Source: Collinsella tanakaei YIT 12063 (GTDB lineage: Bacteria > Actinomycetota > Coriobacteriia > Coriobacteriales > Coriobacteriaceae). From it: a DNA stretch of 64,000 nt. A model generated the notes under the pieces. It was not told where the DNA came from. It ran no database searches and saw only the letters and a program-made list of their open reading frames with translations. Positions 1 through 64,000 of this stretch are shown piece by piece. The stretch spans positions 20,388-84,387 of the forward strand of contig NZ_JH126473.1 of the NCBI RefSeq assembly GCF_000225705.1, in the 5' to 3' direction. The first letter of the stretch is position 1; every line of letters starts with the position of its first letter. The position numbers and the translations under genes are program-made.

Positions 1-147
1 GCCGGCGGCGTCGAGGCACGCCGCGAAGTGCAACCGCCGCCTGCAGGACAGGCGCGACGCCATGTCGCAGGCGGGAAAGAGGCCCTGCGTGGCGAACTGC
101 GCGACGGCCCGCGAGATGGCCTGCTGGGTCTGGGCGATAGCGCTCAT
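1..147 (-). CDS. Hypothetical protein, 5' part only (cut by window edge)
   Basis: Forty-nine codons read from an ATG at 147 and stay open to base 1, so only the N-terminus is visible. It begins MSAIAQTQQAISRAV and contains three cysteines (in PACD, SCRR and AACL). The sequence in front of the ATG has no clear Shine-Dalgarno site, so the start is uncertain. I do not recognise the family. The gene lies downstream of a strong GC hairpin (399-437) on its own strand. Confidence 0.4.
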   Translation of the reverse strand, partial: MSAIAQTQQAISRAVAQFATQGLFPACDMASRLSCRRRLHFAACLDAAG

Positions 148-398
148 GGTCCGGTAGCGCCCGCGGCGAGATAGGAGTCCGACCCCGGGGCGCGCCGCGC
201 TCGAGGCCGTTGGGAGGCCATTCCAGTTCCTTTTTCTGGGCAGCGGGGGACCGCCACGCCCGCCACGAGACTGCGATGAAGCCGGAGGCCCCCAGCCGTA
301 GCAACGAAATGCGGTTCCGACCCGCGGATATTAGAGTGCCGAACGTGCGTCGAGCAGACACGCCCTCAAGCGGCGCGTCCCCCGGGTGAAGATAGGTC

Positions 399-437
399 GT
401 CCCCGCCCCCCGCGGTAGCTCCCCGGGGGGCGGGGAC
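399..437. terminator. 14-bp perfect GC hairpin
   Basis: GTCCCCGCCCCCCG (399-412) is perfectly complementary to 424-437, with an 11-nt loop. On the plus strand it is followed by GTTTT, as in an intrinsic terminator, yet no plus-strand gene is visible upstream. It could end an unannotated RNA from the 150-400 region. On the minus strand it could be a leader structure of the partial gene at 1-147. The rest of 148-465 shows no gene I can name. Confidence 0.5.
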
Positions 438-465
438 GTTTTGCCACTTGACAATGTTCAACTCA

Positions 466-512
466 TATTAAAAAGCCGCGCCGCGACCAGATTCTCACCC
501 ATGTCGCGGCGC
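466..512 (-). terminator. Intrinsic terminator of the ferredoxin gene
   Basis: On the minus strand a 10-bp perfect stem (GCGCCGCGAC, arms 478-487 and 503-512) is followed by CGGCTTTTTAA. It lies about 140 bases past the stop codon of the polyferredoxin gene and points the right way to end that transcript. Confidence 0.8.
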
Positions 513-653
513 GCTTGATAGTCAACAGATTATTGTACCGCACGCTCGTGCTTTTTTATGCAGTTTGAATCCGGTGCGGCGGCTTGGGCGACCTTGGACA
601 GCCGAGCTATTCCGAAGCGCGCCCCAAAACAAGGCTGGAATCGGGCGCGCTCC

Positions 654-1919
654 CTAGTCGGCCAGCTTCTCCACCTTGTCCAGTGCGGCGGAAAGCTTCT
701 TCTTCGCCTCTTCCTTCGCCTTGAGCGCCTCCTGCCTGGCCTTCTCGGCCTCGGCGGCGCGCTTTTCCTCCTCGGGATCCGGGACGATGAGCTCGGCGGC
801 GTCGGTCTCCACCATGGCGATAGCGTGGTCCGGGCACACCTCCGCGCACAGGCCGCAGCCCACGCAGTAGGTGGATTCCAGCGTAAACCGGCCGGCGCCC
901 TTGAGGTCGCACGCAAAGGTGGGGCACATCGCCACGCACTCCCCGCACATGGTGCACTTGGAGAAATCGCACTCGGGACGCGTCACGCGAACGTTCTCGG
1001 CGAGCTCCGGATGCGCCTGCAGCGTGGAGAGCAGCAGCTGGTTCCTCTGCATAAGGATGCGGCGGCGCTTCTGCGTGTTGGTGCCGCACGCCTTGTTGAG
1101 AGTGCGCTCCAGATTGGTGATCTGCTGCGAATGCGCCTTTAGGCGCTGGCTTACCGACGCCAGGGCTGCCGTGGCGGGGTTGAGCTTGGAGACGGCCAGG
1201 CCCGTGGTGCGCATGATGTTGTCCATGAACTCCTTGCGCTCGTACTCGCGGCGCTTAGCGCACTTGAGGTCCTTGGCCTCGACCTCAAGGCCCATGCCGA
1301 CGCCGCTCCATTCCTCTGCCGTGGCGATAGCCTCTCCCAGCATCTCCTCGCCGGTGGTGTTGCGGCAGTTGGTGCAGATATCCAGCGGCAGGTACACGCT
1401 CACGTTGGGGTAGTCCGCCAGCACGGAGAACCACACCTCGGGCGTAACATCGCCCACGCACGCCAACACCACCTCGTTCTCACGGGGCAGGCGGCGCAGG
1501 GCGCGCGTGCAGGTAACGTAGGCCGTCTCGTGCGCGGCTGCCGCGGCGGCGATGGCATCGTAGAGCTTCTTGGGCTGGATGCGCGGCGACACAAACGCCT
1601 CCGTGGGGCACGCCGCGGCGCACAGGCCGCATTTACGGCAGGTGTCCATGATCTCGATGCCGCCGTCCTCGATATCGATCGCCTCGACCGGGCAGGCGTC
1701 CAGGCACTTGGTGCACGAGCTCTTGTCGTACTTGCACACCATGCACGGAATGGTGTTGGCGCGCGGACGCTCCTTGTAGTCCGCCGGGTTCCAATGCGGC
1801 GCATCGGGCGAAGCGGCGCCCATCAGCGCATCGGTCACCCCGCCCAGTGGGTCTTTAAGGGCTCCAAGCCCCTTGCTGATATCGATAAGGTCGTCAAACA
1901 GGTCGTGATTCTGCGCCAT
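654..1919 (-). CDS. Polyferredoxin-like protein with four [4Fe-4S] motifs
   Basis: A 421-residue iron-sulfur protein, probably an electron carrier in anaerobic redox metabolism; its partner is unknown. Cysteines 59, 62, 69, 72 and 76, then CRKCGLCAAACP (94-105), form an N-terminal ferredoxin pair. KCTMCGECVAMCP (321-333) and CVGCGLCAEVCP (352-363) form a C-terminal pair. The middle (about 130-220) carries more cysteines (VLACVGDV, DICTNC) in a pattern recalling the MvhD/hydrogenase iron-sulfur subunit fold; that resemblance is from memory. Residues 383-420 are a Lys/Glu/Ala-rich coiled coil. The ATG at 1919 follows GGGGAGGG. The frame is open further upstream, but that part is low-quality arginine-rich sequence crossing another gene. 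It stands alone with its own terminator. Confidence 0.8.
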   Translation of the reverse strand: MAQNHDLFDDLIDISKGLGALKDPLGGVTDALMGAASPDAPHWNPADYKERPRANTIPCMVCKYDKSSCTKCLDACPVEAIDIEDGGIEIMDTCRKCGLCAAACPTEAFVSPRIQPKKLYDAIAAAAAAHETAYVTCTRALRRLPRENEVVLACVGDVTPEVWFSVLADYPNVSVYLPLDICTNCRNTTGEEMLGEAIATAEEWSGVGMGLEVEAKDLKCAKRREYERKEFMDNIMRTTGLAVSKLNPATAALASVSQRLKAHSQQITNLERTLNKACGTNTQKRRRILMQRNQLLLSTLQAHPELAENVRVTRPECDFSKCTMCGECVAMCPTFACDLKGAGRFTLESTYCVGCGLCAEVCPDHAIAMVETDAAELIVPDPEEEKRAAEAEKARQEALKAKEEAKKKLSAALDKVEKLAD

Positions 1920-2105
1920 GGCGCTTTCCCTCCCCTGAGCACATGCTAGTAGCGTATCCGCCCCGCGCAAGGCGTTCGCGCAGAGCAAGGTATTAGTGTA
2001 GAGCACTCTTGCCCAACGCGATGCCGGCATGGCGTGAAGGCATGGATTCTCTGGACGATGATGGGCCGCGTCGACGTCACCGGTTGCGCAGACGCTACCC
2101 AAACG

Positions 2106-2184
2106 AAAAAGGCCCCGGAGGGCCTCCTTGAAGCACGCTTCGCCGCGCTGGCGCCGGGCGTACTTGGAAGCCCTTCCGGGGCCT
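2106..2184 (-). terminator. Terminator of the opine-dehydrogenase gene
   Basis: On the minus strand, AAGGCCCCGGAAGGGC and its near-perfect complement enclose a long loop and end in GGGGCCTTTTTCG. The same GGCCCCGGAGGG core occurs in the groL terminator at 8530-8587. Confidence 0.7.
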
Positions 2185-2212
2185 TGGGTTCGACTTGCAT
2201 CGATAGCGGTCG

Positions 2213-3289
2213 CTAGCCCTCGACAAGGTAGGTGCGCAGAGCGTCGAGTCCCATGCCGTCGATGCCGAGCTCCGCCATGGAGCGACCGCCCTCCCAGCAA
2301 TCGCTCTCGAGCAGCACGCCGCCCAAGCTCACCAGGGAGTCCATCACGGGCGTGGGCACGCCGATGAGGCGGGCGAGCTTTGCCCATGTCGCGATGCCGT
2401 AGGGGATGTCCTCGGAGTAGTAGCGGTTCTGAAGGTTCGCGGGGCCGGTGATCTTGGCGAAGTTGGGGTCTCCGGCGATCGCCTCCTTGATTGAATCGGT
2501 CTCGACCGCGCCGCCGATGCCGTGCGCCGCGATGTCGGAGGAGTAGCCCATGGCGTCGAGCAGCGCGATGCGCTCGGCGTCGATCGCCTCGGTGAGACGG
2601 GCGACGCAATCGGTGAATCCCTCGGTGTAGAAGTGGAAATCGCCCTTAGCATATTCGATGCGACCGGCGTTTAGGATGCAGCCCGGAACATGGATGATGG
2701 GATTCAGGCTGGACAGGCCGCATGCGACGACGCTCTCCACGGCCTCGATGCCGGGGAAGACGCCATCGAGCGCCGCGATAACCTCATCGGTGCGGGAGGC
2801 GGGCATGACGCCGACCTTCAGCGGGTCGAAGCGGCTCATCACAAGGGATTTGCCCTGGCCGAGCAAGCGCGTGGCATACGGCAGGGTGTGGGTCTCCGCC
2901 ACGCAGACGTCCTTTACGCCGTGCTCCTTGAACGCCTTCCAGAACATGAGCGAACCAAAGGTGCCCGGCAGCACGACTACGATCTGACCGGGCGCGACGA
3001 CCTCTGCGAGCTTAGCGGCATATGCAGCGTGCGCGAAGGCGGGCACCGCGACCAGGATCACGTGCACGCCCTCGATGGCGGCGGCAAGGTCGCTCGTGAC
3101 CATGGCGAGCTTTGCCGTACCGGTGCCCGCGGCGCCGGAGAGCTCGATTTCTTGGGTGTCGAACACCTGCTGCATGTTGGAGGCGAAGCGCTCGTCCTCA
3201 TACATGTTGACCTCGAAGCCCCTCAGTGCGAGATCGGCCGCAGCCGCATGCGCGCCGTTGCCGCCGCCCAAAACCGCGATCTTCGTCAT
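2213..3289 (-). CDS. NAD(P)-dependent opine/octopine dehydrogenase family protein
   Basis: A 358-residue cytoplasmic oxidoreductase of the octopine/nopaline dehydrogenase family. These enzymes reductively condense an amino acid with a 2-oxo acid, or run the reverse reaction; the substrate here cannot be read from sequence. The N-terminus MTKIAVLGGGNGAHAAA holds the Rossmann dinucleotide motif GGGNGAH. The C-terminal half holds the family's conserved histidine region (NPIIHVPG). Length is typical. The ATG at 3289 has AGGAGC 9 bases upstream. A longer reading from 3352 adds an unrelated N-terminus without a ribosome site. It appears monocistronic, ending at the hairpin at 2106-2184. Confidence 0.85.
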   Translation of the reverse strand: MTKIAVLGGGNGAHAAAADLALRGFEVNMYEDERFASNMQQVFDTQEIELSGAAGTGTAKLAMVTSDLAAAIEGVHVILVAVPAFAHAAYAAKLAEVVAPGQIVVVLPGTFGSLMFWKAFKEHGVKDVCVAETHTLPYATRLLGQGKSLVMSRFDPLKVGVMPASRTDEVIAALDGVFPGIEAVESVVACGLSSLNPIIHVPGCILNAGRIEYAKGDFHFYTEGFTDCVARLTEAIDAERIALLDAMGYSSDIAAHGIGGAVETDSIKEAIAGDPNFAKITGPANLQNRYYSEDIPYGIATWAKLARLIGVPTPVMDSLVSLGGVLLESDCWEGGRSMAELGIDGMGLDALRTYLVEG

Positions 3290-3412
3290 AATCCAGATGC
3301 TCCTTTCCAACAAAAGGCGCGAGGCCCCAAATGCCCCGCGCCCATGAGACACACCTCGAGTCTACTCCTCCCAGCCGACGACGGCATGCGAATACGGCGG
3401 ACGGGCGTATGC

Positions 3413-4048
3413 CTACATCGCGATTCGCGTGGAAGCGAACAGGCACACGGCCGCCAGCGCGAGGACGACGACAGACCCGGATACATCGGCGAGCACTTCG
3501 GCGACGCCGCGCCCGCGCCTCCAGTCCCCCATCACCTGGGCGCCGCGACGCCACACGCGCCACAGCAAGATCGCCATGGCGACGACGCCCACCATGCTTT
3601 GCAGCATCATCTCGGCGCAGAGCAGGACGATGAGGTTCGCCGCAGCGTAGCCCGCATCGCCCGCCACGTAATGCCGGCGGACCAAGCGCACCAGGTACGC
3701 GATGAACGGCTGCGCGCACGCGCTCAAGAAGCTCACCGTCATGGCGGGGTTGGTGGAGAACGCCTCTTGCAAGCCGTCGGCAGAAAGGCCCGTTCCCGAC
3801 ATGGAAAGCGAAACCACCGTGGCGACCAGGACAAGGCACAGAACAACTTGGACCATGGTGAAGATCCGCGCGGTCAGCTGCTCGCGACGCGACAGATTTT
3901 TCTCGTCCAAGGGCGCCAGATGCCAATCGCAGCCGCCCTTGCCCATGCGGCCATCCGCTGCGACTCCCCCGGCATCCGCAACCGCGGTGCGAGTGGGATC
4001 CATCTTGGTACCTGCAGCCGCCAATTGGGACTTCGTCTTCTTTGCCAC
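3413..4048 (-). CDS. Predicted integral membrane protein, unknown function
   Basis: A 211-residue protein with a soluble N-terminal 60 residues and then roughly four to five hydrophobic segments: around IFTMVQVVLCLVLVATVVSL, a segment with AYLVRLV, a long one with LIVLLCAEMMLQSMVGVVAM, and the C-terminal VVVLALAAVCLF. I chose the GTG at 4048 (protein VAKKTKSQL) because AAGGCGG lies just upstream; an ATG at 4081 would add 11 residues without a better site. I know no family. It lies between the opine dehydrogenase and the GH4 gene on the same strand, but spacing gives no reason to link it to either. Confidence 0.6.
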   Translation of the reverse strand: MAKKTKSQLAAAGTKMDPTRTAVADAGGVAADGRMGKGGCDWHLAPLDEKNLSRREQLTARIFTMVQVVLCLVLVATVVSLSMSGTGLSADGLQEAFSTNPAMTVSFLSACAQPFIAYLVRLVRRHYVAGDAGYAAANLIVLLCAEMMLQSMVGVVAMAILLWRVWRRGAQVMGDWRRGRGVAEVLADVSGSVVVLALAAVCLFASTRIAM

Positions 4049-4176
4049 GTCTATTTCCGCCTTTCGCGCTCGATTGCACACGGGGCGCGCCGCCGTCCCC
4101 CTTCTATACGGCAGCGCGCCCCCGCTGGTGGGTGCCGCAGCGGCACATGCGTCCGCCGCGGCCGTAAGGTTTTTGA

Positions 4177-7234
<3,058 letters not shown>

Positions 7235-7322
7235 GGCAGGAAATTCCTTTCCCCTCTTAATTCCCCTCTTGTGCGGAGCTACCGCCCCCACCCTTCGAAC
7301 ACCGCCGGCGCCATGCGGTCAT

Positions 7323-7338
7323 ACTTGTTCGTACAAGT
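7323..7338. promoter_or_regulatory. GntR operator O2 (downstream of the PTS promoter)
   Basis: ACTTGTTCGTACAAGT is a near-palindrome and the exact reverse complement of the site at 7359-7374. It lies just after the predicted PTS transcription start, where a bound repressor would block initiation or early elongation. Assignment to the adjacent GntR regulator is inference from position. Confidence 0.75.
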
Positions 7339-7348
7339 GAGTGACTAC

Positions 7349-7377
7349 ATAATCAGATACTTGTACGAACAAGTCAA
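7349..7377 (-). promoter_or_regulatory. Promoter of the PTS-GH4 operon
   Basis: On the minus strand TTGACT (-35, 7372-7377) and GATTAT (-10, 7349-7354) are separated by 17 bases, and operator O1 fills the spacer. The transcription start is expected near 7342. Confidence 0.6.
7359..7374. promoter_or_regulatory. GntR operator O1 (inside the PTS promoter)
   Basis: ACTTGTACGAACAAGT is the exact inverted copy of O2, with centres 36 bp apart. It overlaps the -35 element and spacer of the PTS promoter. A related half-site is at 7482-7492. Confidence 0.75.
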
Positions 7378-7481
7378 CGCGCATTGGACGAGTTCCCGCG
7401 AACGGTAGAAATTGTGCCGTGAGCGTTTTTTACGCTGCCGCTCATGGCAATCTGGTCTGCACAACGCGAGGGGCTAGCATA

Positions 7482-7492
7482 TTCGTACAAGT
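7482..7492. promoter_or_regulatory. GntR half-site upstream of the regulator gene
   Basis: TTCGTACAAGT repeats the core of the two PTS operators and sits 55 bases before the regulator's ATG, followed by TATATACG. It probably serves autoregulation. Confidence 0.5.
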
Positions 7493-7546
7493 TGGTATAT
7501 ACGTTGTATTAATCAAACCGCTTCATAACCATTCGATCGAGGAACC

Positions 7547-8275
7547 ATGGCCAAGTCCGTCTACCAGGAAATCTACCAAGACCTAAAAAAACGCATCGAA
7601 GCTGGAGACATCGCCTACGGCGCGTTTCTCCCCTCCGAAAACGAGCTCACCACCTCGTATTCCTGCTCGCGCAGCTCGGTGCGCCGCGCGCTGGCACAGC
7701 TTGCCGCAGACGGCTACGTGCAATCGCAGCAGGGCAAGGGCGTGCGCGTGATCCGCGACCCCTCTCTCGATGTGTCACACGGCTACGATGGTCTTGAAAC
7801 GTTCAAAGAGATGGCGGCACGCCTGGGCTTCACCGCCAGCACCCGATGCCTTGCACTGGACCGAGTAACCGCAGACGAGGACTTGGCAAGGCTTACGGGC
7901 TTTCCCGTCGGCACCAAGCTCGTGAGGGCGCTGCGCTCCCGTCGCGCGAACGATCAAGTGGTATCGACCGATGAAAGCTATATTCCAGAATCAATTGCAT
8001 CCAGCCTCACGCCGGAACTTGTAGAAAGCGGCATCTACAAGTACCTAGAAGGAGAGCTTGGACTAGGCATCGCCACAAGCAGGCGCATCATCACCGTGGA
8101 AGCGGCCACCCAGGCAGATCGGGACAATATCGACCTAGACGGCTTCAACGCCGTCGCCGTCATGCGCAGCCACACCTTTGATACCGAGGGGCTTATGCTC
8201 GAATACACCGAGACCCATCAGCGCCCCGAGTTCTTCTCAAACTACACAACGGTAACCAGAACTCAGCGCCCATAG
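7547..8275 (+). CDS. GntR-family (UTRA domain) repressor of the alpha-glucoside operon
   Basis: A 242-residue transcription factor of the TreR/HutC type. Residues 1-70 form the winged helix-turn-helix; PSENELTTSYSCSRSSVRRA is the GntR signature with the recognition helix. Residues about 75-240 form the UTRA effector domain, expected to bind a sugar phosphate. The ATG at 7547 follows GAGGAACC. It is transcribed away from the PTS-GH4 operon, and the shared intergenic region holds matching palindromes, so it very likely represses that operon until the phosphorylated sugar accumulates. Effector identity (trehalose-6-P, maltose-6-P or similar) is inference. Confidence 0.9.
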   Translation: MAKSVYQEIYQDLKKRIEAGDIAYGAFLPSENELTTSYSCSRSSVRRALAQLAADGYVQSQQGKGVRVIRDPSLDVSHGYDGLETFKEMAARLGFTASTRCLALDRVTADEDLARLTGFPVGTKLVRALRSRRANDQVVSTDESYIPESIASSLTPELVESGIYKYLEGELGLGIATSRRIITVEAATQADRDNIDLDGFNAVAVMRSHTFDTEGLMLEYTETHQRPEFFSNYTTVTRTQRP

Positions 8276-8359
8276 TTACCGCCGCCCCTCAGATAACGTT
8301 ACATCCTGTGCCCGGTGCCCTGAACACCCAATCTAACTGCATGTTTGTCCGCCATTATA

Positions 8360-8416
8360 GATTTTCCGATAGTTTCGTTAATGATTTTCCGACATTCCTA
8401 TTCATGATTTTCCGAC
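8360..8416 (+). repeat. Three direct repeats at exact 23-bp spacing
   Basis: ATTTTCCGA recurs at 8361, 8384 and 8407, exactly 23 bases apart, with ATG before the second and third copies. The remaining unit positions are only partly conserved. It lies in the 335-base gap between the GntR gene and the groL terminator, where I see no gene. Phasing by about two helical turns suggests a protein-binding array. Confidence 0.55.
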
Positions 8417-8529
8417 TTTAGCCCGCTTGCTTCAACGCGCTTGCATCTACCAACTTGGCCTTGCGCCTTTGGACGAGGATCGCCCGCGCAACATCCACGC
8501 ACCCGCTCAGCGGCACTTCGTCCAAACGC

Positions 8530-8587
8530 AAAAAGGCCCCGGAGGGCACTCCCAAAGCAAGCGCTTTGGGGAACCCTCCGGGGCCTT
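8530..8587 (-). terminator. groL terminator
   Basis: On the minus strand, AAGGCCCCGGAGGG pairs with CCCTCCGGGGCCTTTTTG around an inner hairpin (CCCCAAAGC/GCTTTGGG). It starts about 24 bases past the groL stop and is a strong intrinsic terminator. Confidence 0.9.
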
Positions 8588-8610
8588 AAAAGTCAGCGTG
8601 CGCCGGCAGA

Positions 8611-10275
<1,665 letters not shown>

Positions 10276-10355
10276 TCATCAAAAATGAATGCGGGAATGC
10301 ATACGGGATGCGCAGACCTTAGATCCGCGTTTTTGGACGAGAAGTAGCTGAGAAG

Positions 10356-10640
10356 CTACTCGACCACGGCGTAGATGTCGTCGGCGCGCATGAGCAGGTA
10401 GGTCTCACCGTCGACCTTGACCTCGTTGCCACCGAACTTGCCGTAGATCACCACGTCGCCAACCTTGACGTCCATGGGCAGGCGCTCGCCGTTCTCGCCA
10501 ACCTTGCCGGCGCCCACAGCGATGATCTCGCCGCGCTGCGGCTTCTCCTGGGCGTTGCTGGCGATGTACAGACCGGAAGCGGTCTTCTGCTCTGCTGCAT
10601 CGGGCTTGACAAGAACGCGGTCACCAAGAGGCTTAAGCAT
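10356..10640 (-). CDS. groS: Co-chaperonin GroES (10 kDa)
   Basis: A 94-residue lid protein of the GroEL chamber, heptameric in the cytoplasm. MLKPLGDRVLVKP begins it, the mobile loop lies around AEQKTASGLYIAS, and it ends DDIYAVVE; length is typical. The ATG at 10640 follows AGGAGGAACACCTC. It is first in the groS-groL operon and has a good promoter at 10713-10741. Confidence 0.98.
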   Translation of the reverse strand: MLKPLGDRVLVKPDAAEQKTASGLYIASNAQEKPQRGEIIAVGAGKVGENGERLPMDVKVGDVVIYGKFGGNEVKVDGETYLLMRADDIYAVVE

Positions 10641-10712
10641 GAGGTGTTCCTCCTAACTCGTCGCACGGTTTTATGTGCCATGCGAACCCTTACGATTTTT
10701 CGTACGCCCTGA

Positions 10713-10741
10713 ATAGTACCCAGCAATTGGAAGTTATACAA
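10713..10741 (-). promoter_or_regulatory. groS-groL promoter
   Basis: On the minus strand TTGTAT (10736-10741) and TACTAT (10713-10718) are 17 bases apart, about 75 bases before groS. I looked for CIRCE (TTAGCACTC dyad) and HAIR elements in 10641-10949 and saw neither, so the heat-shock control is unknown. Nothing else is visible in that gap. Confidence 0.6.
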
Positions 10742-10949
10742 CGCCATAGCAAAAAATCTTATTAATTGGCACTTAGATTTCTTGAGCGCCAACAGGCACA
10801 CAAGTCCCCTGCACCAGTAATGGACGCAAAATGTTGAGTCAACTGGGAATCCCCATCGAAATCGAGTCGAGTATCAAGTGGACTCTATGTTTCTAAACTC
10901 GACGCATATTGAATTGATATCAAGAGTAAGGGCAGTATCCTGCACCGCG

Positions 10950-11234
10950 CTATTCCGCTTTGGCGATAGGGATGGACTTGGCTATATCGCCGGGAGATGC
11001 CTTTTCCAATCCCGAAAAGAACTCAATCACCGGAACTTCCAAGCCGTCGGCAAGCTTGCAGAGCCACTCAACTGAAGGATTGTATTTTCCGCTTTCGAAT
11101 TTATTCAAGGCAGATCTGTCAACGCCCGCTCGATCCGCCACGAACACCTGGGACTTACCCTTCTGTTCGCGAATCCTAGCGGCATTGATACCAATGACCC
11201 TGTAAATGGATATGTACGCATTGCCTGTCTTCAT
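10950..11234 (-). CDS. XRE-family helix-turn-helix protein, likely restriction-modification controller
   Basis: A 94-residue one-domain DNA-binding protein. INAARIREQKGKSQVFVADR starts the Cro/CI-type helix-turn-helix and VDRSALNKFESGKYNPS is the recognition half. The size and the divergent position next to methyltransferase genes match C (controller) proteins, which time restriction against methylation. No Shine-Dalgarno site precedes the ATG at 11234; several known C genes are translated from leaderless mRNA. Two near-identical 16-bp sites at 11269-11284 and 11311-11326 lie between it and the methyltransferase and are its probable operators. Confidence 0.8.
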   Translation of the reverse strand: MKTGNAYISIYRVIGINAARIREQKGKSQVFVADRAGVDRSALNKFESGKYNPSVEWLCKLADGLEVPVIEFFSGLEKASPGDIAKSIPIAKAE

Positions 11235-11268
11235 GACAGCAATCGTATTGACGAACAGATTCCATAAT

Positions 11269-11284
11269 GAGGTTTATATTCCAC
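11269..11284. promoter_or_regulatory. Controller operator 1
   Basis: GAGGTTTATATTCCAC matches operator 2 (11311-11326) at 14 of 16 positions and lies 42 bp from it, about four helical turns. A second shared block, TTTCGGAGTT, follows each site (11293-11302 and 11332-11341). Confidence 0.6.
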
Positions 11285-11310
11285 AGAATAGATTTCGGAG
11301 TTAGACTGGT

Positions 11311-11326
11311 GTGGATTATATTCCAC
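11311..11326. promoter_or_regulatory. Controller operator 2
   Basis: GTGGATTATATTCCAC is nearly a perfect palindrome and contains a TATATT that may be the -10 element of the methyltransferase promoter. It sits 23 bases before the first methyltransferase ATG. Confidence 0.65.
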
Positions 11327-11348
11327 ATCGGTTTCGGAGTTTGCTTTT

Positions 11349-12047
11349 ATGGCCCGGCAAGTCAAATCTCGCCAGCGCGTGCAGGAGCACGGAGAGGTCT
11401 TCACAAACGAGCGCGAAGTCAACGCGATGCTCGACATGGTCAAGCAGGAGACCGAGCGAATCGAGTCCCGCTTTCTGGAGCCCGCCTGCGGCAACGGCAA
11501 TTTCCTAGCTGAGGTGTTGCGGCGCAAGCTCGCCACAGTTAGCCAGCAATACAAGAAGAACCCCGATGATTACATGCGCTATGCCTTCGTGGCGGTAAGC
11601 AGCCTATACGGCGTCGACATTCTTGAAGACAACGCACAGGAATGCCGTGACCGCCTGTTCGAGATTGTCGAATCGGAAGCAAGACGAGCAATCAAAAACC
11701 CAGACGAAGCGTTCCTCGACGCAGTCCGCTACCTGCTCAACAAAAACGTTCTGTGCGGAGACGCCCTCACGCTCAAAGACTCCAACGGAAACCCCATCAC
11801 TTTTGCCGAGTGGTCGCTTGTAACGGGCGACAAGGTGAAGCGACGCGACTTCTTGCTAAGCGAACTGCTGGACGGCAACACCAATATGGGCGAGACCCTA
11901 TCCCTCTTTTCTTTTGACGAGGCAAATGAGGGCGGCATCCGAACGCATACGGACTGGGAGTACGACTCCGAAATCGATGCCTATATCCCCTCCGCGATAA
12001 AGGAATACCCCCTCACCAATTACTGGGAGGTGCAGCGCTATGAGTAG
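11349..12047 (+). CDS. N6-adenine methyltransferase-like subunit (SAM half only)
   Basis: A 232-residue protein resembling the first half of a gamma-class adenine methyltransferase. EHGEVFTNEREVNAML is the motif X region, FLEPACGNGNFL the SAM-binding motif I, and GVDILEDNAQECRDRL motif II. NVLCGDALTL matches motif III. The catalytic (N/D)PPY motif IV is absent: the protein passes to an acidic tail and stops. The next gene overlaps by 8 bases and has a full NPPY, so the two probably form one heteromeric methylase. The ATG at 11349 lacks a strong Shine-Dalgarno site (GGAGTTTGCTTTT precedes it). First gene of a three-gene restriction operon. Confidence 0.8.
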   Translation: MARQVKSRQRVQEHGEVFTNEREVNAMLDMVKQETERIESRFLEPACGNGNFLAEVLRRKLATVSQQYKKNPDDYMRYAFVAVSSLYGVDILEDNAQECRDRLFEIVESEARRAIKNPDEAFLDAVRYLLNKNVLCGDALTLKDSNGNPITFAEWSLVTGDKVKRRDFLLSELLDGNTNMGETLSLFSFDEANEGGIRTHTDWEYDSEIDAYIPSAIKEYPLTNYWEVQRYE

Positions 12048-13584
12048 CCTGCTTGAAAGGGCGTACAACCCGGACGTTTTGACCTGCCTGGCAAACCTGA
12101 GCAATGACGAGGTCTTCACACCACCCGAGCTGGCAAACGATGTTCTGGATATGCTGCCACCCGAAATCTGGAGCGATCCTACCATCAAGATCCTGGATCC
12201 ATGCTGCAAATCAGGCGTGTTCCTACGCGAGGCGGCAAAACGGTTCATCAAGGGACTGGAGCGCGAATATCCCAACCTGCAAGAGCGTGTCGACCACATC
12301 ATGCACGAACAGCTCTTTGGCATCGCGATCACCGAACTCACAAGCTTGCTATCAAGGCGGAGCCTGTACTGCAGCAAATTCCCCAACGGGCGGTTCAGCG
12401 TCGTCGAATTCGACAGCTCCGAGGGAAACGTGAGGCAGCGAACCGTTCAGCACACATGGGCAAATGGGCGATGCAAATTCTGCGGGGCATCCAATGCCGA
12501 ATACGACCGCGACGAAGCACTCGAAACCTATGCCTACGAATTCATCCACACCGACGATCCGGAAAGGATTCTGAATATGAAATTCGACGTGATCGTCGGA
12601 AACCCGCCGTACCAACTAAGTGATGGCGGCAACAGCGCATCGGCAATGCCCATTTATCAAAAGTTTGTCGAGCAGGCCAAAAAGCTATCACCCAGATTCC
12701 TAGCAATGATTATTCCTGCTAGATGGTTTGTGGGAGGCAGAGGCCTCGATTCATTCAGATCAGAAATGCTGAATGACCACCACATTCGAATCCTGCACGA
12801 TTATCCAAATGCCTCAGATTGCTTTCCGGGCGTAGAGATCAAAGGCGGAGTCTGCTACTTCCTCCGCGAGCGCGATTCGGAGGGCCTCTGCACCATATTC
12901 TCCCACAATGGAAACGAAACAACCTCCTGCACGCGTCCGCTTCTTGAGCCCGGGATGAGCACCTTTATCCGAAGCACGACGCAAATCTCCGTACTCAACA
13001 AGGTAAAACAGCTTAATGAACAGCCAATGTCAGCACTATTGAATGCAGGACGATATTTTGGCTTCCATACCAGGATTGTCTGGAATGGCGATACGGGAAC
13101 GCTTCAAACCGCTGACGGCGCGTCGAGCTACCCTGTTAGAAAAACTCAGACCGAAGACTATTGCATAAAAGTTTATGTAGCACACGGAACGTGTTGGATT
13201 CAGCCGAAAAATATCACGCGAAACCAACAAGCAATTGAATCATATAAAGTTCTGATTCCTCGAGCTGGAAATCCCAACAGCTCGATTCTCGGCAATCCAA
13301 AAATCAGCGAGCCCGGAAGCTGCAGTTCCAACACCTACAACGTTATTGTTCTTGGTGAAGACAGAGAAACAGCTGAAAACATCGTTACCTATCTCAAAAC
13401 AAGATTCGTTAGATATCTAGTTGCGACACGAACATCCACTCAAGACATGGCGCCAAAATCATTCGAATTTGTCCCCTGCCAAGACTGGTCACGCCCCTGG
13501 AAGGACGAAGACCTCTTTGAGAAATATAACCTGTCTGGCAATGAGAGACAGACGGTTCTGGGCACCATTCCAGAAATGATTTAG
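12040..13584 (+). CDS. Eco57I-type N6-adenine DNA methyltransferase, catalytic subunit
   Basis: A 514-residue DNA methyltransferase. EVFTPPELANDVLDML is motif X, ILDPCCKSGVFLREA is motif I with cysteines where DPACGSG is usual, and FDVIVGNPPYQLSD carries catalytic motif IV (NPPY). MIIPARWFVGGRG follows as in Eco57I-type enzymes, and the C-terminal 200 residues probably recognise DNA. A Cys pair (CKFCGASNAEY) lies before motif IV. The start overlaps the previous gene by 8 bases, and the next gene begins 9 bases after the stop, so all three are co-translated. It methylates adenine to protect host DNA; the site recognised cannot be deduced. Confidence 0.88.
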   Translation: MSSLLERAYNPDVLTCLANLSNDEVFTPPELANDVLDMLPPEIWSDPTIKILDPCCKSGVFLREAAKRFIKGLEREYPNLQERVDHIMHEQLFGIAITELTSLLSRRSLYCSKFPNGRFSVVEFDSSEGNVRQRTVQHTWANGRCKFCGASNAEYDRDEALETYAYEFIHTDDPERILNMKFDVIVGNPPYQLSDGGNSASAMPIYQKFVEQAKKLSPRFLAMIIPARWFVGGRGLDSFRSEMLNDHHIRILHDYPNASDCFPGVEIKGGVCYFLRERDSEGLCTIFSHNGNETTSCTRPLLEPGMSTFIRSTTQISVLNKVKQLNEQPMSALLNAGRYFGFHTRIVWNGDTGTLQTADGASSYPVRKTQTEDYCIKVYVAHGTCWIQPKNITRNQQAIESYKVLIPRAGNPNSSILGNPKISEPGSCSSNTYNVIVLGEDRETAENIVTYLKTRFVRYLVATRTSTQDMAPKSFEFVPCQDWSRPWKDEDLFEKYNLSGNERQTVLGTIPEMI

Positions 13585-13593
13585 GAGTCTATC

Positions 13594-16500
13594 ATGGCAG
13601 CATCCCGCACCTTCTTCCCCTCTCGCCCGGAAATCTGCCCCTCCATCTACGCGTATCGCGACAAGAACCCGAACCACGCGAACTACCTCAAGGTCGGCTA
13701 TACGGAGATAGACGTGGAGAAGCGCGTGGCGCAGCAATTCCCCGTCATTCAACCTGGCAAGGGCAAGCCGTATGAGATTGTCTTTGCCGAAAGCGCCATG
13801 CGCGCGGACGGCTCATCGTTCATGGACCACGCAGTACACAAGAAACTCGCCGCCAACGGCTTTGAGAACGTCGGTGGCGAGTGGTTCCGCTGCACAGCAG
13901 ACGATGTGCGCAACGCCTGGCTCGCGGTTCGCGATCGCACTAGCTACGAACGCGAACGCACCGAAGACTTCTCCATGCGTCCCGAGCAGCTCGATGCCGT
14001 CAACAAGACCGAGGCGTACTTCCGCGCATGCGAGCAGCCAGGCAACCGCAATGCGCCCAAGTTCCTCTGGAACGCCAAGATGCGCTTTGGCAAAACCTTT
14101 GCCACCTACCAGCTCGCACGCCGTATGAACATGAAGCGCGTACTCGTGCTTACCTTCAAGCCCGCCGTCGAAGACGCATGGCGCGAGGACCTCGAGAGCC
14201 ATATCGACTTCGAGGGCTGGCAGTTCGTCTCGCGCGACACCCTAACTTATGAGGAGTGCGATCCCGCGCGCCCCATCGTCTGCTTCGGTTCGTTCCAGGA
14301 CTTCTTAGGTGTGGACCGCGCCACCGGTGCCATCAAGCCGCACAACGAGTGGGTTCATCTAGAGCATTGGGACCTTGTCGCCTTTGACGAATACCACTTT
14401 GGAGCATGGCGCGATAGCGCGCAGAAACTCTTCGCCGCATCAACGGACGAGGACGGCGTGGTCGAGTCTACAGAGAAGGAACTCGCTGCGGCGTCAAAGG
14501 GCAACAACATCGATGAGACGTGGCTGCCCATCCAATCGGATCGCTACCTCTACCTCTCCGGCACGCCCTTCCGCGCGCTCACCTCCGGCGAGTTCATCGA
14601 GGACCAGATTTTCAACTGGACCTACTCCGACGAACAGCAGGCCAAGCAGGACTGGGCGCGGTCGCACCCGTTTAAGCCGAACCCGTACGAAGCCCTACCC
14701 CGCATGGTCCTCATGACCTACAAGGTGCCCGATTCCATTACCCGCGTGGCACGCGCAGGAGAGTTCGATGAGTTCGACCTCAACGTGTTCTTCTCCGCAA
14801 CCGGCGAAGGCGCCGAGGCCCAATTCAAGTACAAGGACTACGTCCAGAAGTGGCTCGACCTCATCCGCGGCGCATTCACTGAGACCACCACCGACGAGCT
14901 CAAAATGGGCGCCCGAAAACCCGTACTGCCCTTTAGCCACGCGGCCCTGCTTGCCAACCTCAACCACACATTGTGGTTTTTGCCCAACGTGGCGTCGTGC
15001 CATGCCATGGCGAACCTGCTGGCCGAGCAGCAGAACACCTTCTACCACAACTATCAGGTACTTGTTGCCGCCGGAACAAAGGCAGGCATAGGCCTCGATG
15101 CCGTAGAGCCCGTGCGTCGCGCCATGGGCAATCCGTTGAAATCGAAAACCATCACGCTCTCGTGCGGCAAACTCACCACCGGCGTCACCATCCGCCCGTG
15201 GACCGGCGTGTTCATGCTGCGCAACCTCAAGAGCCCCGAGACGTATTTCCAAACCGCCTTCCGCGTGCAAAGCCCTTGGACCGCCAAGGACGAGAACGGA
15301 AGCACACAGGTCATCAAGCAGGAGTGCTACGTGTTCGACTTCGCCCTCGACCGCGCTCTCGCAATGGTGTCCGACTACAGCTGCCAGCTCTCCGTGGATG
15401 AACCGAATCCCGAGAAGAAGGTCGCGGACTTCATCAAGTTCCTGCCCGTACTCGCCTACGACGGCAGCGCCATGCGCGAGGTGGATGCGGCGGACATCCT
15501 GGACATTGCCATGGCGGGAACCTCGGCAACCCTGCTGGCGCGCCGTTGGGAAAGCGCCCTTTTGGTCAACGTCGACAATGACACGCTGCGCCGCTTGCTT
15601 GAGAACGCCGAAGCCATGGAGGCGCTTGCCAACATCGAGGGTTTCCGCAGCCTCAACGATGACATCGAGACCATCATCAACAAGTCCGAGCACGTCAAGA
15701 AGGTCAAGAAAGAAGGCGGCGAGCTCAGCGCTAAGGAGAGCAAGGAGCTCACGCAAGAAGAAAGGGAATTCAAAAGCAAGCGCAAACAAATCCAAGAGAA
15801 GCTGATCAAATTCGCCACGCGCATCCCCGTATTCATGTACCTTACCGACTACCGCGAGCAAAGCCTTAAAGAAGTCATCACGCAGCTGGAGCCCGGCCTG
15901 TTCAAAAAGGTCACCGGCCTCTCGGTGAAGGACTTTGAGCTGCTGGTCTCGCTCGGTGTGTTCCGAGACTCCGTGATGAACGATGCGGTGTACAAGTTCC
16001 GTCGCTACGAAGACGCGAGCCTCTCCTATACCGGCATCGAGAAGCACAGCTACGATGCACGCGTAGGCCTGTTCGACACCTCCCTGACCAAAGAGGACTT
16101 CGCGGAGATGGCCCGTCAGGATACCCTGCTTGATGAAACCGGTCGAATGATACGGACAACCGGCGCCGTCGACACCTCTGGATCCGCCACTCCCCCAACA
16201 GATCCTGGTACAGTCGAATTCTCTTCGCAGCCCAGAACGGCTGCTGAAGCTAAAAGGACGAAAGCCCCGAGCGACGATGCATCTTTCAGCCCTACCGCCG
16301 TCGTGCCTTCGAAACGCGACTGGGTTGTAGAGTTCCTGGAAGAGCAAGAGCTCAAATATACAGACCTGCGCGGCGCGAACGGCGGTGAGCTTTGGGTCAT
16401 CGGCGGCGGAGAGCTCGATAGCACAATGGAAAAGCTCTCCAAGCGTGGAGCGAAGTTTGAATTAACCTTCCGCGGCAACAGAGCAACAATGGGTCGCGCG

Positions 16501-16758
16501 GGATGGTGGCTCACTGGATACCCCGCGGAGCGAAGACTCGACTTACACGTTCCGACCGCTATAGCTGAGGCAAACCTCAACTCGCTGAAACCCGGAGATA
16601 CGGTCTTTCATAAGGCGTTTGGCTACGGCGAAGTCATTAGCATCGATCGCGAACACGGCTCTATCGAGGTGACTCTTGGAGTTGACAAACGCGGCAACCC
16701 CAAAGCCCGTACGTTCCCGTTCCCCAATGCGTTTGAACAGGGCTTTTTATCCCTGTAA
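13594..16758 (+). CDS. GIY-YIG nuclease / SF2 helicase restriction protein
   Basis: A 1054-residue fusion, likely the restriction subunit. Residues 15-110 form a T5orf172-like GIY-YIG nuclease: IYAYRDKN, YLKVGYTEIDVEKR, then HKKL and GGEWF. Residues about 127-700 are a superfamily 2 helicase: motif I AKMRFGKT (161-168), motif II DEYH (265-268), motif III YLSGTPFRAL, and a motif VI-like segment YFQTAFRVQSPW. A charged coiled coil follows. Near the end are a domain with KYTDLRGANGGELWVIGGG and a small beta domain (VFHKAFGYGEVISI) like the Tudor-like tail of UvrD/PcrA helicases. The ATG at 13594 is preceded by TTAGGAGTC. DNA cleavage by the GIY-YIG domain is inferred. Confidence 0.85.
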   Translation: MAASRTFFPSRPEICPSIYAYRDKNPNHANYLKVGYTEIDVEKRVAQQFPVIQPGKGKPYEIVFAESAMRADGSSFMDHAVHKKLAANGFENVGGEWFRCTADDVRNAWLAVRDRTSYERERTEDFSMRPEQLDAVNKTEAYFRACEQPGNRNAPKFLWNAKMRFGKTFATYQLARRMNMKRVLVLTFKPAVEDAWREDLESHIDFEGWQFVSRDTLTYEECDPARPIVCFGSFQDFLGVDRATGAIKPHNEWVHLEHWDLVAFDEYHFGAWRDSAQKLFAASTDEDGVVESTEKELAAASKGNNIDETWLPIQSDRYLYLSGTPFRALTSGEFIEDQIFNWTYSDEQQAKQDWARSHPFKPNPYEALPRMVLMTYKVPDSITRVARAGEFDEFDLNVFFSATGEGAEAQFKYKDYVQKWLDLIRGAFTETTTDELKMGARKPVLPFSHAALLANLNHTLWFLPNVASCHAMANLLAEQQNTFYHNYQVLVAAGTKAGIGLDAVEPVRRAMGNPLKSKTITLSCGKLTTGVTIRPWTGVFMLRNLKSPETYFQTAFRVQSPWTAKDENGSTQVIKQECYVFDFALDRALAMVSDYSCQLSVDEPNPEKKVADFIKFLPVLAYDGSAMREVDAADILDIAMAGTSATLLARRWESALLVNVDNDTLRRLLENAEAMEALANIEGFRSLNDDIETIINKSEHVKKVKKEGGELSAKESKELTQEEREFKSKRKQIQEKLIKFATRIPVFMYLTDYREQSLKEVITQLEPGLFKKVTGLSVKDFELLVSLGVFRDSVMNDAVYKFRRYEDASLSYTGIEKHSYDARVGLFDTSLTKEDFAEMARQDTLLDETGRMIRTTGAVDTSGSATPPTDPGTVEFSSQPRTAAEAKRTKAPSDDASFSPTAVVPSKRDWVVEFLEEQELKYTDLRGANGGELWVIGGGELDSTMEKLSKRGAKFELTFRGNRATMGRAGWWLTGYPAERRLDLHVPTAIAEANLNSLKPGDTVFHKAFGYGEVISIDREHGSIEVTLGVDKRGNPKARTFPFPNAFEQGFLSL

Positions 16759-16810
16759 ATTCAGATAGTTCAGAGGCCTCGCAAGTTCCCGTTGATAAGG
16801 CAACACCGTT

Positions 16811-16849
16811 CCATTCGGTGATACGCCCATACGGCGCGTCACCGAATGG
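16811..16849. terminator. Hairpin after the restriction operon
   Basis: CCATTCGGTGA (16811-16821) is perfectly complementary to TCACCGAATGG (16839-16849). It lies between convergent genes and could end both. No T-run follows on either side, so termination strength is uncertain. Confidence 0.5.
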
Positions 16850-16926
16850 ATATAGAAGGCCACGCTGATGTTGGGCAGTCCAAAGACAGCACGTCGAACT
16901 GTAAACCTCCAGCCGAGGTTCAGTTG

Positions 16927-17325
16927 CTAGCTGGAGTAGGCGCCCTCGCCCGGCTGGTACTTCTCCAAAAGCGCCGCCTCGCGCAAGTCAGCGTAGGGCT
17001 GGTTGGCAAACTCCGTGCGACGAAGAGAAGCCTTCTCAACGCCCAGCTGCTCGAGCGCCTCCCCATACAGGGCGGCGCCCCGCTTAACCGCGGCGAGCCT
17101 CTGAGCAACATGGCCATCATGCTTGGACCGCATGCCCTCAGCCCTATGGTTCCCATCCTGGGCGCCCATTTGAGCAGCCTTGTTCTTGGAGCGCTCCGTC
17201 AAATCCATCAACTTGCTCACCCGCACGATAATATCGTATATTGCCTGTAGCATTACGGTATATCGTGCGGGAGGCATTGCATGGGCGGCAGATGGAGGTC
17301 CGGGCATGAATACGCTCTCGCCCAT
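16927..17325 (-). CDS. Hypothetical protein
   Basis: An open frame of up to 132 codons. The part from MLQAIYDIIVRVSKLMDL (start 17253) onward is amphipathic, alpha-helical and charged (Lys, Arg, Glu, Gln), which supports coding, and it ends EKYQPGEGAYSS. None of the candidate ATGs (17325, 17253) has a Shine-Dalgarno site. An 11-bp inverted repeat (17220-17230 / 17261-17271) spans the internal start, perhaps as an operator. I do not recognise the family. It sits beside an insertion-sequence remnant and may itself be a leftover of a mobile element. Confidence 0.35.
   Translation of the reverse strand: MGESVFMPGPPSAAHAMPPARYTVMLQAIYDIIVRVSKLMDLTERSKNKAAQMGAQDGNHRAEGMRSKHDGHVAQRLAAVKRGAALYGEALEQLGVEKASLRRTEFANQPYADLREAALLEKYQPGEGAYSS
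17220..17271. repeat. 11-bp perfect inverted repeat with 30-bp spacer
   Basis: CCCGCACGATA (17220-17230) and TATCGTGCGGG (17261-17271) are exact complements flanking AT-rich DNA. It overlaps the possible start of the hypothetical gene at 16927-17325 and could be an operator or an element end. Confidence 0.5.
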
Positions 17326-17379
17326 GCGCTCTCAACCGCCCGCCCTTAACAGCACGCCGACGCCGGCAGACAGCAGGTC

Positions 17380-17620
17380 CGATACCGGCGTGGGGTCCAC
17401 CACCCCGCAGTACAGTGGAAACAAGCAGCTCAAGAGCCTGCTGGCATTCACCTGCAACTCCCCCATCGGCACGATAGCAGACTCGGAAGGTGCTACGAGG
17501 AGTACAACGCGAGGGGAATGAGGCGCAGCAAGACACTGAAGGCGATGACCAGGAAATGGCTCAAGGTTATCTACGCCATTATACGGGACACGTCCCCATG
17601 CTCGGCCTGTGCCACGGCGC
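17380..17620 (+). pseudogene. IS110-family transposase remnant (C-terminal part)
   Basis: Two plus-strand frames together resemble the end of an IS110-type transposase. GSTTPQYSGNKQLKSLLAF matches the conserved glycine-asparagine-leucine block after the catalytic serine region. After a frame change, YEEYNARGMRRSKTLKAM and then RKWLKVIYAIIRD match the usual last helix. No start, no full reading frame and no terminal repeats are visible, so this is a decayed fragment. Recognition is from pattern memory and moderate. It marks past mobile-element activity in the island. Confidence 0.4.
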
Positions 17621-17673
17621 GGACAACACGGCGGACGAGAAGGCGCCCGAACGGGCTATACCGAAAAACTCAA

Positions 17674-17702
17674 GTTTCTATGGTTAACAAAACCATAGAA
17701 AC
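17674..17702 (-). terminator. Terminator of the toxin/immunity-like operon
   Basis: GTTTCTATGGTT (17674-17685) pairs exactly with AACCATAGAAAC (17691-17702), 5-nt loop. On the minus strand it is followed by TTGAGTTTTT. It lies 57 bases past the stop of the gene at 17759. Confidence 0.75.
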
Positions 17703-17758
17703 ACCCCTTTCTCGAAGTTACCCGTAAAATCCAATAACAACCTTGCGAACATTACGGG

Positions 17759-18337
17759 CTACAGCTCCAGTATTTCCCGCTTAAATTCGTTGCGAATCTC
17801 TGGTGAACCTTCTGAATTAACCTCCCATCCTTTTTCCGAGTCATATACCAACTCATCAACGCTTTTGCCAAACTTCACCGTAAGCATCATCCAATTGCAA
17901 GCTTGTTTATCGATGCTCATCATCTGATCTCCAAAATCAAACAGCACCGCCTGGGGATAGGCAGTTTTGAACGTCAGCTTGCCATCCTCGTAGGAATCAA
18001 CCGAATCCTGCGCCACCAGAACACGCTTTACGACCTTGCCGCACTCCACACGCATCTCCTCCCCCGAAAGTTCGCTCAAAGCGGCAACGCTGCCCAAGCC
18101 CTGCTCGATGGAAAGAAAGGCATCGTCATCATCAACCTCTCCATCGCCGGAATAGTCGATATCGTGCATGCTGGAAACGATATCAACTGCTCCGCCGCCA
18201 AAATAGAGCCGCACGCGTCCGAATGCCAATCCACTCGTAATGGGCACGTAGCCAATCGCTTCGAGGGCGCTACCCTTGACCCCGCAAAGCAGTTCGATCT
18301 CCTCGTTGCTAAAACGCATATCCATATCGATCATCAT
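17759..18337 (-). CDS. Acidic protein, probable immunity partner
   Basis: A 192-residue soluble, acidic protein (DIDYSGDGEVDDDDAF around residue 60) with no family I recognise. Its ATG lies 4 bases before the end of the upstream gene's reading frame, so the two overlap and are translationally coupled; AAGGGG precedes the start. The upstream product looks like a stand-alone toxin C-terminal domain. An acidic partner encoded immediately downstream fits a dedicated immunity protein. That role is inference from arrangement and charge only. Last gene of the three-gene unit ending at 17674-17702. Confidence 0.7.
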   Translation of the reverse strand: MMIDMDMRFSNEEIELLCGVKGSALEAIGYVPITSGLAFGRVRLYFGGGAVDIVSSMHDIDYSGDGEVDDDDAFLSIEQGLGSVAALSELSGEEMRVECGKVVKRVLVAQDSVDSYEDGKLTFKTAYPQAVLFDFGDQMMSIDKQACNWMMLTVKFGKSVDELVYDSEKGWEVNSEGSPEIRNEFKREILEL

Positions 18338-18702
18338 CGCTTCCCCTTTCTTGAGGGAACAAAGTGTATCTTCTGATCCGCGATACCCAAGACGCCATTG
18401 CAGGATAATTCAACCACCGGTGTTCCATCGGAAGTTGACGTCCACCGATACGTCACCCTGCCGCCATCGCGCATGATCCACATGAAACCTTTGTCGGGAA
18501 GCGGCCTAACGACAGAGGGGTTCGCCGCTGCCATAGCAGCAAACTCCGCGGCAGTGCGGCCAGGCGCTTCCGCGGCGATGTTGCGAATCTGCTCCTTCCG
18601 CGAAACGCCCTTAGTCCCAAAGTATCCTCTCTCATCCACCGGGAAATGCTTAACGAGCTCTTCCAGATTCTCCTCGAGTGATCTGCCCGCCCGCAAAGCC
18701 AT
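18334..18702 (-). CDS. Toxin-domain-like small protein
   Basis: A 122-residue basic protein. The C-terminal half (GFMWIMRDGGRVTYRW, SDGTPVVEL, DQKIHFVP) resembles the end domain of polymorphic (LXG-type) toxins, where a Tyr/Arg strand, an SDG turn and a final QKIHF motif recur. This is recognition from memory, not a search. No delivery domain is present, so it is either an orphan toxin module or an intracellular toxin. The ATG at 18702 follows AGGGGGGAT; frames upstream to 18816 overlap the previous gene. It is followed at a 4-base overlap by an acidic gene that may be its immunity protein. Confidence 0.65.
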   Translation of the reverse strand: MALRAGRSLEENLEELVKHFPVDERGYFGTKGVSRKEQIRNIAAEAPGRTAAEFAAMAAANPSVVRPLPDKGFMWIMRDGGRVTYRWTSTSDGTPVVELSCNGVLGIADQKIHFVPSRKGKR

Positions 18703-18712
18703 TGTATCCCCC

Positions 18713-19378
18713 CTAGCCGATCCCATTGCGCACGCCCTTCTCGCGATAGTAACGAGCCGTTTCTCCCTCATATGAAATGATTTCGATACCGTCTTGACGC
18801 GCTTCATCAAACACACCGCTACGATCAGAACCTATCACCAAAACCCGCTTCGGCCTCACAATCTCTCGCATCGGACCAAAACCGTCCTCGAACACCTTCC
18901 TCGTCTCCCTGTTGCCAAAGCAGCCAATTGTTCCAACGGCAATCGTGCCTTCAGGCTCTACAGCAGAAAATGAAAAATCGTACGTGTTCTTAAGGCCCCA
19001 ACGCAAAAATGGTACGCCTACGCACCCATTACGTTGCATCCATGCTCCAATAGCGCGACTGCGGCAAACGGCTTCAAGCTGCATATAACGTGGATAGGCC
19101 CAGAACATGCTGAAATCAGGAGCAATGCACCCCTTAAAACACTGAAGTCGAGGCAATTGATTCCAAGGATTGCGCCACAAGCTCATAAAACGAGCATCAT
19201 GGATACAAAAGTGAACCCATTTATCGTGATCCACTTCCCTGTTTATTCGATCATAGGGAACCAACGAGGGCGGAATAGCGTCTACACAACACATAAGTGG
19301 CATATCCCATTCTCCATACGGCGTTGCCCCCGCATTAATGTCAGCGTTGAAAACGCCTCGGTAGGTTTCATAGTTCAA
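18713..19378 (-). CDS. DUF4417 domain protein
   Basis: A 221-residue protein matching my memory of DUF4417, a family of unknown function common in Firmicutes/Actinobacteria accessory regions and phages. Features seen: VHFCIHDARFMSLWRNPW, then APDFSMFWAYPRYMQLEAVC, and a C-terminal alpha/beta part (RPKRVLVIGSDRSGVFDEAR). The start is a TTG at 19378 with AGGAAGGGG about 8 bases upstream; no ATG fits as well. It is first in a three-gene unit with the toxin-like and acidic genes, 10 bases before the next start. Confidence 0.75.
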   Translation of the reverse strand: MNYETYRGVFNADINAGATPYGEWDMPLMCCVDAIPPSLVPYDRINREVDHDKWVHFCIHDARFMSLWRNPWNQLPRLQCFKGCIAPDFSMFWAYPRYMQLEAVCRSRAIGAWMQRNGCVGVPFLRWGLKNTYDFSFSAVEPEGTIAVGTIGCFGNRETRKVFEDGFGPMREIVRPKRVLVIGSDRSGVFDEARQDGIEIISYEGETARYYREKGVRNGIG

Positions 19379-19420
19379 AATGAAACCCCTTCCTACTCAA
19401 GAAACGGGCCTATTCCCGCC

Positions 19421-19448
19421 TTGATTTCATAGTATGTCTAGCTATAAT
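19421..19448 (+). promoter_or_regulatory. Promoter of the zinc-ribbon gene
   Basis: TTGATT (19421-19426), a 16-base spacer and a perfect TATAAT (19443-19448), about 42 bases before the GTG start at 19490. Confidence 0.7.
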
Positions 19449-19450
19449 AA

Positions 19451-19475
19451 CTAACTAGTTACAGTATCTAGTTAG
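19451..19475. promoter_or_regulatory. Operator-like inverted repeat
   Basis: CTAACTAG (19451-19458) and CTAGTTAG (19468-19475) form a perfect 8-bp dyad over the expected transcription start, directly after the -10 box. It would suit autorepression or island control. Confidence 0.55.
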
Positions 19476-19489
19476 AGAGGAATTCGATT

Positions 19490-20461
19490 GTGGGCCAAAA
19501 TGGAATCCAGACGAGCGAAGAGGACCTCATTCACCAACCCGTCAAAGCAGAAATCACATTCAAGTTCGCGTCTGTACCCCTACCAGAAGAGGTTCCCGTA
19601 TGCACTCTTCCTATATGGACGATGGGAGCAGGGACGCTGGAGTACTTTGATGAATTTGGATCTCGATCGAAAACCGTAGTAGAACCCCAAGACCTCGATA
19701 CTTGCTGTTTCACGATGAATATGCAGCTTATTCAGGAGGGAACCCAACCCACGCACGTCCTCCCCAAAGGCTTCTACTGCAACGAGTTTCTCGACTTGAA
19801 CCCCCTCGATATTCAAGATCTGCTCGCCTTCCAGAGAAAGTACGGACGCATCACCGGCGCACGCAAGCACAAGCCTGATGACAAGGATATGCACGCGGTC
19901 CTGCGCCCCGAGCCGGATGGAGATGTCTTCGCGGGCGCGCGCGAGCGCCGCCATGTGGATCAACTGGCGGGAATCAAGGCATCCCAGGCACTCTACGACG
20001 CCGTTCCAAACGAAGAATTCGTGGATGCCATCCTCATCAATCAGCTGAGCGCCGTCTCGTTTCGCGAGGCAATCGCGACGGTGCTCGACGCGCAAGCGGT
20101 CGTCCGCGACCTACTGCGAGTGCAGCGGGAGGACCTTGGACCAATGACGGTCCTAGAAGCCCTCAACGCCAAGGAGGCATCGGAATACCTATCCATAATC
20201 CTCGGAAAGGTGGTGCCCTTGATTCAGCTCGTGACGGACGGGGCGGAGCACAAGCGCTCCTACGGTCTGATCGACGGCGTCTTCATCCAGCTCGCGCGCG
20301 GATTGCTCAACAACAACGCCTACCGCACCTGCGCTAATCCAGAATGCAGGCGCACCTTCACTCCGCGCGAAATGAACCGCCGTCTCGACACGCAATACTG
20401 TTGCTCCGCGTGTCAAGAACGCGCCAAGCGTCTGCGGTATATGAACAAGCATTCGAAGTAG
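19490..20461 (+). CDS. Zinc-ribbon (CGNR-like) protein, putative regulator
   Basis: A 323-residue cytoplasmic protein. The C-terminus has a four-cysteine cluster, CANPECRRTF and QYCCSACQERAKR, laid out like the CGNR zinc finger that ends many actinobacterial putative transcription regulators. The N-terminal 270 residues are not recognised; the helical stretch SYGLIDGVFIQLARGLLNNN leads into the zinc ribbon. The start is GTG at 19490 after AGAGAGGAATTC. It has a strong promoter with a dyad over the start site, so it is probably controlled tightly. Last gene of the accessory island; function unknown. Confidence 0.75.
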   Translation: MGQNGIQTSEEDLIHQPVKAEITFKFASVPLPEEVPVCTLPIWTMGAGTLEYFDEFGSRSKTVVEPQDLDTCCFTMNMQLIQEGTQPTHVLPKGFYCNEFLDLNPLDIQDLLAFQRKYGRITGARKHKPDDKDMHAVLRPEPDGDVFAGARERRHVDQLAGIKASQALYDAVPNEEFVDAILINQLSAVSFREAIATVLDAQAVVRDLLRVQREDLGPMTVLEALNAKEASEYLSIILGKVVPLIQLVTDGAEHKRSYGLIDGVFIQLARGLLNNNAYRTCANPECRRTFTPREMNRRLDTQYCCSACQERAKRLRYMNKHSK

Positions 20462-20956
20462 AAGCGCCAAGCAGCATGTTGCCCCGCCACATGAGCGGTT
20501 GCCATTGGGGCGGTGGTGCGGTGCAAGGCGCTCCTTCAGCAGCAGAATTGGAGACACCCGGTGCAATGCGCAGGGCTTTACGGCGCGGCGCTCGGCACCG
20601 ACTTACGTAAAGGGGCCAGATAACGTAGATGATGGGCATAATAGCGCGAACCCTGACTCCAAGATACAAAACGGAGCAAGGGTTCGCATGTTCACAAGGA
20701 AGCAAATTGTTTCAGGTAGCTCAAGCGGACGGGAAGGCGGCGGCGCGCCAAGATGCCAGAGCGTCGGCACGCTGAGCCGCTCACGCACTTGTGCCATTTT
20801 TGGCCAGAAGCCTTTTCGCAACAACAGACGAGACGGCACAAACCGAAGCCACCCCAATCAACCCCTAGACTAAAAACGAGTCACCAACGCTCTAAGCTCC
20901 CGCCCAGCGCAACCAGCCCTCTCAATTTGACACTTAGCCCTAATTTGAAGCCCCCC
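20462..20956. other. Gap between convergent genes with a hairpin
   Basis: I see no gene here. GCGAACCCT and AGGGTTCGC near 20651-20690 enclose a second pairing (CTCC/GGAG) and make a stable hairpin without a T-run, probably ending transcription from both sides. The short frames present have poor codon use and no ribosome sites. Confidence 0.5.
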
Positions 20957-22597
20957 CTACCGCTCGAACACCTGGCGTCCGCCCACGTAGGTAGCGAGCA
21001 CCCGCACGGACTGGATCTCTTGCGGGTCGCATGCGGCGATGTCGCGATCGAGGACGATGAAATCTGCCAGCATACCCGGCGCGATCTGCCCCAACTCGTC
21101 CTCACGCCCCACCGCGGCGGCGCTGCCGGCGGTGTAGATGCGCACCGCGTCCGCGGCACTGATGCGCTCGCCGGGCAGCCAGCCGCCCGCAGGCTCATGC
21201 GTAAACGGATCTTGTCGCGTAACGGCCGTATAGAGTACATTCATGCTGGTCACGGGCGTGATGGGCGAGTCGGTGCCAAACGCCTGGTCCACGCCGCGCG
21301 CAAGGTAGGTAGCAAAGGGCCACATGATGCGGCTGCGCTCCGGGCCCAGATCGCGCTCCGGGCCGCCCGGATCCAGCGTGATGTGGCAGGGCTGCGAGGA
21401 CGCGAGAACGCCCAGCTCGCGCAGGCGGTCGATGTCGCCGGGCAGCAGGTTCTCCAGATGCTCCAGCGTGTTTCGACCCTGCGTGGGCGCGCCAAAGCGG
21501 CGGCGAGCCTCTTCAAAGATGTCCAGCGCCTCATGGATGGCGCCATCGCCGATGGTATGAATGCGCACGGCGTGTCCGCGCTCGGCGGCAGCGAGCACCA
21601 TGGCGCGCATCTTCTCCGCCGGCACGGTAAGGCGCCCGCGGTCGCCCGGGAAATGCGGGTTGGAATACGGGTCGGTAAGGTAGGCGGTGTGCTGGCTGGA
21701 CACGCCGTCGAAGAACTGCTTGAAGCCCGGGGCTCGCAGAAGGGCGCTCTCGCGGTAGCGATCCTGCATGGCTTCCAGGCGGGACTGGTCGTCTAGCAGC
21801 GTGGGGAACAGGTGCGCGCGCAGGGTCAGCTGGTCGCGGGACTCCAGCGCCTCATATATATCCTCGCGAATAAAGTCCAGGCCCGGCAGCGGCATGAGCG
21901 ACATGTCGCAGATGGACGTGATGCCCTGCTGCGCCATGCGCGCCATCTGGTCGGCGTAGACGTGCTCGATGCGCTCCGGCGAGATCCACTCGAGCATACG
22001 CGGCAGCAGCTGCATGGCCGCGGCCTCGCGAACAATGCCCGTGAGTTCGCCGTTTTGATCCTTATCGTAGGCGCCACCCTGTGGGGGCACGGAGTCGCGG
22101 GTGATGCCCACAAGCTCCAGCGCGCGCGAGTTGAGCCACATGGTGTGCCCGTCGCCGGAATACATGGCGCAGGGACGGTCGGGGAACGCCTCATCGAGCG
22201 AACGCTTGGTGGGCGGCAAGGGCGGATCCCAACGGTAATCGCGCCAGCCCTGGGTGATTACCCAGGCATCGTCCGGCAACGACGCCGCAAACGCCCTTGT
22301 CTTGGCCATCAGATCGGCCTCGCTTTTGCCCATGTCCATCAGCATGTAGGGCGAGCTTCCCAGCGCGGTATGGAAGAAATGCAGGTGCGCGTCATGAAAA
22401 CCGGGGCACACCAGGGCATCGCCCAAATCCACCACCGGCGTGCCCGGGCCCGCCTCCGCCTGCACGCGATCGAACTCGTCCACATACGCGATGCGATCGG
22501 CCGCGACCGCGAACGCCAACGGGCGCGCGGATGCTACGCCGGGAGCAGAGGTGAACACGCGCTGCGAGCGCACGATGTAATCAGCCTTGAGAGCCAT
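20957..22597 (-). CDS. YtcJ-like metal-dependent amidohydrolase
   Basis: A 546-residue amidohydrolase-superfamily enzyme (amidohydrolase_3 group). PGFHDAHLHF is the first metal-ligand motif (HxH), KQFFDGV supplies the strand-4 lysine region, and HTIGDGAIHEAL, NTLEHLENL and FGTDSPITP supply the later histidines and aspartate. GYRDYRWDP-type text near residue 120 (here GWRDYRWDP) is usual for the group. These enzymes cleave amide or carbamate bonds in varied substrates, so the substrate is unknown. The ATG at 22597 follows AAGGCGG. It is transcribed away from the M20 peptidase gene. Confidence 0.85.
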   Translation of the reverse strand: MALKADYIVRSQRVFTSAPGVASARPLAFAVAADRIAYVDEFDRVQAEAGPGTPVVDLGDALVCPGFHDAHLHFFHTALGSSPYMLMDMGKSEADLMAKTRAFAASLPDDAWVITQGWRDYRWDPPLPPTKRSLDEAFPDRPCAMYSGDGHTMWLNSRALELVGITRDSVPPQGGAYDKDQNGELTGIVREAAAMQLLPRMLEWISPERIEHVYADQMARMAQQGITSICDMSLMPLPGLDFIREDIYEALESRDQLTLRAHLFPTLLDDQSRLEAMQDRYRESALLRAPGFKQFFDGVSSQHTAYLTDPYSNPHFPGDRGRLTVPAEKMRAMVLAAAERGHAVRIHTIGDGAIHEALDIFEEARRRFGAPTQGRNTLEHLENLLPGDIDRLRELGVLASSQPCHITLDPGGPERDLGPERSRIMWPFATYLARGVDQAFGTDSPITPVTSMNVLYTAVTRQDPFTHEPAGGWLPGERISAADAVRIYTAGSAAAVGREDELGQIAPGMLADFIVLDRDIAACDPQEIQSVRVLATYVGGRQVFER

Positions 22598-22772
22598 GCC
22601 AAGCCGCCTTACCAGAAGTAGTTCCAACTACGCCACATGGTAGCGCCACGCGCGTGCGCGAAGCACAGCATTTATGTGAGCGCGCGGGCGCTGCGCGGCG
22701 ATTGGGCACGGGGCTCTGTGCTAGAGTTAGGGCAGCGTAATGCATGCGAAAGCTCAGGGGAAGGACATCAGC

Positions 22773-24035
22773 ATGGCAAAGACCAAGGCGCAGCAGATCA
22801 TGGATCACGAACACGTCCATACAGAGCAGGAAGTCACCCAGGCGATCCGGGACATCGCCGCGGAATTCGAGCCCTATATCATCCGCCAGCGCCGCCACTT
22901 CCATAAATATCCGGAGGCGAGCCTGCACGAGGTACGCACCACCTCGGACATCTGCGGGCAACTTGACGCCATGAACATCCCCTACGAGCGCCCGCTGGAA
23001 ACCGGCGTGGTCGCCACCCTGCGCGGCACCGCCCCGGACGCCTATCGCGCAGACGGCACCCCGCGCCGCCGCCTGCTGCTGCGCGCGGACATCGACGCCC
23101 TGCCCGTGACCGAGCGCACCGACGTTGAATACGCGAGCGCCAACGAGGGTTACATGCACGCCTGCGGACACGACTGCCACATCGCCATGATGCTGGGCAC
23201 CCTGCAGATCCTTCGCCATATGACCGATGACATCCATGGCGAGATCCGCATTGTCTTCCAACCCTCCGAAGAAAACGGCAAGGGCGCCAAGATGATGTGC
23301 AACCAGGGCGTCACCGAGGGCGTGGACGGGGCATTCGCCATGCACATTTGGAGCGAGGTGGACGCCGGCAAGATCTCCGTGGAGCCCGGTCCGCGCATGG
23401 CCAACACCGACTGGTTCCGCATCGACATCCACGGCACCTCCTGCCACGGGGCCATGCCCCAGCGCGGCGCCGACGCCGTTATGGCCGCAGCCGAGATTGT
23501 CAACGCGCTGCAGACCATCGTCTCGCGCGAGATCAGCCCCTACGAGCCCGCCGTGGTGACCGTGGGTGAGATCCACGGCGGCACCGCGCGCAACGTCATC
23601 GCTGGATCCGCCTACCTCACCGGCACCGTGCGCACCTACAGCGACACCGCGCACGAGATGATGCCCGAACTGATCAAGCGCATTGTCACCCACACCGCCA
23701 TGGCGCTTGGCGCCGACGCCGAGCTCACCGACTACACCGTCGCCAACGTCAAGGTTGAGAACGAAGCCGCTTCCAGCGAACGCGCCCGCGCCGCGCTGGT
23801 CAAGGTACTGGGCGAGGGTGCCGTGGGACGCTACCGCGGCACCCTGTCCGGCGAGGACTTCTCCGCCTACCTGCAGCACGTGCCCGGTATGCTCGCCTTT
23901 GTGGGTTGCCGCAACCCGCAGATTGGCGCCACGTTCGCCCAGCACTCCTGCTTCTACAAGGTGGATGAAAGCGTGCTCGCCAAGGGCAGCATGCTCGCCG
24001 CCCAATACGCCGTTGATTTTCTTGCCGAAGAATAG
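22773..24035 (+). CDS. M20-family amidohydrolase (aminoacylase/carboxypeptidase type)
   Basis: A 420-residue zinc- or manganese-dependent hydrolase, related to IAA-amino-acid hydrolases and N-acyl-amino-acid deacylases. RRHFHKYPEASLHE starts the catalytic domain, LLLRADIDALPV and HACGHDCHIAM hold metal ligands, and FQPSEENGKGA contains the catalytic glutamate. HGTSCHGAMPQRGAD is in the dimerisation domain, and a final histidine lies in FAQHSCFYKVDE. The ATG at 22773 follows AGGGGAAGGAC. The NAD(P)H oxidoreductase gene starts 12 bases downstream in the same operon. Confidence 0.9.
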   Translation: MAKTKAQQIMDHEHVHTEQEVTQAIRDIAAEFEPYIIRQRRHFHKYPEASLHEVRTTSDICGQLDAMNIPYERPLETGVVATLRGTAPDAYRADGTPRRRLLLRADIDALPVTERTDVEYASANEGYMHACGHDCHIAMMLGTLQILRHMTDDIHGEIRIVFQPSEENGKGAKMMCNQGVTEGVDGAFAMHIWSEVDAGKISVEPGPRMANTDWFRIDIHGTSCHGAMPQRGADAVMAAAEIVNALQTIVSREISPYEPAVVTVGEIHGGTARNVIAGSAYLTGTVRTYSDTAHEMMPELIKRIVTHTAMALGADAELTDYTVANVKVENEAASSERARAALVKVLGEGAVGRYRGTLSGEDFSAYLQHVPGMLAFVGCRNPQIGATFAQHSCFYKVDESVLAKGSMLAAQYAVDFLAEE

Positions 24036-24047
24036 GTGAAGATACGG

Positions 24048-24668
24048 ATGGACACCCTCATTGTCTACGCCCACCCCTACGAGGGAAGTTTTTGCCACGC
24101 CATGCTCGAGGCGCACGCTCGGCGCCTTGAGCGCGAAGGCCTCTCGTATGAGATCGCCAATCTGTACGCCGACGGCTTCAACCCCGCGCTGAGCCGCGAG
24201 GAACTGGCCGTCTACAACCAAGGCGGCGTTTTGGATCCGCTGGTCAAACGCTACCAGCAGCAGGTGCTTTCTGCACGCCGCCTCATTTTGATCTGCCCTA
24301 TTTGGTGGAACGACATACCCGCCATGCTGCGCGGCTGGTTCGATAAGGTCATGCTTATTGGCAGCGCTTGGACCACCAACGAGAACGGCAATCTGATAGG
24401 CAAGCTGGACAATATCGAGCGCGTCGACGTCTACACCACCTCCGCCAGCCCCACATCGCATACCCGTGACGAGTTGGGCAACGCTATCGAGGGTGCGCTG
24501 ATCGATGGCACGCTGTGGCAGCTGGGTATCGCCGGGCGCATCCAGCAGGGCAAGCCCGGGCTGATCGAAGCGGGTTGCGCCGCCTGGCACAACCTGGGAT
24601 CGGTCGACTCCATATCCAATGAAGAACGGTCCGCCTGGCTGCATGCCATCGAGTTTCCTCAGGGATAG
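24048..24668 (+). CDS. Flavodoxin-fold NAD(P)H dehydrogenase (quinone) family protein
   Basis: A 206-residue soluble oxidoreductase of the MdaB/KefF/NQO1-like family, expected to bind FMN or FAD and reduce quinones or similar acceptors. TLIVYAHPYEGSFCHAM is the N-terminal flavin phosphate loop. ICPIWWNDIPAMLRGWFDKV is the family's conserved segment after strand 3. The ATG at 24048 has AGGTGA 8 bases upstream; a GTG at 24036 would add four residues. It follows the M20 hydrolase at 12 bases and ends at the large palindrome 24679-24751. Confidence 0.88.
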   Translation: MDTLIVYAHPYEGSFCHAMLEAHARRLEREGLSYEIANLYADGFNPALSREELAVYNQGGVLDPLVKRYQQQVLSARRLILICPIWWNDIPAMLRGWFDKVMLIGSAWTTNENGNLIGKLDNIERVDVYTTSASPTSHTRDELGNAIEGALIDGTLWQLGIAGRIQQGKPGLIEAGCAAWHNLGSVDSISNEERSAWLHAIEFPQG

Positions 24669-24678
24669 ATGACCTGAC

Positions 24679-24751
24679 AATAGGCCCCAAGGGAGAACCC
24701 CCGGGATGCGCGCTTCGCGATGCATCCCGGGGGTTCTCCCTTGGGGCTATT
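24679..24751. terminator. 30-bp near-perfect palindrome
   Basis: AATAGGCCCCAAGGGAGAAC and the following CCCCGGGATGC pair with 24722-24751 over 30 bp, with one bulged G and a loop of about 12 bases. It begins 10 bases after the oxidoreductase stop. There is no T-run on either side, so besides being a terminator it could be a processed RNA stem or a palindromic element. Confidence 0.6.
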
Positions 24752-25326
24752 ATCTTGCTGTATCCAACCGTGCCCACTTGGGATGGCAGTTGAACCGCTT
24801 CAGGCGGGTAAAAAGGAGCATGTATAACGCTTGGAGCAGTGCGGGCGGGTCCAGAGGCTCCCATTTGACTCTTATCTTCCCGCTTGGTCGCATCTAGTTG
24901 GAAACACCAACGCGTATTATGTTCGGTATATATCTTCCGTTGCCGAATCATTCCAGCCTTTTGCGGCCGGAAAAGCGGTCCGTTACCCGCCTCGTGGCAC
25001 TCATTGACCATCCCGAACGGACACGATGTTCGAGTTTTCCAAAATCGCCGATTTTCATGCAATTCGTAATAACATTGCCGATTTATTTCATAGGCCATGG
25101 CGGGTTTCTTTTTGAACACCGCTCATTTCTATATATCAACCGTTTATGACGATATTACACATATCCATTATCATATGTTGACTACTTGGTCGCATACCGC
25201 TTGTCCCCTATTGGCGGCCTGTCACACATCTGCAAATAAACTACCGCCCGAATTCGATAAAATGTTATTGAAAATCATTTGTAAACTTACGATTTTTATC
25301 GCACTCACGATTAAGCGAGGCAACGC
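24752..25326. other. AT-richer intergenic region, no clear gene
   Basis: The 575 bases before the YheO-like gene are less GC-rich than their surroundings. One tiny frame of about 25 codons (ATG at 24820) has AAAAAGGAGC in front and could be a leader peptide, but nothing else supports it. No tRNA or known riboswitch is recognisable. The last 80 bases should hold the promoter of the regulator gene. Confidence 0.35.
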
Positions 25327-26010
25327 ATGAACCCCACCGTCCAGAGCTATGTACCGTTTGTCGACTTTCTCGAAGCCGTTCTTGGTAAAAACAGCGAAAT
25401 CGTCCTGCACGACTTCTCTGATCCCGACCATTCCGTGGTTGATATTCGCAACGGCGATGTATCTGGACGAAAAATCGGATCGCCGGCTACCGACCTTGCC
25501 CTGAAAATCCTCAACGAGTCCGCTCGCGGCAACGACCAATATGCCGACCGGCACCATATCACCGAATACGTCAGCCATAGCTCCAGCATGAAGCAGCTTC
25601 GCTCCGCTTCGTACCTTATCCGCGAGAACGGCTTGATCGTGGGGATGCTCTGCGTCAACACAGACGTCGGCCCCTTCAACCAGCTCGCCGCCGTGGCGCA
25701 TCAACTCTCCGGGTTCTACACGCCCACACAGCGCCCCGCAAGCGACGACGGCGATTCTCACGCCCTTGAAGTCGAGAGCCTCACCGACTCTACCCAAGAC
25801 CTTATCGTCAGCGCTATCTCGCGCATCACCACGCCGCGCGGCATCTCCCCCGACAAGCTGAGCCAGAGCGATCGCGTGGAAATCATCCGCAATCTCAACA
25901 ACAACGGCATGTTCCTGCTAAAGGGAGCCGTCGCCACCGTTGCGGAAGTTATGGGCGTATCCGAGCCCAGCGTCTATCGATACCTGCAAAAGGTCAAAAA
26001 AGAACTCTAG
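25327..26010 (+). CDS. YheO-like PAS/HTH transcriptional regulator
   Basis: A 227-residue regulator. Residues 1-125 match the YheO PAS-like domain (YVPFVDFLEAVLGKNSEIVL, then HDFSDPDHSVVDI and GKIGSPATDL-like text, here RKIGSPATDL), which binds an unknown ligand. Residues 165-227 form the family's C-terminal helix-turn-helix (GAVATVAEVMGVSEPSVYRY). Members in other bacteria respond to amino-acid-related signals such as D-amino acids, and many sit beside RidA or ammonia-lyase genes. Here ridA lies just downstream on the opposite strand, which fits. The ATG at 25327 follows GCGAGGCAACGC. Confidence 0.85.
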   Translation: MNPTVQSYVPFVDFLEAVLGKNSEIVLHDFSDPDHSVVDIRNGDVSGRKIGSPATDLALKILNESARGNDQYADRHHITEYVSHSSSMKQLRSASYLIRENGLIVGMLCVNTDVGPFNQLAAVAHQLSGFYTPTQRPASDDGDSHALEVESLTDSTQDLIVSAISRITTPRGISPDKLSQSDRVEIIRNLNNNGMFLLKGAVATVAEVMGVSEPSVYRYLQKVKKEL

Positions 26011-26076
26011 CCCCAAAGTTCGCCGCGTTCATGAGATCCACACGGCGGGCGGCTCGGGAAACGATTGCAATAAAAG

Positions 26077-26113
26077 GGCGCCGTTCCGAACCATCGTGAT
26101 TCGGAACGGCGCC
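26077..26113. terminator. Bidirectional terminator between regulator and ridA
   Basis: GGCGCCGTTCCGAA (26077-26090) is perfectly complementary to 26100-26113. TTT follows on the plus strand and CTTTTATT on the minus strand, so it can serve both convergent genes. Confidence 0.85.
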
Positions 26114-26190
26114 TTTGCATGCCATGTTCGTCCACGGCAGTCACACCATGGGCGCCAAACACAAGATTCCCGAGCCCCTCGTTGATTGTC

Positions 26191-26571
26191 CTATAGGGCG
26201 GCAACGACCTCGATCTCGACAAGGCCGCCAGCGGGCAGGGCACCCACCTGAACGGCGCTGCGCGCGGGATACGGCTCGGTGAACTTGGAAGCGTAGACCT
26301 CGTTCACGGCAGCGAAGTCGGCGATATCCGCCAGGAATACAGTGGTCTTCACAACGTTGTCGAACGTCGCGCCGGCAGCGGCAAGCAATGCCTCGATATT
26401 CTTAAGCGACTGCTGTGCCTGGGCGACAACGCCGCCCTCCGCAAGCTTGCCGGTCTGGGGATCGAGACCGAGCTGACCGGAAAGGAACACCATTTCACCG
26501 GTCTTGATGCCGGCGGAATAGGGGCCCAGGGCCGCGGGGGCGTCAGGAGAGGAAACAACGATTTTGCTCAT
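26191..26571 (-). CDS. ridA: RidA family enamine/imine deaminase
   Basis: A 126-residue Rid/YjgF/UK114 protein. It hydrolyses reactive 2-aminoacrylate and other imines made by PLP-dependent dehydratases, protecting PLP enzymes; it acts as a cytoplasmic trimer. [19 protein letters not shown] and [20 protein letters not shown] are the typical segments. The substrate-binding arginine in YPARSAVQV and the glutamate in LVEIEVVA are present. The ATG at 26571 is preceded by AAAGGAGT. It is convergent with the YheO-like regulator and shares its terminator. Confidence 0.95.
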
Positions 26572-26864
26572 GCGATACTCCTTTGATTATCTGTTTGCGA
26601 AAGTCAGTGCGCACGGGCGAAGCAGGAGGCACAGTTAGCTCCTCCCCTGCGCACTGGTTTCGACTTCGATGGTATAAGAGAGGCGCCCTATTTGCAATAC
26701 TTTTATTATCAGGAACAATTATTTATTACCCGTTTATTACGGTCGGAATCGGCGGATCTCTTCATCCATAAATATGGGGCCGCCGTGCCCATAGTCCTCC
26801 CCGTGCGGCCGCCAGCTCCTCTCAACGTATAATTTGGCTGGTAAACAAGTAGGAAAGGCACGTC

Positions 26865-29483
26865 ATGACAACAAGCTCGCCCGCATCGTCCGCATCGTCC
26901 GCTTCGCCCGCTTCGCGAGCGCCTCACCACGTTCCCGCTCCGGAACTGCTCGCCCCCGCGGGTGGGCCCGCGCCCTTCGCCGCCGCGCTCGCCGCCGGCG
27001 CCGATGCCATCTATTGCGGTATGGGCTCGTTCAATGCGCGTCGCAAAGCCGACAACTTCACCGATGAGACCTTCGAGGCCGCCTGCCGCGCCGCCCATCT
27101 GGCTGGCGCTCGCGTCTACGTTACGGTTAACATCGTTATCAAGGACGAGGAAATGGTCGACGCCCTCTCACTGGTCCGCCGTTGCGCCCAGCTTGGCGCC
27201 GATGCCTTCATCATCCAGGACTGGGGCCTGTTCCGCGAAATACGCCGCCTAATGCCCCAGCTTGAAACCCATATCTCTACTCAGGCTAATATTCATGATG
27301 CACGCGCGACCGCATGGTGCAGGGATGCGGGCGCCGACCGCGTCACCCTATCGCGCGAGCTCTCCGTTCCCGAAATCGCGACCATCTCTCAGGTTGGTAT
27401 CGACTTAGAGGTCTTCGCCCATGGCGCCATCTGCTTCTGCTATTCGGGCGTGTGCCTGCTCTCCAGTTTCGCCCGTGCCGGCCGCTCGGCAAACCGCGGC
27501 ATGTGCGCCCAGCCCTGCCGCCTCCCCTATGAATTGGTGGACGAGAAGGGCCGCGTGCTCTCCCCTGCCAATCGCGAGCGCCCTCTATGCCCGCGCGACA
27601 CCAACACTTCCGCCATGCTTGGAGAGCTGCTTGACGCCGGCGCTTCCGCCCTCAAGCTTGAAGGGCGCATGAAAGCCCCGGATTATGTCTACTCCATCGT
27701 CGATGTCTATCGACGTCAGCTGGATGACGCCCTTGCAAGCCGCACCGCCAACGAAGCCGAGCGAGAGGCGCGCGTCCGCCAGCTCAAGCGCTGCTTCAAT
27801 CGCGACTTCACCACCGAATACCAGCATGGCGCATCCGGCGATGAGATGATGAGCTACGAGCGCTCGAATAACCGCGGCCAGCTTGTTGGCGAGGTCATCG
27901 CCAGCCGCCCCACGGGTCGTGATGTCCGGGGATTGCATCCAGACGATCGACGTCGACGCGCAGCCATCGCCCGCATCCATCTCTTCGAGCCAGTCGACAA
28001 GGGCGATCTGCTCGAGCTTCGCCATGATGACGAGTTCGACCAATTTCTCACCACGCTCGCGCCCGTCGACGCCGTCGCCGGCGAAACCATCGATTGCGAC
28101 ATCGCTCGCGCCATGCCAGCCGGCAGCCGCGTCCGCGTAATCCGCAGCCAACGCGCTATCGACACCGCCAACGCTGCCCTCAAGCGCGATATCCTCCGCC
28201 ATCGCCCCGTTAACGTCCACATCACCGCTCGCTTGGGCCAACCCTTCGCCGTCTCGCTCTCATGCGTCAACGACCCCTCGCTTGCGGCGTGCGCCACAGG
28301 CTTTATCGTCGAACCCGCGCGAACCCGTCCCGTCACCCGCGAAGACCTTATCGAGCACGTGGGTCGCATGGGCGCCTCACCCTTCCAAGCCGCCTCGTTT
28401 ACCGTCGACATGGACGAGGGCTGCGGCATGGGCTTCTCGTCCGTACACAAGGTACGCGCCACCGCCTGCAAGGCGCTGGAAGAGGCCATTCTCTCCCCTT
28501 ACGCCGCTATTGCACGCGACCTTGACAACGTGGGCCCATTCCCCCAGGCAGCTCTCACCGCAACCTCCGTCGTAACCCCAGCTGCCGCCGAGGGCGCCCT
28601 CACCAAGCCGGAATCTTCTTCCACCCCTATCGCCGCTCAAGCCGGTTACGCTTCAACCAAGCCCTCCCTCTGCGTCGTCGTCACCACACCCCGCTTCGCC
28701 GCGCTCGCACGAGAGCTCGGCGCCGACGTCATCTACGTCACCACGGACTCGCTTGATGCTGCCAACATCTCGCCCTCCCAGGCTTCAGAGCTCGGTATCA
28801 TTCCGCTTTTAGATGAAGTCTGCCGCGAAGGCGATCACAGCCGCATCGATCCATGGGTTCTCGAAGGGGCGACCGTTGCGTGCGGCAATATCTCAGAACT
28901 CGCCCTCGCCTCCCAACGAGGCGCTACGGCCCAGCTTCGCTCTTGCATCCCGGTGCACAACCTCGCCTGCGCAACCATGCTAGCGGAGGCCGGAGCCGCG
29001 CTGTTCTGGCTCTCCCCCGAACTCACCCTTACCGAGATCGAGCGCTTCTGCCCAAAGGCAGCAACCTCCCTCGCAACATCATTTGGCATTGAAGTTTTAG
29101 GAAAGCCGCGCGTTATGACCAGCGAGCACTGCATCCTTCAGGTCGCCGACGCCTGCATCCACAACTGCAGCTCCTGTCTTCTGCGCCGCAAACCGCTCTG
29201 GCTGCGCAACATCGATGGCAAGAAGCTGCCCGTAACAACCGACATCCACGGGCGCTCGCACCTGTATGATTCCTCGATGATCGATATCACGCCGCAGATT
29301 CCCCAGCTCCTCGCCGCCGGTGTCACCCACTTTATGGTTGACGCCACGCTTATGGACGAGGACGAGTTCAAACGCGCCATCTCTCACGCCCGCCGCGCGC
29401 TCGATGCCGCACTTGCAGGACGCACGCCTGGCAAACGCCTGCAAGGCACCTCTGCAGGCTGCTTGTTTGTCGGCGTAGATTAG
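26865..29483 (+). CDS. U32-family peptidase-like protein (collagenase-like, with C-terminal extension)
   Basis: An 872-residue U32-family protein. Residues 1-25 are a low-complexity Ser/Ala/Pro stretch. Residues 26-330 form the U32 domain: PELLAPAGGPAPFAAALAAG, HISTQANIHD, and the signature EVFAHGAICFCYSGVCLLSS at 182-201. RGMCAQPCRLPYEL completes the cysteine set, probably an iron-sulfur site as in RlhA. The extension includes a second barrel-like part and ends with cysteines (DACIHNCSSCLLRR). U32 proteins act in tRNA/rRNA hydroxylation or as proteases; which applies here is unknown. The ATG at 26865 follows AGGAAAGGCACGTC. It is monocistronic. Confidence 0.88.
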   Translation: MTTSSPASSASSASPASRAPHHVPAPELLAPAGGPAPFAAALAAGADAIYCGMGSFNARRKADNFTDETFEAACRAAHLAGARVYVTVNIVIKDEEMVDALSLVRRCAQLGADAFIIQDWGLFREIRRLMPQLETHISTQANIHDARATAWCRDAGADRVTLSRELSVPEIATISQVGIDLEVFAHGAICFCYSGVCLLSSFARAGRSANRGMCAQPCRLPYELVDEKGRVLSPANRERPLCPRDTNTSAMLGELLDAGASALKLEGRMKAPDYVYSIVDVYRRQLDDALASRTANEAEREARVRQLKRCFNRDFTTEYQHGASGDEMMSYERSNNRGQLVGEVIASRPTGRDVRGLHPDDRRRRAAIARIHLFEPVDKGDLLELRHDDEFDQFLTTLAPVDAVAGETIDCDIARAMPAGSRVRVIRSQRAIDTANAALKRDILRHRPVNVHITARLGQPFAVSLSCVNDPSLAACATGFIVEPARTRPVTREDLIEHVGRMGASPFQAASFTVDMDEGCGMGFSSVHKVRATACKALEEAILSPYAAIARDLDNVGPFPQAALTATSVVTPAAAEGALTKPESSSTPIAAQAGYASTKPSLCVVVTTPRFAALARELGADVIYVTTDSLDAANISPSQASELGIIPLLDEVCREGDHSRIDPWVLEGATVACGNISELALASQRGATAQLRSCIPVHNLACATMLAEAGAALFWLSPELTLTEIERFCPKAATSLATSFGIEVLGKPRVMTSEHCILQVADACIHNCSSCLLRRKPLWLRNIDGKKLPVTTDIHGRSHLYDSSMIDITPQIPQLLAAGVTHFMVDATLMDEDEFKRAISHARRALDAALAGRTPGKRLQGTSAGCLFVGVD

Positions 29484-29582
29484 GCTACAACTCTGTTGCG
29501 CAAATTAACGGGTTGACAAGTATGTTCCAATCTCCAAGATAGTACTGCTGATACGCATAAACCATTGGGATCAAAACGATTC

Positions 29583-29622
29583 ATGCCCCTTGTACCTAAT
29601 GGTACAAGGGGCATTACTTTTG
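29583..29622 (+). terminator. Terminator of the U32 gene
   Basis: ATGCCCCTTGTACC (29583-29596) pairs exactly with 29601-29614 around a TAAT loop, followed by TACTTTTG. Confidence 0.85.
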
Positions 29623-29684
29623 CCAATCCAGTTCAAAACCGGCAACAATGCGCGCCGTCGCCCATAGCCGCCCATTTCCGACCC

Positions 29685-29960
29685 GGCACCACTTTGTAAA
29701 CTCGATACCCAAACGTGCATCCCAACCGTTTTGCTCGCACGCTTGGGCACCCAGATTAGATTTGGGTGCCCAAGCGTTTCTATCAAAGTACGATTACGTT
29801 CATCGTGGCACCCGAAAAGAAGATGGATGCCCGTTTGAACATTCGCAGAGCATTCGAAATACACCCGGGCACCAAAATGAAAACTGGGCGCCAAAACGGA
29901 TACAGCGAGAGAATCTTTTATTCGCATGGGAATCCAATGTCAGCTTCGAAGCCCAAACGT
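29685..29960. repeat. 61-bp-period array of dyad elements, locus A
   Basis: GGCACC recurs at 29685, 29746, 29807 and 29868, exactly 61 bases apart, with a decayed fifth unit at 29929. Each unit reads roughly GGGCACCNA, 8-10 variable bases, TGGGNGCCCAAACG, then unrelated sequence. The copy at 29739-29777 is a perfect 15-bp dyad with a 9-base loop. The copy near 29798-29840 has a different outer stem (GTTCA/TGAAC) that still pairs. The same family forms locus B at 38288-38700. The period is not a multiple of three, and no gene is visible. Confidence 0.75.
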
Positions 29961-30054
29961 ACAAACTGTTGAAGGCGCCAAATGACCCCTCACGTAAGTA
30001 GATGAAGTTGACTACAGGAACCATTAGCTAAACACGGGCAGCAAGACACGCGGG

Positions 30055-30094
30055 AAAATAAAAAGACCCCAGAGCCCTAAGGACTCCGGGGTCT
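30055..30094 (-). terminator. Terminator after rplX
   Basis: On the minus strand AGACCCCGGAGTCC pairs with GGGCTCTGGGGTCT and is followed by TTTTTATTTT. It ends the S10-type operon right after rplX, so rplE does not follow. Confidence 0.92.
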
Positions 30095-30117
30095 ATAAAG
30101 TGCTCAAAGCCTAAAAC

Positions 30118-30441
30118 TTAGAACTTGTGGCCGCACTTCTTGCAGATGCGCAGCTTGGTCTTGTGGCCATCGAGCTCGCCGGCCTCGTGACCAACGCGAG
30201 TACGCTGACCACACTTGGGGCAAACGAGGTTTACGTTGGAGGCGTCGATCGCAGCCTCCTGCGAAACGATGCCACCCTGCTGGTTCTGCTGGTTGGGCTT
30301 GACGGCCTTCTTGACGATGGCGACGCCCTCGACAACGACCTTGCCCTCCTTGGGGAGCGCGCGCAGAACGATACCCTGCTTACCGCGATCCTTGCCGGAG
30401 AGCACCTCGACCTTGTCGCCCTTCTTAATGGACATAGACAT
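30118..30441 (-). CDS. rplX: 50S ribosomal protein L24
   Basis: A 107-residue early-assembly 23S rRNA-binding protein. It has the KOW motif ([17 protein letters not shown]) and a C-terminal zinc-ribbon-like set, [10 protein letters not shown] and RICKKCG, as in many Gram-positive L24 proteins. MSMSIKKGD starts at 30441 after GGGAGAG; the second Met at 30435 is an alternative. It lies 18 bases after rplN. It is the last gene of this operon, followed by a strong terminator instead of the usual rplE. Confidence 0.97.
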
Positions 30442-30459
30442 AGTGGTCTCTCCCTAATC

Positions 30460-30828
30460 TTAGAGGGTCTCGGGTGCGAGCGAGACGATCTTCATGTACT
30501 TCTTGTCACGAAGCTCGCGAGCGACGGGCCCGAAGATACGGGTGCCGACCGGCGAACCATCGTTGTTGATGACGACGCAAGCGTTGTCATCAAAGCGGAT
30601 GTAAGAACCGTCCTTACGACGGATCTCCTTAACGGTGCGAACGACGACGCACTTGACAACGTCCTTCTTCTTGACGTTGGCGCCAGGCGTGGCCTCCTGC
30701 ACGGCTGCGACAAAAACGTCGCCGATTCCCGCATAGCGGCGCTTGGAACCGCCAAGCACCTTGATGCAGCGAACCTTGCGTGCGCCGGAGTTGTCGGCGA
30801 CGTTCAGCATGGTTTGCATTTGAATCAT
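30460..30828 (-). CDS. rplN: 50S ribosomal protein L14
   Basis: A 122-residue 23S rRNA-binding protein at the subunit interface. [19 protein letters not shown] at the N-terminus and [13 protein letters not shown] near the end are diagnostic, and length is standard. The ATG at 30828 follows AGGAACTACC. A 100-base gap separates it from rpsQ, larger than elsewhere in the operon; I see no promoter or terminator in it. Confidence 0.98.
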
Positions 30829-30928
30829 GGTAGTTCCTCCGAACCTAAACCAGCGAGAGGTGCGCCTTCCTAAATGGCGCGAATAGCAACCGGATGGCGC
30901 ACATCGCTGGGGGTATTACACGTCGTGC

Positions 30929-31198
30929 TTACTTGGCGCGCTCGATGATCTCGACGAGACGCCAACGCTTCATCTTCGACAGAGGACGGGTCTCCATAAC
31001 CTTGACGGTATCGCCGAGACCAGCCGTGCACTCCTCGTCATGAACGTGCAGCTTCTTGGTGCTGGTCATCATCTTGCCGTACTTAGGATGACGCTTGCGC
31101 TCCGTGATCTGGACAACGATGGTCTTGTTGCCAGAGATGGAGACGACAACGCCCTGGCGGACCTTACGCGAATTGCGCGCAACAGTCGTTTCAGTCAT
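30929..31198 (-). CDS. rpsQ: 30S ribosomal protein S17
   Basis: An 89-residue primary 16S rRNA-binding protein with an OB fold. RQGVVVSISGNKTIVVQ and KLHVHDEE, then GDTVKVMETRPLSKMKRW, match the family throughout. It follows rpmC by 17 bases within the S10-type operon. Confidence 0.98.
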   Translation of the reverse strand: MTETTVARNSRKVRQGVVVSISGNKTIVVQITERKRHPKYGKMMTSTKKLHVHDEECTAGLGDTVKVMETRPLSKMKRWRLVEIIERAK

Positions 31199-31215
31199 GT
31201 TCTAGCTCCTGAAAT

Positions 31216-31431
31216 CTACTCGGCGACAGCGGACTTCTCCGCTGCGATCTGGCGGGCGCGCTGCTCGGTAAGGATACGAGCGATATCCTTCTTCACGACG
31301 CCGACACGGGCGGTGTTGTCCAGCTGGCTCGTGGCCATCTGGAAGCGAAGGTTGAAGAGCTCGGCACGAGCCTCTTTCAGCTTCTCTGCAAGCTGCTCGT
31401 TCGAAAGCTCACGAATCTCTGCGGGCTTCAT
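31216..31431 (-). CDS. rpmC: 50S ribosomal protein L29
   Basis: A 71-residue two-helix protein at the peptide exit tunnel. [18 protein letters not shown] and the internal [14 protein letters not shown] plus [12 protein letters not shown] are diagnostic. Its ATG directly abuts the rplP stop codon, giving coupled translation. Confidence 0.98.
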
Positions 31432-31863
31432 TTACTTATCCTCCCCGTTCTGCTGATCAGCGCGGGCAATGATCTTGGTCTTGATAGGCAGCTTGTGCTG
31501 GGCAAGACGAAGAGCCTCGCGAGCAATCTCCTCAGACACGCCGGCGATCTCGAACATAACGCGACCCGGCTTGACGACGGCCACCCACTCCTCGGGGTTA
31601 CCCTTACCAGAACCCATGCGGGTCTCCGCAGGCTTCTTTGTGATGGGCTTATCCGGGAAGATGGTGATGTAGACCTTACCGCCACGCTTCATATAGCGGG
31701 TCATGGCGATACGAGCGGCCTCGATCTGACGGTTGGTGATCCAATGACGCTCGAGAGCCTGAATACCGAAATCACCAAAATGGAGCTGGGTGTTGCCCTT
31801 GGCCTGGCCCTTCATGGAGCCACGCTGCACCTTACGGTGAAGAATACGCTTAGGAGCAAGCAC
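31432..31863 (-). CDS. rplP: 50S ribosomal protein L16
   Basis: A 143-residue protein next to the peptidyl-transferase centre and A-site t[38 protein letters not shown] and [18 protein letters not shown] match the family. The start is a GTG at 31863 that overlaps the rpsC TAG by one base (TAGTG), indicating reinitiation. Confidence 0.98.
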
Positions 31864-32573
31864 TACTGACCCCTCCTCTCGTTATTGCGACGACGAGGAC
31901 GGGAAGAGCCCTCGAGAGCCGGGTTGGGAACAGGCTGGCCGGGAAGCTTCTCGCCCAGGTAGATCCAGACCTTGACACCGCAGGAACCCATGGTGGTGTG
32001 AGCGGTGGAGGTGCCATAGTCGATCTTGGCGCGCAGGGTGTGCAGAGGCACGCGACCCTCGCGGTACCACTCGCGACGACCCATCTCAGCACCGCCCAGA
32101 CGACCGGAGCACTGGATACGGATGCCCTTGGCGCCAGCCTTCATAGCGGACTGAACGGCCTTGCGCATGGCACGACGGAAGGCAACGCGGCCCTCGAGCT
32201 GCTCGGCAATGGACTGGGCGACCAGGTTGGCGTCCAGCTCGGGACGCTTGATCTCGATAACGTCGACGGACAGCTGGCCCTTGGCCACGCCGGCGACCTT
32301 CTCGAGCTCGGTACGAAGGCCGTCGATCTCGGCGCCCTTCTTACCGATGACGATGCCCGGACGGGCGGTAAGGATGATGACCTTCACCTTGTCACCAGCG
32401 CGCTCGATCTCGACGCGGGAGACGGCGGCACGGGAGAGACGCTTGTTCAGGAACTTGCGGATCTCGAGGTCGTTACCGAGGGTCTCAGCGTAGTTCTTCT
32501 CAGCGAACCAGCGGGAGCGCCAGTTCTCGGTGATGCCAAGACGGAAACCAGTGGGGTAAACTTTCTGACCCAT
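31863..32573 (-). CDS. rpsC: 30S ribosomal protein S3
   Basis: A 236-residue protein of the mRNA entry channel. [15 protein letters not shown] starts it, the KH domain has [14 protein letters not shown], and the C-terminal domain has [19 protein letters not shown]. It ends in a short basic tail ([12 protein letters not shown]). It lies 5 bases after rplV and overlaps rplP by one base. Confidence 0.98.
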
Positions 32574-32578
32574 GACGC

Positions 32579-32950
32579 TTATGCCTCCTTTCGGGGAGCG
32601 ACGATGATGGTGATGTGGCTGGTGCGCTTGAGGATGCGGGAAGCGGAGCCCTTAGCGCGGGGACGAATGCGCTTCAGGGTCGGACCCTCGTCGACATAAG
32701 CGGCCTTGATGACCAGGTTGTCGGCGCGCATGCCGTTGTTGTTCTCAGCGTTGGCGACAGCGGAACGCAGAACCTTCTCCACGTCGACAGCAACGTGACG
32801 ATCGCAGAAATGCAGGATGTCGAAAGCCGCAGCGACGTTCTTGCCGCGGATCAAATCGACCACAAGACGAGCCTTGCCGGGGGAAACGCGCACGTACTTG
32901 GCGGTAGCGCGAACCTCGCGAGTCTCGGTATCGGTAGACTTAGTTGCCAT
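32579..32950 (-). CDS. rplV: 50S ribosomal protein L22
   Basis: A 123-residue protein lining the exit tunnel, where changes in its hairpin loop alter macrolide response. [20 protein letters not shown] and [18 protein letters not shown] are the family blocks; the loop itself looks ordinary. It sits between rpsS (14 bases upstream) and rpsC. Confidence 0.98.
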
Positions 32951-32964
32951 TTACGTAGAACCCC

Positions 32965-33225
32965 CTACTTGGCCTTGTGACCACGGAACGTACGAGTCGG
33001 TGCGAACTCGCCCAGCTTATGACCAACCATGGACTCGGTGACGTACACCGGAACATGCTTGCGACCGTCATGGACGGCGATGGTGTGACCAACCATCTCG
33101 GGGAAGATGGTGGAGGCGCGGGACCAGGTCTTGACGACGTCCTTCTTGCCTGCCTCGTTCATCGCGGTGATACGCGAGAGGAGGCGAGTCTCCACGAACG
33201 GGCCCTTTTTGAGACTTCTGCTCAT
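32965..33225 (-). CDS. rpsS: 30S ribosomal protein S19
   Basis: An 86-residue protein of the 30S head, paired with S13. [16 protein letters not shown] and [20 protein letters not shown], then [16 protein letters not shown], are diagnostic. It follows rplB by 30 bases. Confidence 0.98.
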
Positions 33226-33255
33226 AAGTGCTTTCTCCTAAAACTCGGTATCTAA

Positions 33256-34086
33256 CTACTTCTTGCGACGACGGATGATCAGGTCGTTGGAGACCTTCTT
33301 CTTCTTGCGGGTACGATAGCCCTTCGTCGGCTTACCCCAAGGAGTAACAGAGGGACGACCAGAGGTGTGGTTCTTGCCCTCGCCACCGCCGTGCGGGTGG
33401 TCAACCGGGTTCATGACAGTACCGCGGACGGTCGGACGAACGCCCATGTTGCGCTTACGACCGGCCTTGCCGATGACGATGTTGGAGTGCTCGGCGTTGC
33501 CGACCTCGCCAACGGTCGCGCGGCAGGTCACGAGGATGCGGCGCATCTCGGAGGAAGGCATACGGACGATGGCGTACTTGCCCTCCTTACCCATGAGCTG
33601 GCAAGCGGTACCAGCGGAACGGGCGATAGCAGCGCCCTTGCCAGGCTGGAACTCGATCGCGTGGATCAGGGTACCAACGGGGATCTCGGAAAGCGGCATG
33701 GCGTTGCCGGGCTTGATGTCGGCGCCAGCGCCGGACACGACGGTATCGCCAACCTTGAGGCCCTTGGGAGCCAGGATGTAGCGCTTCTCGCCGTCCACGT
33801 AGTGGAGCAGAGCGATGCGAGCAGAGCGGTTAGGATCGTACTCGATCGTGGCAACCTTGGCGGGCACGCCGTCCTTGTTGCGCTTGAAGTCGATGCGACG
33901 ATACTGACGCTTGTGGCCGCCGCCCTGGTGACGGACGGTGATGTGACCATGATTGTTACGGCCAGCCTTCTTGGACAGGGGCTCGAGAAGAGACTTCTCG
34001 GGAGTGGTGCAGGTGATCTCGGCAAAGTCCGAAATCGTCTGCCAGCGCCTGCCTGCGCTGGTCGGCTTAAGATGCTTTACAGCCAT
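33256..34086 (-). CDS. rplB: 50S ribosomal protein L2
   Basis: A 276-residue core 23S rRNA protein needed for subunit joining. Family blocks include [20 protein letters not shown], and [12 protein letters not shown] near the C-terminus, which holds the histidine important for peptidyl transfer support. Length is normal. A 161-base gap with two hairpins separates it from rplW, much longer than other gaps in the operon. Confidence 0.98.
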
Positions 34087-34163
34087 TAATCTATCCCTTT
34101 CATATCAATCCGCTCGCCACCGCAAGCTGGGATCGCGGGTGCGGTGACACCGGATTTACCACG

Positions 34164-34225
34164 GTATCGGGCGTATCTACTTTTAAGACCCGATACACCA
34201 TTCTCACGCCTCCCTTTCGGGAGGC
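34164..34225 (-). promoter_or_regulatory. Two hairpins between rplW and rplB
   Basis: GTATCGGG (34164-34171) pairs with CCCGATAC (34189-34196), and GCCTCCC (34208-34214) with GGGAGGC (34219-34225). They fill an unusually long gap in an otherwise tight operon. No T-run follows, so they more likely affect mRNA processing or translation than end transcription. Confidence 0.45.
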
Positions 34226-34247
34226 CTGAGCATTAAAGAACCTGAGC

Positions 34248-34535
34248 TTAGGCCTGGTTGCCGAAGACCTCGATGGAGTCGCCCTCAGCCAGGGTGACGA
34301 TGGCCTTTTTCCAGGAGCGGGTCTTGCCGGTGACATAGCGAACGCGCTTGTTCTTCGGCTTGACGGTCAGGGTGTTGACGCGGGTGACCTTGACGTTGAA
34401 GATCTCCTCAACAGCGTCCTTGATCTGATACTTGTTGGCGTCCTTAGCAACCTCGAACGTGTACTTGTTCTGCTCCATGTTGGAGAAAGCACGCTCGGAG
34501 ACGACCGGACGGATGATCACGGAATGTGCGTCCAT
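34248..34535 (-). CDS. rplW: 50S ribosomal protein L23
   Basis: A 95-residue protein at the tunnel exit that docks trigger factor and SRP. VIIRPVVSERAFSNMEQNKY and FNVKVTRVNTLTVKPKNKR are diagnostic. Its ATG overlaps the rplD stop by one base (TAATG). The trigger-factor contact region is normal. Confidence 0.98.
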   Translation of the reverse strand: MDAHSVIIRPVVSERAFSNMEQNKYTFEVAKDANKYQIKDAVEEIFNVKVTRVNTLTVKPKNKRVRYVTGKTRSWKKAIVTLAEGDSIEVFGNQA

Positions 34536-35161
34536 TAGGCGAGTACCTCCCCGAAGTGGGTCGCGACGTCAGCGGGCATCAGCAGGGCGCCGTTGTTAAC
34601 GAGGTCATAGGTGTTGGCCTCGTTGGGCGTGATGATGAACGTCTTGGGAATGTTGCGGAAAGACAGGTAGGCATTGATGTCGTCCTCGCGCACGATGATC
34701 GTGAGGCGCTTGCCCTCAAGGCCGAGAGCCTTGAGCATTGCCACAGCAGCCTTGGTGGACGGCTTCTCAAAGCCATAGTCGTCGACGAGAACGAGCTCGT
34801 TGTCGCGAACCTTAGCGGAAAGCGCGGAACGCATAGCGAGCTTGACCTCTTTGTTGTTCATACGCTTAGCGTAGGAGCGGGGCTTCGGAGCGAAGACCAC
34901 GCCGCCGTGACGCCACTGCGGGGAACGGGTCGAACCCTGACGGGCACGGCCGGTACCCTTCTGACGCCAAGGCTTCTTGCCGCCGCCGGAGACCTCGGAA
35001 CGGGTCTTAGCGGACTGGGTGCCCTGACGCCAGCAGGCCTGCTGGCAGGTAACGATGTGGTGCATAACGTGGAGGTTCGGCTCGATGCCGTAAACCTCAG
35101 CAGCGAGCTCGGCCTCGGCGACCTTGGTGCCCTCGCTGTTCTTTACATCAAACTTAGACAT
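34535..35161 (-). CDS. rplD: 50S ribosomal protein L4
   Basis: A 208-residue exit-tunnel protein; in enterobacteria it also represses the S10 operon. GGGKKPWRQKGTGRARQGS is the conserved tunnel loop, and RSALSAKVRDNELVLVDDYG follows. It is 50 bases after rplC. Whether it autoregulates here is unknown: the region before rplC has a hairpin at 35869-35887 but does not resemble the E. coli S10 leader. Confidence 0.98.
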   Translation of the reverse strand: MSKFDVKNSEGTKVAEAELAAEVYGIEPNLHVMHHIVTCQQACWRQGTQSAKTRSEVSGGGKKPWRQKGTGRARQGSTRSPQWRHGGVVFAPKPRSYAKRMNNKEVKLAMRSALSAKVRDNELVLVDDYGFEKPSTKAAVAMLKALGLEGKRLTIIVREDDINAYLSFRNIPKTFIITPNEANTYDLVNNGALLMPADVATHFGEVLA

Positions 35162-35211
35162 GTGGGTGTTCTCCTTGGTATGACTCTGGGCTTAAAAAGG
35201 GTTTTGGGCCC

Positions 35212-35832
35212 TTAAGCCATACGGATGGCGACCAGACCATTCTTGGCACCGGGCACAGCGCCCTTGACCAGAATGAGGTTCTGCTCGGCATCGATGCGGA
35301 CAACGGAAAGGTTCTTGACAGTCACGCGCTCATTGCCCATGTGGCCAGCCATCTTGACGCCCTTGAGAACGCGGGCGGGATAGGCGCACTGGCCGATGGA
35401 ACCGGAGTGACGGTGGAAGTGAGAACCATGGGTCATCGGACCACGACGCTGACCCCAGCGCTTGATGCGGCCCTGGAAGCCCTTACCCTTGGACGTACCG
35501 ATGACGTCGACCTTGGCGGTGTTCTCGAAATCAGCAACGGTAACGACGTCGCCCACCTTGTGCTCCTCGCCGTTCTCGACGCGGACCTCACGAAGGTAAC
35601 GGACGGGCTCGACGCCAGCCTTAGCAAAGTGACCAGCCATGGGCTTGGTAACGTGCTTGGACTTGATGTCGCCAAAGCCGATCTGAACGGCGTTGTAGCC
35701 GTCGGTCGCCTCAGTTTTAACCTGCGAGACGGTGCAGGGGCCAGCCTGGATGACCGTGACGGGAACGATGTTGTCGTTCTCGTCCCAAACCTGGGTCATG
35801 CCAATCTTGCGGCCGAGAATCATGTTGATCAT
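35212..35832 (-). CDS. rplC: 50S ribosomal protein L3
   Basis: A 206-residue protein near the peptidyl-transferase centre. [20 protein letters not shown] starts it, and [20 protein letters not shown] is the conserved loop region. The ATG at 35832 follows TTGGAGAT; a second Met lies three codons on. In this genome rplC, not rpsJ, is the first gene of the S10-type operon: rpsJ is 4.3 kb away and has its own terminator. Confidence 0.98.
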
Positions 35833-35868
35833 GCAAGATCTCCAACTCTCGGTGGTCTTGGGACACTG

Positions 35869-35887
35869 CGAACACCCCTTGTGTTCG
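35869..35887 (-). promoter_or_regulatory. Leader hairpin of the rplC operon
   Basis: CGAACAC and GTGTTCG form a perfect 7-bp stem with a 5-base loop, 37 bases before rplC. It may be part of a ribosomal-protein leader; no known L3 or L4 leader motif is recognised. Confidence 0.4.
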
Positions 35888-36014
35888 CCCCTAGAGGACC
35901 ACTACCAACTACAGTGCACGCCGGTTTGCATTCGCCTACCTGCTCTTTACCACGCAACCCTGATGTGGCTCAAACTTGCAGACAGAATCCTCCCTCAACG
36001 GGCACAGCTTGATT

Positions 36015-36042
36015 AGTATACACGTGCCCGCGCGTTTCCATA
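36015..36042 (-). promoter_or_regulatory. Possible promoter of the rplC operon
   Basis: On the minus strand TATACT (36015-36020), preceded by TG, is a good -10 element. The best -35 match 16 bases upstream, TATGGA, is poor. It would give a leader of about 175 bases. Confidence 0.4.
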
Positions 36043-36135
36043 GCAGTTCATAAAGTCTTCACCTTGTCTGAACTGCAGCTTTACTGCGTCAAAGCGCTCC
36101 TCGCCTCTCGACAGAAGCAGGGAGCGCTCTTTTTT
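36043..36135 (+). ncRNA. Possible small RNA or orphan plus-strand terminator
   Basis: On the plus strand GCAGTTCA (36043-36050) pairs with TGAACTGC (36069-36076). AGCGCTCC (36093-36100) then pairs with GGAGCGCT (36121-36128) and is followed by CTTTTTT. This is a strong plus-strand terminator, but all nearby genes are on the minus strand. Either a short RNA is made here, opposite the rplC promoter, or the hairpin acts only weakly on the minus strand. Confidence 0.35.
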
Positions 36136-36235
36136 CTTGACAATGTTGGCCTGCCTATGCTTTGACCTCATAGACTTCACCTTTATGGCGCCATATTGCA
36201 GAGTCGATAAACGGATAACAGCCCGTATTTTTCGC

Positions 36236-36871
36236 CTAAAGCTTTTGGTTCACAATCGCAGTGTTGCTGAACGTCTCCGCTCGCGGATCGAACGCAAACT
36301 TGAGTACGCAACAATTGCCCAACGGCTGATCTTGGTCGCATTGGGCAAGATGCTCCCATGCCAGCTTGAACTGCAGGGTTGCAGACCCGTGCGAAACAGC
36401 CAACACATTGCATTGGTCTTCGCCACTTGCCTTTGCCGTAGCAACGGCATCACGCATCAACTGCATAAGCGCCCCGACCATGCGCGCTCTCAATTCGACG
36501 CTGCCCTCGCCCCCGTATGGCACGACTTCTTCGCGCGGATCCCACACGTTCAATGGAACATCGTCCACAGAGCCTTCTTCTAGCGAACCGTAGCTACGCT
36601 CAATAATGCCCGGACATTCCTGGACAAGCGGAACTTTGTGCCGGCCGTCACGGTACAGGCAGTCGCGGACCACATGCGCGGTGTCCATCGCGCGCTTGAG
36701 CGGCGAGCTGTAGATGGCACTAAATGCGATGTCTTGCGAAGCCATCCAGGCGCCCGCGCTCTTAGCCTGCAAGATACCCGCTGAGGTAAGCGGTGAATCG
36801 CAGCGGCCCTGCACCAATCTCTGAAGGTTGTAAAGCGTTTGCCCGTGACGGAGCAGGTATAGCGTATACAA
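36236..36871 (-). CDS. Histidine phosphatase family protein (phosphoglycerate-mutase-like)
   Basis: A 211-residue cytoplasmic phosphatase or mutase of the RHG superfamily. LYLLRHGQTLYN has the phospho-accepting histidine, YSSPLKRAMDTA the second arginine, ERSYGSLEEG the glutamate, and AVSHGSAT the second histidine. The substrate is undefined; small members act on sugar phosphates, nucleotides or cofactor precursors. It is one of three genes placed between rpsJ and rplC, on the same strand, 63 bases after the cation transporter gene. Confidence 0.9.
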   Translation of the reverse strand: MYTLYLLRHGQTLYNLQRLVQGRCDSPLTSAGILQAKSAGAWMASQDIAFSAIYSSPLKRAMDTAHVVRDCLYRDGRHKVPLVQECPGIIERSYGSLEEGSVDDVPLNVWDPREEVVPYGGEGSVELRARMVGALMQLMRDAVATAKASGEDQCNVLAVSHGSATLQFKLAWEHLAQCDQDQPLGNCCVLKFAFDPRAETFSNTAIVNQKL

Positions 36872-36934
36872 GTGCGTTCTCCTTAGAACTTGGCGGCCTT
36901 TTCTAGATTGAGACGCGATCTTTCATGAAGCGCG

Positions 36935-38086
36935 CTACTGGCACGCGCTCACGTAATCATCGTCCACAGTAATCTTGGCAACAGCCTGCGGATATTCCTT
37001 AACCACACGGCGCGCGAGCTCAGACCTTAGCTCGTCTGAGGAGAGCTGCATGTCTTCCGGGCGCAGGCAATCGAAAATAACGTTGGTATGCGTTGGACCG
37101 GGCACCGTGCGCAAGTCATGGATCGAGAGGCGCGGGTCGATTTCTTTTGCGATCGCATCGATACGGTTGCGCATATCTGTCACCGCGGGGTCATCGGTCA
37201 CGATGGGATCGTAATGCAGGGTTACGATAAGACCGTCGTCGTCCTTAAATGCTTGCTCGATGTTATCGAGGACGTCATGGCTGTCCATGGGGTTGGTCTC
37301 GGCGGCCATCTCCACGTGCGCGCTAGCGAATTGACGACCGGGACCATAGTCATGGACCATGAGATCATGGGTGCCCAGCACGCCGGGATAGCTCATGATT
37401 TTCGACCTGATGTGCGCCACAAGCTTGGGGTCCGGCGCCGAGCCAAGCAGCGGATCAACCGTGTCGCGAAGAAGCTCTACGCCGCTCCATGCGATATATG
37501 CCCCAACAGCGAGGCCCGCCCATGCATCGAGCTGGAGCGAGGTAACGCGTGCAACCACTGCTGAAAGAAGGACCGCACCGGTAGCGATGCAGTCGTTTGT
37601 TGAGTCTTGAGCGGTAGCGATAAGGGTTTCCGAGTCGATTTTGTTACCCAAAGAGCGGTTGAACGCAGCCATCCAGCACTTAACGAGGATAGACAGGGTT
37701 AGAACCGCCACCAACGCCAATGAGAATTCAACCTGCGTAGGATTGACGATCTTATCGATAGACGACTTGATAAGCTCAACTGCCACCAGCAGCACCAAGA
37801 CGGCGACCGCAAGGCCCGACAAGTACTCATAACGACCATGGCCGTAGGGATGCTCGGGGTCCGCCGGGCGACTTGCAAGCTTGAAGCCCAGCACGCTCAC
37901 GATGTTCGAAGAGGCGTCGGACAGGTTGTTGAGGGCATCGGCGACGATTGAAACTGACCCGCTCATTACGCCCACGGCGGCTTTTGCCGCGCACAGCAGA
38001 ACATTTGCCACGATACACACCATGCCCGCCAGCGCGCCCACCCGTGCTCGGTCTCCACCTGCGCGCTTAATAATCCATTCGCCCAT
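36935..38086 (-). CDS. Cation diffusion facilitator family transporter
   Basis: A membrane exporter of Zn2+, Fe2+, Mn2+ or similar ions driven by proton exchange. Residues to about 210 hold six transmembrane segments; SVSIVADALNNLSDASSNIV carries the metal-site aspartates on segment 2, and STNDCIATGAVLL the pair on segment 5. EHPYGHGRYEYLSGL is the family loop. The C-terminal domain (about 220-300) is the cytoplasmic CTD, extended by about 70 further residues. I chose ATG 38086 (MGEWIIKRAG) because a G-run sits 6 bases upstream; ATGs at 38092 and 38116 are possible. Metal specificity is not assigned. Confidence 0.88.
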   Translation of the reverse strand: MGEWIIKRAGGDRARVGALAGMVCIVANVLLCAAKAAVGVMSGSVSIVADALNNLSDASSNIVSVLGFKLASRPADPEHPYGHGRYEYLSGLAVAVLVLLVAVELIKSSIDKIVNPTQVEFSLALVAVLTLSILVKCWMAAFNRSLGNKIDSETLIATAQDSTNDCIATGAVLLSAVVARVTSLQLDAWAGLAVGAYIAWSGVELLRDTVDPLLGSAPDPKLVAHIRSKIMSYPGVLGTHDLMVHDYGPGRQFASAHVEMAAETNPMDSHDVLDNIEQAFKDDDGLIVTLHYDPIVTDDPAVTDMRNRIDAIAKEIDPRLSIHDLRTVPGPTHTNVIFDCLRPEDMQLSSDELRSELARRVVKEYPQAVAKITVDDDYVSACQ

Positions 38087-38287
38087 ATGCATCCCCCCCC
38101 GCTCTTGCTTAGACATGACTTTCGATTGTATTCCTCTTTATACTCCGCAGTGCAACGCATCGACCATCTGTTGCGGATTCACACGGTGGCGTCGCGGCGC
38201 TTTACCGGATGCCCGGCAATGCAGCTATGCAATGGAACCGGCGGCCTTGGATGTGCGAGCGCAAAGGCAGGCACGCTTGTACGTTGC

Positions 38288-38700
38288 GGCTCCCAGCTTG
38301 CACCCGGAAGCCAGCGCGTGCGATAGGACATCATTCCTGCGCCCGCCTGGGACCCCAGCGGGGTTTTGGGTGCCGCGGCGTGCATGCATACGCTCCTGGC
38401 TATACGAACGGGCACCAATTCCTGATTTGGGGACCCTTGCGTACATGGCGACAAAACGGTTTTGTCCGTTGGGCCACCCGGCTTCAAGCTAGGCGCCCCA
38501 ACGGACTTTACCCCAGGACTGAACATACGCAAGGGCACCTATACCGTCGATGGGTTCCCACCCGTAGCTATTAAGCCACCGCAAAGATACAAGTGGGCAC
38601 CAAACATGAAATTAGATTCCCATCCGTAACTATGGAGCTGGCTCCATTGGTCCGTACGGCACCCAATTAGAAACTGGGGACCCAAACGGACAGCATCATT
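38288..38700. repeat. 61-62-bp-period array of covarying dyad elements, locus B
   Basis: Dyad elements start at 38288, 38350, 38411, 38472, 38534, 38596 and 38658. Each spans about 41 bases and has an inner GGG/CCC pair and an outer stem. The outer stems differ but keep pairing: TACG/CGTA (38403-38406 with 38440-38443), TCCGTTGGG/CCCAACGGA (38465-38473 with 38497-38505), TACG/CGTA (38526-38529 with 38563-38566), TAC/GTA (38588-38590 with 38626-38628) and GTCCGT/ACGGAC (38650-38655 with 38686-38691). The family is the same as locus A (29685-29960). The rest of the gap 38087-38982 shows no gene. Confidence 0.78.
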
Positions 38701-38982
38701 GCGCTCATGAAAAACCGATCTTCACATACCTAAGCCAAGCCCCTTCGAACGGCGCTGGAACATGAAGACTTTGATTCATTGAGAATCACGCGATGCGCAC
38801 CGGATACCGATAACCAGGCAATCTAATCCGTTTACCGAATGATTAAACAGAACGTTGAAAACGGGAGAGCCGCCTACCAGCAGAAGAAAGATTACGTCGA
38901 TATCAACCGATTATCCAGGCAATACGCATGTGCAAGCATAGTAGCCCACACTAACGCAAGGCAGCTTTGATGGGAGGGCGAT

Positions 38983-40017
38983 ATGCCGCGTTCGCTTGAG
39001 ACCACACTTATAAAAAAGATTGCTGACGCATTCTCGAGCGGAAAGCTCTACACCCCCAAAACAGACTCCGAGCGCCAAGGGTTGAAGCGGCGCGTTCTCA
39101 AAGGGACGGTAGCGACACCCTATAAGGGCCTCTACGCACTTACGGAGCAATGGCTGGACATGGAGAAGCCGCAGCAATACAAGATGATTATCAAAACGCT
39201 CGCAGAGCTTTATCCCAACTGGGTTTTCTGCTCATTTTCAGCCGCCGTGCTGCACGGTCTCGAAGTTCCCTTTACAGAGATGAATCTGATTCACATCGCC
39301 GCGACTTGCAGCCGACGTACCAACGATTTGGTCTATCACCACATGAAGATCGATAGCCCTGAGAACGTGGACGGAGTGAAATGCGACTCCATAGACGGCA
39401 CCGTATTAGAATGCGTCCGAAAAAGCGACTTTAGATACGCCCTGGCGGTGGCAGATTCATCGCTGCGCTTATTGAGGCGCAATGCAAAGGAAATGATTGA
39501 GAGGATAGAGACCAAATGTAAGGGCAGACACGGCATAGCCTACGTCAAAGAGGTCTTTGGCCATGCCAATAGCAGGGCTGAAAACGGCGGGGAATCATAT
39601 GCGCGAGCAGTGATGATAGAGAACGGCGTTATGTTACCAAAGTTGCAGGTTGAACATTATGATCCAGTCACCAGGACAAAATACAGGGACGATTTTGAGT
39701 GGGAGCTCAAGACTGGAAACGTGGCTGGCGAGCTCGATGGTAGCAAAAAATATACCCTGATAGCCAAGAATCGAGGCGCAACAATCGAGCAGGTGCTTCT
39801 CGAAGAACGTCAACGCGAATCCAGGCTGAGAAACCAGGGGCTCAAGTTCGCGCGATTTACCTTTGACCAGATCCGGCAAGTCTCTTCTTTCATAGATATT
39901 CTCGATTCTTGCGGCATTCCAAGGATTGGAATAAATCCTCGTGCACCAAAGCCGCCGGCCAAGCGAAGAGAGATCGCATCTCGAACGTACAAACGAAAAA
40001 GCCAGAGACAAAGATAA
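38983..40017 (+). CDS. AbiEi-like protein with nuclease-like C-terminus
   Basis: A 344-residue cytoplasmic protein. The N-terminal 140 residues resemble the AbiEi-type winged helix (KIADAFSSGKLYTPKTD, then VFCSFSAAVLHGLEVP), known from type IV toxin-antitoxin antitoxins. The C-terminal part (FEWELKTGNVAGELDGSKKY) looks like the E-x-DG-x-K region of DUF559/Vsr-like endonuclease folds. Both assignments are from pattern memory. No toxin gene of the AbiEii type is adjacent. The ATG at 38983 follows GGGAGGGCGAT. It lies alone on the plus strand inside the gap between rpsJ and rplC, next to repeat array B. Confidence 0.7.
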   Translation: MPRSLETTLIKKIADAFSSGKLYTPKTDSERQGLKRRVLKGTVATPYKGLYALTEQWLDMEKPQQYKMIIKTLAELYPNWVFCSFSAAVLHGLEVPFTEMNLIHIAATCSRRTNDLVYHHMKIDSPENVDGVKCDSIDGTVLECVRKSDFRYALAVADSSLRLLRRNAKEMIERIETKCKGRHGIAYVKEVFGHANSRAENGGESYARAVMIENGVMLPKLQVEHYDPVTRTKYRDDFEWELKTGNVAGELDGSKKYTLIAKNRGATIEQVLLEERQRESRLRNQGLKFARFTFDQIRQVSSFIDILDSCGIPRIGINPRAPKPPAKRREIASRTYKRKSQRQR

Positions 40018-40045
40018 GGACTGGGTCAAGGCGGATAAAACCCAC

Positions 40046-40080
40046 CAAAAAAGCCCCCTGGCTTATAACCAGAGGGCTTA
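40046..40080 (-). terminator. Terminator after rpsJ
   Basis: On the minus strand AAGCCCTCTGGTTATAAGCC and AGGGGGCTTTTTTGG form a hairpin with a six-T tail, 29 bases past the rpsJ stop. It separates rpsJ transcription from the rplC operon. Confidence 0.9.
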
Positions 40081-40108
40081 ATGCAAGCTAGTCGTGTCTA
40101 AGGCAAGC

Positions 40109-40417
40109 TTAGAGCTTGATCTCGATGTCGACACCCGCGGGGAGGTCGAGACGCATCAGCGAATCGACGGTGCCGCTGGTGGGATCGAGAATGTCGATGA
40201 GGCGCTTGTGGGTGCGCATCTCGAACTGCTCACGAGAATCCTTGTCCTTGTGCGGGGAGCGGATAACCGTGTAAAGGTTGCGCTCGGTGGGCAGGGGAAT
40301 GGGGCCGGAAACGCGAGCACCGGTCTTCTGGGCGGTCTCGACGATGAGCTTCGCGGACTGATCAACAACCTCGTGATCGTAGCCCTTGAGGCGGATCCTG
40401 ATCTTCTGGCTAGACAA
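40109..40417 (-). CDS. rpsJ: 30S ribosomal protein S10
   Basis: A 102-residue 30S protein; it also joins NusB in antitermination complexes. [20 protein letters not shown] starts it, and [20 protein letters not shown] is the conserved loop. The start is a TTG at 40417 with GGAGG 6 bases upstream, giving the normal length; an ATG at 40447 would add ten foreign residues. It is last in the rpsL-rpsG-fusA-rpsJ operon, with no tuf gene in between. Confidence 0.96.
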
Positions 40418-40480
40418 CTTGAACCTCCAAATGGAATGCGAGGGCATCCTCGCTGGAATGTACTAACGGTGCGGATGAGC

Positions 40481-42589
40481 TTAGGCGTTGGTGCCGTTCT
40501 TGCTCATGACCTCGTCCATGATGGACTTGGGCGCCGGCTCGTAGGAGTCGAACTGCATCGTGTAGGATGCACGGCCCTGGGTCTGGGAGCGAAGGTCGGT
40601 AGCATAGCCGAACATCTCGCCCAGGGGCACCTTAGCGCGGATGACCTTGCTGCCAGCACGATCGTCCATGCCCTCGATCTTGCCACGGCGGCCGGACAGG
40701 TTGCCCATAACGTCGCCCATGTACTGCTCGGGGGTCTCGACCTCGACGAACATGTAAGGCTCGAGGAGGATGGGGTCGGACTTCTTGAGAGCATCCTTGA
40801 TGGCCATGGAGCCAGCGATCTTGAATGCGGCCTCGGAGGAGTCGACCTCGTGGTAAGAGCCGTCGAATAGGGTGACCTTCACGTCGACAACCGGGTAGCC
40901 AGCGATGACACCGGTGTTCAGCGCCTCCTGGATGCCCTTGTCGATGGACGGGATGTAATCCTTGGGGACGACGCCGCCGACGATGGCGTTGACGAACTCG
41001 TAACCAAAGCCCTCTTCCATCTTCTCGAGCTTGATGACGGCGTGGCCGTACTGGCCGCGACCACCGGACTGACGGACAAACTTACCCTCAGCCTTCTCGA
41101 CGTCATGACCGGGAGCCTCACGGTAGGCAACCTGGGGCTTACCAACGTTAGCCTCAACCTTGAACTCGCGGAGCAGGCGGTCGACGATGATCTCGAGGTG
41201 CAGCTCGCCCATGCCGGCGATGATGGTCTGGCCGGTCTCGTGGTTGGTGGACACCTGGAACGTGGGGTCCTCCTCGGCGAGCTTGGTCAGAGCGATGGAC
41301 ATCTTGTCCTGCTCGGCCTTGGTCTTGGGCTCGATAGCAATGTCGATAACGGGCTTAGCGAACTCGATCTGCTCGAGGATGAGCTCCTTGCCCTCCTCGC
41401 ACAGGGTGTCACCGGTGGTGGTGTTCTTGAGGCCCACGGCAGCGAGGATGTCGCCAGCGGAAGCGCCATCGACGTCGACGCGGTCGTTAGCGTTCATCTC
41501 GAGGATGCGGCCAAAACGCTCGCGGCTGCCGGAAGTGGCGTTGGCGACGTAAGAACCGGCGTCCACGTGACCGGAGTACACGCGGAAGAAGGTGAGCTTA
41601 CCAACAAAGGGATCGGTAGCGATCTTGAAGGCGAGCGCCGCGAACGGAGCGTCAGCGGAAGCCTCGCGGGTCTCGGTCTCACCGGTCTTGGGGTTGGTGC
41701 CCTCAACAGCAGGAACATCCAGCGGGCTGGGCAGGTAGTCGACAACAGCGTCGAGAAGCTCCTGAACGCCCTTGTTCTTGTAGGCGGAACCAACCAGAAC
41801 GGGGTTGAGCTCGTTAGCAAGGGTGCCCTTGCGGATGGCGGACTTGAGCATGTCGACGGGGATCTCCTCGTCCTCAAGAACCATCATCATGAGCTCGTCA
41901 TCGTAGTTCGCAGCGGCGTCGAGCAGCTCAGCGCGCTTCTCGGCGGCAACGTCGGCGAACTCAGCGGGGATCTCGTCCATGGGCTCGGGATAGGTCATGC
42001 CCTTATCGTCGGGCTTGAAGTCCCAAGCGGTCATGGTGACCAGATCGATAACGCCCCAGAACTGATCCTCTGCACCCATGGGAACCTGGATGGCCACGGC
42101 GTTAGCGTTGAGGCGATCCTTCATGGTCTGGATGGCGTTGAAGAAGTCTGCGCCCACGCGGTCATACTTGTTGATGAAGGCGATGCGGGGGACGTTGAAG
42201 TTGCGGGCCTGGCGCCAGACGGTCTCGGACTGCGGCTGAACGCCGGCGACGGCGTCGAACACGGCGACGGCACCGTCGAGAACGCGAAGGGAGCGCTCGA
42301 CCTCAGCGGTGAAGTCAACGTGGCCCGGGGTGTCGATGATCTGGATGCGGTAGGACTTATCATCCTTGTGCCAGAAGCAAGTGGTAGCAGCGGACTGAAT
42401 GGTAACGCCGCGCTCCTGCTCCTGAACCATCCAGTCCATGGTGGCAGCGCCCTCATGGGTCTCACCGATCTTGTGCTTCTTACCGGTGTAGTAAAGAATG
42501 CGCTCGGTAGTGGTGGTCTTGCCAGCATCGATGTGAGCCATGATGCCGATGTTGCGGGTCTCGGAAAGCTTGTACTTGGGCTTAGCCAT
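40481..42589 (-). CDS. fusA: Elongation factor G
   Basis: A 702-residue translocation GTPase. [20 protein letters not shown] holds the P-loop, [20 protein letters not shown] the G3 motif, and NKYD the G4 motif. Domains II-V follow, with RGRG-type domain IV text ([14 protein letters not shown]) and a C-terminus [13 protein letters not shown]. The ATG at 42589 follows AAGGAAGGAACTGACTC. It lies 21 bases after rpsG and 63 before rpsJ; tuf is absent from its usual place after fusA. Confidence 0.98.
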
Positions 42590-42610
42590 GAGTCAGTTCC
42601 TTCCTTGGAA

Positions 42611-43084
42611 TTACCAGCGGTAGTGAGAGAACGCGCGGTTGGCCTCGGCCATCTTGAAGACGTCCTCGCGCTTCTTCACGGAAGCACCAACGCCGTTGGA
42701 GGCATCGAGGATCTCGTTAGCGAGACGCTCGGCCATGGTCTTCTCCTTGCGAGCACGCGAGAAGTTGACGATCCAGCGGATGGCGAGCTGGGTGGAGCGA
42801 CGGGAGTTGACCTCCATCGGCACCTGGTAGGTAGCGCCACCAACGCGCTTGGGCTTGACCTCGAGCGTGGGGCGGACGTTGTCCATGGCCTTCTTGAAGG
42901 TGGCAAGAGCGTCACCCTCGGACTTCTCGGCAACGATGTCGAATGCACCGTAGACGACGCGCTCGGCGGTAGCCTTCTTGCCGTCGAGAAGAACCTTGTT
43001 GATAAGCTGGGTCACGAGGCGGTTGTTGTACACGGAATCAGGCATGACCTCGCGGCGATTATTCTTTGCTGCACGACGCGGCAT
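42611..43084 (-). CDS. rpsG: 30S ribosomal protein S7
   Basis: A 157-residue 16S rRNA-binding protein that nucleates 30S head assembly. [10 protein letters not shown], then [20 protein letters not shown] and [19 protein letters not shown], are diagnostic. The ATG at 43084 follows GAGGAGATTTCAT. It is 48 bases after rpsL. Confidence 0.98.
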
Positions 43085-43132
43085 ATGAAATCTCCTCTAT
43101 TCGTTGGATCAGGTGTAGTAGCTACTTTGAGA

Positions 43133-43504
43133 CTACTTCGGGCGCTTAGCGCCGTACTTGGAGCGGGACTGCTTACGGTTGTTCACCGGAGCGGAGTCGT
43201 AGGCGCCACGGATGACGTGATAACGAACACCGGGGAGGTCGCGAACACGGCCGCCGCGGATGAGGACGATGGAGTGCTCCTGGAGGTTGTGGCCCTCACC
43301 AGGAATGTATGCGGTGACCTCGATGCCGTTAACAAGACGGACACGGGCAACCTTACGAAGAGCCGAGTTCGGCTTCTTGGGGGAGGTGGTGAACACGCGG
43401 GTGCACACGCCGCGCTTCTGGGAGTTGTGCTGCAGAGCTGCGTTCTTGGACTTCTTGGGAACGGACTTACGGCCCTGGCGAACCAGCTGGTTGATAGTAG
43501 GCAA
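43133..43504 (-). CDS. rpsL: 30S ribosomal protein S12
   Basis: A 123-residue decoding-centre protein. [20 protein letters not shown] starts it. [18 protein letters not shown] and [17 protein letters not shown] are the two streptomycin-related loops and have wild-type residues. It ends SKYGAKRPK. It is first in the rpsL-rpsG-fusA-rpsJ operon, with a candidate promoter at 43600-43628. Confidence 0.98.
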
Positions 43505-43599
43505 AACGTACTCCTTCTTCGTGATGATTCCAGCTTTATACTTAGTGCAACGGCTTGAATCGAGGCGTCAGCATCCGCCTACGAAACACGCGGTTCGCT

Positions 43600-43628
43600 A
43601 CGTTACGCCTGTTGTGCTGCGGTGTCAA
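43600..43628 (-). promoter_or_regulatory. Candidate rpsL-operon promoter
   Basis: On the minus strand a perfect TTGACA (43623-43628), 17 bases, then TAACGT (43600-43605), about 95 bases before rpsL. The -10 element is only moderate. Confidence 0.5.
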
Positions 43629-43725
43629 CAGACCACGCCACCGGGCGTTTCCCTATTTGGCACATTTCACGCAGAATCTTCATAGATGGTCAAAGGAATG
43701 CGTTTTTCGTTAACCAACGAAGCCG

Positions 43726-43905
43726 TTAACGCTTCTTAGGGCCCTTCTTTGTTGGGCGCTTCTTTGCTTTTTTGGACGAGGAGGGGGCGCTCGTGTTCCC
43801 ATCACGGTGCTTTACGCGGTAGAACCCCGCGCCCATCACCACCGCGACAACCAAGATGAGCATCCACATGAGTTGGCTTCCAAGAGAGGGAGCGACGGTT
43901 TCCAT
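43726..43905 (-). CDS. Small single-pass membrane protein with basic tail
   Basis: A 59-residue protein: METVAPSLGSQ, one hydrophobic helix (MWMLILVVAVVMGAGFY), then a hydrophilic, very lysine-rich tail (SSSKKAKKRPTKKGPKKR). The tail would lie in the cytoplasm and could bind RNA, DNA or lipid; YajC and other small membrane proteins have similar layouts, but I cannot assign one. The ATG at 43905 follows AAGGAAAGG. It sits between the rpoC terminator and rpsL, on the same strand. Confidence 0.65.
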   Translation of the reverse strand: METVAPSLGSQLMWMLILVVAVVMGAGFYRVKHRDGNTSAPSSSKKAKKRPTKKGPKKR

Positions 43906-44085
43906 ACCAAGCCTTTCCTTGCGCAGCCGGAAGACCACTCCCCCGGACGTATCAACGTGGAGCATTCTACCCAAGCGCCCGGCGCTGCCGCGCTCAGCGG
44001 GGCAGCGTATCCGCGAGCGGCCGCGCGTCATTCTGGGGAAGGCTCCGGTATGCGACGATTAACACCGCAATCTCTGTCACAAGCG

Positions 44086-44208
44086 TCAACCACTGATATT
44101 GGTCCGGCACCGCGCGGCGATCATGGCACCCGTTGTAACAACAAACGTGGCTGCAAGGTAAGTGACCACAATAACCAGTATAAGGACGAGGAAACCTTTG
44201 AGCGCCAT
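44086..44208 (-). CDS. Possible 40-residue membrane peptide
   Basis: A short frame MALKGFLVLILVIVVTYLAA followed by TFVVTTGAMIAARCRTNISG: one strong hydrophobic helix with a Lys near the start and two arginines after it. AAGGGG lies 11 bases before the ATG, a weak ribosome site. It falls in the gap after the rpoC terminator, upstream of another small membrane protein. It could be real or chance. Confidence 0.35.
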   Translation of the reverse strand: MALKGFLVLILVIVVTYLAATFVVTTGAMIAARCRTNISG

Positions 44209-44303
44209 TTGGACGTCGACCCCTTGCCTTGCCTTGCCTTGCCTTGATCTTGCAACTGCACGCCTCCCCCCCCACGCTCCCTATGCTGCATCTATGGACG
44301 AAA

Positions 44304-44334
44304 ACGGGCGAGACAGATTATCTGCCTCGCCCGT
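44304..44334 (-). terminator. Terminator of rpoB-rpoC
   Basis: On the minus strand ACGGGCGAG (complement of 44326-44334) pairs with CTCGCCCGT (44304-44312) and is followed by TTTCG, 77 bases past the rpoC stop. Confidence 0.8.
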
Positions 44335-44410
44335 ATATAGCATTTTGAATGCAGGCGGCTAAGCCCGCTTCAAGTTATGCGAACCGGTCATCAAAGCCGG
44401 TGCGTAACGA

Positions 44411-48895
<4,485 letters not shown>

Positions 48896-48900
48896 AGTTT

Positions 48901-51900
48901 CTACTCCTTATCAGTGGTGGAAGCGGCCAGCTCGCCGATGAGGGCTTCGGCTGCATCCGCAGAGGTGTCGGCCTCGTCGATGGAGGGAAGGGTGTCCAGG
49001 TCGGCCAGGACGTCGTCCACGTCCGCGGTCTCGGCTACGGTCTCGGGCTCCGGCTCGTGGTCGCGGATGGGCTCGATGTCGAGCGCGAGCGAGCGGATCT
49101 CCTTGACCAGAACCTTGAAGGACTCGGGAATACCGGCCATGGGGACGTTGTCGCCCTTGACGATCGCCTCGTAGGTCTTGACGCGACCGACGGTGTCGTC
49201 GGACTTGACCGTGAGGATCTCCTGCAGGACGTTGGAAGCACCGTACGCGTACAGTGCCCAAACTTCCATCTCACCGAAGCGCTGGCCGCCGAACTGGGCC
49301 TTACCGCCCAGGGGCTGCTGGGTAACCAGGCTGTAGGGGCCGGTCGAACGCGCGTGGATCTTGTCGTCGACCATGTGGCCGAGCTTCAGGATGTAGGAGG
49401 TGCCGACGGTGATGGGCTCGCGGAACTCCTCACCCGAACGGCCGTCGAACAGGCGGGTCTTGCCGCGCTCGTCCAGCTGGGTGACAAAGTCGGTGCGCAT
49501 GTGGTCGCCCAGGCGCTCGGTGGCCAAGTTGACCATGTTCTTGTTGGCGCGACGGATGACCTCGGCGATCTCGTCCTCATGGGCGCCGTCGAAGACGGGG
49601 GTCGCCGTAAAGAACGGACCGGGAACGTACCTGTCGGAATCAGCGTTGTCCTGATCCCAACCACAGGCGGCGGCCCAGCCAAGGTGGCACTCGAGCAGCT
49701 GGCCGACGTTCATACGGGAGGGAACGCCCAGGGGGTTCAGGATGACGTCGACAGGGGTGCCGTCGGCCATGTAGGGCATATCCTCGACCGGCAGGATCTT
49801 GGAGATAACACCCTTGTTGCCGTGGCGGCCGGCGATCTTGTCGCCTTCCTGGATCTTACGACGCTGGGCGACGTAGACGCGGACCATCTCGTTAACGCCC
49901 GGAGCCAGGTCGTCACCGGCCTCGCGGCTGAAGCGGGCGACGTCGATGACTCGACCGTAGGAACCGTGAGGCATCTTAAGAGAGGTGTCGCGAACGTCAT
50001 GGGCCTTGGCGCCAAAGATAGCGCGGAGCAGGCGCTCCTCGGCGGTCAGAGCGCTCTCGCCCTTGGGCGTGACCTTACCGACCAGGATGTCGCCGGGGCC
50101 GACCTCGGCGCCGATGCGGATGACGCCGTCCTCGTCCAGATTGGCGAGCATATCCTCGGAGAGGTTGGGGATCTCGCGGGTGATCTCCTCGGGACCCAGC
50201 TTGGTGTCGCGAGCGTCGATCTCGTGGCGAGAGATATTGATGGTGGTCAGCAGGTCCTCGGCCACCACGCGCTCGGACACGACGATAGCGTCCTCGTAGT
50301 TGTAACCTTCCCAGCTCATGTAGGCGACCGTGAGGTTCTGGCCCAAAGCGAGCTCGCCGTGATCGGTGGACGGACCGTCTGCCAGGGGCTGGCCCTTGAC
50401 GACCTCATCGCCCACGCGAACCAGCGGACGGTGGTTGATGCAGGTGGACTGGTTGGAACGCTGGTATTTGGGCAGGTGATACTCGTCCATACCGCCAGCG
50501 TGCTTAACGGTGATCTTGCGCGCGTCAGCGAAGATGACCTCGCCGGCGTGCTTGGCCAGGGTGACCTCGCCGGAGTCCAGCGCAGCGCGACGCTCCATGC
50601 CGGTGCCGACGTACGGGGCGGCAGGGTGAACCAGGGGCACGGCCTGACGCTGCATGTTAGCGCCCATGAGGGTACGCTTGGCGTCGTCGTGCTCCAGGAA
50701 CGGAATGAGGGTGGCGGCGACGGAGATCATCTGACGCGGAGAGACGTCCATGTAGTCGACCATCTCGACGGGCACGTCTGCGGGAGCGCCGAAGGAGCCG
50801 TCGAAGTCGCGAGTACGGGCGACGATGGTGTGGGGACGAACCAGGTTGCCGTCGGCGTCGGCGACCACGAACTCATTGGTCTCGGGGTCGAGCGGGGTGT
50901 TCGCCGGGGCGATGATGTGGTTCTCTTCCTCGTCAGCGGTCATCCAGTCGATCTGGTCGGTGGCGACGCCGTTCTCAACGCGGCGATACGGGGCCTCGAT
51001 GAAGCCGTACTCGTTCACTCGAGCGTAGAGGGAGAGAGAGCCGATCAGGCCGATGTTGGGGCCTTCGGGGGTCTCGATGGGGCACATACGGGAGTAGTGC
51101 GAGTTGTGGACGTCGCGGACGGCGGTAGGCACGTTGGTGCGGCGGCTGGAACCGGACTTGTGACCAGCAAGGCCACCGGGGCCCAGAGCGGACAGGCGGC
51201 GCTTGTGGGTAAGACCGGTCAGCGGGTTGGCCTGGTCCATGAACTGGGACAGCTGGGAGGAGCCGAAGAACTCCTTGATGGCAGCCACGATGGGACGGAT
51301 GTTGATGAGACTCTGCGGGGTGATCTCGTCGATATCCTGGGAGCTCATGCGCTCGCGGACCACGCGCTCCATACGGCTCATACCGATACGGAACTGGTTG
51401 GCCACCAGCTCGCCGACGGTGCGGATGCGGCGGTTACCGAAGTGGTCGATGTCGTCGGTCTTGTAACCGGGGGTGCCGGCGGCAAGCTCGAGCAGGTAGC
51501 GCAGGGTGGCGACGATGTCCTCGTCGGTAAGCACCGCAACGTCCTCAGTGGTGTCGAGGCCGAGCTTCTTATTCACCTTGTAGCGGCCGACGCGAGCCAG
51601 GTCGTAGCGCTGCGCATTGAAGAGCAGGCCCTCGAGCAAGCTGCGGGAGGCGTCGACGGTGGGCGGCTCGCCCGGACGCAGGCGACGGTAGATCTCGATG
51701 AGGGCGTCCTCGCGGGTGAGGGCGGTATCGCGCTCGATGGTGCGCTTCACGACATCGGAGTCACCGAGCATCTCGATGATCTCGTCGTTGGTGGTAGCGA
51801 TACCCAGTGCGCGCAGGAACATGGTAGCGGACTGCTTGCGCTTGCGGTCGATGGAGACCACCAGCTGATCGCGCTTGTCGACCTCGAACTCCAGCCAAGC

Positions 51901-52407
51901 GCCGCGAGCGGGGATGATCTGCGCCTTGTAGACCTGCTTGCCGCCGTCCATCTCGGAGCTGTAGTACACGCCCGGGGAGCGGACCAGCTGGGAGACGACG
52001 ATGCGCTCGGTACCGTTGATGATGAAGGTGCCCTGATCGGTCATCATGGGGAAATCGCCCATGAAGACCAGCTGCTCCTTGATCTCGCCGGTCTCCTTGT
52101 TGGTAAGGCGGACATCGGTGAGAAGCGGAGCCTGGTAGGTCATATCCTTCTCGCGGCACTCCTCCACGGTGTGCGCGGGGTCGCCGAACTGGTGCTCACC
52201 AAAGGTGACCTCCAGGATATGGTTCTGGCTCTGAATGGGGCTGGACTCCTTGAAAGCCTCGCGGAGCCCATCGGTCATGAAGCGGTCGAAGCTCTCCTTC
52301 TGAACGGAGATAAGGTTCGGAAGCTCCATCACCTCGGGGATCTTTCCAAAGTTGACGCGCGTGCGCTCTGTTGCCGTTACCGGCTGGGTGGCTTTTGCAT
52401 CACTCAC
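48901..52407 (-). CDS. rpoB: DNA-directed RNA polymerase subunit beta
   Basis: The 1168-residue second-largest polymerase subunit. [20 protein letters not shown] and [11 protein letters not shown] form the rifampicin-binding region, and the usual rifampicin-contact residues look wild type. [19 protein letters not shown] and [17 protein letters not shown] are present. Directly after ALGPGGL the protein has 16 residues (414-429, [16 protein letters not shown]) before VRDVH where bacteria usually have about 8, an enlarged fork-loop region. I chose GTG 52407 (GGAGGG upstream); the frame continues to 52542 but that part is untypical of RpoB. Confidence 0.97.
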
Positions 52408-52548
52408 CAGGCGTTCCCTCCTTCTTGGGAAAATGCGGTTTGCTTGGCGTTCGGTCGCATGTCGTATACACTGTTCCGCGATCGCTGACGCACATCGAAA
52501 ACGTGCTCTTGACATCTCGACAGAAATCGCCATATATCGCAACCTACT

Positions 52549-52576
52549 AGTTTAGCAACTACGAACCGTTTGGCAA
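52549..52576 (-). promoter_or_regulatory. Candidate rpoBC promoter
   Basis: On the minus strand TTGCCA (52571-52576), 16 bases, TAAACT (52549-52554), giving a leader of about 140 bases. Two dyads lie upstream: GTAACTTTT/AAAAGTTAC (52595-52623) and AACATG/CATGTT (52655-52670). They may bind a regulator. Confidence 0.5.
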
Positions 52577-52752
52577 TAAAAGTCTTGACTATAGGTAACT
52601 TTTGGACTAGGCAAAAAAGTTACAACTAAACCCGCAGGTAATTGACCTGAACAGAACATGTGTTCATGTTGTTCTAATGGAGACGTTGTATTACGTGCGC
52701 ATGTCACAAGGCAGGCTGGATTTTAGGAACCGCCGCAAACCAATAGATGGTT

Positions 52753-52787
52753 AAAAGAAAATGCCCCAACCGCAACGGTTGAGGCAT
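52753..52787 (-). terminator. galU terminator
   Basis: On the minus strand ATGCCTCAACCG pairs with CGGTTGGGGCAT, followed by TTTCTTTT. It separates galU from rpoB. Confidence 0.88.
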
Positions 52788-52868
52788 TCCATTCAAGCAA
52801 GCTGTCATTATGACCACGCTGGGCCTGTTCTAGCTGGCGTATATGGACGAGCGTTTGGACGAGGCCGC

Positions 52869-53777
52869 CTAGCGACGGACCAATCCCCCGCGCTCGTCGA
52901 CGGCCTCCCAGAACTCCTCGGCGAAGCGGGGGTCGGCCGCGGCCATGAGGGCGTTGGTCGCGATCCAGCCCGACGGGGTGCCGGTGTCGTAGCCGGACAG
53001 CGGGTCGATGACGACGGCGTACATGGCCTCGCGCTCGAGCGAGCGGGCCATGGCGTCGGTCAGCTGGATCTCCCCTCCCTTGCCGGGCTCCTGGTCGGCC
53101 AGGAGGTCCATGACCAGCGGCGAGAGCAGGTAGCGGCCCACGATGTAGAGGTTGGAGGGGGCCTCCTCGGCGGCGGGCTTCTCCACCAGGCCGGAGACGC
53201 GCCATACCGCGCCGGGCTCGTCGTCGGCGACCCCGCCGAGGCCCTCCAGGGTGTCGACGCGCTCGCCTGCGATGACGCCGTAGCGGGAGACGTCCGCCGG
53301 CGAGCAGGGCGCCACCGCGATCACGGACGCGCCGGCGTGGGCGCGGGAGACCTCGAGCATGCGGGTGCAGATGTCGCGCGAGGGGACCACGTAGTCGCCG
53401 AGCAGCACCAGGAAGCTCTCGCCGGCCACGGCGTCGGCCACCGAGCGGATGGCGTGGCCCAGCCCCTTGGGCTCGTACTGGTAGCGGAAGTCCACGGGCA
53501 TGTTGCCGGCCTGGGCCACGGCGTCGGCGTAGCCGTCCTTGCCGCGCTCGCGCAGCAGCGCCTCCAGCGAGCGGTCGGGCTGGAAATAGCTGAGCAGCTC
53601 GGGCTTGCCGGGCGAGGTCACGATGACGGCGCCGTCGACCTCCTCGGGCTCCAGCGCCTCCTCGACCACGTACTGGATGACCGGCTTGTCGAGCACCGGG
53701 AGCATCTCCTTGGGGGTGCACTTGGTCGCCGGCAGGAAGCGGGTGCCGAGGCCGGCTGCGGGGATGATAGCCTTCAT
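52869..53777 (-). CDS. galU: UTP-glucose-1-phosphate uridylyltransferase
   Basis: A 302-residue cytoplasmic enzyme that makes UDP-glucose from UTP and glucose-1-phosphate for cell-envelope glycans and galactose use. KAIIPAAGLGTRFLPATK is the nucleotide-binding signature, followed by KEMLPVLDKPVIQYVVEEAL. LVEKPAAEEAPSNL and GGEIQLTDAM are also conserved. The ATG at 53777 follows AAAGGAAGG; the longer frame to 53849 is not supported. Base composition is distinctly GC-richer than the ribosomal genes on either side. It lies between rplL and rpoB with terminators on both sides, so it is an independent unit inserted in a usually continuous cluster. Confidence 0.96.
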   Translation of the reverse strand: MKAIIPAAGLGTRFLPATKCTPKEMLPVLDKPVIQYVVEEALEPEEVDGAVIVTSPGKPELLSYFQPDRSLEALLRERGKDGYADAVAQAGNMPVDFRYQYEPKGLGHAIRSVADAVAGESFLVLLGDYVVPSRDICTRMLEVSRAHAGASVIAVAPCSPADVSRYGVIAGERVDTLEGLGGVADDEPGAVWRVSGLVEKPAAEEAPSNLYIVGRYLLSPLVMDLLADQEPGKGGEIQLTDAMARSLEREAMYAVVIDPLSGYDTGTPSGWIATNALMAAADPRFAEEFWEAVDERGGLVRR

Positions 53778-53970
53778 GGCCTTCCTTTCGTCCACGCCTT
53801 TATGACGCGGATCAATAACGGGCTTTTCGCCCATAAACAATTGAGTCACAGTCCTACAGGATACCGTCCGAATGCTTGCGCGCTACCCCCTTTTGAGAAA
53901 ATGCAGCTTAAATACGCACCTTCCGATTATTTAACACGTCCGAATCAACGTATCGAGGAGGCGGGGCACC

Positions 53971-54003
53971 AAAAAAGGAGGCCCGGCGAACCAGACCTCC
54001 TTT
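53971..54003 (-). terminator. rplJ-rplL terminator
   Basis: On the minus strand AAAGGAGG and CCTCC enclose a loop and are followed by TTTTTT, 72 bases past the rplL stop. It separates rplJL from galU. Confidence 0.8.
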
Positions 54004-54074
54004 AAGACATTGAATGTCAGACCGCGGCACGGGGCCGTACGGTCGTAGCCGGCAGGCGAATCGCCTGCAGGAAA

Positions 54075-54452
54075 CTACTTGATGGTGACAGCAGCGCCGG
54101 CAGCCTCGAGCTTCTCCTTGGCAGCCTCGGCGTCCTCCTTCTTGGCACCCTCGAGAACAGCCTTGGGAGCGCCCTCGACGACCTCCTTGGCCTCCTTCAG
54201 GCCGAGGTTGGTCAGCTCGCGAACGACCTTGATGACCTGGATCTTGTTGTCGCCGAAGCCCTCGAGAACAACGTCAAACTCGGTCTTCTCCTCGGCCTCC
54301 TCAGCGGCAGCAGCGGGGCCAGCAACGACGGCAGCGGGAGCAGCGGCGGAAACGCCGAAGGTCTCCTCGATGGCGGAAACGAGCTCGGAAGCCTCGAGCA
54401 GGGTCATCTCTTTCAGGGCCTCGATGATCTCATCGGTGGTAAGCTTAGCCAT
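54075..54452 (-). CDS. rplL: 50S ribosomal protein L7/L12
   Basis: A 125-residue stalk protein that recruits translation GTPases. The N-terminal dimer domain ([20 protein letters not shown]), an Ala/Glu hinge, and the C-terminal GTPase-contact domain ([20 protein letters not shown]) are clear. The ATG at 54452 follows GAAAGGACTTAGAA. It is 106 bases after rplJ in the same transcript. Confidence 0.98.
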
Positions 54453-54558
54453 TTCTAAGTCCTTTCGATTTCCCTGCGCTTTTCGCAGGGAGATTAATTA
54501 AGTAGCGCGGCGCATGTGCGCCAGGGGTGCGGCCTTGCGACCGCGAGCATGGTGGCGA

Positions 54559-55080
54559 CTAGGCCGCCTTCTGCTCGGAGATCTGCTGGACGCAACGGGC
54601 GAGACCGCTGGAAACGCCGTTGACGCAAACAGCGATGTCGCGAGCGAAGCCGTTGATAAGACCGGCGATCTGACCCAGGAGCTGATCCTTGGTGGGAAGG
54701 TCTGCGATAGCGTTGACCTCCTCGGCAGTAACTGCCTTACCCTCGGAAATGCCACCCTTGATCTCCAGAACGCCCTTGGACTTCTTAGCGAACTCCTTAA
54801 GCGCCTTCGCGGCCTCGACGGGCTCGTTCTCGTAGAAGACATAGGCCAGGGGACCAACGAGGATGTCATCAACGTTGGGCTGCTCCTTGTTCTCCAGAGC
54901 GATGCGGACGAGGTTGTTCTTGTACACCTTCATCTCAGCGCCGAGCTCACGAAGCTGATGACGCAGCTCCTGGGCCTGCTTAACGGTCAGACCGTTGTAG
55001 GACACCACGAACACACCAGCGTTGGCCTCGATGCTAGACTCGATCTCAGCAACCTTGTCGATTTTGTACTGCTTGGGCAT
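54559..55080 (-). CDS. rplJ: 50S ribosomal protein L10
   Basis: A 173-residue stalk-base protein that carries the L7/L12 dimers and represses its own operon by binding the leader RNA. FVVSYNGLTVKQAQELRHQL and YKNNLVRIALE are diagnostic; the C-terminal helix binds L12. The ATG at 55080 follows AAGGAGGTGTACTA; the frame upstream runs through the attenuator and is not coding. rplK-rplA, the usual upstream neighbours, are not here. Confidence 0.98.
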   Translation of the reverse strand: MPKQYKIDKVAEIESSIEANAGVFVVSYNGLTVKQAQELRHQLRELGAEMKVYKNNLVRIALENKEQPNVDDILVGPLAYVFYENEPVEAAKALKEFAKKSKGVLEIKGGISEGKAVTAEEVNAIADLPTKDQLLGQIAGLINGFARDIAVCVNGVSSGLARCVQQISEQKAA

Positions 55081-55144
55081 TAGTACACCTCCTTCTCGTT
55101 TTTTCCGGGCACGTCCGCGCCTGACATGGCGGGGGTTGTGTCTC

Positions 55145-55182
55145 GAAAAAAAGAAACCCCCGTGCTGCAAGAGCAACGGGGG
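55145..55182 (-). terminator. Attenuator in the rplJ leader
   Basis: On the minus strand CCCCCGTTGCTC and GCAGCACGGGGG form a hairpin followed by TTTCTTTTTTT, between the promoter and rplJ. It can stop transcription early when L10 is in excess. Confidence 0.85.
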
Positions 55183-55189
55183 CGAGAAG

Positions 55190-55290
55190 ACATATCTGCT
55201 CGACCACCTCGGCTGGCGGGAACTCCCATTAAGCCGCGGTCGGCGCTTGCCTCCCTTGGCACCTGCTGTCTCTGGCAGCGGAATCGTGCG
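55190..55290 (-). promoter_or_regulatory. Ribosomal protein L10 leader
   Basis: The minus strand has AGACAGCAGGTGCC, then GGCTTAATGGGAG and GCCAGCCGAGGT, the conserved blocks of the L10 leader RNA that binds L10 (with L12). It lies directly upstream of the attenuator, so L10 binding probably controls readthrough into rplJ-rplL. Confidence 0.8.
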
Positions 55291-55301
55291 TGAACTTCTG
55301 T

Positions 55302-55330
55302 AGTATGCCGAGCCGCCATGCCAGAGTCAA
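55302..55330 (-). promoter_or_regulatory. rplJ-rplL promoter
   Basis: On the minus strand TTGACT (55325-55330), 17 bases, CATACT (55302-55307), placed to start the L10 leader near 55295. Confidence 0.75.
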
Positions 55331-55374
55331 GGTTTGAGATACAAGGAGGCGCGGCTCAACACGTCCTCCACATT

Positions 55375-56514
55375 TTATAGACCAGCGACAAAAGAACCCA
55401 GGCGGCGCAGGCCCTCGTCCAGATCATCGTCCGCGATGCAATAGGAAAGCCTCACGTAGCCCGGAGCGTTAAAGCATGTTCCCGGCACCAGCGCCACGCC
55501 CGCTTCGCGAATGGCCCGCTCGCAGAATTCATTGGACGATAATCCGGTTTGCTCGACGCGCGGAAATGCGTAGAACGCGCCGGCGGGCTCGACCACCGGC
55601 AGCCCCATGTACGCCAGCTGCGCCAGCACGCGGTCGCGCCGGGCGCGGTACGTATCAAGTTGATGCGAGGGGTCGAACTCGAGGGCGCGGGCGGCCGCGG
55701 GCATGCAGAACGATACCGCGGAAGACACCGTGAACTGGTGGGCCTTGGCGATCTGGTCGATCACGGGATGGGCGGCGGCGACCCAGCCCATGCGCCATCC
55801 GGTCATCGCCCAGGGCTTGGAGAAACTCTCGACCACCACCACCTGCTCCCGAAGATCCTTGTCCACACGGGCGGCAAGGCGCTCGTAGCCGGGCTCATAG
55901 ACCAAACGGTTGTATACGTCGTCGCACACCACGTAGATGCCGTGGGCGCGGGCAACGTTTACGACCGCGTCGAGCGAAGCGGGCGCGAGCACGCAGCCGG
56001 TGGGGTTGTTGGGCGAAGTGATGACCAACGCCTTGGTGCGCGGTGTCACGCATGCGGAAAGCGCCTCCTCGTCCAGCTGAAACGCAAAGGGCGCGGTGTC
56101 GAGATACACCGGCGTGGCATGGTTCATGACCACCAGGGATTGGTAGAGGCCAAACGCCGGCGTGGGGATGACGACCTCATCACCCGGGTTGAGAAGCGCG
56201 GCGAATGCGGCGGCAAGGGCCTCGGTCGCGCCCACGGTCGCTATCACCTCATCCGGCGCATAGGACACGCCCTGCCGGGCCATGTATACGCTCAGGGCGC
56301 GGCGCAGCTCGTCCGTTCCGTTGTTGGGAGGGTAATGGGTCTGCCCCAAATCCAGCGCAGACTTGGCGCCCTCGCGCACGGATGTGGGCGAATCGAACTC
56401 GGGCTCGCCCAGGGCAAGGGCGATACAGCCCGGCGTCTGGGCAGCCAGGGCGCTAAAGCGGCGAATCCCGCTGGGCTCAAGCGTTGCCAGGGCTTCGTTG
56501 GTCGATTTGCGCAT
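55375..56514 (-). CDS. Class I/II PLP-dependent aminotransferase
   Basis: A 379-residue aminotransferase of fold type I. GEPEFDSPTSVREGAKSALD starts the core, ITSPNNPTG holds the cofactor asparagine, and VVVESFSKPWAMTGWRMGW carries the PLP lysine. RLSYCIADDDL near the end has the substrate carboxylate-binding arginine. It resembles the aspartate/aromatic or PatA-like group; the exact amino acid is not assignable. The ATG at 56514 follows GGAAGGGG; earlier starts at 56529 and 56595 have no site. It is divergent from the flavodoxin-like gene. Confidence 0.9.
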   Translation of the reverse strand: MRKSTNEALATLEPSGIRRFSALAAQTPGCIALALGEPEFDSPTSVREGAKSALDLGQTHYPPNNGTDELRRALSVYMARQGVSYAPDEVIATVGATEALAAAFAALLNPGDEVVIPTPAFGLYQSLVVMNHATPVYLDTAPFAFQLDEEALSACVTPRTKALVITSPNNPTGCVLAPASLDAVVNVARAHGIYVVCDDVYNRLVYEPGYERLAARVDKDLREQVVVVESFSKPWAMTGWRMGWVAAAHPVIDQIAKAHQFTVSSAVSFCMPAAARALEFDPSHQLDTYRARRDRVLAQLAYMGLPVVEPAGAFYAFPRVEQTGLSSNEFCERAIREAGVALVPGTCFNAPGYVRLSYCIADDDLDEGLRRLGSFVAGL

Positions 56515-56666
56515 AACGGCCCCTTCCATCGCGACTTTTGCATAAGGATACTTCAGCCATGCCGCGATTTCTATATTATGGAGGTATTGAAACATTCTCA
56601 GCCGCCTACAAACCCGCAGCGCAGGGCCGCGGGGAACCCGGGCGCCAGAAGGGACGCATCCACCCC

Positions 56667-57896
56667 ATGAGATTGCTGATCTGCGACCGGCCGCGCGCCG
56701 AGTTTGAGAGCCCGGGCGTTGCCGCCTTGTTTGACGCGGCGTTTTGTCTTGAGGATGTGGACGATGCCCCCTGCCCCGGCGTCGCAGGAGACCTCGGGGA
56801 GACCGCGGACCGACTTGCCGCCTCCCTTGACGGCGCCGACGAGCTTTGGATTGCCTCGCGCTCTTTTTGCGGCCAGGTGTCCGCCCCCGTCATGCGCGCA
56901 CTGGAGCTGGCGCGCGACGGTAGGCATGGCGGCGGCCGTGTCGACAAGAGGGCGCTGCCGGAGCGCAGCCTTCACACTTGGCTATACGGCGTGGACCAAA
57001 ACGCTTACGAGGAACAGGGCCTGGCCCGAATGCTTGCGGCGCGCCTTGCCTCGGAGCTTGGGGCCAACCTTGCCGAGTGCCGCGTTGTCGATACATTTGA
57101 CCTGCGATTATTCAAACGGCTTGGCTCGCTTCCGCACGGAGGCGCGACGAGCGCGGCGCACATCCCCCTACCCCCCGCGCCTTCTGCCCCCGCCGGGACC
57201 GCACGATCGATCGCGCTGCTTGACGCCGGCGCTCCCAACGACGCCGCGCGCGCCCTTTTGGACGATTTCGAAGATGCGCTCTTGGCATACGACCGACTCT
57301 CAAGCAGGGCGTTGGACGCTGCAAATATAACCGAGCCCCCGCGCTTCGAGCGCCTTTGCTGCCACGGCGCGAAGGGTGCGGCAAACGAAGCGCCCGACGC
57401 CGGCCCCGTTCTCGATGCGCTCGCCACCTGCGACACGTTGGTGATTGGCTGCCCCGTCCAACTTGGCGCCCTACCGTCCCGCCTTGTTCGCACGCTCCAA
57501 GATTGGATGTCGGCCACGCGCCTTCGCGACGGAATGCGCATCTACGCCATCTGCACCACGAACGAATGCGACCCCGGCCAGGCCCACCTCTCGCTTGAGG
57601 TGCTCCGCCTGTTTTGCCATGACAACAACCTTGTTTGGGGCGGCGGGCTCTGCGTCGCCGGCGCCGCTGCCGTGGCGGCATTCGCCCACACCGAGCGCAT
57701 GGGCCGGAAGCGCCGTGGATGCTCCGAAGCCATCGACCGCCTCATAGGCGCCGTGCGCGCGGGACTCAGCATCGCGGACGCTGCCCGCCGTTTTGGCTCC
57801 ACGGACCCCCTTGCGCCCTCCAACATCATCAACGCGCCCTGCGCGCTTCCCGCCTGGGCATACAAGCTGATGTGCGCCCGCTTTAACCGCGCCTAG
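56667..57896 (+). CDS. Tandem flavodoxin-like (NADPH-dependent FMN reductase-like) protein
   Basis: A 409-residue protein that looks like two degenerate flavodoxin-fold units. Unit 1 (1-200) has DELWIASRSFCGQVSAPVMR, the segment that in FMN reductases follows strand 3. Unit 2 (about 200-409) repeats the pattern with DTLVIGCPVQLGALPSRLVR and LQDWM. The first flavin phosphate loops are weak, so one or both units may not bind FMN. The final 60 residues are helical and basic. The ATG at 56667 follows AAGGGA; upstream codons to 56538 would cross the divergent promoter. It is followed by the BadF-type kinase gene 54 bases on. Confidence 0.7.
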   Translation: MRLLICDRPRAEFESPGVAALFDAAFCLEDVDDAPCPGVAGDLGETADRLAASLDGADELWIASRSFCGQVSAPVMRALELARDGRHGGGRVDKRALPERSLHTWLYGVDQNAYEEQGLARMLAARLASELGANLAECRVVDTFDLRLFKRLGSLPHGGATSAAHIPLPPAPSAPAGTARSIALLDAGAPNDAARALLDDFEDALLAYDRLSSRALDAANITEPPRFERLCCHGAKGAANEAPDAGPVLDALATCDTLVIGCPVQLGALPSRLVRTLQDWMSATRLRDGMRIYAICTTNECDPGQAHLSLEVLRLFCHDNNLVWGGGLCVAGAAAVAAFAHTERMGRKRRGCSEAIDRLIGAVRAGLSIADAARRFGSTDPLAPSNIINAPCALPAWAYKLMCARFNRA

Positions 57897-57950
57897 GCAA
57901 CGCGGCGCACGCAGCATCCGCATCGCCCCCAACAAGCAAAGGAGACGCTC

Positions 57951-58895
57951 ATGACCTGGCTAGGCATCGACGGAGGCGGAACCAAAACCGCTTGCACCCT
58001 GTACGACGAATCGCTGCAGCCCCTTGCCCGCACGACGTTTTCCACCTGCCACTACGCCCAAGCGGGCACTGATGGCATGGCTTGCGTCTTCCGCGATTGC
58101 CTGGCATGGGCGCGGCGGCACGGCTTGGACCGGGACGGAGGCGTGGGCCTTGGCATCTGCGGCTACGGCGAGGGAGCCGAGTCCGACCGCGCCATCGAGG
58201 CCGCCGTGAAGGCCGCGGTGGGAACTCGTCCCTATGCCCTGGTCAACGACGTCGACGCCGCGTGGGCGGCGGGCCTGGAACTTGCGGACGGCATCGCCGT
58301 TATCGCGGGCACCGGCTCGATCGCGCTTGGCGTGCGAAACGGCGCCAGCATGCGTTGCGGCGGGTGGGACTATCTATTGGGGGACGAGGGCAGCGGCGGC
58401 TGGATTGGCAAGGAGGCCCTGCGCGCCTTCACCCGCCAAAGCGACGGGCGCGACCAGCGCGGGCCTCTCTACCGCGCCCTTAAACGGGAGCTCGGCTTGA
58501 TGGATGACTTCGACATCATCCGCTTTGCCCAGGACCACCTACATGACCGTACGCGCATTGCGTCCCTTAGCGTCTTGGTGGCCCAAGCGGCACGCGAGGA
58601 AGACGCATCCGCGCGCCGCATCTACCAGCAAGCGGCAGAGGAAATCTCCCAGATGGTCGAGACGATTATGCGAGAACTCTTTGATAAGGACGGCTTCGAG
58701 GAGCGCGGCAGCGCAAGCTTGGACGCCCTTGTTCCCGTTACCTATATTGGAGGTGTTTTCAACGCGGGCGACGTACTGCTCGACCCCCTTCTCCACGCCT
58801 TGCCAGCGCGTTGCCGGCTAGTCGCTCCCCTGCATGAGCCCAGCCTGGGGCCGGTGCTTATCCTGCGCGAACGCCTGGCGCGCCACGGCTGTTAA
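57951..58895 (+). CDS. BadF/BadG/BcrA/BcrD-type ATPase, likely N-acetylglucosamine kinase
   Basis: A 314-residue ASKHA-superfamily protein. LGIDGGGTKTACTLYD is the phosphate-1 motif, LVNDVDAAWAAG the catalytic aspartate region, VIAGTGSIALGV phosphate-2, and YLLGDEGSGGWIGKEALRAF the family motif of GlcNAc kinase-like members. VTYIGGVFNAGDVLL is the adenosine motif. This version phosphorylates amino sugars rather than activating benzoyl-CoA reductase, because the iron-sulfur cysteines of the activator branch are absent. The ATG at 57951 follows AAAGGAGACGCTC. It is co-directional with the flavodoxin-like gene. Confidence 0.88.
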   Translation: MTWLGIDGGGTKTACTLYDESLQPLARTTFSTCHYAQAGTDGMACVFRDCLAWARRHGLDRDGGVGLGICGYGEGAESDRAIEAAVKAAVGTRPYALVNDVDAAWAAGLELADGIAVIAGTGSIALGVRNGASMRCGGWDYLLGDEGSGGWIGKEALRAFTRQSDGRDQRGPLYRALKRELGLMDDFDIIRFAQDHLHDRTRIASLSVLVAQAAREEDASARRIYQQAAEEISQMVETIMRELFDKDGFEERGSASLDALVPVTYIGGVFNAGDVLLDPLLHALPARCRLVAPLHEPSLGPVLILRERLARHGC

Positions 58896-59020
58896 AGCCG
58901 CGCCGGAAACGCCGCGAGCCTTTAGCCTTTCTTTAGCATCGCGGATGCATGAAGCGGAACCCTTGCAGGGTATAAGCTGCGCAACGCGATACCGCGCGGC
59001 CCACAAGGATTGGAGCTTCC

Positions 59021-59347
59021 ATGCTGATCACCACCACGCCCAGCGTCGACGGATACACCGCCGCTCGCTACCACGGCATCGTTTTTGGCGAGGTCATTTC
59101 CGGCGTCGACTTTATTCGCGACTTCACCGCGGGCATACGCAACATTGTCGGCGGCCGCAGCAAGGGTTATGAGGACGAACTAGTCGAGGCCCGCGAGGAC
59201 GCCCTGCGCGAGATGGCCGAGCGCGCCGAAGCGCTGGGCGCCAACGCCGTAGTGAGCGTCGACGTGGACTACGAGGTGCTGGGCCAGGGCAATATGCTTA
59301 TGGTCACGGCTTCCGGCACCGCCGTGGAGCTTGTCGCCAAGGCGTAG
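59021..59347 (+). CDS. YbjQ family (UPF0145) protein
   Basis: A 108-residue protein of the YbjQ/DUF74 family, pentameric in known structures and of unclear function, sometimes called a heavy-metal-binding domain. [20 protein letters not shown] and [20 protein letters not shown], then [18 protein letters not shown], are the typical blocks. The ATG at 59021 is preceded by AAGGATTGGAGCTTCC. It is monocistronic, convergent with the MFS gene. Confidence 0.93.
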
Positions 59348-59418
59348 CGCGATACGCAACGCGAGTCCAAGCGGGGCTTGGGGAGCGCGCGGGCAACGGG
59401 CGATCGAAGCGCCGGCGC

Positions 59419-60663
59419 TTACGCGGCATCTTCAAGCTCCCGCTCCTCTTCCACCGAATCCGCGATACGGCGGCGAAAGATCACCATGCAGACAAGCGGG
59501 AACAACGCGACCAGCGAGCTCGCCAGCACCAACGTCTGCTGAACGCCCAGCACGCGCGCCAGCCAGGGAGCCATGAACAAAGGCACCACGCCCGCCACGC
59601 TGTAGCCAAAGCCCATAACCGCGCTCACGCGGCCCAAGGCGGAAAGCGGAGCATGCATCTGCACCAACGTGCTCTGCAGGGGGCCGATCACGCCAAACGA
59701 GAATCCCAACAGCATCTGGCCCGCCATGGCAACAACCACAAACGGCGTTCCCACATATACCAGGCACCCCAAGCCCATAGAAAACAGCGCCACAAGCAAG
59801 AACCTCATATTGGTGAAGCGCGCCGGCAGGCGCATAAGGATGACCGATCCCGCAATGGCGCCTATGCCCGCCGCGCTTGACAACCAGCCCATCCACTCGA
59901 CCCCCACGTGCAGCACGTCGCGATAGAACAGAGACTCCAAGGGGTCGAAGGCGCCGTAACCAAAGTATGTGAGGAACCCCACGGCAAGGAGCATGCGCAG
60001 CGTAGGCTTTGCCGCCACGGCCAAAAAGCCCGCGGAAAGCGAGTTGTCGCTATACTCCGCCCCCTCCTCTTCCGCAGGTTGGCGCAAGGGGTGGAAGCCG
60101 GCGGCGGGAACAAGGCCCGCAAGCGCCATGACCGCGCCAAACACAAAGACCATGCGGGTAGAGGATACCGATGTGATCGCGCTTCCCACCAAGGGGCCGA
60201 CCACCACCGTGAGGTTGGTGACTGCCGAGAGCATGGGGTTGATGCATGACAGCTCGTCCGCATCATCCGTGATGTAGGCAGCGTAGGAGCGTGCGACGAT
60301 GTCTTCGATTCCCCATGCGAGGCCAAAGACGGCCGAGCAGATAAGAATGCCCTCGACCGTATCCGCTAGCACCTGGAATAGCGCCGCGGAAACGCAGGTG
60401 GCGACAACGCTGATGAGGAAGTGGCGCCGCGGCCCCAGCGAGTCGAGCATGGCGCCACCCACAAAGTTGCCAATCACGGTCGCCAGGTTGATGAGGCCCA
60501 CGGAAAACGTGGTGGACAGCGCCGTGCCGCCAAGCGAATACGTAAGCGTTCCCAAGATTCCTATGAAGTAGCACGCGAGCATTCCCACGTGACCGCAAAA
60601 CCTCATAATCACCAGGCGGCGGGCCATGGGTGACAGCGAGCGCAGCTTTTCGACAAGCGACAT
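59419..60663 (-). CDS. Major facilitator superfamily transporter
   Basis: A 414-residue inner-membrane transporter with about 12 hydrophobic segments and a charged central loop (HPLRQPAEEEGAEYSDNSLS) between the two six-helix halves. GAMLDSLGPRRHFLISVV is the loop 2-3 signature in a form common to drug-export MFS proteins. It ends in an acidic tail (DSVEEERELEDAA). The ATG at 60663 (MSLVEKLRSLSP) follows GGGGTG; a TTG at 60678 is possible. Substrate unknown; by family an exporter of small molecules. Confidence 0.85.
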   Translation of the reverse strand: MSLVEKLRSLSPMARRLVIMRFCGHVGMLACYFIGILGTLTYSLGGTALSTTFSVGLINLATVIGNFVGGAMLDSLGPRRHFLISVVATCVSAALFQVLADTVEGILICSAVFGLAWGIEDIVARSYAAYITDDADELSCINPMLSAVTNLTVVVGPLVGSAITSVSSTRMVFVFGAVMALAGLVPAAGFHPLRQPAEEEGAEYSDNSLSAGFLAVAAKPTLRMLLAVGFLTYFGYGAFDPLESLFYRDVLHVGVEWMGWLSSAAGIGAIAGSVILMRLPARFTNMRFLLVALFSMGLGCLVYVGTPFVVVAMAGQMLLGFSFGVIGPLQSTLVQMHAPLSALGRVSAVMGFGYSVAGVVPLFMAPWLARVLGVQQTLVLASSLVALFPLVCMVIFRRRIADSVEEERELEDAA

Positions 60664-60927
60664 GCAGCGCACCCCCAAGACATATCGATTGTTTGCATAA
60701 CAGCAGTATGCCCCACCCTGGCGAGAACAGCCACCTTACACGGTGAAATCATCGTCCTACATATGCGGCGCCGCGCGGGGCCACTTTCAAGCAGTCGGAG
60801 CACCTCGAAGGCAAGATGCCGCGCGACGCGGCCGCATGCGTGACCTAGTCACTGAACGCCCCCGCGGGCACATGGTAGTGTTCACCCTGATAGAAGACAA
60901 ACAGCATTCAAACCGAAGGGAACCGCC

Positions 60928-61257
60928 ATGGGACTGTTCAGCTCGATGTTTGGCAAGGGAATCGACGCATACATGGAAGACGCTCGCGCCACCCCCGGCG
61001 CCGTGGTGCTTGACGTGCGCTCGCCCGAAGAATTTGTTGACGGGCACATCGATGGCGCCCGCAACGTGCCGGTCTCGCATATCCAAAACGCGCCGCGTCA
61101 GGTGCCCGCGCTCGACACGCCCCTATTTGTGTACTGCCTCTCCGGAGCGCGCAGCGCGCAGGCGTGCCGTTTCCTCACCCAGATGGGGTATACCACAGTC
61201 ACCAACATGGGCGGCATCAACCGCTGGAGCGGCCCGGTCAAGCAGGGAAGGATCTAA
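60928..61257 (+). CDS. Rhodanese-like sulfurtransferase
   Basis: A 109-residue single-domain rhodanese that carries sulfane sulfur as a cysteine persulfide. VVLDVRSPEEFVDGHIDGAR is the CH2A region, and FVYCLSGARSAQAC holds the active cysteine in a C-L-S-G-A-R loop. The gene ends two bases before the CoA-disulfide reductase start, so the two are one operon for CoA/polysulfide redox chemistry. The ATG at 60928 follows GAAGGGAACCGCC. Confidence 0.95.
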   Translation: MGLFSSMFGKGIDAYMEDARATPGAVVLDVRSPEEFVDGHIDGARNVPVSHIQNAPRQVPALDTPLFVYCLSGARSAQACRFLTQMGYTTVTNMGGINRWSGPVKQGRI

Positions 61258-61259
61258 GC

Positions 61260-62633
61260 ATGAAGGTTGTCATCATTGGAGGCGTCGCCGGCGGCGCCAC
61301 GGCTGCGGCGCGCCTGCGCCGTTTGGACGAGAACGCGCAGATCGTTATGCTTGAGCGCTCGGGCTACGTGAGCTACGCCAACTGCGGCCTGCCCTACTAC
61401 GTGGGCGGCGTTATCACCGACCGGCGTAAGCTCACCCTGCAAACCCCGGAAAGCTTTCACGACCGCTTTCGCATCGACGTCCGCGTGCGCCAGGAGGCCG
61501 TGGAGATCGACCGTGCATCAAAGGCGATCAAAGTCCGCAATCTTGAAACGGACGAAGTGTATCGCGAGAGCTACGACAAGCTGATCTTGTCGCCCGGCGC
61601 CCATGCCGTCATCCCCAACCTGCCCGGCATCGATAACGAACGCATCTTCACCCTGCGCACCGTCGAGGACACGTTTAAGGTTCACGGTTTTGTTGAAACC
61701 GCGCGCCCCGCATCCGCGGTGGTAGTAGGCGGCGGCTTCATTGGATTGGAGATGGCCGAGAACCTGCGAGACCGCGGCCTGGACGTCACGGTGGTCCAGC
61801 GCGGCGGGCACGTCATGCCCACGCTTGATGCCGACATGGCCGCGATCGCCCATAACCACCTGCGCTCACATGGCGTGAAACTGCTGCTAAACTCCGACGT
61901 TACCGGCTTTGAAGAGCGTGCCGACGGCGCCGTGCAGACCAACCTCGCGCAAAGCGGCCCCCTTGCCGCCGATATGGTCGTGCTCGCCGTGGGCGTGGCG
62001 CCCGAAAGCGCCCTTGCCCGCGAGGCGGGACTTGATTTGGGCGTGCGCGGATCCATCAAGGTAGACGAGCATATGCGAACCAGCGATAGCGACATTTACG
62101 CCGTAGGCGACGCCGTGCAGGTGAAGAACTACGTCACCGGGCAGGACGCCCTGATCGCGCTCGCGGGCCCCGCCAACAAACAGGGCCGAATCGCGGCGGA
62201 CAACATCTGCGGCATAGCCAGCACCTTTACGGGTAGTCAGGGATCTTCCGTCCTCAAGCTCTTTGACCTCACCATCGCCACCACCGGACTTACCGAAATC
62301 GCAGCGAAAGCGGCGGGACTTGATGCGGACTACGTCATCCTCTCCCCCGCAAGCCACGCCACCTACTACCCCGGCGCCGGCAGCATGACCATGAAAGTGC
62401 TGTTCGAGCGAGGCGACGGCAGGATTCTGGGCGCGCAGATCATAGGCACCGACGGCGCGGACAAGCGCATCGACGTTATCGCCACGGCGATACGCGCAGA
62501 GATGACGGCCGCCGACCTCACCGAGCTCGACCTGGCCTACGCTCCGCCCTACTCGTCCGCAAAGGATCCTGTCAACATGGCGGGCTACATGATCGAGAAC
62601 ATTTTGGAGGGCCGCGTCGAACAGCTCACCTGA
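61260..62633 (+). CDS. CoA-disulfide reductase/NADH-dependent persulfide reductase, truncated by in-frame TGA
   Basis: A 457-residue FAD protein. KVVIIGGVAGGATAAARLRR is the FAD Rossmann motif, SYVSYANCGLPYYVGG (GYVSYANCGLPYY) holds the redox cysteine of CoA-disulfide and NADH oxidase types, and SAVVVGGGFIGLEMAENLRD binds NAD(P)H. SDIYAVGDAVQV is the second FAD site. Homologs of the CoADR-RHD group continue into a rhodanese domain. Here a TGA at 62631-62633 interrupts the frame, and the next 106 codons encode exactly that domain without further stops. Either the gene is a recent nonsense mutant, or the TGA is read through. Reductase catalytic parts are intact. Confidence 0.9.
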   Translation: MKVVIIGGVAGGATAAARLRRLDENAQIVMLERSGYVSYANCGLPYYVGGVITDRRKLTLQTPESFHDRFRIDVRVRQEAVEIDRASKAIKVRNLETDEVYRESYDKLILSPGAHAVIPNLPGIDNERIFTLRTVEDTFKVHGFVETARPASAVVVGGGFIGLEMAENLRDRGLDVTVVQRGGHVMPTLDADMAAIAHNHLRSHGVKLLLNSDVTGFEERADGAVQTNLAQSGPLAADMVVLAVGVAPESALAREAGLDLGVRGSIKVDEHMRTSDSDIYAVGDAVQVKNYVTGQDALIALAGPANKQGRIAADNICGIASTFTGSQGSSVLKLFDLTIATTGLTEIAAKAAGLDADYVILSPASHATYYPGAGSMTMKVLFERGDGRILGAQIIGTDGADKRIDVIATAIRAEMTAADLTELDLAYAPPYSSAKDPVNMAGYMIENILEGRVEQLT

Positions 62634-62951
62634 GAACAGGCCCTTGCCCCCGCAGAGGACGAGGTGCTGTTGGACGCCCGCACCCCCGGAGAGGTCGCCC
62701 GCGGATCCATCGACGGCGCGCTGCACATTCCGCTCGATGAGCTGCGCGAGCACCTGGACGAGCTACCGCGCGACAAGCGCCTGCGCGTCTTCTGCCAAAG
62801 CGGCCTTCGCAGCTACGTGGCGTGCCGCATCCTGATGCAGCACGGTTTCTCGTGTGCAAACGTTGCCGGCGGATACGGCTTTTACCAGCAAACCGTCCTT
62901 GACCAGGAGATCCGCCGCCGCGGCATCGCAGACTGCGGCGTCGCCGTATAG
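62634..62951 (+). pseudogene. Detached C-terminal rhodanese domain of the CoA-disulfide reductase
   Basis: In the same frame as the reductase and directly after its TGA, 105 codons encode EQALAPAEDEVLLDARTPGE and then a complete rhodanese: LHIPLDELREHLDELP, and FCQSGLRSYVACRIL with the active-site cysteine loop intact. It ends at a TAG at 62949-62951. It may be translated separately from a GTG at 62664 (AGAGGA upstream), or with the reductase by TGA readthrough, or not at all. TGG to TGA is a one-base change, and tryptophan is a plausible original residue. Confidence 0.7.
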
Positions 62952-63030
62952 CACGGCGCGCCACAGCGTGCCCTCCCCACCCGAGCTTACGCTCGAAACG
63001 CGGCGCACTCACCCAGGCTTCGACTCACGA

Positions 63031-63060
63031 GGGGTCGCCATGTATGGCGACCCCGTTTTT
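63031..63060 (+). terminator. Terminator of the rhodanese-reductase operon
   Basis: GGGGTCGCCAT and ATGGCGACCCC form an 11-bp stem around GT, followed by GTTTTT. Confidence 0.92.
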
Positions 63061-63091
63061 GCATGCGAAAATCGACCTGGCGAAAGACCGG

Positions 63092-63408
63092 GACAAATAG
63101 CGCGTTAGTACGGAGAGGGCGGAATGTCAAAAAGTGCGTTAGTGCGGAGGTTTGGTCAAATAGTGCGTTAGTGCGGATTGAAGGCACCCCGTCGGGCTTT
63201 CTTTATTCATCAGTTGATATCGACCGAGCCTTCTAACTCAGTCGATACAAATGCCCTATTCATAAGGTACCCAACCTATCGCCCTCTTTCACCGCACTAA
63301 CGCATTATTTGACACTCTAGGGACCGCACTAAGCGACTATTTGACCTAAGTCCCACACTAAGCCGTTATTTGTCACTCGCCCCATTCCGCACTAACGCAT
63401 TATTTGAC
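63092..63408. repeat. Seven copies of a 22-nt repeat in two opposed clusters
   Basis: The repeat begins GTCAAATAGTGCGTTAGTGC and ends GG. Plus-strand copies start at 63092, 63126 and 63155. Minus-strand copies occupy 63292-63313, 63324-63345, 63353-63374 and 63387-63408. Spacing is 29-35 bases. The clusters face each other across 115 bases that contain a TATCGAC/GTCGATA dyad. There is no gene in 62952-63618. It could be a multi-operator region or an element remnant. Confidence 0.8.
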
Positions 63409-63435
63409 CCCGGGCTTTGGAGCCAGGCGCGTTCG

Positions 63436-63545
63436 GCTGCACGTCTCTGTCCCATCTGCCAATCTGCCTGCCGGCCCATCCAACGCCCCACCTGTCGGCC
63501 TGCCTGCCAGCCCATCTGGCAGCCCATCCACCCCAGTTGCTGCAA
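63436..63545. repeat. Low-complexity C-rich tract
   Basis: Variants of CTGCCTGCC, GCCCATC and CATCTGCC repeat irregularly just before the Crp/Fnr gene. It is probably simple-sequence drift; no codon bias suggests a gene on either strand. Confidence 0.5.
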
Positions 63546-63618
63546 AAACCCTTGCGCAGCTCGCCCCAGCCTGTCACGCTTGGCAAACAGACACAACCCC
63601 AACGCAATCGAGGCACCC

Positions 63619-64000
63619 ATGTCATCCATCGACAACGCCGCCGACAAGAACCTCAAAACCAGCCCCGCCCCCGCCAAAGGCAACGTCAACAGCACCGGAA
63701 ACAGCAGGAGCAGCGCCTCCGCCGCGCCCCGCGACGCCGTCGCTCGCGCGCTCGCCGCCGCGCTTCCTTTCTGGGGCGACCTTACCGAAGAACAGAAAAC
63801 GCAGCTCGCCGCCGCCACGCGCCCGCTTATGGCGCGCGCGGGCGAACGTGTGCAGGGCGGTGGCTCGGGATGCGCCGGCGTCGTCGTCGCGATCTCGGGT
63901 CGCCTGCGCGCGTACATGCCTTCGGAAACCGGAAAAGAGATCACGCTCTTCCGCGTCGAGGCTGGAGAGACCTGCGTGCTCGCCGCTTCCTGCATCCTGC
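63619..64000 (+). CDS. Crp/Fnr-family transcriptional regulator, 3' end outside window
   Basis: The first 127 codons of a gene cut by the window end. After a Ser/Asn/Ala-rich, probably disordered leader of about 40 residues, the text ALPFWGDLTEEQKTQLAAAT starts a cyclic-nucleotide-binding-fold domain. VVVAISGRLRAYMPSETGKE and ITLFRVEAGETCVLAASCIL follow the Crp/Fnr pattern, here in the form with a cysteine-containing LAASC that is common in anaerobic actinobacteria. The DNA-binding domain would lie outside. The ATG at 63619 has GAGG 6 bases upstream. Confidence 0.8.
   Translation, partial: MSSIDNAADKNLKTSPAPAKGNVNSTGNSRSSASAAPRDAVARALAAALPFWGDLTEEQKTQLAAATRPLMARAGERVQGGGSGCAGVVVAISGRLRAYMPSETGKEITLFRVEAGETCVLAASCIL

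Follow-up and report, generated by a model that had tools for sequence, protein, structure and literature searches.

The stretch of DNA analysed here (the window, 64,000 nucleotides of the Collinsella tanakaei YIT 12063 genome) contains two arrays of inverted-repeat units, referred to as locus A and locus B. Locus A sits between convergent genes (for a U32 peptidase and rplX), with a terminator-like hairpin on either side, and locus B is bordered by two divergent genes. In total, the window holds 12 units, five at locus A and seven at locus B, rather than the 11 counted in the initial annotation, and a whole-window covariance-model scan run with filters off returned none besides these 12. The features are given below with the E-values of the model scan, which are rough owing to a short calibration.

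29583..29614, unstranded (readable on both strands): terminator-like hairpin on one side of locus A
29671..29967, unstranded: locus A array, 5 units, axis spacing 61 exactly, 4 times
29671..29723, + strand: unit A0, E 2.6e-7
29732..29784, + strand: unit A1, E 1.2e-10, palindrome near-perfect (ACGCTTGGGCACCCAGATTAGATTTGGGTGCCCAAGCGT)
29793..29845, + strand: unit A2, E 6.5e-8, outer arms GTTCA/TGAAC
29854..29906, + strand: unit A3, E 2e-7
29915..29967, + strand: unit A4, E 7.9e-7
30064..30094, - strand: terminator-like hairpin closing the rplX operon, on the opposite flank of locus A and pointing to the array
36935..38116, - strand: cation diffusion facilitator (CDF) gene, divergent neighbour of locus B, outside the array
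38274..38696, unstranded: locus B array, 7 units, axis spacings 62, 61, 62, 61, 62, 62
38274..38326, - strand: unit B0, E 5.9e-8, GGCTCC..GGAAGCC
38336..38388, - strand: unit B1, E 3.5e-8
38397..38449, + strand: unit B2, E 7e-7, outer arms TACG/CGTA
38459..38511, + strand: unit B3, E 1.2e-9, GTCCGTTGGG/CCCAACGGAC
38520..38572, + strand: unit B4, E 7.8e-7
38582..38634, + strand: unit B5, E 6.9e-8
38644..38696, + strand: unit B6, E 5.7e-8, GTCCGT/ACGGAC
38983..40017, + strand: AbiEi-like gene, divergent neighbour of locus B, outside the array

All seven elements described at locus B by the initial annotation are present within 1 bp of the positions it gave (unit anchors 38288, 38349, 38410, 38471, 38533, 38595 and 38657). 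The outer stems (TACG/CGTA, TCCGTTGGG/CCCAACGGA, TACG/CGTA, TAC/GTA, GTCCGT/ACGGAC) had been read correctly, and the regular spacing of the dyads is borne out. The array at locus B is far above chance.

Arrays in the rest of the genome and their surroundings

A covariance model (R1) built from 10 units of the window only was run genome-wide and revealed four further arrays (C7:16812-17181, here C7a; C8:106913-107148; C1:649592-649828; C9:56045-56341), likewise with a period of 61-62 bp and with E-values down to ~3e-9. The genome total is six arrays with 31 units, at 4-7 units per array. Outside the six arrays, the model search of this genome gave no match at E <= 0.01, and the isolated matches of the R1 scan were two weak ones (E 0.05 and 0.15). 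Model R2 and the statistics reported below include units that R1 had found.

By inspection, the arrays of this genome are intergenic. As at locus A, a terminator-like hairpin is directed at arrays C7a and C1, bringing the number of arrays so placed to three of six; similar hairpins are visible by eye at the C8 and C9 arrays, where the terminator scan did not call them, and at locus B the scan shows no terminator-like site. No neighbour gene common to the six arrays was seen. The AbiEi-like protein next to locus B has weak PADLOC AbiEi matches and no Pfam or NCBIfam match. Two paralogues, on contig C2 (47% identity) and contig C3 (36%, with one internal TGA), have no array nearby, so the gene is probably not a partner of the array and was set aside as such. 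Downstream of the C8 array (L024:6807-8164), a gene encoding HTH and DUF3990 domains is followed by a small gene; the pair matches the PADLOC candidate defence models PDC-M13/M42A and PDC-M42B and has the look of a toxin-antitoxin system.

Half-sites, spacing and pairing of the arms

Each unit is an imperfect inverted repeat of ~46 bp formed by two bipartite half-sites, each comprising an outer box, a 4-bp linker and the inner box GGCACC (TGTACG-N4-GGCACC in short; consensus ATGTACGTTTGGGCACCCAG), inverted around a centre of ~7 bp. Positions G15 and C20 of the half-site are invariant in 62/62 arms and C9 is kept in 59/62, as compared with about half for the linker positions; the poorly conserved linker positions 11-13 pair in just 39-45% of units. 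The initial proposal of selection for a folded structure rather than for sequence is not supported, given these invariant positions and poorly paired linkers.

The axis-to-axis spacing across 25 intervals amounts to 61 bp in 16, 62 bp in eight and 72 bp in one, the latter corresponding to 61 bp plus one helical turn; the helical-phase argument is based on two modes and this single 72-bp step. Units are about as similar within arrays (identity 0.568) as between them (0.562), and the spacers approach randomness, with an identity of 0.33 inside arrays and 0.27 from one array to another, where 0.25 is expected. Since the period has been kept and the spacers randomised, we infer that spacing would be under selection at the DNA level; a spacing that holds at 61/62/72 bp although the spacers are saturated is more in keeping with DNA than with RNA.

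The period of 61 bp is also that of a type I-E CRISPR repeat plus spacer, as seen in viral contig L124, which might suggest a decayed CRISPR array. We consider this hardly credible: the units share only ~57% identity, the outer symmetric boxes would fall in (and reach into) the would-be spacers, and six dispersed arrays of such a kind would be un-CRISPR-like. We rejected a CRISPR relic on unit divergence, in agreement with the earlier annotation. Two IMG/VR viral contigs (L121, L124) do carry long type I-E-like CRISPR arrays with a 61-bp period (repeat ~GGACCATCCCCGCGTGGGCGGGGGCACC). The viral-contig matches that we inspected turned out to be terminators, direct repeats or CRISPR arrays. A single search for plasmids and another for phages also returned no match, and an origin from either was rejected.

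The covariation of the two arms, on which the initial annotation had relied, is statistically real, albeit weaker than it implied. Column shuffles gave an expectation of 37.8 +/- 5.2 cells changed on both sides, as compared with 64 observed. In whole-arm swaps, the 425 matching cells observed exceeded the expectation both globally (376 +/- 9) and within arrays (393 +/- 9, p = 0.0003). The extra arm-to-arm covariation in this genome is significant yet modest, and most of the arm pairing is accounted for by the conserved palindromic sequence and by array membership. Template switching is described (PMC8794818) as able to create and maintain compensatory hairpin changes and, in imperfect palindromes, to give symmetric changes without selection for structure. 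Most simply, the modest covariation reflects template-switch repair of palindromes together with site symmetry, with no RNA needed; apparent covariation inside a palindrome family is by itself not evidence for RNA.

The same data bear on the possibility that the arrays are transcribed into rows of hairpins with selection acting on base pairing, an explanation that we regard as unlikely. It would account for covariation in excess of both shuffles and arm swaps, for compensated outer arms (in B3, the clearest case at locus B, in A2 and in the first C9 unit) and for strong folding, the minus strand of locus B folding better than shuffles (z = -6.6), as expected of any palindrome array. On the other hand, an RNA is difficult to reconcile with the terminator-like hairpins on both sides of locus A, with the poor pairing of linkers, with a fixed helical-scale spacing that it would not lead one to expect, and with the lack of any consistent G-U versus A-C strand bias across the arrays. 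Moreover, Rfam gave 0 matches in the window at the gathering threshold, in line with the initial remark that no named element has this layout.

Distribution of the family

A search of the genus (43 genomes including this one, one genome being compared per species) found the array family in no other species; a single match in G020 proved to be a terminator-like hairpin and was set aside. When 396 genomes of the class were searched with a pattern, only one other carrier emerged, G269, which belongs to a different taxonomic family: the pattern matched six times here and 145 times in G269, and the reversed-pattern control 0 times in both. The 15 other genomes of the genus of G269 had zero or one pattern match each, a single match in G033 was an unrelated direct repeat, and a scan of GTDB genome contigs with a too narrow pattern gave three unrelated single matches only. 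The distribution of the arrays is patchy and lineage-restricted.

The G269 genome has more than 100 exact-core units, spread over many of its contigs, with a period of 71-73 bp, mostly 72, i.e. one turn longer than here. They fall into two subtypes with outer boxes TGGCCC and CTATnnG, respectively, and a common inner GGCACCC box. Heuristic ORF calling places the G269 arrays between 10 tandem, 7 convergent and 1 divergent gene pairs. Some units appear to be singletons, and different arrays partly share their spacers, as would suit a repeat family that has dispersed. In type 1, one arm mostly has GTTT as its linker and the opposite arm AAAC, which do not pair; at three of the four linker positions, pairing is seen in just 16-24% of units. 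In the arm-swap test, covariation is significant in this genome, weak in oriented G269 type-1 units (p = 0.004 globally, 0.06 within arrays) and absent from oriented type-2 units. The mostly unpaired type-1 linkers and the type-2 null result weigh most heavily against the idea that the family functions generally as an RNA hairpin.

Within the genome under study, contig C7 carries three of the six arrays within 42 kb, a clustering that a rough calculation by hand (about 0.02) suggests is not random, and the C8 array lies about 94 kb from dnaA. Together with the fixed period of the tandem palindromic sites, this might point to a centromere- or partition-like array of the sopC type with a putative ParB-like binder. 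Such a role seems very unlikely given the genome-wide spread of G269 units over many contigs, the lack of arrays in sister species and the lack of plasmid or phage matches in limited searches. In addition, a ParB site is much shorter than the palindromes described here.

In sister species, the region 3' of rplX contains other dyads; the array family was not found there. The spc ribosomal operon of the genus seems to stop after rplX (window 30118-30441, L127-L155), and rplE does not directly follow rplX in the loci inspected (the window and L127-L155). Within the first ~250 bases after rplX, sister-species loci L137-L149, L151 and L154 have small hairpins like ACTCATTGGGGACAGACTTAAATGAGT, whose stems differ around a GGGGACAG core, and GGGGAC motifs occur near some Y1 transposase genes of these species; the hairpins may be the RAYT-linked REPs of the genus. 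Two genomes (G005 and G015; L129 and L131) contain in the ~250 bases after rplX a longer inverted repeat, AAGTGTACGTTTTGGGG ... CCCCAAAACGTACACTT, with an arm resembling the TGTACGTTTGGG arm of the arrays and a much longer loop.

The distribution also bears on a reading in which the arrays are REP/BIME-type repeats without host function that spread in the past by means of a transposase or single-stranded DNA hairpin copying and now persist, template switching maintaining the symmetry of the arms and the period being a trace of array amplification. Intergenic positions near 3' ends, restriction to species and, in G269, high copy number with shared spacers would all be expected, as these match reported properties of REPs (PMC3733652). 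Nevertheless, the RAYT family PF01797 (Y1_Tnp) is absent from both this genome (G000) and G269 among the 10 genomes sampled and present in 8/8 sampled relatives. Furthermore, the arrays here show no breaks and keep an even spacing although their spacers are saturated, convincing singletons are lacking in this genome, and conservation is focused on specific positions. We consider this account possible, if doubtful; a RAYT-mobilised REPIN was rejected on the absence of RAYT. The only two of the 10 sampled genomes without any Y1 (IS200/RAYT-type) transposase are the two array genomes, which may be a coincidence.

A putative phased protein-DNA array and comparison with known systems

To our mind, the arrays are most likely a lineage-restricted, BIME-like variant made of protein-binding DNA. 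The specific reading that we favor, at a probability of about one half, is that of a phased DNA array to which a putative dimeric protein would bind. Such a protein would recognise the half-sites, and adjacent dimers would bind side by side in a fixed helical phase and cooperatively, so that a nucleoprotein array could form at intergenic sites in a manner comparable to that of gyrase on E. coli BIME-2; its role may be architectural or topological. This reading draws on spacing kept despite divergence, on the invariant positions, on the lack of convincing singletons here, on the period (71-73 bp) and placement of the G269 arrays, on the terminator-like hairpins at three of six arrays and on the BIME-2 gyrase precedent. 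Counted against it are the within-array arm covariation (p = 0.0003), which protein binding does not need, the minus-strand folding of locus B, and the singletons and shared spacers of G269.

A broader and doubtful extension, offered tentatively, would have these arrays represent an undescribed chromosomal system in which helically phased long palindromes are used by a putative lineage-specific protein to organise or mark the chromosome. If so, the outer box would have switched between lineages (TGTACG, TGGCCC, CTATnnG) with the inner GGCACC kept, and the period would have shifted by one helical turn.

Among known systems, the sopC repeats of plasmid F are tandem palindromic sites with a 43 bp period, sharing with the present arrays a fixed short period. 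Unlike sopC, the arrays described here are chromosomal and several in number, their palindromes are much longer and degenerate, and no linked par genes were seen. REPs resemble them in being intergenic with a preference for tandem and convergent genes, and REPINs in that two inverted halves make one larger dyad. A REP, however, is a stem-loop of 20-40 bp with an unpaired GTAG/CGTC tag (as defined in PMC3733652), as opposed to an inverted repeat of bipartite half-sites. This tag is absent from the consensus of this genome, where the outer box GTACG is paired, and in G269 type 1, GTGG occurs in just one of the two arms. REPINs likewise differ, as neither array genome has RAYT and convincing singlet units are lacking here. 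Thus, the arrays are REP/REPIN-like in behaviour, yet not classifiable as REP/REPIN in view of the missing unpaired tag and RAYT.

The closest parallel is with the BIME-2/REP elements of Enterobacteria, which are also intergenic tandem palindromes, enriched at 3' ends, lineage-restricted and hairpin-capable; BIME-2 arrays similarly have several tandem units at regular spacing (here 4-7 units at 61/62/72 bp) and bind DNA gyrase (PMC2817692). The present family departs from them in its strict period, in the absence of RAYT and in occurring solely as arrays in this genome. Interspersed palindromic arrays are known mostly from Proteobacteria and many are RAYT-linked (PMC3733652, PMC2817692). Here, we have a family from Coriobacteriia, in a host without RAYT, with spacing conserved though the sequence between units is randomised, and the long-standing question of whether such arrays are selfish leftovers or working DNA-protein platforms becomes testable.
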